A stretch of 64,000 nt of DNA, taken from positions 116,380 through 180,379 of the forward strand of contig BCIH01000010.1 of NCBI GenBank assembly GCA_002897115.2. The letters are read 5' to 3'. This document shows positions 1-64,000 of the stretch, piece by piece; position 1 is the stretch's first letter; each line of letters opens with the position of its first letter. The notes under the pieces were generated by a model, which did no database searches, was not told where the DNA came from, and was given only the letters and a program-made list of their open reading frames with translations. Source of the stretch: Prototheca cutis. Taxonomy: Eukaryota; Chlorophyta; Trebouxiophyceae; Chlorellales; Chlorellaceae. The position numbers were made by a program, and so were the translations under genes.

Positions 1-109
1 ATTACGTAACGTGGGCGCTGCTCGACCGAGCACGTCTCAGAACGCCGCGCACGGGCCCGCGGAACGCCTGCAAAATTCAGAACAAAGCAGATTGAACTCC
101 TGCAAGTCC

Positions 110-123
110 AAAAAAGGCAAAAA
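110..123 (-). terminator. Pol III-type T-run terminators after the tRNA 5' half
   Basis: On the minus strand, four bases (TCTC) after the end of the tRNA 5' half, there is a run of five T (123-119), then GCC, then six T (115-110). Runs of this kind end RNA polymerase III transcripts. Their place after the 5' half, not after the 3' half, fits transcription of the permuted gene as one unit. Confidence 0.7.
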
Positions 124-127
124 GAGA

Positions 128-242
128 GTGTGAGGCGAACGCGCTGAACCGACTGCGCCATGGTTGCGTATAATGCTGCACCACTGTGGTGCCCAGCAGC
201 ACTGCACTGCAACCACCCAGGCTCGAACTGGGGACCTTTCGC
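128..242 (-). tRNA. Circularly permuted tRNA-Val (anticodon CAC) gene
   Basis: Read on the minus strand, the 3' half comes first (242 to 208): anticodon-stem strand GCGAA, variable AGGTC, T arm CCCAG/TTCGAGC/CTGGG, acceptor strand TGGTTGC and discriminator A. A 40-nt insert follows (207 to 168), then the 5' half (167 to 128): acceptor GCAACCA, TG, D arm GCGC/AGTCGGTTCA/GCGC, G, anticodon-stem strand TTCGC and loop CTCACAC. The acceptor stem pairs 7/7, anticodon stem 5/5, T stem 5/5 and D stem 4/4 only when the halves are swapped. The anticodon region through the variable loop matches what I know of eukaryotic tRNA-Val(CAC). The loop end could be shifted by one C, which occurs on both sides of the junction. 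CCA is not encoded. Permuted tRNA genes are known from the red alga Cyanidioschyzon, prasinophyte green algae and chlorarachniophyte nucleomorphs. The mature form is a circular-intermediate product there; here that is inferred. Confidence 0.88.
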
Positions 243-439
243 GGACACATCGGATGTTGAGGGTCATGGTTGATCTTCGCTATAAGTACCATCACCTTGA
301 CTTCGCGCGGCTCCTGGGGATGTTCTTCTGCCAACGAAGCCCCGTTCTGCCGTTGTTTCCTTCTTTCTATTCCCAAGGCGGCCCCTTCCCATCTGCACAG
401 CGAGCAGTCCACCGGCATTGGCACTGGTCACAAGTCCGT

Positions 440-2740
440 TCAGACCACGGCGACAGGAGCCACGGGCTGCAGCTTCCTGACCCCCTCGGCAAACTGGATG
501 AGCTGCCATTTCCCGTCGTCGCTCTGCGGATCGTCCAGGCAGATCTGGAAACCTGGGGCAGTCGCGTTCTGGGGGAGAGCGTCGGGGAGAGGGCCGGGCG
601 CCGGACATGGACAGTGGACAAGCCTAGCAGTTCGTGGACAAACAACGGCCACACACCGGTCCGTCCTGCCGCGAGTGCCTCACCGTCGTCGTATTCAGCC
701 CTGTACTGCCGGTCTGCCAGCATCCAGACGCAGACGCCGGCCACGGGGCTGGCGGCTCCCAGTCGCATGTTTGGCAGCGCCCACTTGAACAGCACCTGGA
801 GGGGATGGGGGGCCCTGGTGGGGCCAACATGCGTTGCGTCCTCGGATTGGAAAGCCAGCAGCATTCCTTCCTCCTCACCTGGTGGAGAAAGTCGCGGCGC
901 TCGCCAAAATCGCCTCCCCGGTTCTTGAACCCAACTTCGGTCAGAACGAGGGGCTTGCGGATCCGGGTTGCTGCCGTTGCGGTGTGGCTATCCAGCCACC
1001 GCTGCGCCCAGTTCTTGTAGTCGGCCTGCATCGATTGACGGATGGCGGTGGGGATGTGCTGGCACTGAATACGAAGCAGAGGATTCCCCCCGTTGCAAGG
1101 GGGTGCTGGACGGACTGGCGGGCACCAGTCCAACGCGTTGGCGTTGCCATGATCCCCGAACAAACACCGCATCAGGACGGTCAGGTGGCCTTTCAATTGT
1201 ACCAGCAAATCAGGCGGCAGCCAGTTGTCCGTGTACATGTGCATGCAGGCAAAATCGACGTTGGCCTGCCCGCAGTTGCCGAGGAAGTCACAGCCGTCCC
1301 AGACATTCCACGGGTTGAGTTTCTGAACGTCGATGTCTGCAGCTTTTTGGTTTGTGGGTGGTTGGTGGGCAGCCGAGCACGCATGCATGCCGTCTTGTCG
1401 TGCGAGTGCGTGGTGCAGAGAGGACCTGCCTTGCCTCCCTGCTTCTTCTAATCCCCCCGGCAGGTTGCCACCATCTGGGAGAAGAAGCCAAGAAATATTA
1501 TGATAAAATACGACATACCGGGTGTGCCGTGGATGAAAAACCCCTCGACATCCACGGCGACCAGGTGACTGGTGTCGATTTCCTTGATGAAGGAGGCAGT
1601 CTGGCCAATCCAGCGGGTCAGGGTGAGGCCCGATGGGTCGTCTGGGCACCGGGGCTCGTTCCCGATGGACCAGGCCAGGATGTACGGGTCGTCGCTGTGG
1701 CAGGCGCGGTTCGCAGGCGGTTCTGCTTCGGGTGGTCGCGTCGTGTGCTGACTTCCAGCTCCCCCCTCCCCGATACACACACACGATCGGGCCCTGGCAA
1801 AACCGTACTCGCTGGCTCGGCTCACCGGTAGGCGACGCCGGTGATGGTGTTGATGCGCTGGAGCAGAATGCTCACGTAATTGCGAAACATGCCCTGGCAA
1901 ACGCCGTTCGCGTAAAATTTGTCCACACCCGCCTGGATTCCAGCAAACCTGGCGCGGGTGTTGGAGGAGAATGACGTGAGTCGTGTGGGCCGGTGTGTTC
2001 TGNCCGGCCGGCACCTGTAGCCTCTCACGAGCAAATGTCAGTCCCCCTTACCAGCACAATAATGACCGCACGAACAGCAGCAACCACCTCTACCACAACG
2101 GCGGCAACGCCGAAAACCCACAACAGCCGAGCAAAAAAAGACGGCACACTTGAGGTAGGCGCGCATGCCGCCGTAGGCTTCCCAGTAGTTGGTCAGTCCG
2201 AGGATCAGGCGGATGCCTGTGCGGCGGGCTTGAGCCAGCACGTAGTCCAGGCCCCGCAGCGCCTCCTCGTCCAGAGCGGCACGGTACGTCCCCGCGCCAT
2301 CGGCGTCGCCGCGGAAAGTGCAGCCGCGCTGGATGTAGCCGGGCGCGTCGCCGTCGCTGTGGGCCCAGGCACGCAGGACCGTCACGCCTGCCTTCTGAGC
2401 TTGGTCAAACAGCTCCGCCACTCGGTGCCTCTCGTACGGGTACGAGCCATACGTCTGTGGCGTGGCAGTGGTTGTGCGGGGAAGAACGCTGGCCGTGGCG
2501 TTTGCATGGCCAGGCTTGCTGGGAAGGCAGGACCCCCTCGAGCAGAGGGTACTCCCCCCGACAAGGTCACCCCGATGAACACCGCATCATCGCGCGAGAC
2601 ATAGGCACGACGCCCCTCTCCATGGATCAATGTTCCACACGTCATGCCTGAAGGTAGTAGCAGTTGGCGCCGGCAAACAGGAATGGGGAGCCGTTCAGTT
2701 CCAGTTGCAGGCCCCGGACACGCACAAATGGGTTCGCCAT
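440..2740 (-). CDS. Endo-1,4-beta-mannanase, GH5 family
   Basis: Glycoside hydrolase family 5 (GH5_7-like) enzyme that would cut beta-1,4 bonds in mannan. The first exon starts at 2740 (MANPFVRVRGLQLELNG) and carries the typical FLFAGANCYYL opening. Later exons include VTVLRAWAHSDG, YVSILLQRINTITGVAY, then ILAWSIGNEPRC with the acid/base Glu (exon about 1694-1519), DFACMHMYTDNWLP (exon from about 1336) and KPLVLTEVG with the nucleophile Glu. The gene ends with FQICLDDPQSDDGKWQLIQ near 540-440. Joins at 2156/1955, 1828/1694 and 1519/1336 keep frame across GT-AG introns. The first intron appears to use a GC donor after YYLQ. No signal peptide is visible at this start, so secretion is unclear. 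Borders of the last exons are approximate. Confidence 0.85.
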
Positions 2741-3383
2741 GGCGAGCACCACGGCAGGATGCGTCCTAGGGTTGATCAAGCCCAAGGACACGGCACATGA
2801 ACGACTATCGGTCCATTACATGTCTAGAGAGCGCACGGGAACCACGCAAAGCTGGAGCGAAAACCGTTTTGTGCCCGTCAATTTCCCAGGTCTTTGCTTG
2901 CTTCTCATTGGGTCCTCGGCTCGTCCCACCACCCGGTGGGGCGTCGGGGGGCTCTGTACAGAACGCGCTGGATTCAGGCACACCAGCCACCCATGGCATT
3001 GTAATCTGTGCCTCGTGGAATTGTTCGGTGGCGTACCGGATTGTCATGGGCTGGACGGTGCTCTGGTCTGAGTGGGATCCGGCCCTTGCCTTCCGGTGCT
3101 GCGTGAAATTACGTCACGGTGACCCCCGACGATCTGGAGTCCGTGCTCCTGAACGATCAACCACAGCCACGACAGTGCGCGTACGCCTGATGGAGTTCCC
3201 CTAAAACTTCCCGGATTGCAAGGACACATGGGGGCCCAATCTGTGCAGGGGCCCCAGTGCTTCCGGCCAGGCACCAAGCCGCCCACCCCGGCCCTCAAAA
3301 CGCGGGGACGATGCGCTCACGGGCGATGGGGGACGTCGAGCACGCTACACCCCATCGCGACTATTCCGCAAGCACAATTCCAT
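2741..3383. other. Intergenic, divergent promoter region
   Basis: Lies between the head-to-head starts of the mannanase and the VWA protein. Short open frames occur on both strands, but none resembles a known protein. No promoter motif could be assigned. Confidence 0.5.
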
Positions 3384-6300
3384 ATGGGGAGGGCCATGGC
3401 AGCAGCGCGGCGGGTGGCCCCTGCGGCGACCGTGGCACCGAACCCGGAGCCCGAGACGTCTGCAGCAGCCGAAAATGACCTGTAAGTGGACCAAGGACAA
3501 CTGTCTTTCTGGCCGGTCCCACTGCGCCTGCTTGATTGCTGGAAGCCTGCAACCCAACCCTGGGTAATATGATCACGACTTCACGCGCCCATGCATCCCG
3601 CTTTCCTGCCTTTCCACGCTGGGCAGGGAGTCGAGCGAGTCCCTGGCGGCCAGGCTTCAGCTGCGGCCGCGCCATGCGGAGCTCATCCTGCGGCTGCCGG
3701 GGACCCGGACTGTCCGGGACGTCAAGGACCGATTTTACGCCTTCCACACCCTGTGCAGCTCCCTCCAGGCGTGCGTGGCGGCGACGTTGGATTGCCGCGC
3801 AGTGTTCCTGGGATGACCCGCCAGACTCTTTGCCGACCCGTGGACCGACGTCCCCACCTCCTCCACGACACGCCCGCAGAGGCTGCCTGCCCGACGCTCA
3901 GGAACTGGCGTGGCCAGCCGAACCGCTGCGTTCGGCCTTTCTGTCGACGGCCGGCCGGCTGCAGCTGCCGCGGTTCACGCACGTCTACCCGGAAGTCCTG
4001 GCCACCGTGCTTCGGCACTTTCTCGACATGGTGCAGGTGATGAGAGGCATGGGGGGAGTCGAGGTGCTTTTCTGTAGTGGTCGCCTTGATTTCTTTGGCC
4101 TTTCGATAATTCCCCCAATAAAAAATGCCCCTACAATTTCCCAAACTCCTCCGTAATTTCCCATATCCGACTATTTCTTGCAGGAATTCGAGGAGAATGT
4201 GCCGCCTCAGGACGATTCGCCCCAGCAGCAGGAGAGCAGCGTGCCTGACCCCACACAGCAACAGGACCAGGCGCGGGAGGAGCAGGTGCAGAGTCTGACG
4301 GAGGAGCTGATCGAAAAGTTTGAAAAGGAGTGGGAGCCGGCTATGGAGAATCTAGAGGCCGCGCAAGAGGTGAACGCCGTGGAGACGTCGTTTGGTTTGT
4401 GTGTCGAGGTGTGTTTGTCCCGTCGAGGGCCGTCGCATGACGGCGCATGCGGGCAGGGCCGGAAAGAATGCGTAGGGGCGTGAGAAAAAGGGCGCGAACG
4501 GCCGGCAAATGGCCGGGAAGTTCGCGACGAAACACTTTCTTGCTCCACCAGCACAGCTCTTAAGCAACCACCCGGCGCTCATTCTCGTTGCACAAAAATC
4601 AAGGCGCTGGACGACGTGGACCCGCTGATGGATGGGGAGGAGGGGTTTGACCCCGGCACCGCAATTTGGAAACGGTCTGGCTGGCGTGAAGTCGCGTCGC
4701 TGTCGGCCCGCCTGGCCCGGATGCGGCCGCTGCAGCGCCTGATTGCCGAACTGGGACGTGGCACGGGGCTGGGACCCTTTCGTCGCGGGCCCACAGAGGT
4801 GTGCATGCATGATTTTTTTTTTTTTTTGGGGGGGGGGGGGGGGCTGGACGCTTGATTAGGTGTCAGTCGAGTGTCGGTGCGTCTGGGCAGGTTTTGTGAG
4901 CAGAGTTCGTTTTGGAACCAGCTGCGAGATGCGGCGTGTGATGCGATGGCGTGAGGACCGCCCGTCCGGGATCAGCACCTGCGCCCACAGTGGATGCTTT
5001 TTTCCCAAGGCTGGTCGAGATCGTCGTCTCCTGCCGCAGTTCTTCTGAATAGGAAAACAGCTGGATGATTATCACTTCCATGATGAAAAGAAATAAATAT
5101 GCTGAGACTCACACCAAACGACACGTACATGCAGGTCCACGATCCGGGGTCACCACTCGGCGTGACGAGGGATGAGTCGGCACCCACGGCGACCACGGGC
5201 CTGACACGGTCGGGACAGCTGTCCCGGGCTCTTCCCTCGGAGCTCTTCTGGCTGGCACAGGGGGCCGGGGACAGTGAGCCCACCGGCACGGAAGGATTGC
5301 TGCGTCGACAAGAGGACAGGTGGAAGGAACCCCGCAGCGACGGTCAGACGCCAAACGCTGCACGCATCCACCCACCGAAAACGGCGCCCGGCAAGCGACT
5401 GTTCTCGGCGCGGCTGCTGGAACGGACGCTGCTGTCGTATGAGCGGGCCGGGTGGGTGGATGACCTGCCCACACGCGTGCTGTCGCGGCGGGAGCTGCGT
5501 CCGTTGGCGGCGCGAGGACCCGTGCTGCTGTGCTTGGACACCTCGGGGTCGATGGCGGGGGAGCCCGAGTCCGTTGCCAAAGCCCTGACCCTCGAGTGTG
5601 CCCGGGCTGCAGCACGCCAGGGCCGCCGCTGTGTGGTATTCGCCTTTAGGTGCGCTTGTCTGCGTGGGTGGCGGGGGTGTTCCTGGAGTAGTAGGGAAGA
5701 AAAAAGGGTGGCCGCCGGACGAGAGGGTTGGCTGGGGTGCATGCGTGAGTATTTGTGGGCCTCATTCACCGACACATGCATGCGACCCCCAGCCCATCCT
5801 CGTTACACCCTCGAAAAGCAAAAAACCTATCCAATGCAAACCAAACAAACTGGCAGTGGGTCCAGCGAGGTGCGGGAACTGGAGCTGGGGCTGAACCGGC
5901 AAGGGCTCATGTCGCTGTTGGACTTCCTGGACCATTCGTTCCATGGCGGCACCGAGGTGGATGCCCCCCTCCAAGCCTGCCTGGACCGTCTGTCTGCCGA
6001 AGAATGGAGACTGGTGAGTGCAGTGGCTCTGACGTGTTTGGTGTTGGCAAAGGGATGGCATGGTACGGTACGGTCGGTAGTCGTTGGGTCTGGATGCAAC
6101 TGCTCGACGGCTGACGAGGGGTTGTGGTCCGTCGTCCTGCGTCACTGTCGTCGAAAACACGCGCATGCGCGCATGCACTCGGAGTCGCGCTGTGTCCTCT
6201 GTTTTCCACGTGACCGCTCCTTCGTGACCAGATCGACTGAGATTCCACCGAAATCAATCGAATCAACAAACTCCAAACGGCCCTCTTACAATCGACAGGC

Positions 6301-6517
6301 TGACGTGCTGATGGTGACGGACGGCCAGTTCTCGCCGCCCGGGGACGGCGTCGTCGCCCAGCTTGCCGAAGCACGGCGGCTCCATGCGCTACGCGCACAC
6401 TGCCTGGTCGTGGGCAGCCGAGTGACGGAAGCCGCCCGGAAGTTTGCTACCGACACGCACCTCTACCACGACGGCGCGCTGACCAGCTTCCGCTGCGAGC
6501 CAGCGGCTGGGTGCTAG
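3384..6517 (+). CDS. VWA-domain protein resembling bacterial ViaA/CoxE
   Basis: Multi-exon protein ending in a von Willebrand A domain. Exon 1 (MGRAMAAARRV...) joins at GTAAGT (3482) to an exon beginning ESSESLAARLQLRPRHAEL. Later pieces are an acidic, Gln-rich stretch (about 4183-4370), GWREVASLSARLARMRPLQ (about 4680), GLTRSGQLSRALPSELFWL (about 5190), then the VWA core with an intact MIDAS motif, LCLDTSGSMAGEPESVAKA (about 5530), followed by FHGGTEVDAPLQACLDRL and ADVLMVTDGQFSPP. This order (helical N-terminus, LARxRPLxxLIxELGRG-type segment, SxxLxRxLPSE, VWA) matches E. coli ViaA, partner of the MoxR AAA+ ATPase RavA. A MoxR-type partner is expected elsewhere. Whether the N-terminus is an organelle transit peptide is unknown. 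Introns near 3830-3930, 4040-4180, 4370-4590, 4798-5110, 5650-5860, 6013-6300 are approximate. Confidence 0.75.
4813..4843 (+). repeat. Intronic T15-G16 homopolymer pair
   Basis: A run of 15 T is followed directly by 16 G inside an intron of the VWA gene. The same T-then-G pattern occurs in introns of other genes in the window. Confidence 0.9.
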
Positions 6518-7157
6518 GGTGTCCTTTTCTGGCTTGAGGTCGACGTTGCATGCATGTATGGGTTCCTTCTTTCTGTGGAGTAGACCCAGGTTCTTGTCCT
6601 TGTCGGGCCTGCCACGAACCAGCCCCTCTTTGCCAATCAGAGGGTTCTATCTGTCTTTCCATGTCTTCGACCTGGTTGCATGCATACTCGATGAAATGGA
6701 TGGGGCTGTACATATCATCGTCGCCATCATGCGAGCACAAAAACATGGTTGGGGATGGAGCTAGAGCTGATGTATCATGGGCACATGCTCGATGCCAACG
6801 GGCTAGAAAGAATTTCGTGGCAGTGGGTGGGCTGCTGCCGGGCACAGGCACAAGAGACCCAAGGGTAATGCGGGCCAGCTGCTGCGGCTTGAGGGGGTTT
6901 TAGAACTGAATATGGATGCCTAGGCACAATGGGGCACGTGCTCCGACGTAGCAAAGGAATCGAGCGAGATGGCATTGAAGTGGGGAACGAATCCGGAAAG
7001 AAGTTCATGCGTGTACATTCACAAACCAAGTGGTGTGGAAGGCGTGGGCTGGTGGGTGCAAGCAAGACAATTGCATGATCGTNTNCGTAGCTTGGCAGGA
7101 AGCGTCGAGTCCGTGTTGGTCGAAACGCCGTATGCTGCCAGGGACCAAGGACGCCAT
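6518..7157. other. Intergenic, convergent 3' ends
   Basis: Separates the 3' ends of the VWA gene and the minus-strand coiled-coil gene. It holds TGCATGCATG palindromes (about 6548 and 6675) but no recognisable gene. Confidence 0.5.
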
Positions 7158-8435
7158 TCACACGGCCACGGCACACACGTGCATTGAGAACGGAGAGCGG
7201 AGGGTGGACACCTTGGAGCCGAGTTTTACCGTCTTTAGGGTAGGAAGACCCACTGGAACAATGGCAGACCTGCCCCTCTTCAGCACCTTGCCAACAAACG
7301 CCTGGGTGATGGGGTGGACAGGTGGTCGGAGTGGAAAGCGTGGAAAGGAAGAAACTGCGCACTCCCCCCCGCCGACAAGAAGCCCTCGCCGGATCCCGAA
7401 CCCAGCGAGAAAGACGGCGACAGCGGAGCCCACACGCATGCAATGGTTCCCGAAATGCATACGCTGTCAGAAACACACACCTTGATGGTAAACTTGGTGG
7501 CAGCCTGCTCGGCAGCAGCTTTCTCGGCGGCGGCGGCGGCGGCTCTCCGGGCATCTCTCCTGCGAAGGGCATCATCGAGCTTCTCATAGAGCAGCTCAAT
7601 GGTCTCCTGCACATCAGCGTTGTGTCTAAGGGCCTGATCCGACAAATGGCACCGCGTGGCTCTCCTCTCCCGATGCTCTTCCAGAGCCTGCAGGCGGCAG
7701 GACTGGGCGTGTCAGACGAGCGCATTGTTTGACATGTGTCGTTCAGGCAAAAAGGGGGAGACCCTGGACCATACCATAAATGCACAGCAAGCCCCGCCAC
7801 AGTGAACGTACAGCACCCCGTACCCTGTCACGTTCCTGCTGGGAGATCCGCATGCCAATGCGCGCAGGGGCCCGCTCGTCGCTTCTGGTGCCGAGACGCA
7901 CGGCCGGGCGGCCTTCAGGGAAGACGGCCAAAATCTGTGACGACATGGGCATGATTGGTGGGGCTGTCGCAACCGCAAAAGCATCCAGTTCCAGACGCGG
8001 CCAGCCACCGACCAAGAAGCATTGCACAATCTTCTGTAGGCGGCTGCGACTTCACCCCATGTCAACACGGCCCCGGCAGGCACGCACCCTCAAAGGAGAG
8101 CTGGGGGGCCGAGCGGCAGGGATCTGCCTCCTGTCGGTCAGGCTCACGCCACCCCTGGGCACATTGAGGTGCTGGCCGTTGGCAGCTGCAGCAGGCTGCA
8201 AAGTCGGGGTCGTCCATCCGGCCTGCGCCACTCCGACAGCGGCGGCGCGCCACATCTTGGATGCCGCCTCTTGCTGCCGCGCGTGGTCGGCCATCACCGC
8301 ATCAACAATGGCGTCGTTCAAAATGTGCGCCTCTCGATGTTCAGAGACGAACGGGCGCCAGGAGACCGGGGGTTTCAGAGCAGATTCTCCTTGCGGGCCG
8401 TGGCGATACCAAGGGTGGGTACTCGAGGCGCGCAA
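7158..8435 (-). CDS. Unrecognised coiled-coil protein
   Basis: Four likely exons on the minus strand. The first (about 8370-8110) has a helical segment (EAHILNDAIVDAVMADHAR). The second (about 8020-7810) contains the tract PIMPMSSQILAVFPEGRPA. The third (about 7700-7480) is a strong coiled coil rich in Arg, Ala and Glu (IELLYEKLDDALRRRDARR, then AAAAAAEKAAAEQAA). The last, after an acceptor near 7310, starts AFVGKVLKRGRSAIVPVGLP and stops at 7158. Start codon and first-exon border are uncertain; the first ATG in the open frame is at 8435. No family was recognised. The coiled coil could fit a cytoskeletal or axonemal protein, which is only a guess. Confidence 0.45.
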
Positions 8436-9078
8436 GATCTCAGGTCAAACGGTGCTCCAACATTAGCAGTCAATCAAGAAACCAAATACGAGTTACAACG
8501 CGTTGAGATTTGCAAGCGGCGCGCTCTGTCTGTTGTCCAGCACCGGGCTGGGGGCAGGGATCACACGTCATCCCATCAGCAATGTGACCCGTTTATATGC
8601 TCCGGCTATCGCTGTGCGTCGGCGTGGGAAATGTAGGTTTGTTTTTTGAACTAGCTGCTCGATGCGTTATCCAATGACATATGGAGCCATCCACGATGAG
8701 CAGCGGTGCGAACTTGGGCATTTCTCACGGGGCATGAGATCCCCTCCCAGCACTCGCTTCCTCTTCTTGAAGCAGCATCTTCGCTCAATTCCCTGAGAAT
8801 ACTCCGAGAAAGCCCGCCGAAACGTGCACCCAATTGCATCGGACGCGTACAATCGGCCCGCCCCCAGATCCCTGTCCGAAATCCCGCGATCCGAATCCCC
8901 ATGTCTGTGTTTTCCGTTTTGTGTTTCCGAAAGACAGAGGGTAGGGTGGACATCGCTGAGGGGATGTGAATAGTGCGCACGATCCAGATTTTCTTGTTAC
9001 TCTGGCTCTCCATTATCTTTCCTGAAACACAGATTTTCTGGTCAGTTCTGGCAAAGGACTTGCACCAGCCCGACCACA
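8436..9078. other. Intergenic, divergent promoter region
   Basis: Lies between two divergent unrecognised genes. A 5' exon of the minus-strand gene may lie here but cannot be placed. No other structure was seen. Confidence 0.45.
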
Positions 9079-9934
9079 ATGGCATACGTGTACGCCGATT
9101 TTCTGTGGGCTCGCGAGGACGACCCTGACTTTCCTGTGCCGGTTGGCACCTTTCCCGAGCACTATTTTGAGGCTCCCGAGGAGGATGAGGAGTGCGAGGT
9201 GCGATCTAGAACGTTTGAGCGATATTTGCGGTTTGCGTGCGATCGGCTGCCAGGGCCTGCTTGCGCTGCAGTCCACCCCCTGGAATCCCCGCCCGCCCGC
9301 TCAGTTCCTCTGGCCCCGGGGGAACGTGCAGGCTGCTCCTGCGACTGGGCGTGGCAAGATGGTGTCCATCAGGCTGAACAGTGCCGTCAAACGTGTGATC
9401 AACAGCATCGAGTCGAGCCCCGCCAGGATCGTGTCTGGCGCCGAGGCCGTCACTGCAAGTGTCAGGTCTGGCACTGCGGCGGCGGTTAAGAAAACCATCG
9501 GGATCCGCTCCTCGAGCATTGGAGTCGCTGCGGGCATGAAGACCGGCTGGGGTGTTGCTGGAAAGCCTGACACCGGAACCAGCGGCTTTACGATCCGCGC
9601 CCACGCCCCCGGCCGGATCGACGGCGCCGACTCTTCCACCCCTGTGCCCAGTGGGGTCAAGTCCCGTCTGCGGTGCATCAAGTCCTCCGTCTCGTGCTTT
9701 GGTGGCGGCGGGGGCCTGGCTGCTGCTCCACGCAAGACAGCAAAGGCGCCGGACGCCAACGCCGCCCCTACCGAGGTGGCTGCCCGGGCGCTCGAGGCTG
9801 CACTGAAGAGTCTGAGGGCCCCTTTTTCCAAGTCTGCCCCGACCTCTACAAATGTGACCGATTGCAAAGCCCCGCTGCCCCGGACCATGGCCCTGGTGCC
9901 CTACTGCACTGGCATGGTTGAGGCTGCGTTCTGA
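9079..9934 (+). CDS. Unrecognised protein, two exons
   Basis: Exon 1 (9079 to about 9198) encodes an acidic N-terminus starting MAYVYADFLWAREDDPDFPV and ending EEDEECE before a GTGCGA donor. The proposed second exon follows the acceptor GTGCAG near 9330 in phase 0 and gives a basic, Ser/Ala-rich protein (KMVSIRLNSAVKRVINSIES near its start) to a stop at 9934. The total is about 240 residues. No family is recognised. The long antisense frame over the second exon lacks exon 1 support and is less likely. Both the intron and the reading frame of exon 2 are inferred. Confidence 0.5.
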
Positions 9935-10721
9935 CCGACTGCCGGAGCCATCGTTGAGGCCGGCGGCAGCCCTCTTCCGGATCAGTGCCCGCTTTGCTAC
10001 CCGCACCGCATGATGATACTGCACGCGATCCATACCCTCTTCCCTTGGCATCCTCTCGGCGCTTGGGACGCATTCTTCTGTATCTCCCGTGCCCCCGCCT
10101 CTGGCCGCTATGCCCTTGAATGCCAATTTTTGCCAACTGCCAGCCTGCTCGCCGCTTTGATCCAGGAATCTGGCTTTTCGCCGCTTGGCCCAACGCGCTC
10201 CCTAAACCCCCATGGATTTTATTGTGCTGATCATGCACGGCATTGCTGACCTTGCTGCCGCCGCTTGGTCGGAATACCCTGGCTGCAAACGTGATGAACC
10301 TTCTCTGGACCCCCCTCCTAACGCTCTGACATAACAACCTGACTGATCAGCATGACTGATATTTCATATCCATTTATCATCATCATTTGTTACGTCTATG
10401 CACACAAAAGCGTGGCTCTGGGGCCGGGGCCTTCAGCTAGAAGGTCGTTCTGAAGGGCAAGGCATTCACGGCGACGATCAGCGATCGCGAACGCACAAAT
10501 AGCATGGGCTGTTTTTGAAAGGCATATGGGGCGATCTGCAGAGATCTAAAAACTCCACTGACACTCCTGATGGTCGATGTACCATTTGCAGTGTGTTGCG
10601 GACATTGGTACGCATGTAATGTCCGTGATGCATAGTGTCGCAAGGGGTCGCCTGCCATGACAGCAGTCCGGCCGAGCAAACCTGCTCCTCCTGCCCTGCA
10701 CCGCACGGCGCTGCGAGGAGC
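9935..10721. other. Intergenic
   Basis: Contains the 3' flank of the previous gene and the 5' flank of the next. No convincing coding sequence, RNA gene or repeat was seen; short antisense frames here look random. Confidence 0.45.
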
Positions 10722-13700
10722 ATGGCGTACACGCCACAGCAAGGACACGAGGCGGAGGAGTACTTGTGCGCATGTTTGATGGGGCCGCGCCGTGTCCGCA
10801 GGGAAATTGAGGGGACTATGCTGCTGACGTTGGGCGCAGGGGACTCTGGCTGGCATGGACTCTCACCCAGGCTACCCTCACGCACGCCCCCACCACCGAC
10901 CGGCCACATCAGGCACCTCTTGATTAGTCTGGAACACAGCTGGAAGGAGGATGCCGAGCTGCGGTGCAGGCTGCACGACTACTGGCCTCGCGTTGCCGAT
11001 GCCGACAGCTACCACTCCCTTCTCCGAGTCCTCGCTGCAAAGCTTCAAGATGATACCTCTCCTCATGTGAGGGTTTAGCAGTACCTTTATGGCTGTAGGG
11101 CTGACTAGAATGGGCACAGCATGTTCCCAATGCAGTCTGAAAACGCCTTTGTGCCCATTCTCTCCTACTGTAGGTAGCCGCTGGTCTTGCAGAGGTTGAC
11201 GATACTGCGGACGATGCGAGGTGGCTTCCCTGGCTTTCGTTGCTGCTTGGACAGGCGAGTGTGTTTGCTTACATAGGCAGGGCTCATACATATCAGGCGT
11301 GGGTGGGTGGCTGGGGTGCACGACAGCTCGATTGACTGGTTGGGTTGAACGATCGCCGGTATGCCTCTAAACTGTCATGATGGTGGACCGCCACTGTTGT
11401 CGAGGAGACATCACCCCCGGCCACGCAGATTGAAGGAGAAAACGAGGAAAAGGGCGAAGACCCGAGTGTGCGGGCGCACCTGCTGGATGCCATTCACCAA
11501 AGCAGGCTCGCTCGGGTACACTGCTTGGTGGTGTGGTGGGCAGGTGGCCATGCACAGAATCAGTCTGCCAGGGTCAGCCAGCCAATGGCTTTCGAAGCAA
11601 TCAACGCCAACTCCACCACAACTGGGAGCGGGTGGCTTCATTGCACAATGCGTAACGATCATGGTCCCAGCACACTGCACCTGCAAAATGCAGGCATACT
11701 GCGCATTGGAAAGCGCGGCAGGCAATATGGCAGAAGACCTTGTCGCCTGGCGGCAGCTACACCCTGGCAGAGAGCCACAGACCGAGACGCCTGCAGCAGG
11801 GAACACGGCGGGTGTGCCATCTGCAGTCCATGATGCAGCCATTCCCCAAGCTCACAGCATGGCTCAAAGAGCTGACCCGGAGCCTGCAATGCCGAGCGTC
11901 CAGACTGGCTCTCTTCATGGCTGGCAGGGGTCGGGTGCCCCGACAGGGATGTCATCACCAAGGTCAGCCGCATGGCCTGGCCCCGGAGGCGACTCTGGCA
12001 TGCAAGCTTTGCCTCCAGATCCTTTGCCGGCTCCGCACGATTCAAGCAGCCCCGCACGCCCTTTGCCCCGGCCATCCCCGCACCAGCACCAGTTGGCCAT
12101 GAGCCAGGGGCAGCGGGAGTTGACGGACTGGGTGCTGGCGCGATGCCCAGGGCCCTTTGCAGCAGCCCTCGAGCTGGCAACGCTGATATCTAGAGAAGAG
12201 TTTGCGGCTATTCTCGGGGAGTGGGCGGCCACGCACAGGGGTGCAGCCGGGGCGTTGAAGCCCAATGCGCTGTGGAATCTCGTGCCTGGAGGCTGGACCG
12301 TGCTCATGGTCGTCAAGCTCCTGGTTCTGTTACGCTCTCCAGGTGAGCTGGATGAGAGGATGCCGGTGTGTAAATTTGCCTCCAGCTGGATGCGTCGAGG
12401 GGTTGCAAGCTACCCTATCTCACACCTGCGACGCATGCCCTGCTGCTACCGCCTTCGAAACGCTGACTAGACAACGCCACACGGCTTTCAACTTGCCAGG
12501 CATCCTGCGCGCGGCTGGTCTTTCGGATGTGGTGTCGTCTGGAGAAAGAGCGGCACGGCTGGTCAGGGCCATGGACGTGGCCTGGGAATGCGGCCTCGGG
12601 TCTTCTGATACTTTGATGACCCGATCACGACCAGCGCAGCTTGGCGGCACAGCGCCTGAGGCAACGCGATACCCGCAGGAGAACCCTGGCCCTGAGGCTT
12701 CGGGTCCTTTGACCCCGGATGCAGCTGGTCTGGGCACGCAGATGGCTGAGTCGGGGCATCCAGTCGAGGGGCATTGGCATGTGGGTTCTCAAGCCGACCA
12801 GGCTGCCACCCTCGGGCAGTCGACTGCATTTGAGGTGAGAGATGGTTTGTAGTGCGAGACGGTGGCAATGGGTGTCTGTATACTCATGCTGTCAGAAAAC
12901 CGATCGGAATTCCTTGCTGATGCTCCTGCCTTGTCAAACAGGCAGAACGCATGGAGGCGGGGTCCCGAGATCGTTGGGCTGCAGCAACCCAAGCATCGCA
13001 GCAGGACCGAGATGGCTTTGGAGCACGGAGTCTGGTCAATGGGCATGGAATGAATGGACATGCCGGGGTGACACAGGCGGCTGGGAGCGGCCAGGACCAT
13101 GCTGATGATGCCGATGGCATCTCTGCAACGCCTGATGATGCAGTCGTGCCAGCGTTGAAGCAACACATCCTCTTGCGGGCCTGGACGATGCTCGGTGCGT
13201 GGCTGCCCTTGATAGTGTTCGCAGGAAGGAATAGGATAGATGAAAGCATCCGTATTTGTTCAACGCGGTTTGGAAGGAACATTGGCCGAGTTTTCTTCAG
13301 AGAAGTTTGGAAAGCAATGGCAGTTGAATCTCTGAGCCTGCTCCCATCCCATGCAGATCTCGTGCTGCAAGCAGCCAGCATGCCGGTGGCTGGGAGAGAG
13401 GGTGGTACCAGCAGCGGCGGCGGTGGACCTCCTCCACACAGGTGCGTTGTGGCTGTTGACAGTGTGGCGTTGACGAACAGTCAGCAATATTTGTGCCTGG
13501 CACATGGAGTAATCCAGTGCATGTGTGCGTGGGGACAGTGGGGGCCTTTATTGGCGATTGCCGAGGTGCACTGTTGCCGCTTGAACACGTAATACGACAG
13601 CACCGACGCAGCAGGAACCGACACGTGGGTCTGTGATGCACATCCACATTGCAGGCCACGACGGAAGGCTGGTGGGACAGAGGCCGTCCCTGGACCACCA

Positions 13701-14618
13701 AGTTGGCGTGGTCTTCCACCGGCCCTGCCTCCCTGGAGCATTGAACTTGAGGACGTTGTGTCGTCGAGGTTTTCTTTTGAGGGCCCAAGACTATCGCATG
13801 TTCGTGGTGGTGGCGCGGATCGTGACCCCAAGAGCCCCGTGCTTCAAGGCGGTGTTACATCCGGCGACACCGTGGCACCGGTGCCGAGTCATCAGGCGCA
13901 GCGACCCAATTCAGATAACCCAGTGGAAGCCCGACCGCCGCCGCCCTTGCTCCTCCCGCACGACATTGGATGGCCGGCAGCGACGCACCGACCCGAGCTT
14001 CGGAAACGGCGGTTTGCCATCACCCAGGAGGCGGATGGCGAGCCAAGATCCGTCAAACGGGAAGTCTGTCATCCAAGTATGGAGCTGGACGGCGACGCAA
14101 TCCATTTCTCAGAAGATGAAGATAAGCAAGCGCTGCGTGAGACGACAGGAGGTGCAGCGCACGACCCGGCCTCTGGGCCACAAGGCCATGTGGGACCCCA
14201 GGGAACAGCGCTGGCTTCGTTCACAGCAACTCCTGGACAGCTGTCGGCGGTGCGTGAGGCACTGACAACGATGCTGGGTTCAGAGTCCCGGCCTTGCCGT
14301 CTGTTGAGCCCGCCTTTGGTATCAGGCATGGCCCCGCACGAGGTGGCGCTGGCGGCGGCGCGCTTCCTCCCGGGGCACAGCAGGGTCGGCCGGCGGAGCA
14401 ATCTGGTGACGGTGCCCTTTCTCAGGCCCTACGCCCTGCGTGCGGCCGCGGCAGTCGCGGCATCGTCGTCTCGTGGCCGGGACGAAGAAGCACTGCTGCG
14501 CTGGGAAGCGGCGCAGCTGCCGGCAGACGTCACCGCCGTGTTTGAAGCTGCCACGGCAACGCTCCCGCTCCGAGCCCGCCAACGTGCCCTGCAGCGCTAC
14601 AAGGACCTTGCAGGTTGA
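10722..14618 (+). CDS. Large unrecognised, probably nuclear protein
   Basis: Several exons in one direction give a protein of roughly 1,000 residues. Exon 1 runs 10722-11066 (MAYTPQQGHEAEEYLCACLM...SLEHSWKEDAELRCRL). Short exons follow: about 11174-11255 (VAAGLAEVDDTADDARWLPW) and about 11389-11515 (acidic, ending LLDAIHQSRLAR). A central exon (about 11700-12340) is Pro/Ser-rich and ends in a helical region (ELTDWVLARCPGPFAAALEL). Further exons near 12470-12835 and 12942-13195 are polar. The last exon (about 13655-14618) is acidic then Ala/Arg helical, with KREVCHPSMELDGDAIHFSE and DEEALLRWEAAQLPADVTAV near the end. Helical blocks separated by disordered linkers suggest a scaffold or a nuclear factor. 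No family was recognised, and intron borders are approximate. Confidence 0.5.
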
Positions 14619-15178
14619 TGAATGCACTGATTAATTAATTACGTAACGGTTCCCTGTAGGTCAGATCATTACAGCTTGTGAATGCCCTGCACCTTGTAGT
14701 TGCAGAGAACAGGCGCTGAACGATTCCAGTCGGCAGGTATTTGGAGCAGACAAGGGGGGAGGGAGAGGGAGACAGTCGCCAAGGAGCGATGGACAGCGGA
14801 GCAGGGTCACTCGTAAATCCTCCAATTGTCGAATCGCAGGGAGATGCAATGTGGGTCAGTTCGTCAGAGAGGAGCGGAATGGTCCTAGAGGGAGGAACGA
14901 ACGAAGCAAACTGGAACATGTGTGGAATCGCAGGCCAGGGCGATTTCACCGCGGGGGAAAGAAAGAAAAAACAGTTGACGGAGAGTTTCTGCAAAATTCC
15001 CCCATTGTAGCCATTTCCCAAAGGCAGCAGGAGACACATTATTTCGTCACGGATGAGACAGCTCTGGCACCAACTGGAGTACTCGACACTGCAGCAAGCT
15101 GGCCGCCTGCGTCCTTCAAAGTCGCAGCTCCTCCTTCAGAAAGAAAATTCCGAGGCCGTAGCAACGCTTCACCAATCA
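14619..15178. other. Intergenic, convergent 3' ends
   Basis: Lies between the stop codons of the large plus-strand gene and the minus-strand HAD gene. Overlapping short frames on both strands have no recognisable product. Confidence 0.5.
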
Positions 15179-16494
15179 TCAGGCCTGGCAGACCACCGCC
15201 TGCGGGCTCTGNGGCTGGGCTGCGGCGTCAAACTCGGGTGCTGCAGGCTCGACCTCGGCACTGCAGGTGGACGGCGTGCGGCCCGTGCCCGTCGAGCCAG
15301 GGCTGGCTACGGGGGGCGTGCCGGCTGCGCTTTCCAGCAGCCACGGCATCACGGTCGGGAGGTCATGGAACCGGTGCAGTTGCGCGTCGGCCCCCGTGCC
15401 CTCCACGCCCGTCCTGCCCACCAGGACGCTGTACATTCCCACCTTCTTCCCCGCCGCAATGTTGCGTGTGCTGTCGTCAAACCAGGCCGTGGTGCCGGGG
15501 TCAAGTCCTGCGAGCTCCAGCGCCAGCTGGTACGCTTGGTGCGCGGGCTTGCACACCACGGGGCGGCCGTGGTGGACCCAGCCCTGAGTGACAGCCGCTT
15601 CCTGGATGTCCTCAAACGCGATGACAGAAGCAAAGCAGTGTTCAATGCCCAGCAGCTCCAGGCACCGCGCTGCATGCACCCTGTCCGCATTCGTAAAAAT
15701 GTGCCTGCAGGAGGAGTTGTTTGTTGCGTGGGATGGATGGATGAATGAATGGATGAATGGATGGATGGATGGATGGATGAATGAATGGATGAATGGATGG
15801 ATGGATGGATGGATGGATGGAATGGGTTGATGGATGGTTACCACTCAGCAATCCTGCTCGCAAGCAACAACAAACGCATGCACAAGCAAAAACCCCGCTG
15901 CGCAATTGAGCGGCTACCAGACCACCAAGCAACGCACATGGGCATCGGGATGGCTTCCAGCAGGCGCCGGAGTTCAGGGTCACGCCGGAGGAATTTCTCA
16001 TACGGCAGCGAGTGGTGTACCGCCGCATGCCACTCGTCCGCATCAATAGTATAACCCATGGCCTGGAATGTGTATGGGGTTGGTGGGTGGTTCTTGGCTG
16101 GTCGCACATGCTGGACTGCATGTTTGCTGAGTGGACACTGTCCCAAGGCACCACCAACCCCCAACCTACCACGAGGCCGGCCATGGTCGTTCCATACTCG
16201 ATGTAGCACCTGGGGAATCGAACAAGTAATGGGCACCATGGTATGTGCGCTGAAACAAAAATGGACCCCGGGCTCCGCGTGACTGTCTCCACAACCCGCC
16301 AACCAGCCAGTCAGCCAGCCAGCCCACCTAAAGCAAAGGTCGGTGACCTCGGCCTCTGGGACGCCCAGCCTCTCCACCATGAACCGCTGAATGTTCTCCG
16401 CCACCTGGGTCTTCATGGCCGGGACGTCATACAGCGTGTCGTCCAGGTCGAGCAGCAGCGCGGTGCAAGGCCGCGCCGGGGGGTTGACCGCCAT
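15179..16494 (-). CDS. HAD-family pyrimidine 5'-nucleotidase (SDT1/SSM1-like)
   Basis: Soluble haloacid-dehalogenase-family phosphatase of the yeast SDT1 / plant HAD subfamily, expected to dephosphorylate pyrimidine nucleoside monophosphates or related phosphates. Exon 1 starts at 16494 and has HAD motif [14 protein letters not shown], with the catalytic Asp. A short exon near 16205-16163 reads [13 protein letters not shown], typical of this subfamily. The next exon (about 16060-15940) has [20 protein letters not shown]. The last exon (about 15705-15179) carries motif [13 protein letters not shown], the CKP Lys of motif III and motif [20 protein letters not shown] disordered tail follows. The last intron contains a long tetranucleotide repeat. 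An upstream in-frame start with a targeting peptide cannot be excluded. Confidence 0.88.
15731..15820. repeat. Tetranucleotide microsatellite (GGAT/GAAT)
   Basis: About 90 bases of GGAT units mixed with GAAT units, inside the last intron of the HAD gene. The tract is open in several frames (HPSIHPF-type peptides), but it is intronic, so these are not real proteins. Confidence 0.95.
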
Positions 16495-17288
16495 GACAGT
16501 CCTGGACGCGAACAGTACTGCCGCCAGCCCTCTGCTCCTAGGAAACAGAATACGAATTCAAATGGGATGAATCGCTTCGTGACGCTGGGCCTCAACCAGT
16601 GGCCAGGCGTGTCGTTGTAATGCGTGAGGAAGCCCACGCGTTGCTTTTCAAGCCCTTGCGTTGAGGGAACCAGCTCCACGCGCAGCACGCTCCCGCTGTA
16701 TGCACGCCACTGGAGTCGTCATTCGTACATTTCTGCAAATAATATCTAACGCGCATGCATGTTCGAGCATGTGGCGGGCGGATGTTTCGCTTATTTCCGC
16801 CTGGGGTTTCGGACAAAACGTGGGCAAAGGCCACACCTTTCCGCACGACCCCCAGGTCTGGACGGTCTGCCTGTCCTATGGCAATGCTTTCCCAAAACGT
16901 CTGAACCGTTGCTTCAACCCCTTCTCTCCACCTGGATTACACGGCGTGAAAACTTGCAAAGAAAGCAAGTCGTCTCGGTCCCCGTGACAAGAAACCGAAA
17001 CTCCCAACAAGGCATGTTGGCGCACCGATGGAGCACGTCGATGATAGGGGGGGAACAGGGCTTGGTTGTGCAAACTACCCCCGAACCTTGCTCCTCCCAG
17101 TCAAAGGCGGGCTCCGGCACCAGCCGGCCCTTGGTATAGACAGTTGCCTTTGCACGCTCACCGCAGCAGGGCATCACTAGCGTCATCATCATCGACGGGA
17201 CCGGCAGGTTGGCATGTGGTGCTCGGCGTCGAGCACCACATGCTGACCCACCCCCGATCGCGACCCAGCACAGCAGGCATCGCCGAGC
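16495..17288. other. Intergenic between two minus-strand genes
   Basis: 5' flank of the HAD gene and 3' flank of the ribosomal protein gene. It includes a GCATGCATG palindrome near 16752. No coding sequence is recognised. Confidence 0.5.
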
Positions 17289-18177
17289 TCAGTACAGGCG
17301 GACGGGCTTGCCCATGGTGGACTTGATGTACAGGGTCTTGACGTTCTGCCAGTTCTTCTTCAGCAGGGAGACCAGGAAGTTGATGGCCATCTGAATGTTG
17401 ACGTACAGCTCGCGCTCGGCCTGGCTGACGTTGCCGACGGCGACGCCGAGGCACAGCACCTTCTTCAGCTGGTACTTGACGGACGACTTGAGCTCGACCA
17501 CCTTGTTCTCCAGGTTGTCATTGTGGGTGATCAGGGTGGGGAACTTGCCTGCCTTGTTCAGGCCGGGGCCGAGCAGGCGCGGGATCTGCTTGATCAGCGA
17601 GTCGGACGCCAGGAAAGCGGCGTACTTCTTGGCCAGCTTCTTCACCAGCTTCTTGTTCTTGTTCAGCTTCTTCAGGTCGTCCACGGTCATGGAGTCCACG
17701 CCCAGGGCAGCGGCCTCCTCGCAGTGCTTGTGGTCACCCAGCACGCACACCTTGAGCTGGGGGCGCGGGCAGTAGGGCAGCTTGACGGAGCCGCTGAAAC
17801 GCTTGTCCTTTTGGGGATCATAGTTCTTCAGACCAATCTGAAGCTCCACGGTCTCCGTGAACTTGCGGGGGGTGTCCTTGGCGCCCTGCAGCACGGCTGC
17901 ACGAGTTTTGTGCGGGGGGGTGGTGAGTGAGGATCAGCCAGCCACTGGCCGGCCGACGATAACAATCCCGCCACGCTCCACACTTCGCCCCCAAACCACT
18001 CCGCGCCTCACGGACGCATGCAGTTATAAAGAAAGTCATACATACAGAACACAGTCTGTGCAGCGAGATTTACCCAGGTGCGGTACCAATCACGACCGCG
18101 CTCTCCCGGCACCGCACCCCCGCCCACAACGTACTGCCGATGGCCTCGCGCAGGGTCTCTCCAGAAACCTTAGACAT
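17289..18177 (-). CDS. RPL10A: 60S ribosomal protein L10a (uL1)
   Basis: Large-subunit protein of the cytosolic ribosome, forming the L1 stalk that moves deacylated tRNA out of the E site. Exon 1 (18177-18135) encodes [14 protein letters not shown], and a GTACGT donor follows. Exon 2 starts at 17896 after GTGCAG, restoring the frame as [20 protein letters not shown]. The hallmark [20 protein letters not shown] is intact, as are [13 protein letters not shown] and [14 protein letters not shown]. The protein ends MGKPVRLY at 17289. The length, about 215 residues, is normal for eukaryotic L10a. It is head-to-head with CSL4, only about 235 bp apart. Confidence 0.97.
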
Positions 18178-18412
18178 AGTGTCACGTTCACGACCGGTAA
18201 TCCAGGTAATCCAGTGGAAGAGGGAGAGCACGACCCGGTGGTCGGGGCATTATGCTCCAGGAGGGCCGAACGAAGAGTCGGCAGGATTTCCCGCCAAATT
18301 TGAGCTCCATCTCTCTGCGCATCGCATTCGGAGCATGGGCACCCTTGGCCCTGCCCAGGCACCAAAAACATGGTCCCAAGGGAGGGAAAATGCACATGTA
18401 AAATCGGGATAA
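18178..18412. promoter_or_regulatory. Shared promoter region, RPL10A and CSL4
   Basis: Only 235 bp separate the divergent start codons of a ribosomal protein gene and an RNA exosome gene, so both promoters must lie here or overlap the genes. No TATA-like box or other known element could be assigned. Confidence 0.5.
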
Positions 18413-19438
18413 ATGACGGAAGTGTGCACTCCAGGACAGCGCCTGGGCCTGACGGTACGCTCGGTAGTACTGCTGGGTAGGAGCTCGGGTATGGATTGCC
18501 TGGCCCCCCGCATGGATCGGGGCCCACCTTCCAAGCTGACTCTTCTCCTCCCCCCACTCCCTGCAGACCGAGTACGAGGCGGGTCCTGGCACGTACACCA
18601 CAGGCAACTTTGTTTGCGCCTGTGTCGTGGGCTATCGCCGGGTCGCCCCCGCGCGGGACAGCGCGACTGACCAGGTGCACACTGGTTGGGAGGCAGAGCG
18701 ATTGACAGGGGGATTGAGGGCCCTCGGAAGGGGCGATGGAGAGGATGGTCCGTTTGTTCGTTCATGCACGCGATGGCTTTGTGAATCATTCCATGTTGCC
18801 CTCCAAACGCCACTGCTGGTGACGGAACCAAGCGCAGTAGGGAAGAATGGGACAAGGCGGTGCCCGTCCTGCCGTCGACCGTGCCTCTCCACCCACATTC
18901 CACCTGTACCTCCACCACACTGCAGGCACTGCCGCGGCTGGAGGTCGTGCGTTCCTCGACCCCCGACCCTGTGCCCAAGCCCGGCGACACCGTCACTGCG
19001 CGGATCACCCGGTTGACCACCCGACTGGCACTGGCAGACATCCTTTGCGTGGGAGCCACGCCCTGCGCCGGCCGATTCAGCGGCATCATCCGCATCCAGG
19101 ACGTCCGTGCCACCGACATCGATTCGGTGCGGCTTCCCGACAGCTTCCGGCCGGGCGACCTGGTGAAAGCAGAGGTCCTGTCCCTGGGCGACGCACGCTC
19201 GTATTTTCTTTCCACCGCCAGGAACGAGCTGGGCGTCGTCTACGCCAAGAGCGTCGCAGGTGCGCTGTGTGCATTTGTGTTTATGTGTGCATGTGACAAA
19301 GACGGCGTCACCCGACGACGCCCACCAGCCCTATCGCCCGGCTGCGCAGGTGGAGAGCCCATGGTGCCCCTGAACTGGCAGGAGATGCAGTGCCCCTCGA
19401 CCCACTCCATCGAGAAGCGCAAGGTCGCCCGCGTCTGA
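18413..19438 (+). CDS. CSL4: RNA exosome cap subunit CSL4 (EXOSC1)
   Basis: S1/KOW cap subunit of the RNA exosome, which processes rRNA and degrades RNA in nucleus and cytoplasm. Exons: 18413-18454 (MTEVCTPGQRLGLT), 18567-18674 (TEYEAGPGTYTTGNFVCACV), 18926-19259 and 19350-19438, all with clean GT-AG borders and matching phases. The third exon carries the S1 domain: GDTVTARITRLTTRLALADI, then FSGIIRIQDVRATDIDSVRL and FRPGDLVKAEVLSLGDA, very close to human EXOSC1. The last exon has the zinc-ribbon-like MVPLNWQEMQCPSTHSIEKR tail, which keeps only part of the Cys set. Length, about 190 residues, is normal. Confidence 0.96.
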
Positions 19439-19658
19439 GGATCAGCACGGGACTATTTTCTAGGAGGAGCAGTCGCTGCTGACTGTTGCGCAGGTAATCC
19501 TTGACCTGGTCGCCCGGAAGGCATTTGCGCGGTGGGAGGCAGACCCCTTCTCACAACAAGGCCGTGCTGAGTCCTGCCCGACCGCGGGACTTTCGATCAA
19601 GACCCATCAAGAGAAAGTCACGAGAAAGCTACACCTCTCTCTCAGACCCCACCAAGAA

Positions 19659-20267
19659 ATGGGGACACGCACCGTGCCGAGCAAGGACCGCATCGTATTT
19701 GTGACTGTGGGGACCACGCGGTTCGATGCGCTGATCGACGTGATGGACAGCTCCAGGGTCGCGCAGGCCCTGGTCTCTCGGGGCTACACGGGCCTGGTCA
19801 TGCAAGTCGGCGCCCACGCCCGGCGGGGCAGTCGTTTGCTATCGTCTTCCGGGGACCAAAAAGATGACACCAACGATAAGAATGACGACAAAGCCCAAGA
19901 ACCCCCGTCCACCGGCACCACCGGTGAGGGTCTCCGCGTTGAGTGGTTTGACTATTCTCCGTCCCTGGCAGCGAGGATTGCGTCTGCCGCGCTGGTCGTG
20001 AGTCATGCGGGGGCGGGGAGCGTGTTTGAGACCCTGGCGGCCCGGGTACCGCTGGTCGTGGTACCAAACCCGCTGCTCATGGATGATCACCAGGCGGAAC
20101 TTGCCCGGAAGCTGGAGGGCATGGGTGTGCTCCGAGCTGCCACCCTGGACACGTTGTGTGAGGTGCTGGCGCACGCGGATTTTGACAGCCTAACACCCTA
20201 CCAGCCGGGCACCGCTGCGCCCATGGCTGCGGCACTGGATCGCCTCATGGGGTTCACGCCGGAATAG
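19659..20267 (+). CDS. ALG13: ALG13, UDP-GlcNAc transferase catalytic subunit
   Basis: Single-exon gene for the soluble catalytic half of the ALG13-ALG14 enzyme. On the cytosolic face of the ER this adds the second GlcNAc to dolichol-PP-GlcNAc for N-glycosylation. It has the GT28 C-terminal fold: N-terminal VFVTVGTTRFDALIDVMDS, central VEWFDYSPSLAARIASAALV, the nucleotide-sugar binding signature VVSHAGAGSVFETLAARVPL, and NPLLMDDHQAELARKLEGMG. About 203 residues. A hydrophilic Asp/Lys-rich insert (about residues 62-86) sits before the VEWF strand. The membrane partner ALG14 is not in the window. Confidence 0.94.
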   Translation: MGTRTVPSKDRIVFVTVGTTRFDALIDVMDSSRVAQALVSRGYTGLVMQVGAHARRGSRLLSSSGDQKDDTNDKNDDKAQEPPSTGTTGEGLRVEWFDYSPSLAARIASAALVVSHAGAGSVFETLAARVPLVVVPNPLLMDDHQAELARKLEGMGVLRAATLDTLCEVLAHADFDSLTPYQPGTAAPMAAALDRLMGFTPE

Positions 20268-20547
20268 GGAGCATGTAGTTGAGTGGAATCATGGAGTGAC
20301 GACGGTATAGAAACGTGACGAAAGGACAGGTTGATCAACGTATTGGCAATATGCGAGAAAATGGCATTGGCAGGAAGGGACGACGGGATCCAACGAGACC
20401 CACCTTCCCGGAAGGGTGATCGCGCCCTGCAATGCATGGCGAGGCTCATCCCAGGCCCGTTCAGATGGCTCGGGANGTCCATGGACCGCAGATTCTCTGT
20501 TCATACATTTATTCTGACGCCCCTGAGCAATCACAGCAGCCGTCGCA

Positions 20548-21615
20548 ATGGAGTCTCTGAGCCGGGAGGATGTGGAGCGGTGCGCTGGGTCGCGGGAGTG
20601 TCGGGTGTGGGGTGCGGGGTGCGGGGTCCCCGGGACACGCTGGGTGCGGACAGGACCCATTTTACAAACGCATCCATGCGCTGTGCAGGTTGATGTTTTT
20701 TGATCANACCCGCGCGGCCGCGGAGAAGGAGCACAAGGCCAACCCCAATGACGCGCTGGTGCGTGCTCCTGTGTAGGGAGGGGGGGTTCTTGCCGGGTGT
20801 GTATCCAAAATCATCTCTTTTCCTGCACGGGACCGGCATGAATGCTTGAATGCCGCAGTACCTGAAATGTGCATGTTCTCCCCGATGTGTATTGCTGCTG
20901 CTGCGCCAGGCTGGCGACAAGCCTGCTCACGATGGGCGGTAAACCCGGACCAGGAACAGCAAAGGCCCACACCATCACACACCCACCACCACCACCACCG
21001 CTCTTTTAGTAATCATCATCATCATCATATTCAACAACAGCAGCAGGAACAGCAACCCCCACCGATCGCTTGCAGGTGCTGACCAAGTGGGGCGGTGCGC
21101 TGCTGGAGCTGGCGCACTTCCGTCAGGGCGCAGACGCGTACAGCATGATCGAGGAAGCCATCGAGAAGTTCCAAAAGGCGCTGCACCTGGACGGCGAACG
21201 GCACGACGCGCTGTGGTGCCTGGGCAACGCCTACACCAGCCAGGGCTTTTTGTCCCCGGACGCCGACGCCGCCAACACGTTTTTCGGCAAGGCCACCGAG
21301 GCCTTTCAAAAGGCCGTGGACGCCGCGCCGGGAAACGAGTCGTACAAGCGCGCCCTGGAAATGACGGCCAAGGCTCCGGGGCTGTACGCGGAGCTGCAGC
21401 GCCAGCTGGCGGCCGCCGGCGCCGCGCAAGCCGCCGAGGGCGAGGGCGTTGGCGGGGCCTCCTCCTCGGCCGCGCGCGGCAAGGACAAGGCTGCCACGGA
21501 CGCCGGGTCTGATTTTTGGTATGATGTTGCCGGGTGGGTGGCGCTCGCCGCCATCACTGTCGGCATCTCCTTGCTTTCCAGGGGTGCCCCTACGATGCCC
21601 GAGCCCGCGCGGTAG
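20548..21615 (+). CDS. TOM20: Mitochondrial import receptor TOM20, plant type
   Basis: Presequence receptor of the outer mitochondrial membrane. Exon 1 (20548-20579) encodes MESLSREDVER. Exon 2 (20689-20758) gives LMFFD.TRAAAEKEHKANPN, and exon 3 (21076-21615) the rest; splice phases agree. TPR-like repeats include LTKWGGALLELAHFRQG, ALWCLGNAYTSQGFLSPDAD and YKRALEMTAKAPGLYAEL, as in land-plant TOM20. A single C-terminal membrane segment (WVALAAITVGISLLS) acts as a tail anchor; animal and fungal TOM20 is anchored at the N-terminus instead. The protein is therefore a good marker of green-lineage ancestry. One N falls in exon 2. Confidence 0.95.
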
Positions 21616-22123
21616 AGTGACCGCACGGTGACCGCCGGGCTGGTTGGACCACGGGTTGATTGCTGCCTGGTTTTGGGGGGGGCCCTCGGGAACCGGGGCT
21701 CTGCCAAACCAACCAGCTGACAGAGCAAGCAAGCAGCCAAGCCACCTCCCCCTGACCTGGCCAAATTCCCCCTGCACCGACCGTGGGACGAGAGAAGCAA
21801 ACGATGTGACTGGCCCTCGGCGCCCTGGCGATGTCTGTTCGTGAACCAGGGCGCTGCGTCCGTGGCCGACGGCGTTCATGGCTCGGCTGATTATTTGACC
21901 CCGGTACACGGGCCGAGTCCTCTGCAGCAGCCTGCCATGGTGTCGTGTGTTTGCCTTGGGGCCTGCTCGCGTAGCCCCGCATGTACACAGCTTTGCCGTT
22001 TTGGAGATTGAGCGTGCTTGCAGGCACAAGGTTACGGGGGTTATGGGGGGAACGCAGATGCAGACCAACGACAGCAGCAGAAGAAGAAACAACGAACGCT
22101 TGTCTTGTTTGCAATAACGTCAA
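21616..22123. other. Intergenic, convergent 3' ends
   Basis: Separates the stop codons of TOM20 and the ecdysoneless homologue. No gene, RNA or repeat was recognised; poly(A) signals could not be assigned with confidence. Confidence 0.5.
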
Positions 22124-25256
<3,133 letters not shown>

Positions 25257-25805
25257 CTCCCGTGCGATATGTCCTTTGACCCTTTGCACCTACATGAGTG
25301 AAATGAATATGCATGCATCGCCTCCATGGTGTTTGGATGGGGTGGGGGTCGTGGTGAATTATTTTATATGCGAGCGAGGCTATCGGTGTGGTCTGGCGAT
25401 CTGGGCCTTTTCCTGGCACCAGGCACTTGGCACCGCCGGCCATCCTTGCGTGTTCATTGTGTTTGCATTCTTTCAAGCATATGTCATCAGGAAAGACAAT
25501 AAAAAAACACACAAGGTGGATGCAGGTTTTTTTGGGGGGGTCCGACGGGGGCGGGGGGGCCGGGCGCCTGTCTTGGGGGAGACCACACCCACTCAAAGGG
25601 ATTTTGTTTCTTTTTGTTGTATCCGTCTGCACCTGGGGCCTCAGTCCGACAGAAGTGGTCGGATGAGTTTCTGGGCAGCGGTGATTGCGGTCGCCGTGCA
25701 TGGCAACAAAGTGCCGTCCCCCTCACAGCAGCGGCCAGCTGTGCGCGGTGGCATGATGCATCTCGCACAGAGTGGCCCATCGTCCAAAATCACGCAGCGC
25801 TCAGC
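25257..25805. other. Intergenic between two minus-strand genes
   Basis: 5' flank of ECD and 3' flank of the ABC transporter. It includes a T-run/G-run tract (about 25528-25560) and a TGCATGCAT palindrome near 25310. No gene is recognised. Confidence 0.5.
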
Positions 25806-28800
25806 TCAGCGACGAAGGTAGTTGACGTGGCTGAGGAGGAAGCCAGACCCCAGACGGAAGGCAAACACGAAAGCGAGTAGAATCAGCGCGCACCACCAGA
25901 TGAAATCGTACTTCCATCCAAAGTAGGAGTCCATAAACTCTGGCAGGCTGAGCTCCTGCGCGGAGAGGCCGTAGATTGGCACGTCCATGTCGCAGAGCTG
26001 GCTGCATGCCAGACCGTAGAGGGACCATGTGGTGGGGCTGATGCGGTTAATCCACTTCCAGCCGACGGCCATGGAGGGGTAGGGCAGCAGGAAGCCGTTG
26101 AAGATGGTCCAGATCTGGTTGAACGCCGCGGCCAGGAGCATGGCCAGCAGGGGCGACGGTGTGAGGTAGACCAGGAACTGGCCAAACAGCGTGTAGATGG
26201 TCAGGCTGAGGAAAAAGATGAGCAGGAAGTAGAAAAACTTCCACGCCACCGCCTCAAACTGGACCATCCAGTAGGAAATGGAGACCATCAGAATGGTCTG
26301 GAGCAGGAGGTAGGGCAGCTCGGCGATCGTGGTGGCCATGGTGTAGTGCCCGGGGGAGTACATCGAAGCGGCACGCTCGCGGTAAAAGACCACGCGCTCC
26401 GCGGCGACCAGCGGCATGATGCTCATGCAGTTGAACATGCCCTGGAACACGGTCATCGAGAAGATCAGACCAGTGACCGACTGGACCTGCTGCAGCGTCG
26501 CCGGCTCGTCGGGGGATATCTTGCCCTGGCCCCAGAACACCGCGCCGTAGATCAGCGCAATCAACGTCGTCAGGGTCAGACGGACCATGTTATACTCGGG
26601 CAGGTGCCAGTAAATCTTGCAGAATTTCCGAATCAGCCATTTACGCTGCGTGTTGGCCGATGTCGCAAAGCGCGACCGCAGCGCCAGCGGCGAATGCGCC
26701 GCCTTTCCGCTCTCGATCAGCGCGTCCCCGCGCTCGATGTTGTCGCGGAACAGCGCACTGTTTCGGAACAGTTTCGGAAAGTCTTGCCCCGCGTCCCTGA
26801 ACGTGGTGCTCATCGATCCGCCTGTCACCTCCAGCATCCAGGTCGCCGGGTTGTACCCCGGGCGCAGGCGCTCGACGCCCGGCTGGGACTCCAGGTACGC
26901 CACCAGGTCTGCGCTCTCAAAGCCCAGTGGGCCTGCGTAGGTGAGCTCACCGCCACGCTGCAGCAGCACCATGGCGTCAAACGCCTCGAAGATCTCCACG
27001 CTGGGCTGGTGAATGGTCACCATCACGGTGCGCTGCGTGTCGGCGACGTTGCGGATGGCCCGCATGACCACGGCCGCCGACCGCGCGTCCAGGCCCGACG
27101 TCGGCTCGTCCATGAACACCACCGAGGGGTTTGCGACCAGCTCCACGCCGATGCTCAGGCGCTTGCGCTGCTCGATGGACAGGCCAGAGTCCGCGTAGCC
27201 CACCACGCGACCCCGGATGCGGTCCAGCTCAATCATCTTGAGCGTCTCCTCCACCAGCGAGCGGATGTCGTCCATGCTCACACTCTCCTCCAGTCGCAGT
27301 CGCGCGGAGAACAGCAGCGACTCCTCCACCGTCACCGCCACCGTGTGAATGTCCGTCTGCTCCACATACCTGTTTTGTCGGTGCCCGGGATTACGAGGAA
27401 ATGGCTGTTTGTTCACTGTTGGTGGTTGAAAAGTGGCCATCCAAAACAAAGAAAATACGAGCAAAGAAAATACGAGCAACTAACACCCCCCCCCCCCCCC
27501 CCCCCCCCCCCCCAAAAAAAAAGGAAGAAAGGAAGGAAACCCTCCCCCCCAAAAACCAAAATGGAAATGTACCCGACGACACGGGACCAGGTGTCTTGGT
27601 TCTTAGGATGACCGTTGACCATGATGTCCCCACGAACGATGCCGATGGTCTTGCGGCCGCACACCACGTCCATGAGGGTCGTCTTGCCCGCACCCGATCC
27701 GCCCATCAAAGCCATGAGCACCCCCGGCTCGGCAATCATGGAGATGTCCCGGAGCAGTTGGAGCTTGCCTTCGATGGTGGAGTCGCCAGATTCCTTGACC
27801 ACCCCGCGCCCCGGACCCTTGCCACGGGCGGGGTCCGGCACGTAGTAGCAGATGTTGCGGCACACGAGGGTGATGGGCGTGAAAGGGATGACCACGTGCT
27901 TTGGCGCGGCGTCCTGCAGTTCCTCCGTTGGCATGCTCACCAGCTCTTCCTGCCGTGCCTTGCCCAGGGAACGGCTCATGGACAGCGCCGACACCACCCG
28001 GGAAGAAAGGCTGCCCATGCGCGCGACGGTGGCAAAGACGCCGTCCTTGACCAGAGCGTCTTTGTCTTCGTCGGCCTCGACCGTGGCCCGGGGCTTCGGT
28101 GGGTCCAGGTAGGTCAGGGCGACGGAACCCAGCACTGTCAGCAGCGCGATGGTGCCCCAGTTGAAGATGACGGCCGCCCAGATGTAAAACCGGTCGGAAT
28201 GAAACCCAAATGCGTCCATGGCAAAGACTCCCAGGGGCACACCGGGTGCGGGGGAGGGGATGTCCCACTGGGGGGAGGTCATTTCGTTGATGACCAGGGC
28301 ACGCACCGTCCACGCCACGGGGTTTGCCCAGTACAGCCAGACGATGTAGTCGGGGATCTTGGGGTACAGGATCGTAAACCCGTTGGTCACCATCATGAGC
28401 AGGAGCATCAGGCCCATGAACGGCGTGGAGAACTGGAGCGTGGGGATGGCAAACGCGATCGTCCGGAACAGCGCCGCCAGACAGTTGGAGCCAGACCATG
28501 CGACGAGCAAAAAGATGAAAAATTGCTCGGCGGCACGTTGGAAGCCCGACATGAAATAGACGGGGATGCCAAAGAACAGCGTTTCCAGGGTACTCGGTAC
28601 CACTTGGGTCAGCAGCAACCCACAGGCGTACGACCAGGCCGGGAAGAAATGCTCGTCGCGGTGCTTGTGAAACACACGCTTGGTCTCAAAGATCAGGGTC
28701 ATAGTGGGCGTGGACATCATGATCAGAAACACCGTGACCAGCATGCACAGCGCGATGGCATTACGCCACGTGTCGGCCCCAGGCTGAATCCCGAAAAACA

Positions 28801-31800
28801 GGCCACCAATGATCAGGGCCATGATCACCGACTGCACGCAGCGTGCGATGATGAACCCGCGTGCGCGAACGAGATTCAGCAGCGCCTGGCGCCGGAACAC
28901 CATCCGTGTCAGGTACAGCCAGCCGTTGGCGTACCGACCCTTGGGAAGGCCGTGCCCTGGAGGGTCGTTGTTTGATGCCCCGCCGCTGTCGCGGCCGGAA
29001 ACTGTTCCGTACCCGGCGGCCACGCGCTTCATCATGGCGCGACCCCACTCAGTGTCCTCCCAAAACGCCCGCGACATGTCCTCCACCGGGGTCAGCAGTG
29101 TCGTCGGCGGTTGGCTGATCAGGCGCCGGGGGTCACGCAGCTGCTCGGGGATGTTCCTCTCCTCCAACAGCGCCCTGCTGGCGTACGTCAGCTGGCCCAC
29201 AGGTGTGGTGACTTCCTGCAGGAAACTGCCCGGGTCCTTGCGCGGTGGGCACACAAAACCAAGCCCTTCAAAAAAGTCCAGGACCGATTCCGTGGGGCCG
29301 TGGTAGATGATGCGCCCGTCGGTCAGGATGACAATGTCGTCAAACAGCCGCACCACCTCGGGTGGCGGTTGGAGCAGGCTCACCAGCAGCGTGCGCTTCA
29401 GGGTATGGCACGCCGCGCGCAGCGACTTGACGATCGAAAACGTGGTCGCCGAGTCGAGGCCCGTGGAAATCTCGTCCATCATCATCACCATCTGGGGCCC
29501 CGTCATGACTTCGGCCGTCGTGACACGCTTGCGCTCACCGCCGGAAATGCCGCGCTGCTCGCTGTTCCCAATCATCGTATCCGCCGCGTGACTTAGACCA
29601 AGAATCTTCATAATGATGAAGGGTTTGACCCCGTCCCGCAGCACCTCCAGCATCTGCGCCAGGAAACCGGCCGTCACAGGCTTGAGCTCGCTCTCGGCCT
29701 CCACGCTCGAGTGCCGCAGCAGCACCGCGCGGCTGTCCATTCCCCGGAGTGGGGGCTTGGCGGTGGAGTTGGGCGGCAGTGGGGACGGTAAGTCCCCCGC
29801 AGCAGCAACACTGCCGGCGTCGCCGTCGACTGCATCCTGGTAGACGCTGGCCGCAGAGGAGGAAACGGAGCTCGCTCGCCGCGAAGCGGCATCGTAGAAT
29901 TCGTCACGTGCACTCTCCGCATCGTCGTCAACACCGCTGTCGGTTGCACCGGGCAGTCGCGGCGGCGTGTGCGGACCGTTGGAACCACCGCCGTCGACCG
30001 CGCCACCATTCAAGGTGCCGCCGTTCGCACCGACACCAACCCCATCGTCCAGGGGCTGACTACGGACGGCCTTGGCCAGCCCCTCTTCCAGGCCCACGGC
30101 AGCTGCTGTCTCCGAGTGGCACCGCTCCAGGTCAGCCCGAACCTTGTCCAGCTCGGCTTCAAGCTTTGCCACGGCCTGGCCACGGACTTTGACGCTGGTC
30201 AGGCAGTCGTAAGCAAACTGGATCGTCTCCAACACCGTCATGTTTGGAATGTGAAAGTCGTCTGTCGTTTCTCGGGGGGAGGGGGAGAGGGGGGGTATGA
30301 GGACAAGCATGCGCTGGCACAGTCGTGAACATATCGATCTCAGCAACCCACCACCCGAGCACCAACACACAGCCCCCCTTGTAAAAAAAATCTATTGAAC
30401 ACTTCCCCCCAACGCACGTTGGTCAACCATGCCCGAGGCGCGCTGAACCACGAAATCGTCAAAACCCTTGCCGTTGTACTCGACGTCCCCCGTGATCTGG
30501 AGCAGAGGTGGTGATGCCCAGGTTGTGAGAGGGAGAGGGGGAGGTTGATGCAGCAAACTGAGCGCGAGATACCACAGCAGCCCTCATCGCCAACGCGGGC
30601 ACTCCCGATCACCCCTCCGCAAGCAACGCCACAGCCGCAACACACCCGGAGGTGGCGGTGGGCCCGCAGACGGCCGGAGAGGGCCTGCATGAAGACCGAT
30701 TTGCCAGAACCAGGTGGCCCAATCAGCAGTGTCAGCCGCCCCTGCAGAAAGTGGATGGGCCATGTGTATGCTTGGGAATCAAGCAAAAAGTCATTGATCG
30801 ATTGTGTAGCCAGGACTACGGGCCCGGCTGGCCCGTGGTTCCTGGGGCCAGAGACAACTCTGCACCGGATGCCATCATCACCACCACCAATTGTACCGGA
30901 AGCAGGGCGCCGTTGACGCCATCTAGGATCTTGAGCGGGCGTCTGTAGGCATTGGCCCGCAACAGGAGCAGGTTAACGGTGTTGATCACGCTGTTCCAGA
31001 GCGTCGGGTTGTCGCTCAGCCCGATAGCCGCGTCGGCTTCGACCGTGAGGCTGCGGTAGTGCACCTCAACCTGCCGAGACTCATCGTCCACCATGCTGCA
31101 GCGGTCGGTTTTGGGGGGGTTGTGGTAATTGTGTGTCTGTGCGTGTGTTTGGGGGGAGGGGTCACATGGGAAAGTCCACGTGATTGGCAGTGCCACACCA
31201 TACCGGTCAAGCCAGTAGTCTCCCTACTGACACCGGCTTATCTTGACCGCTCCAATTCCAACTCCCACAGCGTGCATATTTGCATGACTGTTGCAATGAA
31301 TGGCATTGTCATATTCGTACGCCCTACAATCCACAGCCCGGCTCACTGGATGATCGGCGCCAGGCGCTGGTGGAAGGTGAAGCCGTCCCCCTTGGTAGAC
31401 ACAAGGTCGTCCGCCAGAGCATCCTTCTCCGACCTGCATGTGGCCCAGCGGCGTGCACACACGATCATGGGTGTGCAGAAAATTCGAAAAATCCGCTCTG
31501 CCGTTCGACTGCACAGGCTGTGCTGTGCACCCTATCAGTGCGTAAGCCGGAGCAGCCGCTGTCGCTCACCGATCCAGGTGCTTGGAACCCGCCCGCCTTT
31601 CGAGCATGGCTTTGACAGCCGCAATGAGCTCCTTCTCATCCTTTTGTGCGTGTCCATTGAGCTCCTCTCCTTCCGGCCGGAACAGGTCCTGCATCATGAC
31701 CTCGGCCTCGGACACAAAGCTGCTCCGGGGCCGTGCAGGGCCATCGGGCCGCAGCTCGCCCTCTTTGCTGCTCATTGCCGCTCGACCTTCAATGTCCCAT

Positions 31801-31868
31801 CTCACAAACTCTAATGCAGCATTGTACGAAACTTGTGCCTCTCCATCTGTCCAGCGTGAGAACGGCAC
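25806..31868 (-). CDS. Full-size PDR-type ABCG transporter
   Basis: Plasma-membrane export pump of the pleiotropic drug resistance class, about 1,700 residues, order NBD1-TMD1-NBD2-TMD2. The N-terminal exon (31868-31569) is followed by short exons; one ends in the PDR N-terminal block SVINTVNLLLLRANAYRRP. NBD1: Walker A GPPGSGKS, Q-loop VDQHDFHIPNMTVLE across a spliced junction, signature ISGGERKRVT, Walker B MMMDEISTGLDS. TMD1 contains FIIMMSTPTMTLIFETKRVF and the FTILYPKIPDYIVWLYWANP block. NBD2: Walker A GGSGAGKTTL, signature LSIEQRKRLSIG, Walker B VFMDEPTSGLDA. TMD2 follows with FNGFLLPYPSMAVGWKWINR and ends HVNYLRR. The intron 27572-27370 restores GYVEQTDIHT. NBD1 has a long polar insert between Q-loop and signature. 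Confidence 0.96.
27486..27522 (-). repeat. Intronic T9-G28 homopolymer pair (sense strand)
   Basis: Plus strand shows 28 C then 9 A, so in the sense of the ABC transporter transcript the intron carries T9 followed by G28. Such a G-run could form a G-quadruplex in the RNA; this is inference. Confidence 0.9.
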
Positions 31869-32142
31869 GCGGGGGGGCAGCTCCTTGCTCCGGGGCGATC
31901 GTCACTTTCGCGTCATTGTTTTAGGGCTTCCTGGCACGAGCCCCCTTCCGGGACTCCGGGAGCTCATCTTGCCCCAGTCAGGCCAGCTCAACAGGACAAT
32001 TCGTAGTTACTCATGCGACCATGGAATGCGCATGAATTGACGTCGAAGCAAAAGCAGCGGACAAAAAGCTCCAAAAGCCATTGTTTGCGGACTCTCGGGT
32101 GGACGACTCTGCCGCACAGAGTTGCAATCCAACCCGTTTGGA

Positions 32143-32747
32143 TCAGCTGTCCTTCTTTGCAGATGCTGCGCTGGCGGCACTGGGCTCCTGGCCGGCGCCC
32201 TGCTTGCCATCTGCACCTCCTGCAGCCTTCTGCCTGCGCCGGCGCGGCGGCAGCACTGTCCCCACGACCAGGATGGCGGCAATGATGAGGTGCCCGATGA
32301 AGTTCATCGACTTCCACACCTGCCACGTATCACTCCATGTCAGCACCTGTGTTTGGAGGGGGGTGATTGCAGAGGGCTACTGAGTCTGTTAAAAGGACAA
32401 AACGATTGCTTGGAACCCCCGCAGCAGTCAATGACCATGAGGATTTTAGCGACCATGCCTGCGCGCACGGAACGCCATGATCTCCCCCCTGGGGATGCTG
32501 AGCTCATGACAATAGCACCTTCCTGCCACTCCGGCCTCGCCACCCTGTTGACATGCGTCCGGAACGACCCTCGACCATCAAAACTCCATGCATCATAACT
32601 CCTGCTTCCTTCTTCCTCACCAAGAAGGACATGGCCGAGTAGTTGAGGATGAAGGCCGTGAAGACCATCTTGAACACGCGCCAGGGCAGGAACGATTGGA
32701 CCCAGGACGGCCAGCTCTGCTCGTACCTGTGGTTATGATGGATGGCG

Positions 32748-32778
<31 letters not shown>

Positions 32779-35016
32779 TGTGTGTGTGCGCGTGCGTGTG
32801 TGCGTGGGTTGGAGGTGGGAAACGGTTCATGGTGGGAAACGGTTCATGGTGGGAAACGGTTCATGACGCCCAGACTCTGGAATGTGTTCAACCTCATCCC
32901 CAACCACCATCCCCTATTTTCACCCCTGCATACCTGTAGATGACCTTGGAGGCCTCCAGGAACACGGCTGACGTGGCGAAGAATGCCCAGTAACCCGGGA
33001 ACAGGCCGTGCCAGACACCAGACACCAGTTGCGTCCCCATCAGTGTCATCATAGTTGGTTTCCGGCCGGGAGGCGTCAGCCGGTCGTACACGTCTGTGTG
33101 AATGTGGGTGTGGGTGGGGGGGAGAGGGGGGTTGCGCGCACAAACTTTCACAATACATCCACCCACCGGGGTCAGGTTTATTGACTGCAACCACCGCCCC
33201 CTTCCCCCCGACACCCCCAAAAACCACCGCATGCAAGGCATCCCCTCCTGACACGCAGAACGGCGCCCAAATCACACTCGTGAAAACCGTACAGTGCCGG
33301 AGGAATTTGCCGGTACAGATGTTCCAGCTGGCGGGTAGTCCGGCGAGGGACGGCTGAAACTCGACGTTGCGGATGCGGGTGTTGATGTAGCGCTGCCAGT
33401 GTGGGTGGCCTCGCTGGTCGCGGCCCGAAAAGCACTGCCCGCTCAGTACCAGCCCGGCTTCGGCCACAGCCCAGACAAAGTAGTACTTGAGGCGGGCGGC
33501 CAGGCCCACCACCCACACCAGCGCCACGCGCCGCGGCACCGAGATGGTTCTCCACCAGGGTGACTCCAGCAATGCCGCGTTGTACCGCCGGCCAAGCGTC
33601 ATCCACAGCCCCGCGCAAATCAAGCCCTTCACAAACCGAGCCATGCCGGGGAAGAATGATCCCGGCAGTGCTCCATGCTTGCTCACATCCCAATCCCCCT
33701 ACAGTTTTGGTGGTTCGGATTTTTGCCTTTATGTTTGTGTGGGAACAATTTTGTGGGTTCTTAGGAACAGAGGAAAATCCCTTTCCCCCCTTCCAAATAC
33801 ACACAATTCACACCTTGCGGTCCACAAAGTCAAAGTACTCCTTGGCCTCGAAAAAAGGACCGGCCAGTAGATTGCCACAGGAAAAGCAGTAGCTGTAAAA
33901 CTCCAGCAGGCTCGGCACACGGTCCAACTTCATGGCTGTACGGTACGGCTTGTCCACCTGTGGAGGAGGTGGATTGGGGGATTACATAACTCAGGAGCTT
34001 ATGTCATGAGCGCCGTTGTTGAAAGCTTGCTTTGCTGGATTGCAGGAATACAGCTGCAGCTGCTCCAAGCAAAGCTCCAGGTCTATCATGCTGCCAAAAG
34101 GCAGCACAAGCCCACTCACGGATGACCCCCGCCCCCACACACAAAGCGCGGGCTCCACAAACTGACTGCTTGCCATCTTTGACTCGGACTTGGTGCTGTC
34201 CTGGACACACATCCCGATGGCGATGAGCTTCAGCGTCAGCACCATCTGCGCGCCTGTGAAGTCCAGCTCCCCAGCCTTCCAGGAAAGTCCGCTGGCCAGC
34301 GTCACATGGCTGCGCGGTTGCGTTTGTCGATGGTGTGGTGTGAACTGTTTCGAGAGGAAGAAAAGCTGCTGGCATTGTTGCATGGCCACGCATGCATGCA
34401 TGGTTCTGGCCGGTTGCTTTCTGGGCCCCAGCCATCGTGTGGCTACCTCTCGCCGCCCGCCTGGGCTCCCAACCGACCCTCTCCCCGCAAAAAAATCCCA
34501 CGCGAAAACCATACTTGAAGATGAGGTAGGGAAACGCGATAAGCCAGGCCAGCGTGCCGGCATGCGTGGACACGGCGTGCATGGCCAGGTAGATGAGCGT
34601 GGAGGGCACCAGCGCATGCAGAACCCCCATGCCAAAGGGGTAGTAGATGAGTGCCAAGCCCGTGATCAGGGCGTACCAGTGCCGGCCTGCCAGGGTTATG
34701 ATGGGATTCCTTGTTGCTTTTTGGGGTGGGAAAGTCAGAGTATATGCTGTCATGGCTTAAACCCGCTTCATTTCGTCGGAGATGTGTGTGATTCCCGTGC
34801 CAAGGGGCCTCATGTCCACTACATGGTGCTCGCCGCACTCCGTCCCAGAACCAAACCCACCCAGGCACCTTTGGCAGTGGGGACGTAGCGGAAGACAATG
34901 CCCACGGCGACATAGAACATGAATGAGATCGCAAACCTGAGTTCCGACAGGCTGAGACCCGCGGAAGCGGTGGCGTGGATCTCCCACGCCATTGGCTGTA
35001 TCAAGTTGTGCGACAT
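32143..35016 (-). CDS. MBOAT lysophospholipid acyltransferase (LPCAT-like)
   Basis: Polytopic ER enzyme that re-acylates lysophospholipids (Lands cycle), closest by eye to plant LPCAT/LPLAT. Exon 1 starts at 35016: MSHNLIQPMAWEIHATASAG then SELRFAISFMFYVAVGIVFR. The next exon has YALITGLALIYYPFGMGVLH; then GELDFTGAQMVLTLKLIAIG. The exon at about 33950-33820 has the FYSYCFSCGNLLAGPFFEAK signature. Catalytic region: Asn in PASWNICTGKFLRH and His in LVSGVWHGLFPGYWAF. The last exon ends with a membrane segment (HLIIAAILVVGTVLP) and a Lys/Arg/Ala-rich tail. Total about 480-500 residues. Other MBOAT substrates, such as lyso-PE or lyso-PS, are possible. Confidence 0.92.
32748..32805. repeat. GT-rich dinucleotide microsatellite
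   Basis: A (GT)n tract with a few GC steps, in an intron of the acyltransferase gene. Confidence 0.95.
32814..32864. repeat. 17-bp unit repeated three times
   Basis: Three perfect direct copies of GGTGGGAAACGGTTCAT (32814-32830, 32831-32847, 32848-32864), directly after the GT microsatellite in the same intron. Confidence 0.97.
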
Positions 35017-35465
35017 CCTGGCGGATACACGGTGCCGAGCCCACAGGACCCTGTGCTTTCGAGAGAGCCCAGGACAGCACACAGGTTTACCCTACTCTAC
35101 AACATTCCAAAACGCAATAGAAAATAATGCATCTTTAGCGCGGTGGCGTTTTTGGTGCCACTGTTGACTCACGATGGGGAATGTGTTACGTTGGTTTTGG
35201 AAAACCCGCAAGGGCGCGGAGCTCCAGTTGTGTTCCGAGCTAGGCCCCGTGGGTGGCCCCAGTCGTCGCGCAGCATTGCCAGCGCTAGGCACCACGCATG
35301 CATATGCATGGACGCTGTTTACTCATTGTTTGAGCTGTTCTTGGAGCTACATCACTTGGGTTCCTGGTCGGAGTGCGGGCCCACATCGTTGGTGCTCAGT
35401 TTCAGCCGTCTCCTGCCTGCCCGGTCGTGGCTGCCCCGGGGGCCTGAGGCGTCCAGCCCATCACC
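35017..35465. other. Intergenic, divergent promoter region
   Basis: Lies between the start codons of the acyltransferase and the AC19-like gene. It holds a GCATGCATATGCATGG palindromic tract (35294-35310). No gene was seen. Confidence 0.5.
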
Positions 35466-37013
35466 ATGAGTCGTGGGCCGGGGATGGACCCTTCTGTGGC
35501 ACGGAAAGTTGAAGATGCGGGCTTCGACGTGGCCATGCCCTCCGAGTCGCTGGTGAGCAGGGTGTTATTCGGGTCCTGGGCGGCTCCCACAGGGCCGCCA
35601 TGGTGGGGTGCCATGCCCGTTCGCCTCGTGTCCTAGGCGCACTATGGCACTTGCCACAGATCCTGGTGGTGTGAAATGATCACAATTCGCTCTGTTACAC
35701 CACCCACACCTCCCAGGAGGAGCTGCGGCAGATGGGCCAAGAGGAGTGGATGCGGCGGTATGGCACGACGCTTGCCAACTATGAGGACTTCCAGCGCCGC
35801 CACCCGGACTGGCACGTGGACGAGAACAGCTGGTGGTTCNAGTCTGTGGGCAGGAGCGCCGACACCAATCCCTTGTGGCTGTCCGAAGGGGTAAGTTTGG
35901 GACGGGGGAACAAAGAACCGTGCGTTAGGGGCCCTCGGTCCATTCATATGGATGCACAGCAGCACACAGCAGCACCATTAACGCCCCTCCCCCCCNNNNN
36001 NNNNNNNNNNNNNNNNNNNNNNNNNNNNNNNNNNNNNNNNNNNCCCCCCCCCCCCCCCCCCCCATCCCACACACTGCTGCAGTATCATTTCCCGGAGCTG
36101 GACGGTCCTGAAGACGGAGCCCGGGAGGACAAGCCCCTGCATGAGCGTGCTGACAAACCGCTCTGGTGAGTGGGCCGTTTGTGATGCTCAATGTTGGGTG
36201 GTAGGGGTCTGCCTCAACCTCCTCTTGCACACACATACATGAACCAGCACACAAACAAGTGCACAAGGAACACAATGATATCCTCCCCCCAACACACCCA
36301 TCCTTACACACTGCAGGGCTGAACGCTTGGGCATGCGGGGTGGTCCTGTGCCGCAGCAATCGGCCAGCATTTATGGCCATCGTGCAGAGTACTTGCCCGC
36401 ACAGGCAGCCGGCCCCGCGAGCATGCACGGGCGGTACCAGCCTTCTTTTGCCCGCGTGCAGGCCCGCGAGCTCCCCGACCGCACCGACTTGCCAGACGGG
36501 CGGTTTTGGGTGTCGGGGGTGGCGCAGGGCGCCGTGCGTGACCTGTACCGCCGGGGGGCGACCAGCATGGGTCGACGCAAGCCCATCACCGCAGGCCCAC
36601 GCACCATCTCCGCCGTCATCGACGGCGAGGGACACACCCTCGGCAACGCCTTTGTCGATGCAGCATGGGCGAGGTGAGTGAAGCGGGCGTGATTGTTGGT
36701 GGAGGGTGTGGGGAAGAAGGTGGTTCTTGTTTGTCTCCCCTGTTCCTAATCCCATCGGGACCCGCTTGCATCAATTACCGTCATAAAGAAAAGCATATTC
36801 CATTGCAGTGGTCCGGCCATGGAAGCGGCGGGGTACAGCCAGGAGCACCCGGCTTACAACCACGTCAACTTGCGGGTGCAGACCGCCGCCGAGTCGGGCA
36901 TAACGGGAGAACAAGGCATGGTGCAGAGCTTGGAACTGCTCAAAGACCTCAGCCAGGTCATGGGCAGCGCCATGGATGCAGCGATGGCAAGGCGGCGTGA
37001 GGCTGCTGCCTGA
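35466..37013 (+). CDS. AC19-fold protein with long novel N-terminus
   Basis: The C-terminal 90 or so residues match the small RNA polymerase I/III subunit AC19 (RPB11/alpha dimerisation fold): ISAVIDGEGHTLGNAFVDAA, spliced to AAGYSQEHPAYNHVNLRVQT, then QSLELLKDLSQVMGSAMDAA. Exon 1 (35466 to about 35557) gives MSRGPGMDPSVARKVEDAGF. Exon 2 (about 35719-35890) has RYGTTLANYEDFQRRHPDWH and VDENSWWF. Exon 3 (from 36083) is acidic (YHFPELDGPEDGARED); exon 4 (from 36318) is long. Joins LWAERLG and AWASGPAM restore the frame. The roughly 200-residue N-terminal part was not recognised. Because a canonical AC19 lies just downstream, this may be a specialised paralogue or a non-polymerase protein. One N lies in exon 2 and an N gap in an intron. 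Confidence 0.7.
35991..36063. repeat. Intronic poly-C tract with assembly gap
   Basis: A C-run enters a block of 48 N (35996-36043) and leaves as about 20 C. The gap is probably an unsequenced homopolymer, so its true length is unknown. Confidence 0.9.
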
Positions 37014-38054
37014 TGGACGGAGGCCCAAGGCGGCACATTGCAAGTCCATCCTTTATCACCAACATGCTGCTGATTTGGAGATGTTGTCGCCATCCTTGAG
37101 TTCTTTGGGATTGCAAATGACAGAATGCAGCTATTATGCGTGGGCAGACTGGCACACAAGTGAACAGAAGGTGGAGCCTCGCCCTGCACCCAGGGCGGGC
37201 ACCGAAAGCCATGCATTTATGTGCCGTGCAAGGCAAGAATGATGAAACCTTCTCGGGATTCGTCGACTCCTACCTGCACAGCAAGGGCATGTCTCCCAAA
37301 CAAAATGCCTGTTGGACAGCATTCCGCAGCTGCATCGCTCAGAGGATGGGTTGGGTTCCTTTTTGGCAGCAGGGCAGGTCGTGCAGGGAGCAGACACCCG
37401 AGGTGGTGTGCCATCAGCTGGTGCTGCACAAACAAGGAGTGCCGCCCCTCAAAAGGCGAGCATCGCCTCTGGAACAGAGACTTGATGGCGTGTCTGAGCA
37501 TGAGGCACATCGTGCAGTACCCCTGCAGGAGACCGGCGAGCGGCCTCAGCGCTTCCAGCGCCGCGGTGCTGATGAACATCCATCCATCCATCCATCCTGG
37601 GGGGTTATGGCCTTCCCAACTGGGAGTGGGAAACCCCGGGGCTCCTTCCCTCCCCCGGGAAGGGAAAGGAGGTGGTCCATCATTGAGGTGGTCCACCTTC
37701 CTATTGCCTCGCAGAGTGAAATTTTTCGGGCCATCTGTGATGCCCAGCAACCCCCGGGGTGATGTGATGCTGTTGCTGGCTGAGCTGGCTGCATTATTTT
37801 TGCCCTGCATGGTACTGTCGCGACAAGATTCCGCACAGTGGGCCGACTACACATGTCCCATTCTTTGGACTCTGCGTGCAGTTCATTTTCAATTTACAGA
37901 GCATAGTCTGCGAGCTAGGACTCGTTCGAGAGTGAGTTTTGCGGCAGGGCAACCTGGGCGGTGACTCTTGCGGAGGCGTTCCCTCCCTCTCATCTGCCCG
38001 CCCACAGGCCGCAAGCACCACTTGGAGTATTGGCATCCGCTCTCACTTTAAATC
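37014..38054. other. Intergenic between the AC19 paralogues
   Basis: Frames of about 200 codons overlap here on both strands (roughly 37136-37810), but none resembles a known family and no splice-supported gene emerges. A TCCA repeat lies at 37578-37597. A degenerate or lineage-specific gene cannot be excluded. Confidence 0.4.
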
Positions 38055-39133
38055 ATGGATGTGTCGCTGAGCCGTGTGGAATTCTTGGGTAAGATGAGTT
38101 GCATGGCTGCGGCAGTCGTGAGCCTTGGAATGCCATGGACCTCTGACCTCCACAGTGCTGCGAACTCCCGGCCCTTCAAGCGCGCAGCTGCACTCAACAA
38201 GGAGAGGGAGGGGGAGGAGGAGGAATGGAACCTCGATCCTACAACAAAACTCTTTACGATTCAGGATGAAGGTAAATGTCAGACTGGGGGCTGAACAGCG
38301 GGCGGGAGCGTCCACCCGGGGTTGCACAGGGTTCCCTCTGGGGCAAAGGATGCCTAGTGCTCCGGCATGACCATGGGCCCAGTGTTTGTGATGTCTGCAC
38401 TAGGAATGGGGAGGTATGTACCCGAATGCGTTTAGGCACCGAGTGCACAGTGCCCATGTGCCGAGCCCATTCCCCTTGCAGGACACACACTGGGAAACTT
38501 TATGCGAGACTTGGTGTGGACACAGTGCGTATGAATGAGTGTTGAGAATGGGGTTTTGCCGGGAGATTTTGCTTTTGGCATGTAAGATGTCACACACCTG
38601 GGTGGCATGTCGACTGCTGGTCACAGCGAGATGACGAGCGTCTTCCCTGCACAGCACCGGCTTGACGGCTCGATGCTGTTGAAGAGCTCCTAACCAAACA
38701 GAACCCCATTGGCCCCCTGCCATCACTCCCTTGCTCACCCCATGGACCAACCGCCCCGTTGTGCAGCCCAGACGTCGTGGCGGGCAGTTACACTATTCCC
38801 AACGATGAGATCAACGAATTGGCGGTGGCTTGTCAGACCGATGGTCTTATCGACCCCGAGCAGGCAGTGGTGGAGACCCTGCACCTGGGTTCGGCGATGT
38901 GCTCTCACGTGGAGGTGGGTCGTCTCTTGTTATTTGGTGTGTGTGTATGTGTGTGTTTTGAGTTGAGGGGGCCAGCAGCGGGGCATGTACTGCAAATGAA
39001 TGTGCCTCTGGCATCTGTGCTGGGCCCTGCTTGATCACTTCTCCCATAAGCTTCACTGAACTTGCAGAAAAAGATGGAGGAGGCAATGGAGAAGTTCCGG
39101 AAACGGCAATCGCAGCAGCACCAGGCGACCTGA
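38055..39133 (+). CDS. RNA polymerase I/III subunit AC19 (RPAC2)
   Basis: Small subunit shared by RNA polymerases I and III, pairing with AC40. The coding pieces read: KEREGEEEEWNLDPTTKLFT ending IQDE; then GHTLGNFMRDLVWT; then HPDVVAGSYTIPNDEINELA with TETLHLGSAMCSHVE-like sequence (VVETLHLGSAM); and finally KKMEEAMEKFRKRQSQQHQA before the stop at 39133. The splice phases across the last three junctions agree, and the core aligns with human POLR1D. The start is uncertain: ATG 38055 (MDVSLSRVEFL) is the best candidate, but its simplest donor would put exon 2 in the wrong frame. About 130 residues. It lies 1 kb downstream of an AC19-like paralogue on the same strand. Confidence 0.8.
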
Positions 39134-39643
39134 TTGCCGATGATTGTTGTGAGCAGGCACCATCATCTGTCATGCAAACCCTGAGCCACAAAGGATTTGA
39201 GAGTCAATCAAGCTGTTCACGCGTGTCATGACGCAGCCGCCACCACCACCGGCACTATCGAGACACACACACACACACTGTATCTCTATATACATTTCAT
39301 TTGACATGGTGTACAAAAAACAGAGCCATTATGGTTCGACAGGGGATTGCGATAAGAACCAATGTCGAGGATTTCTCACAGGCGTATTGGTTCCTGGGTG
39401 CATACGACATGGAGTCAGAATCCAAGGGGCCGCAGTGTGGGGCCAGAAGGCTAGGATAGGGAGCAGCCCAGAAACTCGGTCAGGCGCAAGAGATCGCAGT
39501 GCAGCTGCTGGTGTCAACAATAGCAAAGGATGCGCAAAGCAAGGCTGGTGCTGGAAAAAGAAGCAGGTCTCACCATCCTTAAAGCTCCGAATACTTCAAA
39601 ACAAATAAGAACTTCCAGGCTCTCAGAGCCGACGGCCCCGTGT
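39134..39643. other. Intergenic, convergent 3' ends
   Basis: Holds a short AC microsatellite near 39262-39277. No gene was recognised. Confidence 0.5.
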
Positions 39644-41635
39644 CTAGCGAGCAGAGCCTGGCGTCGCGCCGCCAACAACACTCCTGGCACGCAGCGGCGT
39701 CTTCTTGGTGGCGCTGCGGGTGATTCTGAGCGGCGTACGGGCCGCTGCCTGTGCCCCAGCTTGGTGCGTGGCGGAACTCTTGCCCGCCGACTCCGTCCGA
39801 GACGCCTTGCGTGTCGAACCCGGTGTCGCTGCGGTGGTAGATGGTGTTGCAGTTGGAGCTTGACTGAGGACGACGCAATAAATTCGTCATGGATGCTGTT
39901 GGGGCTGGAGCCTGGGATGCCCATACCCACCAGCTCGAGTCTGTATCTTATGCCCCAAGGCACAGCACACCCCTGGCACAATCGCTAGTCCACCATGAAC
40001 GAACAAGCACAGACCTGGGATGTTTTGGGAAGGGATGGCTGCCTGGGAGTAAGGGATGTACTCATCAGGGGATGCCTGGTCTGCAGGGGACGCCCTGCCC
40101 CTTGTCCTTGCAGCTGGCCCGTCCACGTCCAAGTGCTGGTGTGGAGCAAGGTTCCCAGCCATGCGTGGCCCAACCCTCCAGATGGAGCCGTGCTCCACGT
40201 CAGAGCCAAAATCGTCGTCGTCGTCGCTGCTGCTGAAGGACGAGGTGGAGAGGAGGGACCTGGCCGGAAGGTGCCGAATGGTCCCGGGCATCTGTGCAGC
40301 ATCTTCATCATCGCTCGGCACGAAAGAAGCAGAGTCATGCTTGCCCCGTCGGAGTGCCGTCTGCTCAACAGCAGGCTTCCTGCCCCGATGGGGTGCAGGC
40401 TTGACACCTTCGTCCAGTCTCTCATATTGAGCATTCAGCCGCCGCTGGACTTTCCACAGTGGCCCGGCCTGCTCCCGTGCCGCACTCACAATGCCAGAAA
40501 TGGACTTTGTGTAGTTCTGCAGTTTTTTGGGGGGGGGGGGGACATTTTGCGTTTTCCTATTGTGTGTTTTGTGTAGGTGTTTGGGAGTTTGGGGGGNGGG
40601 TGGGGGTTGGGGTCCAGAAGTGCGTATGAACAAGAGTTTATCCACGGATGACAATCACGAATGTGACCCAAACTCGAGACCTAGCACCCCAACGGACCTT
40701 GAGCTTTTCACGGAAGTTTTTAAACTTTGGGTTGCTCTCCTCCAAGGCCTTGACCTGAGCCCCATACTGTGCACGCATCTCTGCGGACGGGTAGACAAGG
40801 GGTGGTGGTTCCCAGGTGTTGCGTGGCATCAGTGTGATCCCGTGTCAACCGCAAAGTAAAGAAAGAGCGACTCACGTCACGCCCCGTCAGGCCCAGGGGG
40901 CCGGGTCTTTTCCTGCCGGCAGCCCAACACGATCATTCGCGCAGCTTGCCAAAATGGACAAAGGCATCAACCCTGACCTGCGGCTTGACGGTGATACTCC
41001 TTGCGCTCGGCGCTGGACAGCTGTTGCTTCCAGTACAGGGATGCCGCTGCCAGGAAGGCGGGCCTGTCCGCATCCACCAACAGACTCGGGTTCCTTGCCA
41101 TGATTTCATTCCGGCGGTCCTGGCATGCCGTGTGGGGGAGGGAGAGTTTGATAAGACCACGTCCAACCGCCAGGGCTCGACCACAACTGCCGACATGCCA
41201 GCGCCCTTCCTGTTGCAGTGAAACCAACTCTGCACTGCACTGCGGCAACCAGGCAGCCCAACATCTGCACAGCATCATATGCTACCTGGCAGAAAATCTG
41301 AAAGTCCGTGGGCGGCTTTGCAAGGTCGTTGCCATCGCTCCAGGAAGGCTTGGTCAGTAATCCACCAGCTTTGAAAGGGACCCTTTGTCCCCACTCTGCA
41401 TGGCGGAGCATGGACGTCATGGCGGAGCAAGGACGTCATGTCGTCGCTCCACGTGTACTCCTGAGGCATGAGGACCAGTGTGCGGCCCATAAAAGCCAAA
41501 CGCACCGATCAGGGCATCGTTCACGCGAGGCGGGTCCACTCGGGAGGACAAGTCCTTGCCATCCCCGTCGATCACGAGGTAGGGCCGGGCGAGCTCCCCG
41601 CCGTAAAAGTTCAGCGTCCTGATCTGGCCCGTCAT
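39644..41635 (-). CDS. Unrecognised protein with acidic middle and basic tail
   Basis: Likely exons on the minus strand: MTGQIRTLNFYGGELARPYL (from 41635) continuing VIDGDGKDLSSRVDPPRVND; GGLLTKPSWSDGNDLAKPPT (about 41360-41280); RRNEIMARNPSLLVDADRPA with FLAAASLYWKQQLSSAERKE (about 41120-41000); NTWEPPPLVYPSAEMRAQYG (about 40820-40700); a long exon (about 40510-40010) with a Ser/Asp-rich acidic stretch; and a last exon rich in Thr, Ser, Lys and Arg ending ATPGSAR at 39644. The middle LYWKQQLSSAERKEY piece looks faintly like an HMG-box helix. The acidic and basic regions suggest a chromatin or nucleolar protein, which is inference. The reading frame of the last exon is uncertain: an Arg-rich alternative frame stays open. 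Confidence 0.4.
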
Positions 41636-41880
41636 CTCTCCCTGTCGTGCGCTTTAAATGAAAAAATGGCGACAAACGGATGCAATCGACGTGGATGGAA
41701 CAAAGACCGCGACAGCTTTTTCGGTTGTATCACCAGCCAGAGCAGGTCGAGACTTGAATTTGGAAAAGACCCACGTGGGTGTAGATGTGAGCCTGGGCAC
41801 AACAATCGCCCACTTTTCATGGCCGTCTCACCGGGCCGTGAACAGTGTCGGAGAAGCACCATAAATGGAAGCATTCATCA

Positions 41881-44800
41881 TCATCGTGAAACCCCAGCAC
41901 GCACAGACGTCGCGTTGGTATGCTGCCGTTGGTCCTCGGCCGCCTGGGTGATGATGGAGCCCTTGGCCCCGGCATCCGCGGCGGCACCGTCCACCTGCTC
42001 ATTCGCAATGTGCTTGGCAATCTCGATCGCACGGTTCACCTCCTGTGGGTTTTTGGATGTGTGTGAAAGAGTGAGTGTGGTATGGCGGTTGTGGCCGTAA
42101 GGGTCCATGCACAGGCACTTGCACAAAACAATGAATTGGCAGCGGACCGACTTGAACCACGAGAAAAAAGCAAATACACAAAACATCAAAGCGCACACCT
42201 CCTGCTTGCTGTCCCTGACTGCTTCACGGGCCACTTGGCTGGCACTGCGGACGAGCTCGTCCGCGGCCTTGGCCGCCGCTTCGCTGACAGCCGTGAAGTT
42301 GAGACCGGCAAGGGCCGTGGCATTCCGGGTCAACGGCGTATCACCAGCCTGATGCTGGTGGTCTTTGTTGCCCTTCCCCTGTTTGGAACCCGCGGTGCTC
42401 ATGGTCTCGTCCGCACNGGCGTCGGGCAGCCCGGCCTTGCGTGACGTCTTACCCCCAGCCCTTTGCTGCCCAAAGCGGGCAGATGCTCGCTGGTCGGTTC
42501 CTGCAGTGCCGCCCTGACCGTCCTCCAGCACCTTTGGCAGCGGTGGCAGCGGCTGGCGCACCAGACCAGTNCCCGTGGCATCGCGCAGGCGTTCTGCTGC
42601 GTCATGCAAGGCCGTGTCGGTGCTCGTGGTGCCAGCAGCGGTGTCACCGCCTGCGCCACGGCCATTTCCAGACCCCAGATCAGCGGCCGCGCCAGCACGG
42701 TGCGCGTCCTCGCGGCGGGCGGCTCGCTGCTGAGTTTCCAGCTCTGCCAACGTCTTCTCGAGCGCGACAACCTGCTGCACCTGGAGCTCCNCGGCGCCGT
42801 CCGCGGCGGTGGCTAATTTCGTGGCAGCCGTGTCAAGCGCGGAGCGGGCCGCCACCATCGCAGCGGCCAGGGGCGGGCCGTCCTCCAGCCGCCGGGCGGC
42901 TTCGGCCCGCGACTTGGCGCCCTCGACGGCCATCCGTGCCGCGAGTAGTGCCGCCGCCGCGGCCTCGGTCTCCCGCGCCGCGCTTTCCAGAGCGGACACC
43001 GTGGCGTCACGCGCCGCGTCCAGCCAACGTGCCGCCGATGGTGTGTCGACTGCTGTCGATGGCGGTCGGTTCTGCGTGGTTGCCGTGGCTTGGCCATCAG
43101 CCGTAGCGGCGGTGCTCTCGTCGGCAACAACACTGGCGCCAACCACGTGTGCGCTGTCACCACCGCCATCGCCGCTCCCCCGTCCCCAGTGCAAGAGCCC
43201 GGCGGCCGCAATGAACGACAGGCGATGGTGGTGGTGCGCCTCGGCGTGCTGGGCTGCCGCTGCCGTTGCGGTGCTGCCGGCAGCACCGACTTCCTGTTTG
43301 CCACGCGCCAGCAGCGAATCCAGCACCCCGGCGGCGGTGCCGTTGCCCCGGAGCAGCACCAGGGTCAAGCCGAGGTCCGTCGCAACGGCACGCAGCGAGC
43401 CCTGTGCGCCTCGGAGCGTGTTTTCCACGCCATCCAACGAAGCAGCCGCTGCCCGGGCACGCTGCCGCAGCTCCGCTGCGCTTGTCCACGAGCCACCTTG
43501 TTGTGAAGCGGCTGGCATCGTTCTGGATGACGATCCAGCACCACCACTGCTGACTGCAGTCGTACTCGTAACACCACGTCCGACAAAAGCGTCCTGCATG
43601 GCGATCAGCATATCCACGGCACCCACCGCGGCTGTCGAAGCGCTGCGGAGGCCCGCAGCCGCGGCAGAGACGCCCGTGACGTGCGCGACCTCGGAGCGAG
43701 CACGGGCGCCTGCAGCCGCCGCGGCCGCCGCACGGTCCTCGCCCCGCACCAGCGCCCGGGCCATGCGGGCCACACGAGCCTCACGAGCCACCTCCTCCAG
43801 CAGCGCGTGCGTGCACACCAGCATGCCGGAGACACCAAGGATGACTAATGCCATGGCCGCACGGCGCTTGCGACGCAGCTCCTGGCCGGATAACTTTGNG
43901 ATTGGAGGCAGGGCGGTTGCTGTTCTCGCCGTGGTATTGCCGCCACCGCTTGCTGAGTGCGGCGTTGGCGAGGGTGTAAACACGTTTTTCCGTTCATCAC
44001 AGCCATTATCGCTGTCGCCCTCCTCCTCTCCAACCTCCAGCAGCCGACCCAGCACTGTCAGGGGCGTCCGGCGCCCAGCAGCACCCTTGCTGTCCAGGTC
44101 CAACCGGGGGTTGGCATGAGTAGTGGTGGCGGCGGTGTTGCCACCGGTGTAGTCACCATCTCCTGCACCGCTACTCATGACGCATTCCCCCTCACCCACC
44201 ACATTGCTGCCATCATCAGCTTTAACCAAAGGGGTGACATGGTCATTGGGGTGCAGCTTGTTCACACTTGTACCTGCTGGGTCGCCCAGTGAGGCCGTCC
44301 GTCGGGGCGGCGGATGGAGTGGCAGATCCCTGGCTTCTTTACCCACGCCACCACTGCCTTCCTGGCTGGCCCGGAGGAAGATCGCACCGGGGAGGATGTA
44401 CGCCAGGATCAACGAAGCCGTGCTGCCCGCCAATCCAAAGACCAGCTCCACGTTGGGCACCAGCGCTCCAAGGGCACAGGCCCCGCCCAGACACAGCGCC
44501 GCCGCGGCAGCGTCCGGCACCGACAAGCCCTCGAATGACAGCGCCACTGGAGCAGACGTCCGGTCTTGTTGGCGTTGCAGATTTGGTTGCCGTGGGAATG
44601 TGGGCCTGTCGTCGCCGGGCTCGCCGTCACGATATTTGATGGTGTTTGGGAGGCCTGCTCCGTCAGGGGGATCCTCCTCGGCACTCACACTCACCCCCAC
44701 CAGTGTCCCAACCGTGCGGCCATGACTGAGCGCACCAAAAGTGGTCCGACGCGTTAGAATCGTCGGATTGGAAGCCATCGTTGTTGAGGGAAGTGCTGCC

Positions 44801-46191
44801 GGCAGTGCTGGTATCGGCAACGCTCCGTCGGCTACTGACAAGGGGGGGGCACGGCCATCGTCGGCCAGAGAGAATGACTGTGTGCTTGATGGCTGAACAT
44901 TCATCGGCAGCGGAGCATTTGATGAGAGCGCGGTCTTGCCGCACACTGCCGCATGACCGCGCAGCAGGAACGACGCTTTCCGCGGCCGCAACCAGCGCGG
45001 AACCAGGCGCACAAGAGCTGGGCACCGCCCGCCATTGGCTTGACGGCCTAGCGTTCGCTTCATATAAAGCCCAGTTTTCGCTGCCACCGGCCCCAGGGCC
45101 CGGCCCAGTACGGCTTGCAGGGGCAGGACGACGAGGGGCAGGGTCCCCAGGATGGACAGGCCGTAGCCCACCCGCAGCGCGCGCTCAAAGGCTCGGCGGG
45201 CGGGGGACACCTGTCCGCCACCCAGGTTGCGCAGCAGGTCGCCGGCCGTGGACTGGCCGTACGCCGCGTAGCCCGCGGCGCCGACCGTAACGTACATCGC
45301 CGTGCTGATGCCCATGCTATGGTGAATCACCCTCGTCATCCGCCGCACCGTCGCTGCAAGATTGTTATGAACAGAGTGGTGTTTGAGTGGATTTTTTTGA
45401 GGGATTTTTTTGAGGGACTTTCTTTGGTCTTGACGTGGTGCAATGGGCAGGAGCATGGTCATGCAAACAAAGCGGTGCATGGTCTCGTGCCCTTCCCAAC
45501 ACCGACAACCGACTGGCAACCGACCTGACTGGAGGGTGTCATAGATGCTGAAGAGCACTTGGTGAGCGGTAAAGCCGTAGACGACGACGGGGATGGCGAG
45601 CAGCGCCCCGCCCGGTTCCCACCACCGCAGCGCGGCCAGCGGCTCGGCCGGGGACAGCGCGGTCAGGACGGTGGCTGCGCCAAAAAAAAACAGAAAAGTC
45701 ACCGACACCTGGCTCACTGCAGCCAACAGGCTCGGCCGCCGAAGGCCCAGCGTCACGGGGAGGGCTACAAGAACCGTCACNCCGACCAGCAGGGCNTCAC
45801 GGCTGGGTTCCACGCCCGGGGGCACAACTGATCCCGCGACGCTGGTCCCCGTGTCTGCCAGGATGTTCAAGTATGCCACCAGGCTCCCAAGGTTNATGAC
45901 GAGCACGCAAGCGTCGACAGCGGCTGCCCCCCGTGGGCCCAGGCACGCTGCAGCCAGGGACTCGTAGCTGCCCCGGCCCCGCAGTTGAGCTGCTACTAAT
46001 AGCAGCCGCATGGACTCGGCAGACGCGATGACCACGCCTGCAACCAGCACCGTGGCCAGCGCCAGTCCACAGCTCTTGTACACATAGGGGAAACCCAGAA
46101 CACCCGCGCCCAGCACCGCATTCACCAGCGTAAACACGCTTTGACTGGGTGTGGACTTGGGANATTTCGGGCCGGGGCGTGCCGGGTGCAC
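41881..46191 (-). CDS. AAAP amino-acid transporter with giant C-terminal tail
   Basis: The N-terminal part is an amino acid/auxin permease (AVT/SLC38-like): SVFTLVNAVLGAGVLGFPYV opens TM1, then SYESLAAACLGPRGAAAVDA, VVYGFTAHQVLFSIYDTLQ, and after an intron (about 45530-45360) TVRRMTRVIHHSMGISTAMY with GAAGYAAYGQSTAGDLLRNL. A long hydrophilic loop then separates the last transporter helices (LSVPDAAAAALCLGGACALG, then LVFGLAGSTASLILAYILPG). Past residue about 620 comes one more membrane segment (MALVILGVSGMLVCTHALL) and about 600 residues of Ala/Arg/Glu-rich helix. The stop is at 41881, after a small last exon. Likely vacuolar or plasma-membrane transport. The true N-terminus is uncertain: 46191 is a GTG codon, the frame stays open upstream to a TAG near 46280, and no ATG is evident. 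Several N's lie in the coding sequence. Confidence 0.8.
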   Translation of the reverse strand: MHPARPGPKXPKSTPSQSVFTLVNAVLGAGVLGFPYVYKSCGLALATVLVAGVVIASAESMRLLLVAAQLRGRGSYESLAAACLGPRGAAAVDACVLVXNLGSLVAYLNILADTGTSVAGSVVPPGVEPSRXALLVXVTVLVALPVTLGLRRPSLLAAVSQVSVTFLFFFGAATVLTALSPAEPLAALRWWEPGGALLAIPVVVYGFTAHQVLFSIYDTLQSGRLPVGCRCWEGHETMHRFVCMTMLLPIAPRQDQRKSLKKIPQKNPLKHHSVHNNLAATVRRMTRVIHHSMGISTAMYVTVGAAGYAAYGQSTAGDLLRNLGGGQVSPARRAFERALRVGYGLSILGTLPLVVLPLQAVLGRALGPVAAKTGLYMKRTLGRQANGGRCPALVRLVPRWLRPRKASFLLRGHAAVCGKTALSSNAPLPMNVQPSSTQSFSLADDGRAPPLSVADGALPIPALPAALPSTTMASNPTILTRRTTFGALSHGRTVGTLVGVSVSAEEDPPDGAGLPNTIKYRDGEPGDDRPTFPRQPNLQRQQDRTSAPVALSFEGLSVPDAAAAALCLGGACALGALVPNVELVFGLAGSTASLILAYILPGAIFLRASQEGSGGVGKEARDLPLHPPPRRTASLGDPAGTSVNKLHPNDHVTPLVKADDGSNVVGEGECVMSSGAGDGDYTGGNTAATTTHANPRLDLDSKGAAGRRTPLTVLGRLLEVGEEEGDSDNGCDERKNVFTPSPTPHSASGGGNTTARTATALPPIXKLSGQELRRKRRAAMALVILGVSGMLVCTHALLEEVAREARVARMARALVRGEDRAAAAAAAGARARSEVAHVTGVSAAAAGLRSASTAAVGAVDMLIAMQDAFVGRGVTSTTAVSSGGAGSSSRTMPAASQQGGSWTSAAELRQRARAAAASLDGVENTLRGAQGSLRAVATDLGLTLVLLRGNGTAAGVLDSLLARGKQEVGAAGSTATAAAAQHAEAHHHHRLSFIAAAGLLHWGRGSGDGGGDSAHVVGASVVADESTAATADGQATATTQNRPPSTAVDTPSAARWLDAARDATVSALESAARETEAAAAALLAARMAVEGAKSRAEAARRLEDGPPLAAAMVAARSALDTAATKLATAADGAXELQVQQVVALEKTLAELETQQRAARREDAHRAGAAADLGSGNGRGAGGDTAAGTTSTDTALHDAAERLRDATXTGLVRQPLPPLPKVLEDGQGGTAGTDQRASARFGQQRAGGKTSRKAGLPDAXADETMSTAGSKQGKGNKDHQHQAGDTPLTRNATALAGLNFTAVSEAAAKAADELVRSASQVAREAVRDSKQEVCALMFCVFAFFSWFKSVRCQFIVLCKCLCMDPYGHNRHTTLTLSHTSKNPQEVNRAIEIAKHIANEQVDGAAADAGAKGSIITQAAEDQRQHTNATSVRAGVSR

Positions 46192-47514
46192 CTCAGAGTC
46201 ATCTGTGCCATAGTCGGCTGATGCCCAGGGCGTTGCCGCCGGCTCAGTGGACCGTGTCCGCCGAAGTCCCTTGCCCGAAGCCTACGCGAATTTGTGTGTG
46301 TGTGTGTGTGTGTGTGTTATGTGTGTGGGAATTTGTGTCTATTTGTGCATTTCCCTGGGGAGGAGCGCGTCCGTATGCAAAGTGTGCAAAGCAGTGGCAT
46401 GGAAGCGCATGCATGTGACGGTGTTACCCTGCACAAGCATCATGATGACCAAAGGGTGTTCGACAAAAGGATGTCCAGTGATCATGNACACCTGTCCTGT
46501 GACGTCGACCCATGGGAAAATGCCTCCCGGCGCAGGGCAGGCATGGGCAGGCATGTGCAGTGGACCCCCATGATGATGACCGCAAGTTGGTCAAGGGCCT
46601 AAACAACCACGGTACCATGATTAATGCCTCGAAGCAGCCTGCCCTCATGTGCCGCCATTCCAAGACACATACTAGCAGTAAAACCCACTGCTCGCACCGT
46701 GGGCAGGCTGCCCGGTCGAGGGCCCGAGCCTGGGCTGGCCGGATCGGTCGCCATGGTAAGGTGTCGCCTGGCGGGTCTACTCCACCTCATTCAGGAACAG
46801 GCAGAGTCCAATTCGGCGGCGCTTCTCGGGTTGTCCAGGCTGGAACAATGGTATGCCGTGGTTTGGGATCCCAGATGCACCCTGGACCAGCACAGAGCCC
46901 ATCCATGGGGCGGGGGCCGGGCAGGTTGCAACAACCCCCGAACAGAGTCCGACACAAGCCAGCCCAGTTAGTGCGCCTTCCAGGCCTCAAGCATGCTTCT
47001 TGCCAGCTGCGAAGAGCTTGTTAAATGAAATGACACCGTAGGGAAGTTTCGATTCCACTGCAGCAGCCACAGTGCTGTCCCTGCCGATCACCCACCGCCA
47101 GGCAAGGAGCTGGGCGATCACGGGGCCCCGGTCCACACGGGCAACTCCATCGAACCGGGGGAGGCAGGGTTCCACCGCGCACCCACATGACTGCTGTCCA
47201 GCGTCCCAGGTGTTGCACTCACCGGGCCGGGCATAAATNCCACATTCCTTTCAGAGAAAAAAGCCTAGCACCGATTGACAGAGGGACGAAACCTGCTCCG
47301 TGGAACGAGACGACCCGGTGCGAGGTCTCGCGCAGCCGAACCCAGAGAGCGGCCGAACCCGTGCGTCCTGGAGTGCCGAGGGCCCATCCATTGGGCAGCC
47401 AGAACAGCAAGTCTACCTGGAATGCAACTATCGTTGAATGTGCAATTCAGAGTTGTGAGCCTGCTGCCGCCCTGTCGCCTGTGAGGGTGATCCCGGCAGC
47501 GCCCCGTTGCTACC
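46192..47514. other. Intergenic, divergent promoter region
   Basis: More than 1.3 kb between divergent genes; the 5' exon of the transporter probably lies at its left end. It holds a (GT)n run at 46293-46317. No other gene or RNA was recognised. Confidence 0.45.
46293..46317. repeat. GT dinucleotide microsatellite
   Basis: An uninterrupted (TG)n tract of about 25 bases upstream of the amino-acid transporter. Confidence 0.95.
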
Positions 47515-49606
47515 ATGGACGGCGACGAGGAGATTGTGACCATTAGGTAAGCATGGCTGCAGGGTGCCCGGAGTGAAATTTGTAGAGCGTGTCATGCGCC
47601 GTGCGCTTGCATGTTGGGGACTTGGTCCCGGTAAAGCTGAGGCAGGACTTGCCTGGCTGGGGATTGGGGCGCCTGAGCCGCAATACTCTGGTGGTAGTGT
47701 CCACGCAGTCCCTGACCTGGGCGTGCTCCTCTCTGGCCTGTNGAAACCAACAAACCCACCTGCAATCTCCCCCTCCCACCCATCCAGCTCACACAACCCC
47801 CCCNNAAAAAATTAAAAAATCCCTGCAGCCGGCTTCCCGAGGACGAGCTGAATGTGCGGGAGGTCAGGATCTCGTGCCCTGACGCGACGGGCCTGGGTGT
47901 GGACTTGACGCGCGTGTTGCTGGATTTTGGCCTGCGCATCCTGTCCGGTGACATTTCGACCGACGGCAAGTGGTGTTTCATGGTGTTCCGCGTCCAGCTG
48001 TCCAGCGGCGTCCCGCCACGCTGGGCGCTCCTGCGCAGCCGCCTGGCGTCCATGTGCCCGCGAGGCACGTCGGCCATGGAGCGGCTGTGGCGCTGGCGCA
48101 GCTTGCCCACCGAGCAGCCGGCGTTCCTGCTCCAGGTCGCGTCCTATGACCGACAGGGTATGCTGCACTCGCTGACGCACATGCTGTGGGAGAGCGACGC
48201 CGCGGTGTTCAAGGCCCACATCACCACTTCCCCTGCGGGAGATGTCGCCGACATGTTTTGGCTCTACGATAACCGGGGACAACTGCCTGATCCCCGGCGG
48301 GCGGCGGAGATTTGCGACCGCGTCCGCGCCGTCCTGGGAGCCGACACCGAATGCAGTATTTCACTCGCACCGTTGGATTCCATCGCTGAGGGGCCCTCCC
48401 TCGTGCGGCGCAAGGCCTGCAAGGACGCAGCCTCCAGCTCCAATCTCCGTGCCATCATGAGCAAGCGCCGCGCCGCCAGTCGCGCCGGCTCTTTGAATTT
48501 AGATGCCACCGGCTCCGGGCCAGCTCTTCTCTCGGTCGGGTTGCCGGACATAGCCACCGCCATTGCTGCTGATGTTAGGGGCAATGGCAATGGCAACGGA
48601 AACAACATGGAGCAAGAGAAGCCCAGCGCCCCAACGAGCGTCGACGGCGATACAGGTCCGCGTTCGCGATCGCGGCTGTCTTGGTCGGACCAGCCGTCGG
48701 CGGTGGAGGTGACGCTGGACAATGAGACGAGCAGCAGTTATACGATGCTGAGCCTGTCGTGCGCTGACCGCAAGGGTCTGCTCTACGACATCCTGCGCGC
48801 ACTGAAAGATGTGGATCTGCGGGTGGCGTACGGCCGGCTGGAAGTGGAAGCAGGTGGCGCAGGTCCCGGGGTGGAGATTGACGTCTTTATTCAGGACAAC
48901 GATTTGTCGCGTGTATCAGACCCCGAAGCCCTGGCCGAAGTCAAGCGGCGCGTGGAGCGCGCGGTGGCGCTGCCGCTGCACATCACGCTGCGGGACGTCT
49001 TTGACGGTTGCTGCACGGAACTGGTGGTCACGGCCGCGCTGGACAGCGGCGGCCGCGGGCGGCCGCGCGTCACGTTTGATGTCACCCAGGCCCTCAGCGT
49101 CGCCGGCCTGGGCGTCTTCATGGCCGACGTATTTATCGAGTCGGCCACCGACGCCGAGGCCACCGAACCCATGGAACGACACCGCTTCCTCATACACCTC
49201 CCCAGTGAGTAGTTGGTGGTTTTTTTGGTTTTTGGGGGGATTTTGGGGGTGGGGTTGGGTTTTTTGGGGGGAGTGGGATTTCTTTGGTTTCCTACATNAA
49301 GATTGTGGGTCCATTTATCTATTGTTGTTATTTGAGGTTTGAGAAGCTCAAGATGAAATGCATTCCCCCCGCACCCCTTGAAAAACCACCATCCCAGATG
49401 GGCAGCCGCTGCGGTCAGAACGGGACAAGCGGGCGGTGTACGCCGTGGTCAAAGCGCAGCTGCTCGGCTCGCGGCTGGAGCTGGGACCCAGCACGCCGGC
49501 GGGGCGGCCGGGCGAGGAAGGCGGCATGCGCCGCGTGGCCAGCGAAGTGGAAGAGCCCAGCAGCCTGCTTCGCTTCCTGGAAGACCGTTGGCAGTTTGGA
49601 GGCTGA
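47515..49606 (+). CDS. ACT-domain repeat protein (ACR9/ACR10-like)
   Basis: Putative amino-acid sensing regulator with several ACT domains and no catalytic domain. Exon 1 (47515-47547) encodes MDGDEEIVTI. Exon 2 (from 47829) is long: ACT 1 begins VREVRISCPDATGLGVDLTR; ACT 2 FLLQVASYDRQGMLHSLTHM; a polar linker with a Gly/Asn run; ACT 3 YTMLSLSCADRKGLLYDILR; ACT 4 TELVVTAALDSGG...RPRVTFDVTQALSVAGLGVF. The final exon (about 49395-49606) reads DGQPLRSERDKRAVYAVVKA and QLLGSRLELG, as in the plant ACR9/ACR10 tail, before the stop. About 530 residues. In plants related proteins affect nitrogen and amino-acid signalling; that role is inferred here. Confidence 0.88.
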
Positions 49607-50476
49607 GTGGGTTGGATGCGATCGTGTGCAGACACGAGAGAGCCTGTGATATCGCGACCCCACACTCAAGCACTGTCCTCGGAGGATGCGGGACCCATGT
49701 CCAAAGGCACCACCCACCTTCCCGTGCACTGAGCCCCAGCCGCCCCACTCCAACCAAGCTGCCTCAGCAGAAGCAATCTTGGGAAGAATCTTCCAACAAC
49801 ATACGGCAGACGGCCCAAGCTTCTAGCTTGTGCTTCTCTGGCCGTGCGGGGCACGGGGTCGGGAAGGAGCTGCTCATCCAACCGCTGCGTGCCTTGTCCC
49901 GCCCTCCCAATGCACGGACGACCTCCCCTGGACCCGATGCTCCAGGAGCTTCCATAAATCAACGATGACCAGCCATTGGTACAATGCCTTGCTTTCTTCT
50001 TGGCAGCGGGCAGGTGTATTCTTTCAGCCCCCTCAATACCCCCGGCCTTCAAAGCGACCTGGGCCAGGCATCGGTTGTGCCATTCATCCCCTCGAAAAGT
50101 AAAAAAGAGAAAACCTCTTTTCCCCCTTTGCCAAACTGGCTTGCCAACATGCCCCCGATGCNGCAGTGCGAGCATTGCTCATTTGAATTTTTGTTGACAT
50201 GGCGGCACTGACCTGCCCCCGAGGGCGTTTGTTCGTGAGCCCCGTACCGATTGGTGAACTTTAGTTGCCATCTGGACTGGGATTTGGGTTTGGGGGCCTC
50301 TCCCATGCTCCTCTGGTAGACCTGACGGCCATCCACCCTCAGCCCGCCCCAACCACCCCCCCCCCCAACCATCAGTATCTGCGAACAAACAGACAGATCT
50401 CCCTGATCAGAGTTCTGCTGATACAAACCAGTGCCATTTAAGAAAACTGTCAAGTTCCATCACGGCGCGCCATCCA
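49607..50476. other. Intergenic, convergent 3' ends
   Basis: Separates the ACT-repeat gene and a minus-strand membrane protein gene. Small frames on both strands show no recognisable product. Confidence 0.45.
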
Positions 50477-51978
50477 TCACTCCTCTGCTGCCCAGGGGGA
50501 CACCAGGAACAGATTGGCGACCCAGCGTAGCGGGCCCCCCGGTGGGACTGAGAACATGGGCTTGAACTCGGGAATGGCGCTGCGGTATGCCGTCATGAAC
50601 TCATTCAGCTTGAGCAGGGCCTGCACTTGCAGCAGGGCCGCCAGGGTCGCGTAGTAGACACCCACTGCCTCCAGCACCACCTGCACCGGCATCCCTGTGC
50701 TCAGTTGGTTGAGAGGTGGTTGGGTTTGGGGCCGAGGGGGTGCGGTTTTCTGGGGTTTGGGAGTCGGCAGTCAAACTAGTGGACAAGTATTCGATGTACC
50801 AGCAAACAAACAACAAGCAGACAAACCCATTCGCGGCGCCGCACGCACCGGCGCTGCCTAGGGTCTCCACAAAGCTGCCAAAGGCCCAGGGCAGAATGGC
50901 AGAAGTCACGGCCACCGAGGCCAGACCCAGTGCCAGGCGTGGGTGCAGGTGGCAGCATCGCTGCCACGTCTGGCAGCCCAGGCATGCAGAGGTCACGCCA
51001 CACAACGCCGTGTTGCCTCGGAAATCCAGCACCCGATCCAACTCCTCCCGTGCCTGTGATGATGCCGAGTGGAGCTTAGAGGGTTTTTGTTTGTCAGGAG
51101 GGGTTGAATTTCTTTGAACAGTGCAAGACATGGGGATGATGGAATGCTTTGTCCCACGCGTGACGTCATCACCTGTGAACCCTGCATGCAGAACCAAACA
51201 CTGTGTCCACCTTGATGGGGTCGGCGGCCTCATTCAGGGCAGCTTTGGCTGCTTCCCATCGCAAAGGGACGTCACAGACGGGGAGATGCTCCACCCACTT
51301 GTCTGTGGGGGGAANTGCCAGGTCGTGCACGCGGCAGCTGCAACTGGGACAGCGCATAGTGGGCCGCAGACCTGCAGAAATGGGAGTGGAGGTGCAGTGT
51401 TGGCCGGAGAGGGCCAGCATGGNTGCTTTGCGGNGAANTTCGACAAAGAAGTATTCTTATAAGTACTTCAGGCAGGCAAGCCAGTCTTTCATGTGTCCAG
51501 GGAGGGAAAGTCACCATGCTGGCGNGCGGCGAGAGCGAGGCATTCCTCTGGGTCAGCGCGGATTCCACCCTTGCAGAGCTTTACCTCCTCATCCAGTCCC
51601 ACCCGCTCCTCCCTGATCTGCTGTCCCGCACAATCCGCCCTGCAACCAACCAAGCCACCCGCCTGTGAATGGGCATTTTGTCTGGTAGCTCCTGCCACCT
51701 TTTTTGGCCTGGAGTTCCTGGGTGTGATGCAGCCATGGCATGGTGTCAAAATAGGACTCCACGTTGCGCCAGAGCGTGCAGGCCAGAATCTGGACCAGCC
51801 AGAGCGTCGCCAGAAGCACCGCCCAGATGAGGGACAGCACCTCCGCGAGCCCGCCCTGCTCGACCCCGATGCCTAGCATCAGGCCCACATCCGCGCCAGA
51901 AAAAATGAAAGCAAGGAGAACGGGCCATCCCAGGATGCGAATGCTGGTGAAGGGAGCGAGCAGAGTCTGAAAAAACAT
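50477..51978 (-). CDS. Unrecognised multi-pass membrane protein
   Basis: Minus-strand exons: the first (51978 to about 51690) has two or three membrane segments (IRILGWPVLLAFIFSGADVG; VLSLIWAVLLATLWLVQILA) then CTLWRNVESYFDTMPWLHHT. A second (about 51610-51500) is polar (REERVGLDEEVKLCKGGIRA). A third (about 51370-51190) has a CPSCSCRVHDLA Cys cluster and CDVPLRWEAAKAALNEAADP. A fourth (about 51050-50850) has ELDRVLDFRGNTALCGVTSA and a hydrophobic segment LGLASVAVTSAILPWAFGSF. The last (about 50695-50477) has VYYATLAALLQVQALLKLNE and ends LFLVSPWAAEE. No family was recognised. Several N's disturb the third exon, and borders are approximate. Confidence 0.5.
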
Positions 51979-52376
51979 CGCTGCGCAGTGTCGGAAAACC
52001 GGCGGTACCGCACGGCGCCGACAGCTTTCACTGGCCGTCCATCCAGCTGCGCATGGGACCTGGGCGATGACGTCGAGCTTTACGTATTATCTTCAAATTA
52101 TCAGTGTTTACAAAAAAACCAAACCGAGCATCGGCAAGGGCGGGTGGTAAGAGCGTCGAGAACGCCCTGGCCCTGGCCCTGGCCGGGGCTGAAGTCAAAG
52201 TTTGACCGGACTGCCCAGGGATTCGTGGGCAGGTGGGACAGGATCGTGGGAAGTGACACCCTGGCGACAGGTCACCCATGCACCACCCAGACACCCAAGA
52301 ACACACATCCATTCGGTCATGTCATATGCCTGTCCATCTTGTAATGCAGGCAGTGGCGCTGAGGTATGCCAGCCCA
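51979..52376. other. Intergenic between two minus-strand genes
   Basis: 5' flank of the membrane protein gene and 3' flank of the Nopp140-like gene. Nothing further was recognised. Confidence 0.5.
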
Positions 52377-53851
52377 TCACTCGTTGTCGCTATCAAACTT
52401 GTAACTGCAGACGGCGGTGCTATCGATGAGGCCGCCCTTGTACGATCCACGCTTCTTCTTCGTCTTCTCATGCCGAAAGTCCTTGCCCCGAACCTGATTG
52501 TTTTTTGGTGGCGGGTGTTCCAGAAGGGTTTCTTCATCTACTGTGAATGCCTGGCATATGGAGGCATGGGACCCCACAGAGGGATCCCAGGGCCCAGGCC
52601 CCCTCCATCCTCCCACCCCCAACCACACTCACACAGACACACAAACATACCTGTCCGAGGACCTGCTGTGCCTTGTATCCCCATCCCTGGGCGCCAAACG
52701 TGCCGACGTAGGAGTTGTCCCAGGAGCCCTTCTTGTTCAGCCACTCGTCGTCGTTGACGCGCTTGAAGGCGCGGGCAGCGGAGCCACCAGGCGTGGGCTT
52801 GCGGCCAGAGGCGCCGTCCTCGGCTGCCTCCGAGCTGCCGCCGCTGACTGCGGGTGTGGAGGCCGACGGTTGCTGCGANGGTGTTTCTGCCTGCGATACC
52901 GCGTCTGTGCCGTTTTCCGCCGCGGGCTTGGTTGCCACTGGTGTCTCTGCCTCCTTGCCCTTGTTCTTCTTCTTCTTCTTCTTCTCGCCAGTCTCAGCAG
53001 CACCGTTGGCGGCGGGCTGGACAGCCGCAGCTTCAGCGTCCTTCTTCTTGTCCTTCTTCTTGTCCTTCTTCTTGTCCTCCTTCTTGTCCTTCTTGCCGTT
53101 GGCATCTGGTCCTGGGGTCACCGCCTCAGGCTCAGTCTTGGACTTTTTCTCTTTCTTCTCCTTCTTCTTGCCGACAGACTCAGTCTCCTGGGGTGCAGCG
53201 GCCTCTGCCTCCTCCTGCTTGCGCTTCTTCTCCTTGGGAGGCTTGGCGGCAGGCGTCTCCACGGCAGGTGTCTCGACGGCAGGGGCGGCCTCCTCGGCCT
53301 GCTGGTGGGCCATGGCATTGTGCTCAGAAAGAGTCCTGGCATCTGAGCTTGCTCAACAGCCCACAGCACACGTGCAGCGGAAATGAGCCCCTCCCAACAA
53401 TCAAACTTAAAACCATAATCCGGTCAACCGCAGCACCTTGCGCTTCTTGCCCTTGCTCTTCTTCACGGCGTCATCCTTGACAACCTGCAACAGGTGTGCC
53501 AGGAGCTTCAAGTCAGGCACCAGCCCTGCCTGTCGTGCAGCGTCGTGCCTGAGCACCTGGGAAACACCCCCACCGCCCCCAGGAGATCAACCAACTCACC
53601 TCCTTCGCAGACCCGGGGACAACCTTCTCCTCCACAGCCCCGCTCTCAACCTTAGACTTCTTGCTGCTCTTCTGTTCCTGTGCAGCGAGCAAAACATGGA
53701 GCTGCAGGGCTGAGTGCACCTGAACCTCTGGCGGGTGGCCAACGCCCCAGTACTCGCAGCCTCGAGACCTATTGCTCTCACAGACGTGCGCATCTCTGTT
53801 CCACAAAATAACATGTAATCTCCACATCAATGTTCCGTGTACCTTGGCCAT
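52377..53851 (-). CDS. Nopp140/SRP40-type nucleolar phosphoprotein
   Basis: Likely nucleolar chaperone of snoRNPs and RNA polymerase I. The C-terminus is a clear SRP40 domain: AFKRVNDDEWLNKKGSWDNS, GWGYKAQQVLGQ, and after an intron (about 52640-52500) VRGKDFRHEKTKKKRGSYKG ending KFDSDNE at 52377. The middle is low-complexity, with long Lys/Glu/Asp-Lys repeats and Ala/Pro/Thr stretches, as expected for Nopp140. Upstream exons give MAK (53851) spliced to EQKSSKKSKVESGAVEEKVV and a short helical piece LVPDLKLLAHLLQVVKDDAV. It is head-to-head with the J-domain gene, about 390 bp away. It is shorter than animal Nopp140, about 320 residues. Confidence 0.85.
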
Positions 53852-54239
53852 GGTGACGCTTCAGGCACCGTGCGACAAGGGCAGACTCCGCGCCGAGATA
53901 CACGGCGGTCCTGGACGTGCAAAACGAGCTGCGTCAAGTCGTACCAAGGTTCTGCAAGAAATATTATTTACTTTGACATATGCAAAAGCTTGCGCAGCGC
54001 AGGTCATGTCGTTCTGAGTGTAGCATGTTGGCTAGCTCATGCAACGCTTTCGCGCCCGGAGCTCCAGTCTGAGCGGCCTCGCCGGCAAGCTCCCTCCCCT
54101 AAAGCGATCCACGGTTTGGGGCCGTCGCGGATCGGCCAATGTCGGCATGTCGCGACTGTAAGTCCTCGGAAGACCTACAGGACATTCTAATTTCACGAAT
54201 CGATCCAATTCAACTGCATGGCTTGACCCAGACAGTGCC
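53852..54239. promoter_or_regulatory. Divergent promoter region
   Basis: The 388 bp between the starts of the Nopp140-like gene and the J-domain/GPALPP gene must hold promoters for both. No specific motif could be assigned. Confidence 0.4.
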
Positions 54240-55986
54240 ATGGGGAGCAAGAAGGAGAAGCACAAGGGCAAGGACAACAAGCATAAGAGCCACGATAAGC
54301 ACAGGAAGCACAGGAAGCACAAATCCAGCCGGAGGGACCGGGGCAGCAGCTCTGGCAGCGACAGTGACAGCCCACGCGATGCCAACGCGGAGCTTGAGCG
54401 CAGCCGCAGGGCTGCTCGGGCCATGCGGGAGATCCTGGGGCATGATTACGCTCTCAAGGCCGACCTGAGGGAGGTCATCACCAAGCTCGACCGCGGCGAG
54501 GCACTGTCCGTGGAAGGTGTGCAGGACCACTATGTCAGGTCCAGGCTGCACACCATGCTGACCAGCCTGCCTCAAGTCAAGGCGACACCCACGGTGCGTG
54601 TGTTAGGGGCCGTGGGTCCGCGTGAGGGACTGGGTGGATGTGCACGGGGTGAAACGGAGCTGCCACCTAGGCATGGCTGCTACTGGCAGCCCCCACTCAC
54701 CCACCTACTAAGACGACTGGCTGACCCGCTCGGCACCACTCTCGTCCCCCACCATCACGACAATAGAAGGAATATTTCAAGCGGTCGGGCAGGAACGGGT
54801 CGGGCTCCATTCTGGCTTTCCTGGCACCCATCCTGAACGAATCCAGGGAGCAACTGGCTGCCTATGCCCCAGTGCCACGGGATTTGAGCCGTGGCAGCGG
54901 CAAAACAGCTGGGGATGATGTGGCTGCATCGAGGGCCGGGGTCAGGGCCTGTAATCCTCCGGAGCAGCGGCGGCCAGGGCCCGCCACGGCCGCAGCCCCA
55001 CGCGACGAGCCCTCCGCCGACAAGCCCGTGCTTATTGGTGCAGCCATGCCACCGCCGGGCTTTGGGGGAGGGCTTGGTGTGAATGACGGCAGCGCACGGT
55101 CAGGATTGCCAGAAGGGGAACCTGCATCGAGTGATGATGGCCCTGGTAATGTGGACGGCAGTGGAGCTCGAGGAGCTTCGCAAAACTTCCCTGACGATGA
55201 CGACTGGGAGCACCGCGGTCAGCAGGTAAAGTCAAAGGCCCCCGATGACAATGATGATGCACAGGCTGTACCGCCCGGCCCAGACCCGGCGCCGCAGACT
55301 TTGAAAAAGGTGCTGGGGCCCGCCATGCCGCCGCCCGAGGTGCTGGCGGCTGCTGCCACCGCTGGTGGTCCTGGGACTGCATTTGGCGATGATTTTCACG
55401 ACGACGACGGCGGCGATTTCCTGGGCCCCATGCCTCCTGAGATCGAGGCCGAGGTCGAGGCGGCCGGCGACGACGAGCGGGCCGCGGAGGTGAACCGGAT
55501 TCTCCGTGTCCTGACAGAGCACAGGGCATCGCTGACAAGCGTTGACGCGGCCGAGGCGCTGAAGCGGCCGCCTGACGCGTACGCGGTGCTGGGTCTTGAC
55601 CCCGCGACTCCTTCGTCCGGGATCAAGCGGCGCTACATGCGGGTGAGCCTGCTCATCCACCCAGACAAGTGCGCCCACACGGGTGCGGCCGACGCGTTCC
55701 AAGCGGTCGCAGCCGCCGCGGCCACGCTGCAGGATCAGGAAAAACGCACGGAGCTGGACGCCGCGCGCGAGGACGCTGCACTGCGCGAAGAATTTTTAAA
55801 AGAAAGCGCGGCGCGTGACCGCGCACGGAAGTGGCGTGTGGCGCGGGGTCAAGCCACAGCCGAGGACCTGGCGTCGCCGACGGCGGCGGCTGACGGCGGG
55901 TTTGCGGAGCCACGCCGCGAAGCCTGGATGACGGAGCTGCCACCAGAGCGGTCGGCAGGCGCAGGCATCCCGGTATGCTCGGTGTT

Positions 55987-56019
<33 letters not shown>

Positions 56020-56633
56020 ATTACCATGATATTCGGGGTTTGGGGTGTGATGCATTCAAGTCTGACCCGAAATGTGTGGACAACGATATCACTTCCGTTC
56101 TTGACACCCCCAAAACCCTAACCCCTAAAAAACGCATCACGCAGGCTTCGGGCGGTCCGTTCCGTGGTTTCTCTCAGTCTGGGGTCAAACCCCGGGGCGA
56201 CACGTCGGGGTGGACGATGACGCCCTCACAGCGGGCGGCGCAGCTCGAGGGCGGCGGCGGGACCGGGGCAGGCCCGAGCATGCTGGCCGATGCACCCACC
56301 TCCGCGCCCGTCCGGGCCTCTGCAGAGGCTGCGGCTATGGACGCCTTCAATACCACNACCCGCAAGCGCAGCCTGCTGGAGGAGCACCAGGCGCGCAAGG
56401 CCGAAGAAAGCAGGCGCAAGCGCAAAGGCAGTACAGCGGGCCCTGCGGCGGCAGCGGAAGGCTGGGATCCAGCGACGCAACCATGGCGGCCCTTTGATCG
56501 AGAAAAGGACCTGGTGGGGGCCCGGGGGGACGTCAAGTCGGCCCAAGGCCGACTCGCGGCCATGCCTTCCCTCGCCTCCCGGTTTGGCAGCCTGAACGGC
56601 AATGGCGGCGGCAGCCAGCGGACGTTCCTGTGA
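54240..56633 (+). CDS. J-domain protein with GPALPP motifs and DUF3752
   Basis: Starts MGSKKEKHKGKDNKHKSHDK, a Lys/His/Ser-rich nuclear-type N-terminus, then a helical part (REILGHDYALKADLREVITK). After an intron (about 54593-54835) come GP-MPP-type motifs (GAAMPPPGFG; LGPAMPPPEVL; LGPMPPEIEAEVEAA) and a J domain: PPDAYAVLGLDPATPSSGIK, the HPD motif in LLIHPDKCAHTGAADAFQAV. A C-terminal DUF3752 block follows: EAWMTELPPERSAGAGIP, spliced over a T/G-rich intron (55974-56142, approximate) to QASGGPFRGFSQSG and SGWTMTPSQRAAQLEG, then WRPFDREKDLVGARGDVK, ending at 56633. The combination matches plant J-domain/DUF3752 proteins. A splicing or RNA role is inferred. Confidence 0.85.
55989..56018 (+). 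repeat. Intronic T10-G20 homopolymer pair
   Basis: Ten T followed by twenty G on the sense strand in an intron of the J-domain gene, the same arrangement as at 4813 and 27486. Confidence 0.9.
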
Positions 56634-56933
56634 AGATGTGTTGCATTGCTTTGCTCTTTGTCTGCCTTCCACGGGCAACCACCCCATCCTGTTGCCGCTG
56701 ACGATGCGCCCATCTGTGCACCCTGTTGCGATTCCTTGCGAGGGCCATCACTGCCCTGAGGTGTTTTCTAGGTACGGATGGCACCGGACGACAGTGTGAC
56801 AGTCGTCGAGCGACCCAAGCCTGCCAGCGGATAGGGCCAGGCATTACTCCCTCCTGATGACCAAGACATCACCGTCATCATCAACAGGCTGGCCCCCTGC
56901 CCTGCAGAGATCACACATGTTCGCCCCTTCCGC
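56634..56933. other. Intergenic, convergent 3' ends
   Basis: Short spacer between two convergent genes; no structure was noted. Confidence 0.5.
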
Positions 56934-59734
56934 CTAGGCAATCACAGCCCGGATCCGTCCGCTCTCGAGCGCCACCTGGCACAGGGCCAGCTGTGTCACG
57001 GCGGGCAGGCCCAGCGCCCAGTCGGGTGCGCCGGACTTTGAACGACGCACGACGGCCTCGGCGACGGCACGTGCCAAGGTCACGAATTCGTCCTCGCTGT
57101 TTGACCCCGATGCCGAGCGCTGCAACNGGGCCGGCTCGGCGGCAAGGGCACTGACGATAGCTCCCAATAAAAGCGCGGCCCGGGCAGGGGAGTGGAACCG
57201 AGGCATGTGGGCCTGCGCCAAGTCAGCCTGCAGGCAGGACAGCAGGGCTCGGGGGTGCACCAGGACTGCCCCACTGACACCCTCTGCCACCGTCTCGTCT
57301 TCCAGGGACACTGCTGCCTGGAGCAGCACAGGGTTGGGTTTTGTCCCCGGGTGCAGCGCCCGTTGGTAGCACCGCGCGATGACCTGCTTTTTGGGGGAGG
57401 GGGGAGGGTTGTTGCAGCTGTGATGGTGGTAGTGGTAGGAAAGAATGGGCCGAGCATGGAGCACTGAACAGGATCCCTTCCGTCACCTGCAGACCCATGA
57501 CATGACGGCCATCCCGTCCCGCCCTGGTGGAGGCACTTGAACGAATCTCTCCCCGAAGGGAAAGGAAAGCTGTAAAATGTGGCAACGAGAAAGGAAAAAA
57601 GCGCGTCAACCTCACCATACTAGAAAGGCGGAGGCGGTCTGCCGGCTCCAGGGCGGCAAGCACCGTCGCCATGGTCGGTTCCTCCATTCCGTCTTCAGGC
57701 CACAGGCNGCGGACGAGGATGGCGTCGAGCTGCAGCCGGGCGTTGGTCCGCACCGCTGACCTGGCGCGTCCCGGCGCAACATAAGCCCCCGCGGCCTCCA
57801 GCGAACTTAGCACGCCCAACAGGCGACGCAGCAGGTCGCCGCCAATCTCGGCCAGCTCCCCCCGAGTCAGCAGTGGGGGTGTTGTCAGCTGAGGCCGGGA
57901 GGGGTCATTGGTGGTGGTGTCGTCGGCAGCAGTGTTTATAGATCCATCGTCATCATACCCCTGCTCATCGTCATCGTCATGCCGTGCGGCACCCTTGGCC
58001 AGCAGGACCAGCAGGGCAGCCACAAATTTGTCCCGGTGCTCCTTTCCCGTCGCCTGCACAGTGAGGTGCAGGGCAGTGTGGCAGGCGATTCTGCTTTGCG
58101 GGTTTTTCTCTTGTGTGGAAAGTAATCCACTCCATTTGGCGGAGAATGCAACCCCTGTCCCCTGCTTGACGTGGAAAGGGAGAACACCAACGTCGCCGTC
58201 TCCCCAACAACCACCACTCCTGCTGACATGCAGGTCGGAGCAGTAGAGACGGTGGAGCAGGCTTCGTTTCAGCAGACCCTGCTTCTCCCGGGCATCCAGA
58301 CCACTTGCTTCTTTGCAAGCCTGCAGAGGGTGGGCACAGGGGAGGAGAGGGCATGGTAGGCTTGACAGCCAGCCCCGCATGTGCATGCATACATGTGCAG
58401 AAACACCGCAAAGCAATCTGCCAATACCTGCAAGCGTGCTGCAGCATCGATGCAAAGAATTCTGGAGAGGTAGCGGAGGAGCAGCATGTTGCCGCCTGTG
58501 CCCGGATGCCCGAGCACACCTCGCCGTGCTGCATCGGCAGCGAGAAACGTCAGCAGCCCCAGCGGCGTCTGGACGTGGCCCGCTGCACCGCGCGGCGCCT
58601 GTGACGACCCGCTCTCCTCGCTGGCCATACCAGCGGCCAGCATGTCGGCGCAGAGGAGTTGGTTCCACGCGAACGAAGCAAAGTCCCTGCGTGATTGTTG
58701 TCGTCGTGTCCGGAGTTGGGGGCCCCATGTACAACGCGCAAGGAGGGCACGAGAGACCGGGGGAGTGGTCGTTCTCGCACCATCGCTGCCTTCAACCATC
58801 ACCCAACACAACGCACAAGTTGACGGGCGTCCAGGTCCCGGCCACCGACGATTCCAGCACGGGGCTGGACGATGATTCTGCTCGCGAGTCAGTGGCGCAC
58901 ACTCGTGCAGGCGGGTGCAGCAGGGCCGCGGCATGCAAGACCCGGGCCGCTTCCGTGGCCAGCGTTCGGTCGGTGTGCAAGCCGTCACACCGCAGAACCA
59001 GCACCAGTGTGTCCAGTGTCTCCCTGAGTTGCTTGGCGAAGAAAAGGGGAGGATGATCTGGGAGCAAGCATCCCTTGCCGGCAGTCCCAGGTGTGATGTA
59101 GTGAGATGAAGCAAGCTTCCCCTCAGTCACCCGGCATCCATACAGAATATTCAGGAGGCCACTGATCCCTGCAAATGCCTTCTGATCGGGTGACCCTGAA
59201 GAAACGCTGCCCACCTGTCAAACGCAGTGCCCTCCCGCTCCATCAGTGCCAGGAGGCGGTGGCAGAACGACACAAACCGCAGGCCTGCAGTCCCGAGCAG
59301 TGGTCGACGAACATGGCTGTGCAGAAGGAAATGCCACCGATGGGCAACCAGCCAGCACATGGCAAGCAGGCGGATCCCTCTGCCCAATCACTCTTGCTGC
59401 GCAGCTGCAAACCCAGGCGGCTTTGAAAGCAAACTGACAGCTGGCACACCCACACCTACATCCACACACCTGCGGTGTCCATGCTCTCCTTCATGTATGC
59501 CTGGGTGCTCACGGTCAGGGGGTCTGACTGTGTCGCACTCGCGGCGCGCGAGTGGCCGTCTGGACTGCAGCGCTCCCGCCAGGCACGGACGTACTCCTGG
59601 GACAGGGAATGCAGCTCCTGAAGCCGCTGGCCATCCAGAAACGGTGCCAGAATGGAGCGTTCCGTCGAGCCGTCGCCCTGGGAGGGAGCGCATGCCTGGT
59701 TCAGTGTCAGCTGTCGTCCTGGGCGGGAAGCCAT
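56934..59734 (-). CDS. Unrecognised helical-repeat-like protein
   Basis: Multi-exon minus-strand gene. Exon 1 starts at 59734 (MASRPGRQLTLNQACAPSQG; then SILAPFLDGQRLQELHSLSQ). Next pieces: AFDRWAAFLQGHPIRRHLQG, FAGISGLLNILYG, LRETLDTLVLVLRCDGLHTD with RTLATEAARVLHAAALLHPP, TPLGLLTFLAADAARRGVLG with LRYLSRILCIDAAARLQVL, EKQGLLKRSLLHRLYCSDLH, KFVAALLVLLAKGAARHDDD, LLTRGELAEIGGDLLRRLLG, and a last exon ending GLPAVTQLALCQVALESGRI before the stop at 56934. Regular amphipathic helices suggest a HEAT/ARM-like scaffold of roughly 750-800 residues. No family was recognised. Borders are approximate and three N's lie in exons. Confidence 0.5.
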
Positions 59735-60119
59735 GACTCTGGTGACCCCTGCTGCGCTGTCTACCGAATGTGGCCACTGGCCAATGGTCAGGGCATGCCT
59801 CCTCGCAATGGAGCTCTTTGCTAGTTCATGTATAGATTGTTACCGAAGATATTCTCATTGCAACTGATGCCGCTGCAAAACCTGCATCTCGCCCGATTCT
59901 TGAAGGCGAAGGAACATCTCTCGTAGGCCGATCCATGTTTGAACCAGTTGGTGCGGTCTCCGACGGAACCTCCACCCGTACGTCGCTGTACCGGGCCAAC
60001 CCGTCTGAATATGCACGTGCCGGCACAGGTTGATGGTCTCGGTTCACATGGCGGCAGCAGCTCAAAATATGCACATCGCATTAAATGCATGCAGACAAAG
60101 GTCGTCGTCAACAGGATGG
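59735..60119. other. Intergenic between two minus-strand genes
   Basis: No gene or repeat was recognised. Confidence 0.5.
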
Positions 60120-62630
60120 TCATGCGATCGTGAACCTCTTCAGGTCTGCCCGGTACTGTGGCGGAGCACCAGCAATGAGCTTGAGCTTCTCCTCCTTCAC
60201 CCGCTGCAGCTTAGCCCTGTCCCTCTCGAGCGCTGCCGCGGCGTCTTGGGCTGCTTGAGCTGCAACAGCTCGCGCCTCTATTTCGTTTGCCTCCTTTTGC
60301 CGCATCTGCGCCGTCAGTGCCTGATGCAGGGCATGTGTGGCCGCCGCCTTGGTCATCTCCTGGAGTGCATTTTGGGCGAGTGGCCATAGGATTGGTTAGA
60401 TGTATCGGAGCGGGCAACGAGAACCACCGAAGAAAACATGGCGTTCAATGAAAAGGCGGTTGCCATCACATTCAGCCAGTGCCCATGGGGGCCGGACATG
60501 CATTCGACTGCGCACTTGCCCAGCCCCAGTGATGCAGTGGTGGGCTTGGAAGGATGTTTGCCAGCGAGGCAACAACCCAGCACCCACTGTACCGCAGCAA
60601 CCAATCTCTCGGACCACGTACTTCTCGTTCTGCATCTTGACGAGCAGCTGCCGCTGCAGCTGCTGCTTTCTCCACCTCCTTTCTGTCCTCGACTTGCTTG
60701 CTGTGCTGGGCGGCGATCTTCCAGTCCCTGTGCTGTTGCATGGCCTGCTGCTGGTCCCTGCAGGCCTGGCGCCGGGCCGCTTCCTGCTCCTGCTCCTTCG
60801 CCACGTCTGCCGCCTCCTTGGCATCCTGGGAGCAGCGTCGTTTTGGGGGAGACGAGTGGCATGGCCATCGTGATTCTCGATCACTCACTGCTGACCTGCA
60901 GTTTGCTTGAATAATTCCAGTGCAACACCAAGCAACTCAGTGCGACGCCTTTTTGTTACCTGGAGGTACTGGATCCAGTCCTCTAGAGCTTGGTCCACAG
61001 CCGCTTCCGCTTTGTGCGCTTCGGCCCATTGACGAGCCAGCCTGAGCTCAGCAGCCTTTTTCTCTGCCTCCCTTGCCTCAGCAGCAGCCTGTGCACAGGA
61101 GGTACATGCAATCAGTGAGATCAATCCCCACGCCATGGCATGTCAAGCTCCTCCCAGAGCAGCAGCACAGCAATGGCTGCCGCCAGCAGCTGCCCCCTCT
61201 GGCCCCCCCTTCAAACCCCCCTCCCCCCCCAAAATAACAATAGTAATAAAAGATCAAAACCGACCTGCTCTTTAGCGTCTTTTTCGGCCAGGAATCTGGA
61301 GATGGCTGCGTCCTCCTCGCGCTGTGCTTGCAGGGCTGCCACCTGTCTGCCCAGGCGCGTGGCATTGAATGCGGCAATTTCCTCCAGCAGCGCTGCGCCC
61401 GCCGCCCTGCGCTTGTGCTCGGCTTCCTCGGCCTCAATTGCCGCACGCTCTGCTGCGGCACGTCGCGCTGCGCCTTCCTCCTGTGTGGCCTTTTTCGCTG
61501 CCTCAGCTTGCCGCGCTCTTTCCTCCAGCTGTTCCAGTATCATCGCCTCCCCCGCACGGTACTGCAACCAGCGCTGGCGCTCTGCTTCCTGCACCCAGGC
61601 GATGTGTGGGTGGGTACCGGTGGTGGTGCTGGGTGCCGGTGGGGGTGGCATGGCAACGCTTCAACGGACTAGTGGAGTGAAACCCATGCACAACAGTGTT
61701 TTTGGCAATGCAGTACCGCACCTCTGCCGCAGTGGCCTCGTGGTGCCATGCCTCTGCCATTCGGGTGTCATCCAGTGCCCGCTGCTGTGCCGCACGCTCG
61801 GCAGCCCGCCTGGCCTCACGAACCTGGGCGTCCAGGGATGCCATTGTCAGGCACGCGTTGACCATCTGGTTCATCTGTAGGAGTCGCGGCAGAAGAAGCA
61901 ATGGGGCTTCAGGTTTTCAGCAGCAGTCTCTAGCACAAACAAAGCAACGGTGCGCTTTAATGCATGTACCAGGTACTCTTCAGCATCTGTCTGTTNCCAT
62001 CGCATGTTGAAACGTCTAGCGCATCAGTTGATGACACACACGCCCATAAACTCAGCTGCCAGTAGCTGTTGGCGGCCGGCCCAACAGCCCACTCACCTGT
62101 CTGACTTCCTCTCGCTCCTCAAGCTTTTTGTTCTCGGCCCTGGCGATGATGGCGTCTCTCTCCTGCTTCCGCTTCTCATGCAGCTGTGTCATCGGAGGAA
62201 CCACCTGTCCCAGGGGATCAACGACGGGGTTATTCCCTTGCTGATGATGCATACAGTGGAGCGTTTCCATGTCGAAGCAGGGTTGACCTGAGCACAATGG
62301 ATTGGTCGGACCGTGCATAGACGCGCCGTCCTTCCCTCAAACCAACCAGGCAGTCGAGCACGAGCAGATGGACGCGCACCGTGCGCTGTGCAAGGGATTT
62401 GGATGCCAGTNTGCGCCGTGCATCCACGAGTCTATGGGCAGCCTCATCGAGCTTGGCGGCCTTGGCTTGGCCAATCTCCTCCGCGCTGGCGATGGCGGTG
62501 GGAGCCCTGAGGGTAGCCAGCTTCTCCTTAGTGATCCGAATCTGGCCATTCCCGGGCCCGTNCCGTTTGGTCTGCGCTGCGCTGCGCACGGCGTCAAGAA
62601 CACCGAACAGTGAGGCGTCGACAGCCGCCA
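60120..62630 (-). CDS. CFAP45: CFAP45-like axonemal coiled-coil protein
   Basis: Microtubule-inner protein of motile cilia/flagella (CCDC19/CFAP45 type, trichohyalin-plectin-homology domain). The N-terminal exon from 62630 reads MAAVDASLFGVLDAVRSAAQ with IRITKEKLATLRAPTAIASA and EEIGQAKAAKLDEAAHRLVD. The next has RKQERDAIIARAENKKLEER, then MNQMVNACLTMASLDAQVRE, EAERQRWLQYRAGEAMILEQ, EHKRRAAGAALLEEIAAFNA, AEKKAAELRLARQWAEAHKA and QQAMQQHRDWKIAAQHSKQV. The last exon ends KLKLIAGAPPQYRADLKRFT, equivalent to the LRATGLPEKY tail of human CFAP45. Almost the whole protein is one long coiled coil of about 500 residues. Other TPH proteins such as CFAP53 are the main alternative. Confidence 0.75.
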
Positions 62631-63099
62631 TGACCTCCGTCTGGCGGCGCGGTATCAAGGGGGTCGGCCCACCGTTGCCGATGCGATCAGGCGAGATTGA
62701 ACGTGATTTATCTCAACAGAAGTTCCTGTCACGATAGAAACGCAAGATCATTGTCGAGGGAGGGACATTCCAGGCAGCTCACTGTGCCACAGCCGAACGA
62801 CATGTGCCGGAAGTGCGAAGGTGCCGTGCGCACGACGACATAAACGATATTCAGTTTCAATCGATATATGTGACACACATAATGTTTAGGCTCGTTCCAG
62901 CGACGAAAGGCGTCTGGAGAGGATGGAGGGCNGATGGGCAGGCGGGGTGGTCTCCGGGGACAGCGGCAGTCTCGGGAAATGGTGGATCAGGGGTTGGGGC
63001 CGTGCGTGTCGCCACAAAAGGGCCAAGAACAACGCCCATCGGTGTCGAGCCATTACAGAGACCAAATTCTGATTGTGGTGCACCATGTAGAGTAACACG
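62631..63099. promoter_or_regulatory. Divergent promoter region, CFAP45-like and VPS34
   Basis: 469 bp between divergent start codons. No motif could be assigned. Confidence 0.4.
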
Positions 63100-63776
63100 A
63101 TGAATTCTGGGTACAAAACAGTTGGGCCGGGCAGGAGGGCCCCGACCTTTTCGTTCGTCTTGTCATGTGATCTCGACGTCCAGGTCCGTCAGAGTTTTCA
63201 GGGTCTGTACTGGCATGCGGCATCATGAATCACAATATATGATGTTATATATGGTGCGCGCGAAGCATTGTGTCCCTCAGCGCGCCGGTGTGGCCTGTAG
63301 GTGGTCGTGGTCGTGGAGTCGCTGGTGGGATGCCTTCCTGTCTACCGGGAGGCCCAGGACCTCGGCCAGCCCACCGTCCGACCCTCCGCGCTGTGGGTCG
63401 AGGCCGTACTGTCGGATCGTTACGACACTTTGGGAATTCCAGTGCGGACAGCGTATGCCGAGGCGGGCTTCACGGGATGCGCCTGGAACACGACCCTCAC
63501 CTTTGTATCACGGGTGGGTCGGTGGGTGGTGGGTGGATGCTGGGTTGCCCCGCACACGAAGAGTTGCCCTGTCCTGTTCAGCTTACCGAACATTAGTGTC
63601 AGAGATGCATTCTGCTGTTTCGCTCGAGGGAAATGCATCCCTAGGCTGAGGATGAGAACGGCATGTGGCTGCCGGGCAATGCGGTGTACACCGTGCAGCA
63701 AGTCTCATGTCCAGCTGGCTTAGCATGCAGCCATACTTTGCACCATCCGCTTCCAGCACCCAGCCATACGCCCACG

Positions 63777-63820
<44 letters not shown>

Positions 63821-64000
63821 CACAATGATTCCTTTTTAGTACTCTGAGTTGGACCACACGACCCAGCTGGCCTTGACGGTGTGGGAGACGCGGGAGGGTG
63901 CCCCACGCCGCCCCCTTGCGGGCACAACGATGTGCCTGTTCAGCAAGAAGGGGCGCCTGAAGACGGGGCCGCAAAGCCTCCGCCTGTGGACGGGGACTGC
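63100..64000 (+). CDS. VPS34: VPS34 class III PI 3-kinase, N-terminal part
   Basis: Catalytic subunit that makes PI3P for endosomal sorting and autophagy; only the C2 domain lies in the window. Exon 1 from ATG 63100 encodes MNSGYKTVGPGRRAPTFSFV continuing LSCDLDVQVR, matching the SCDI/SCDL start of VPS34. After an intron with acceptor near 63300: VVVVESLVGCLPVYREAQDL, ALWVEAVLSDRYDTLGIPVR and GCAWNTTLTF. A further intron holds 43 consecutive C. The next exon (from about 63840) reads YSELDHTTQLALTVWETREG, MCLFSKKGRLKTGPQSLRLW, typical of the plant C2 domain. The helical and kinase domains must lie beyond 64000. The donor of exon 1 is not settled. Confidence 0.92.
63777..63819. repeat. Intronic poly-C run of 43
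   Basis: Forty-three consecutive C in an intron of VPS34, shortly before the next acceptor; length may be affected by sequencing error. Confidence 0.9.

Follow-up and report, generated by a model that had tools for sequence, protein, structure and literature searches.

Circularly permuted tRNA-Val(CAC) genes of Prototheca cutis and the majority of permuted forms among the tRNA genes found in its genome

Permuted tRNA genes as a kind, and their presence in the Auxenochlorella-Prototheca lineage, are already known, and a 2014 review counted 34 of them in seven organisms (PMC3978253). Auxenochlorella UTEX 250-A belongs to the same lineage as P. cutis (Auxenochlorella-Helicosporidium-Prototheca); in the text on its tRNA annotation, an initial tRNAscan-SE set was incomplete and permuted tRNA genes were then found, with the halves in reverse order as in P. 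cutis (PMC12636532, PMC12633428). The type II genes of Ostreococcus and Micromonas share with those of P. cutis the 37/38 junction, the bulge-helix motif and a short intervening sequence. They differ in number and identity: in the review's table there are 3 to 6 permuted genes per genome, compared with 43 (29 anticodons) found in P. cutis, and they are mostly for Ser, Leu, Cys and iMet, with none for Val and one of type V (PMC3978253). For Cyanidioschyzon merolae, where the same principle applies, the review describes a circular RNA intermediate shown in that organism, a TATA-like upstream element and a T stretch; 11 of its 43 genes are permuted, with four junction types and ectopic introns, whereas in P. 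cutis the 37/38 junction alone was sought. The archaeon Thermofilum pendens also combines circular permutation with a splicing-endonuclease motif, but its junction is at 59/60, its intervening sequence is 1 or 7 nt and CCA is encoded (PMC3978253). The range known for permuted tRNAs is therefore wider than the red alga, prasinophytes and nucleomorphs listed in the initial annotation of the locus described here, as it takes in an archaeon (PMC3978253) and Auxenochlorella (PMC12636532) as well.

For Prototheca itself, the P. wickerhamii genome report gives 64 tRNA genes and names tRNAscan in its text on annotation (PMC7941945), and the text on tRNAs in the P. cutis genome paper, in the sections concerned, deals with the plastid (PMC5772498). 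An extent of permutation like that in P. cutis was not found by searches of the literature on permuted tRNA, including Prototheca and Chlorella.

Anatomy and recognition of the Val(CAC) locus

The window, which is the whole stretch of 64 kb of P. cutis DNA that was analysed, carries near its beginning a permuted tRNA-Val(CAC) on the minus strand, in which the 3' half (243-208) is followed by 40 nt and then by the 5' half (167-129). The features below were read from the sequence, and the two halves were also recognised by ARAGORN and by the covariance model R1.

281..285, minus strand: TTATA, putative TATA-like element upstream, with 21 nt between TTATA and CAA
257..259, minus strand: CAA, putative pol III start motif and start of the leader as drawn
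244..259, minus strand: 5' leader CAACATCCGATGTGTC, which could pair with the anticodon loop
208..243, minus strand: tRNA-Val(CAC) 3' half, positions 38-73
243, minus strand: C38, first base of the 3' half
242-238, minus strand: GCGAA, anticodon stem
237-233, minus strand: AGGTC
232-216, minus strand: T arm CCCAG/TTCGAGC/CTGGG
215-209, minus strand: TGGTTGC, acceptor 3' strand
208, minus strand: discriminator A
168..207, minus strand: intervening sequence of 40 nt linking the acceptor ends; its removal is expected
129..167, minus strand: tRNA-Val(CAC) 5' half, positions 1-37
167-161, minus strand: GCAACCA, acceptor 5' strand, followed by TG
158-141, minus strand: D arm GCGC/AGTCGGTTCA/GCGC
140, minus strand: G between the D arm and the anticodon stem
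139-135, minus strand: TTCGC, anticodon stem
134-129, minus strand: CTCACA, part of the anticodon loop
110..128, minus strand: 3' trailer, CTCTC then TTTTT (123-119) and TTTTTT (115-110), putative pol III terminator

The 3' half thus holds the T arm, the acceptor 3' strand and the discriminator A, with no CCA encoded, and the 5' half holds the acceptor 5' strand, the D arm and the anticodon CAC at 132-130. All 21 stem pairs (7 acceptor, 5 T-stem, 4 D-stem and 5 anticodon-stem) are Watson-Crick, which bears out the pairing of the four stems described in the initial annotation. The first T run begins 5 nt after the 5' half, and a run of four T is absent from the 40-nt intervening sequence (207-168). 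CAA may have the role of a pol III start motif that it has in plant tRNA genes.

The order and positions of the halves were correctly given in the initial annotation, which placed their boundaries at 242 and 128, 1 nt away from the 243 and 129 that we prefer. The junction was set at 37/38, the known type II site. Because a C lies on both sides of the junction, cutting at 37/38 (129/243) or at 38/39 (128/242) yields the same mature tRNA, and the two are indistinguishable by sequence. Pairing between the leader and the anticodon loop does not separate them, with 3/4 pairs in one of two registers under both. In the register that pairs position 32 with -3 after a 2-nt bulge (the 32/-3 register), which we take to be the one expected from bulge-helix geometry, the Val(CAC) leader makes 3/4 pairs, which is weak evidence for a single gene. 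In the minimum-energy fold of the precursor, GUGU pairs with ACAC instead of following this register. The precursor takes the right shape with a folding energy that is not better than that of shuffles (z -0.48), so this energy is not counted as support.

Neither ARAGORN nor an Rfam gathering scan reported a tRNA in the unrearranged 64-kb window, as had been anticipated for a conventional tRNA finder. When the halves were rejoined, ARAGORN called tRNA-Val(cac) in 5 of the 36 junction variants offered to it, including 129/243 and 128/242 with 75 nt each; the remaining positive variants change the loop length. Model R1 was made in permuted order from 8 linear P. cutis tRNAs, none of them for Val. 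In the covariance-model search that had been proposed as a check, it matched the Val(CAC) locus alone within the 64-kb window at E up to 10 (56.6 bits, E 8.8e-14, the E-values being rough by the tool's own statement). On the same scale, 27.8 bits is the highest score for halves of single linear tRNAs, and a genuine Pro-Asp tandem reaches 37.7 bits. A structure scanner also gave the locus as its sole match in the window, and in 234,492 reversed bases (partly overlapping loci) there were no matches at a score of at least 16.5. The full pairing, the recognition by ARAGORN once the halves are rejoined and the R1 match uphold the identification of the locus as a circularly permuted tRNA-Val(CAC).

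A second permuted Val(CAC) was found on the opposite strand, 10 kb from the window copy (C10:106087-106202). The halves of the two copies are identical at 75/75 positions (36/36 in the 3' half and 39/39 in the 5' half) with all 21 stem pairs intact in both, and their intervening sequences have diverged, agreeing in 24 of 47 columns when aligned. Identity also covers the final 8 nt of the leader and the first 30 nt of the trailer. The T run is kept in the second copy and the locus ends in a run of N; because the trailer identity extends beyond the T runs to that N run, recent duplication or conversion is partly involved. The CAACATC context is absent from the second copy, which has no clear TATA. 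No linear Val(CAC) was found by DNA search, the rejoined 75-nt query matching just the two permuted loci at E up to 10. Val codons were counted in three open reading frames with introns left in, and GTG is the commonest of them (37/80, 25/41 and 57/113).

Permuted and linear tRNA genes in the genome

The tRNA survey covered 19.89 Mb in 23 contigs of the P. cutis assembly and was designed to find permuted genes of the 37/38 type. Pattern searches for T arms and A boxes were followed by the structure scanner and R1. The pattern matches examined were 39/39, 7/7, 17/25, 14/14, 12/12 and 33/65 in six sets; in a set of 163 matches, 33 of the 100 matches listed were examined, beyond the loci already in the set. 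This gave at least 43 permuted genes with 29 anticodons, spread over 14 contigs, and at least 18 linear genes with 11 anticodons. The permuted form, which the initial annotation had described as rare, is therefore the majority among the genes found in this genome.

The permuted genes are, by anticodon, Ala AGC (three), CGC (two) and TGC; Cys GCA; Glu CTC (four); Gly CCC, GCC (four) and TCC; His GTG; Ile AAT (two) and TAT; Leu AAG; Met CAT; Asn GTT (two); Pro TGG; Gln CTG (two) and TTG; Arg TCG and TCT; Ser CGA, GCT and TGA; Thr AGT (two), CGT and TGT; Val CAC (two) and TAC; Trp CCA; and Tyr GTA. The linear genes with an intron in the anticodon loop are Asp (three), Leu CAA, Leu TAG, Pro AGG (two) and Pro CGG, and those without an intron are Phe, Lys CTT (two), Leu CAG (three), Met CAT, Arg ACG (two) and Arg CCT. 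The permuted Met is elongator-like and the linear Met initiator-like, a separation made by eye from the G-C pairs of the anticodon stem, with A54 in both. CAT is the sole triplet common to the two sets, giving 39 triplets, or 40 kinds when the two Met are kept apart.

Permuted forms account for 43/61 of the genes found and 29/40 of the tRNA kinds found. All genes found are permuted for 13 of the 20 amino acids, four are mixed (Leu, Met, Pro and Arg), and for three (Asp, Phe and Lys) all are linear. The survey patterns favour standard T arms, so the counts are lower bounds and the permuted share of 70% could shift; as the survey was built for junctions in the anticodon loop, the absence of other junction types carries no meaning. 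This incomplete survey detected neither a permuted nor a linear gene for six of the tRNA kinds normally expected, namely Val AAC, Lys TTT, Glu TTC, Ser AGA, Leu TAA and Arg CCG.

Intervening sequences range from 9 to 80 nt across the 43 permuted genes and nearly all differ. R1 recovered 42/42 permuted genes in the 40 loci supplied to it, at E up to 3e-7. The 43rd, a Gln gene (locus L008), received 23 bits, which does not exceed what linear-gene halves reach, and rests on structure. The permuted Trp has 4/5 pairs in its anticodon stem by eye, and its variable region, like the D loop of Gly(GCC), was placed by hand in the survey set. The Rfam tRNA model gave at least 17 linear genes (63 of 246 candidates scored), and the 18th, the intron-bearing Leu(TAG), was below the cut-off of that model.

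Some arrangements were recorded alongside the survey. A permuted Gln(CTG) is separated by about 150 nt from a permuted Thr(AGT) on the other strand (L053, G000:C10:42500-42845), and two permuted Gly(GCC) genes stand in tandem about 235 nt apart (L124, G000:C13:122144-122539). A lone 3' part of tRNA-Phe (L049:1489-1524, minus strand), extending by eye from the anticodon on, matches the linear Phe with 97% identity over 36 nt; no Phe 5' half was matched in that locus, and a permuted Glu(CTC) lies just downstream of the part. A linear tRNA-like sequence with the T arm GGTTCGAATCC and a near-complete acceptor stem (L121, G000:C12:216160-216480, plus strand) was left unclassified by the scanner and R1, and weak half-matches in L002, L090, L095 and L130 were also left unclassified.

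Pairing, junction and flanking signals of the permuted set

The separated halves of the permuted genes covary. Among 41 distinct aligned genes, 97.8% of cells pair compared with 56.9% in shuffles (0/500), 336 cells have changed on both sides compared with 93.3 (0/500), and the covariation score is 1.041 compared with 0.239 (0/500), in an alignment that was fitted to the model and so favours the structure. When the alignment was slid as a control, pairing dropped to 39-45%. The plain count of pairs with a double change was not above shuffles (19 compared with 19.0). In the same 41 genes, the helices that join the separated halves show double changes at 5/5 and 7/7 pairs, and in the acceptor helix both sides vary at 7/7 pairs with 99.7% of cells paired.

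Pairing between the leader and the anticodon loop in the 32/-3 register averaged 2.27 of 4, compared with 1.59 when leaders were swapped between genes (0/2000), and 2.43 compared with 1.67 when each anticodon was represented by a single gene (0/2000). Among the 15 registers examined, just 32/-3 and two that share its base pairs stood out. A register displaced by one position suits the genes for Tyr, Asn, Cys and Gly(GCC). Taking the better of the two registers, a test chosen after inspecting the data, the mean was 2.91 compared with 2.12 in swapped controls (0/2000), with at least 2.5 of 4 in 33/43 genes compared with 16.0 in swaps (0/2000); the other 10/43 genes fell below 2.5. The bulge-helix(-bulge) of type II genes is thus found for the set, the Val(CAC) gene on its own having 3 of the 4 pairs.

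Conservation is concentrated in the halves. In 21 pairs of paralogues with the same anticodon, which are not independent as some come from families of three or four, the 3' halves are identical at 743/743 positions and the 5' halves at 772/779, with 3 of the 7 differences being one N seen in three pairs. Identity falls to 214/355 in the intervening sequences, 433/679 in the leaders and 433/712 in the trailers, compared with 0.36, 0.48 and 0.52, respectively, between unrelated genes. Similar intervening sequences are retained in one Ala(AGC) pair, the two Ala(CGC) genes and the Glu genes.

Each of the 43 permuted genes carries TTTT in the 30 nt that follow the 5' half, compared with 6.8% of random 30-mers, and 1/43 carries TTTT within its intervening sequence. 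AT-rich tetramers, selected as motifs once the sequences had been viewed, are present at -55..-26 in 32/41 permuted genes compared with 13 of the same 41 at -100..-71, two permuted loci being too short for inclusion; in linear genes the numbers are 9/18 and 8/18 in control segments. This excess would fit an upstream promoter in the permuted genes, in which the A and B boxes are reversed, and is not proof of one. The CAA start motif is suggestive in the window Val copy and was not clearly enriched across the permuted genes.

Processing, alternative explanations and origin

We put at about 0.93 the probability that the locus is a functional type II permuted nuclear tRNA-Val(CAC) gene, one of two copies, with the architecture shown by most of the tRNA genes found. 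At the sequence level the basis of this reading is the anatomy, the covariation, the junction signature of the set, the T run, the conservation and the endonuclease and ligase domains. The latter are domain matches in the genome: two to the tRNA-splicing endonuclease domain PF01974, on C3 and C7, and four exon matches to the RtcB ligase PF01139 within 2 kb on C3.

From this basis we infer transcription, a circular intermediate, an order of processing, an acting ligase and use in translation, in the following way. RNA polymerase III would start upstream and stop at the T run, giving a primary transcript of leader, 3' half, intervening sequence, 5' half and trailer. This could fold to a cloverleaf with the intervening loop closing the acceptor stem, while the leader and anticodon loop would form the bulge-helix(-bulge) at which the tRNA-splicing endonuclease is predicted to cut at 37/38. 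A ligase, possibly the RtcB type encoded in the genome, would close the RNA into a circle by joining its ends, after which RNase P and tRNase Z would excise the intervening loop, and CCA would be added.

The locus could instead be a tRNA pseudogene, or fragments scrambled by a rearrangement and unexpressed, as the two Val copies are inverted 10 kb apart and a truncated Phe 3' half elsewhere indicates that tRNA debris occurs in the genome. This is very improbable, because the 21 stem pairs are intact in both copies and the halves have stayed identical while the intervening sequence between them diverged; the second copy has also kept the leader end and T run, there are 41 other permuted genes, and the DNA search detected no linear Val(CAC). 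The same search bears on a related explanation, that the permuted gene is real but dispensable and Val(CAC) is mainly supplied by a linear copy missed in the survey. Intact copies supplying all tRNA-Val(CAC), combined with a lack of junction-spanning reads, would according to the initial annotation refute the gene, and the survey is incomplete, with six expected anticodons found in no form. As far as a DNA search can tell, however, only the two permuted loci match, and no anticodon occurs in both forms except Met(CAT), whose two kinds differ. We give a missed linear copy as little credence as a pseudogene.

Less credible still is that the permuted arrangement merely reflects tandem linear genes. 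A real Pro-Asp pair (L012) does give a chimeric match to the permuted model, at the 37.7 bits mentioned above, and for 1/43 genes, a Gly(GCC) on C13, the 5' half found upstream is that of the neighbouring permuted Gly(GCC) copy. The other 42/43, including the window gene, have no upstream 5' half within 250 nt or up to the locus end (the reach was at least 250 nt in 21 loci, 150-249 in 13 and below 150 in 9), whereas the same linear-only scan recovers 18/18 linear genes. Moreover, a T run follows each 5' half and the acceptor helix varies on both sides at 7/7 pairs. An assembly artefact from inverted or mis-scaffolded reads, also raised in the initial annotation, would be equally far-fetched. 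The P. cutis assembly was made from short reads and has gaps (described in part in PMC5772498), and the other Val copy ends in a run of N. Nevertheless, that copy has a different intervening sequence, the 43 permuted loci lie on 14 contigs with nearly all intervening sequences different, and the same architecture has been published for another genus of the lineage, in the account of its permuted genes (PMC12636532).

The reading of the locus as a permuted gene can be extended to the genome. With permuted forms making up 43/61 of the genes found, 29/40 of the kinds found and every gene found for 13/20 amino acids, most decoding capacity would depend on cutting and circularisation. We consider it likely, with less assurance than for the locus itself, that permutation is the default nuclear tRNA architecture of P. 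cutis, that most decoding capacity needs endonuclease cutting and RNA circularisation, and that conversion between the linear and the permuted form, in either direction, takes place over short time spans. If the genes work, most translation in this alga rests on precursors that are cut and circularised and whose internal promoter boxes are misordered. The 43 candidates in one genome compare with the 34 genes in seven organisms tabulated in the 2014 review (PMC3978253), and tRNA annotation by standard means can overlook many tRNA genes in this lineage.

Two questions become testable with these genes: how they are transcribed, and how permutation arises. For the latter, a permuted Pro(TGG) (L035, G000:C2:935281-935361, minus strand) and a linear, intron-bearing Pro(CGG) (L016, G000:C1:222817-222936, minus strand) are nearly identical, their mature sequences agreeing at 71/72 positions; the Pro(CGG) intron is 48 nt. 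The simplest reading would be that one of the two recently gave rise to the other, or that they share a recent ancestor, and gene conversion of the halves is an alternative. As a comparison of the surroundings of Pro(TGG) with the Pro(CGG) intron gave nothing significant (best E 1.2), a duplication-and-loss model is neither shown nor excluded.

Other features were seen in the window besides the tRNA gene. A transporter reading frame has its closest protein in Auxenochlorella (64% identity over 65% of the query), with 52% over 74% to a Prototheca wickerhamii protein. At 25806-30370 on the minus strand, two reading frames that overlap each other carry ABC-2 membrane and ABC-transporter domains of the type seen in plant PDR (ABCG) proteins and are probably exons of one or two genes. 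A reading frame with a DnaJ domain (E 7.7e-14) lies at 54872-56029 on the plus strand.
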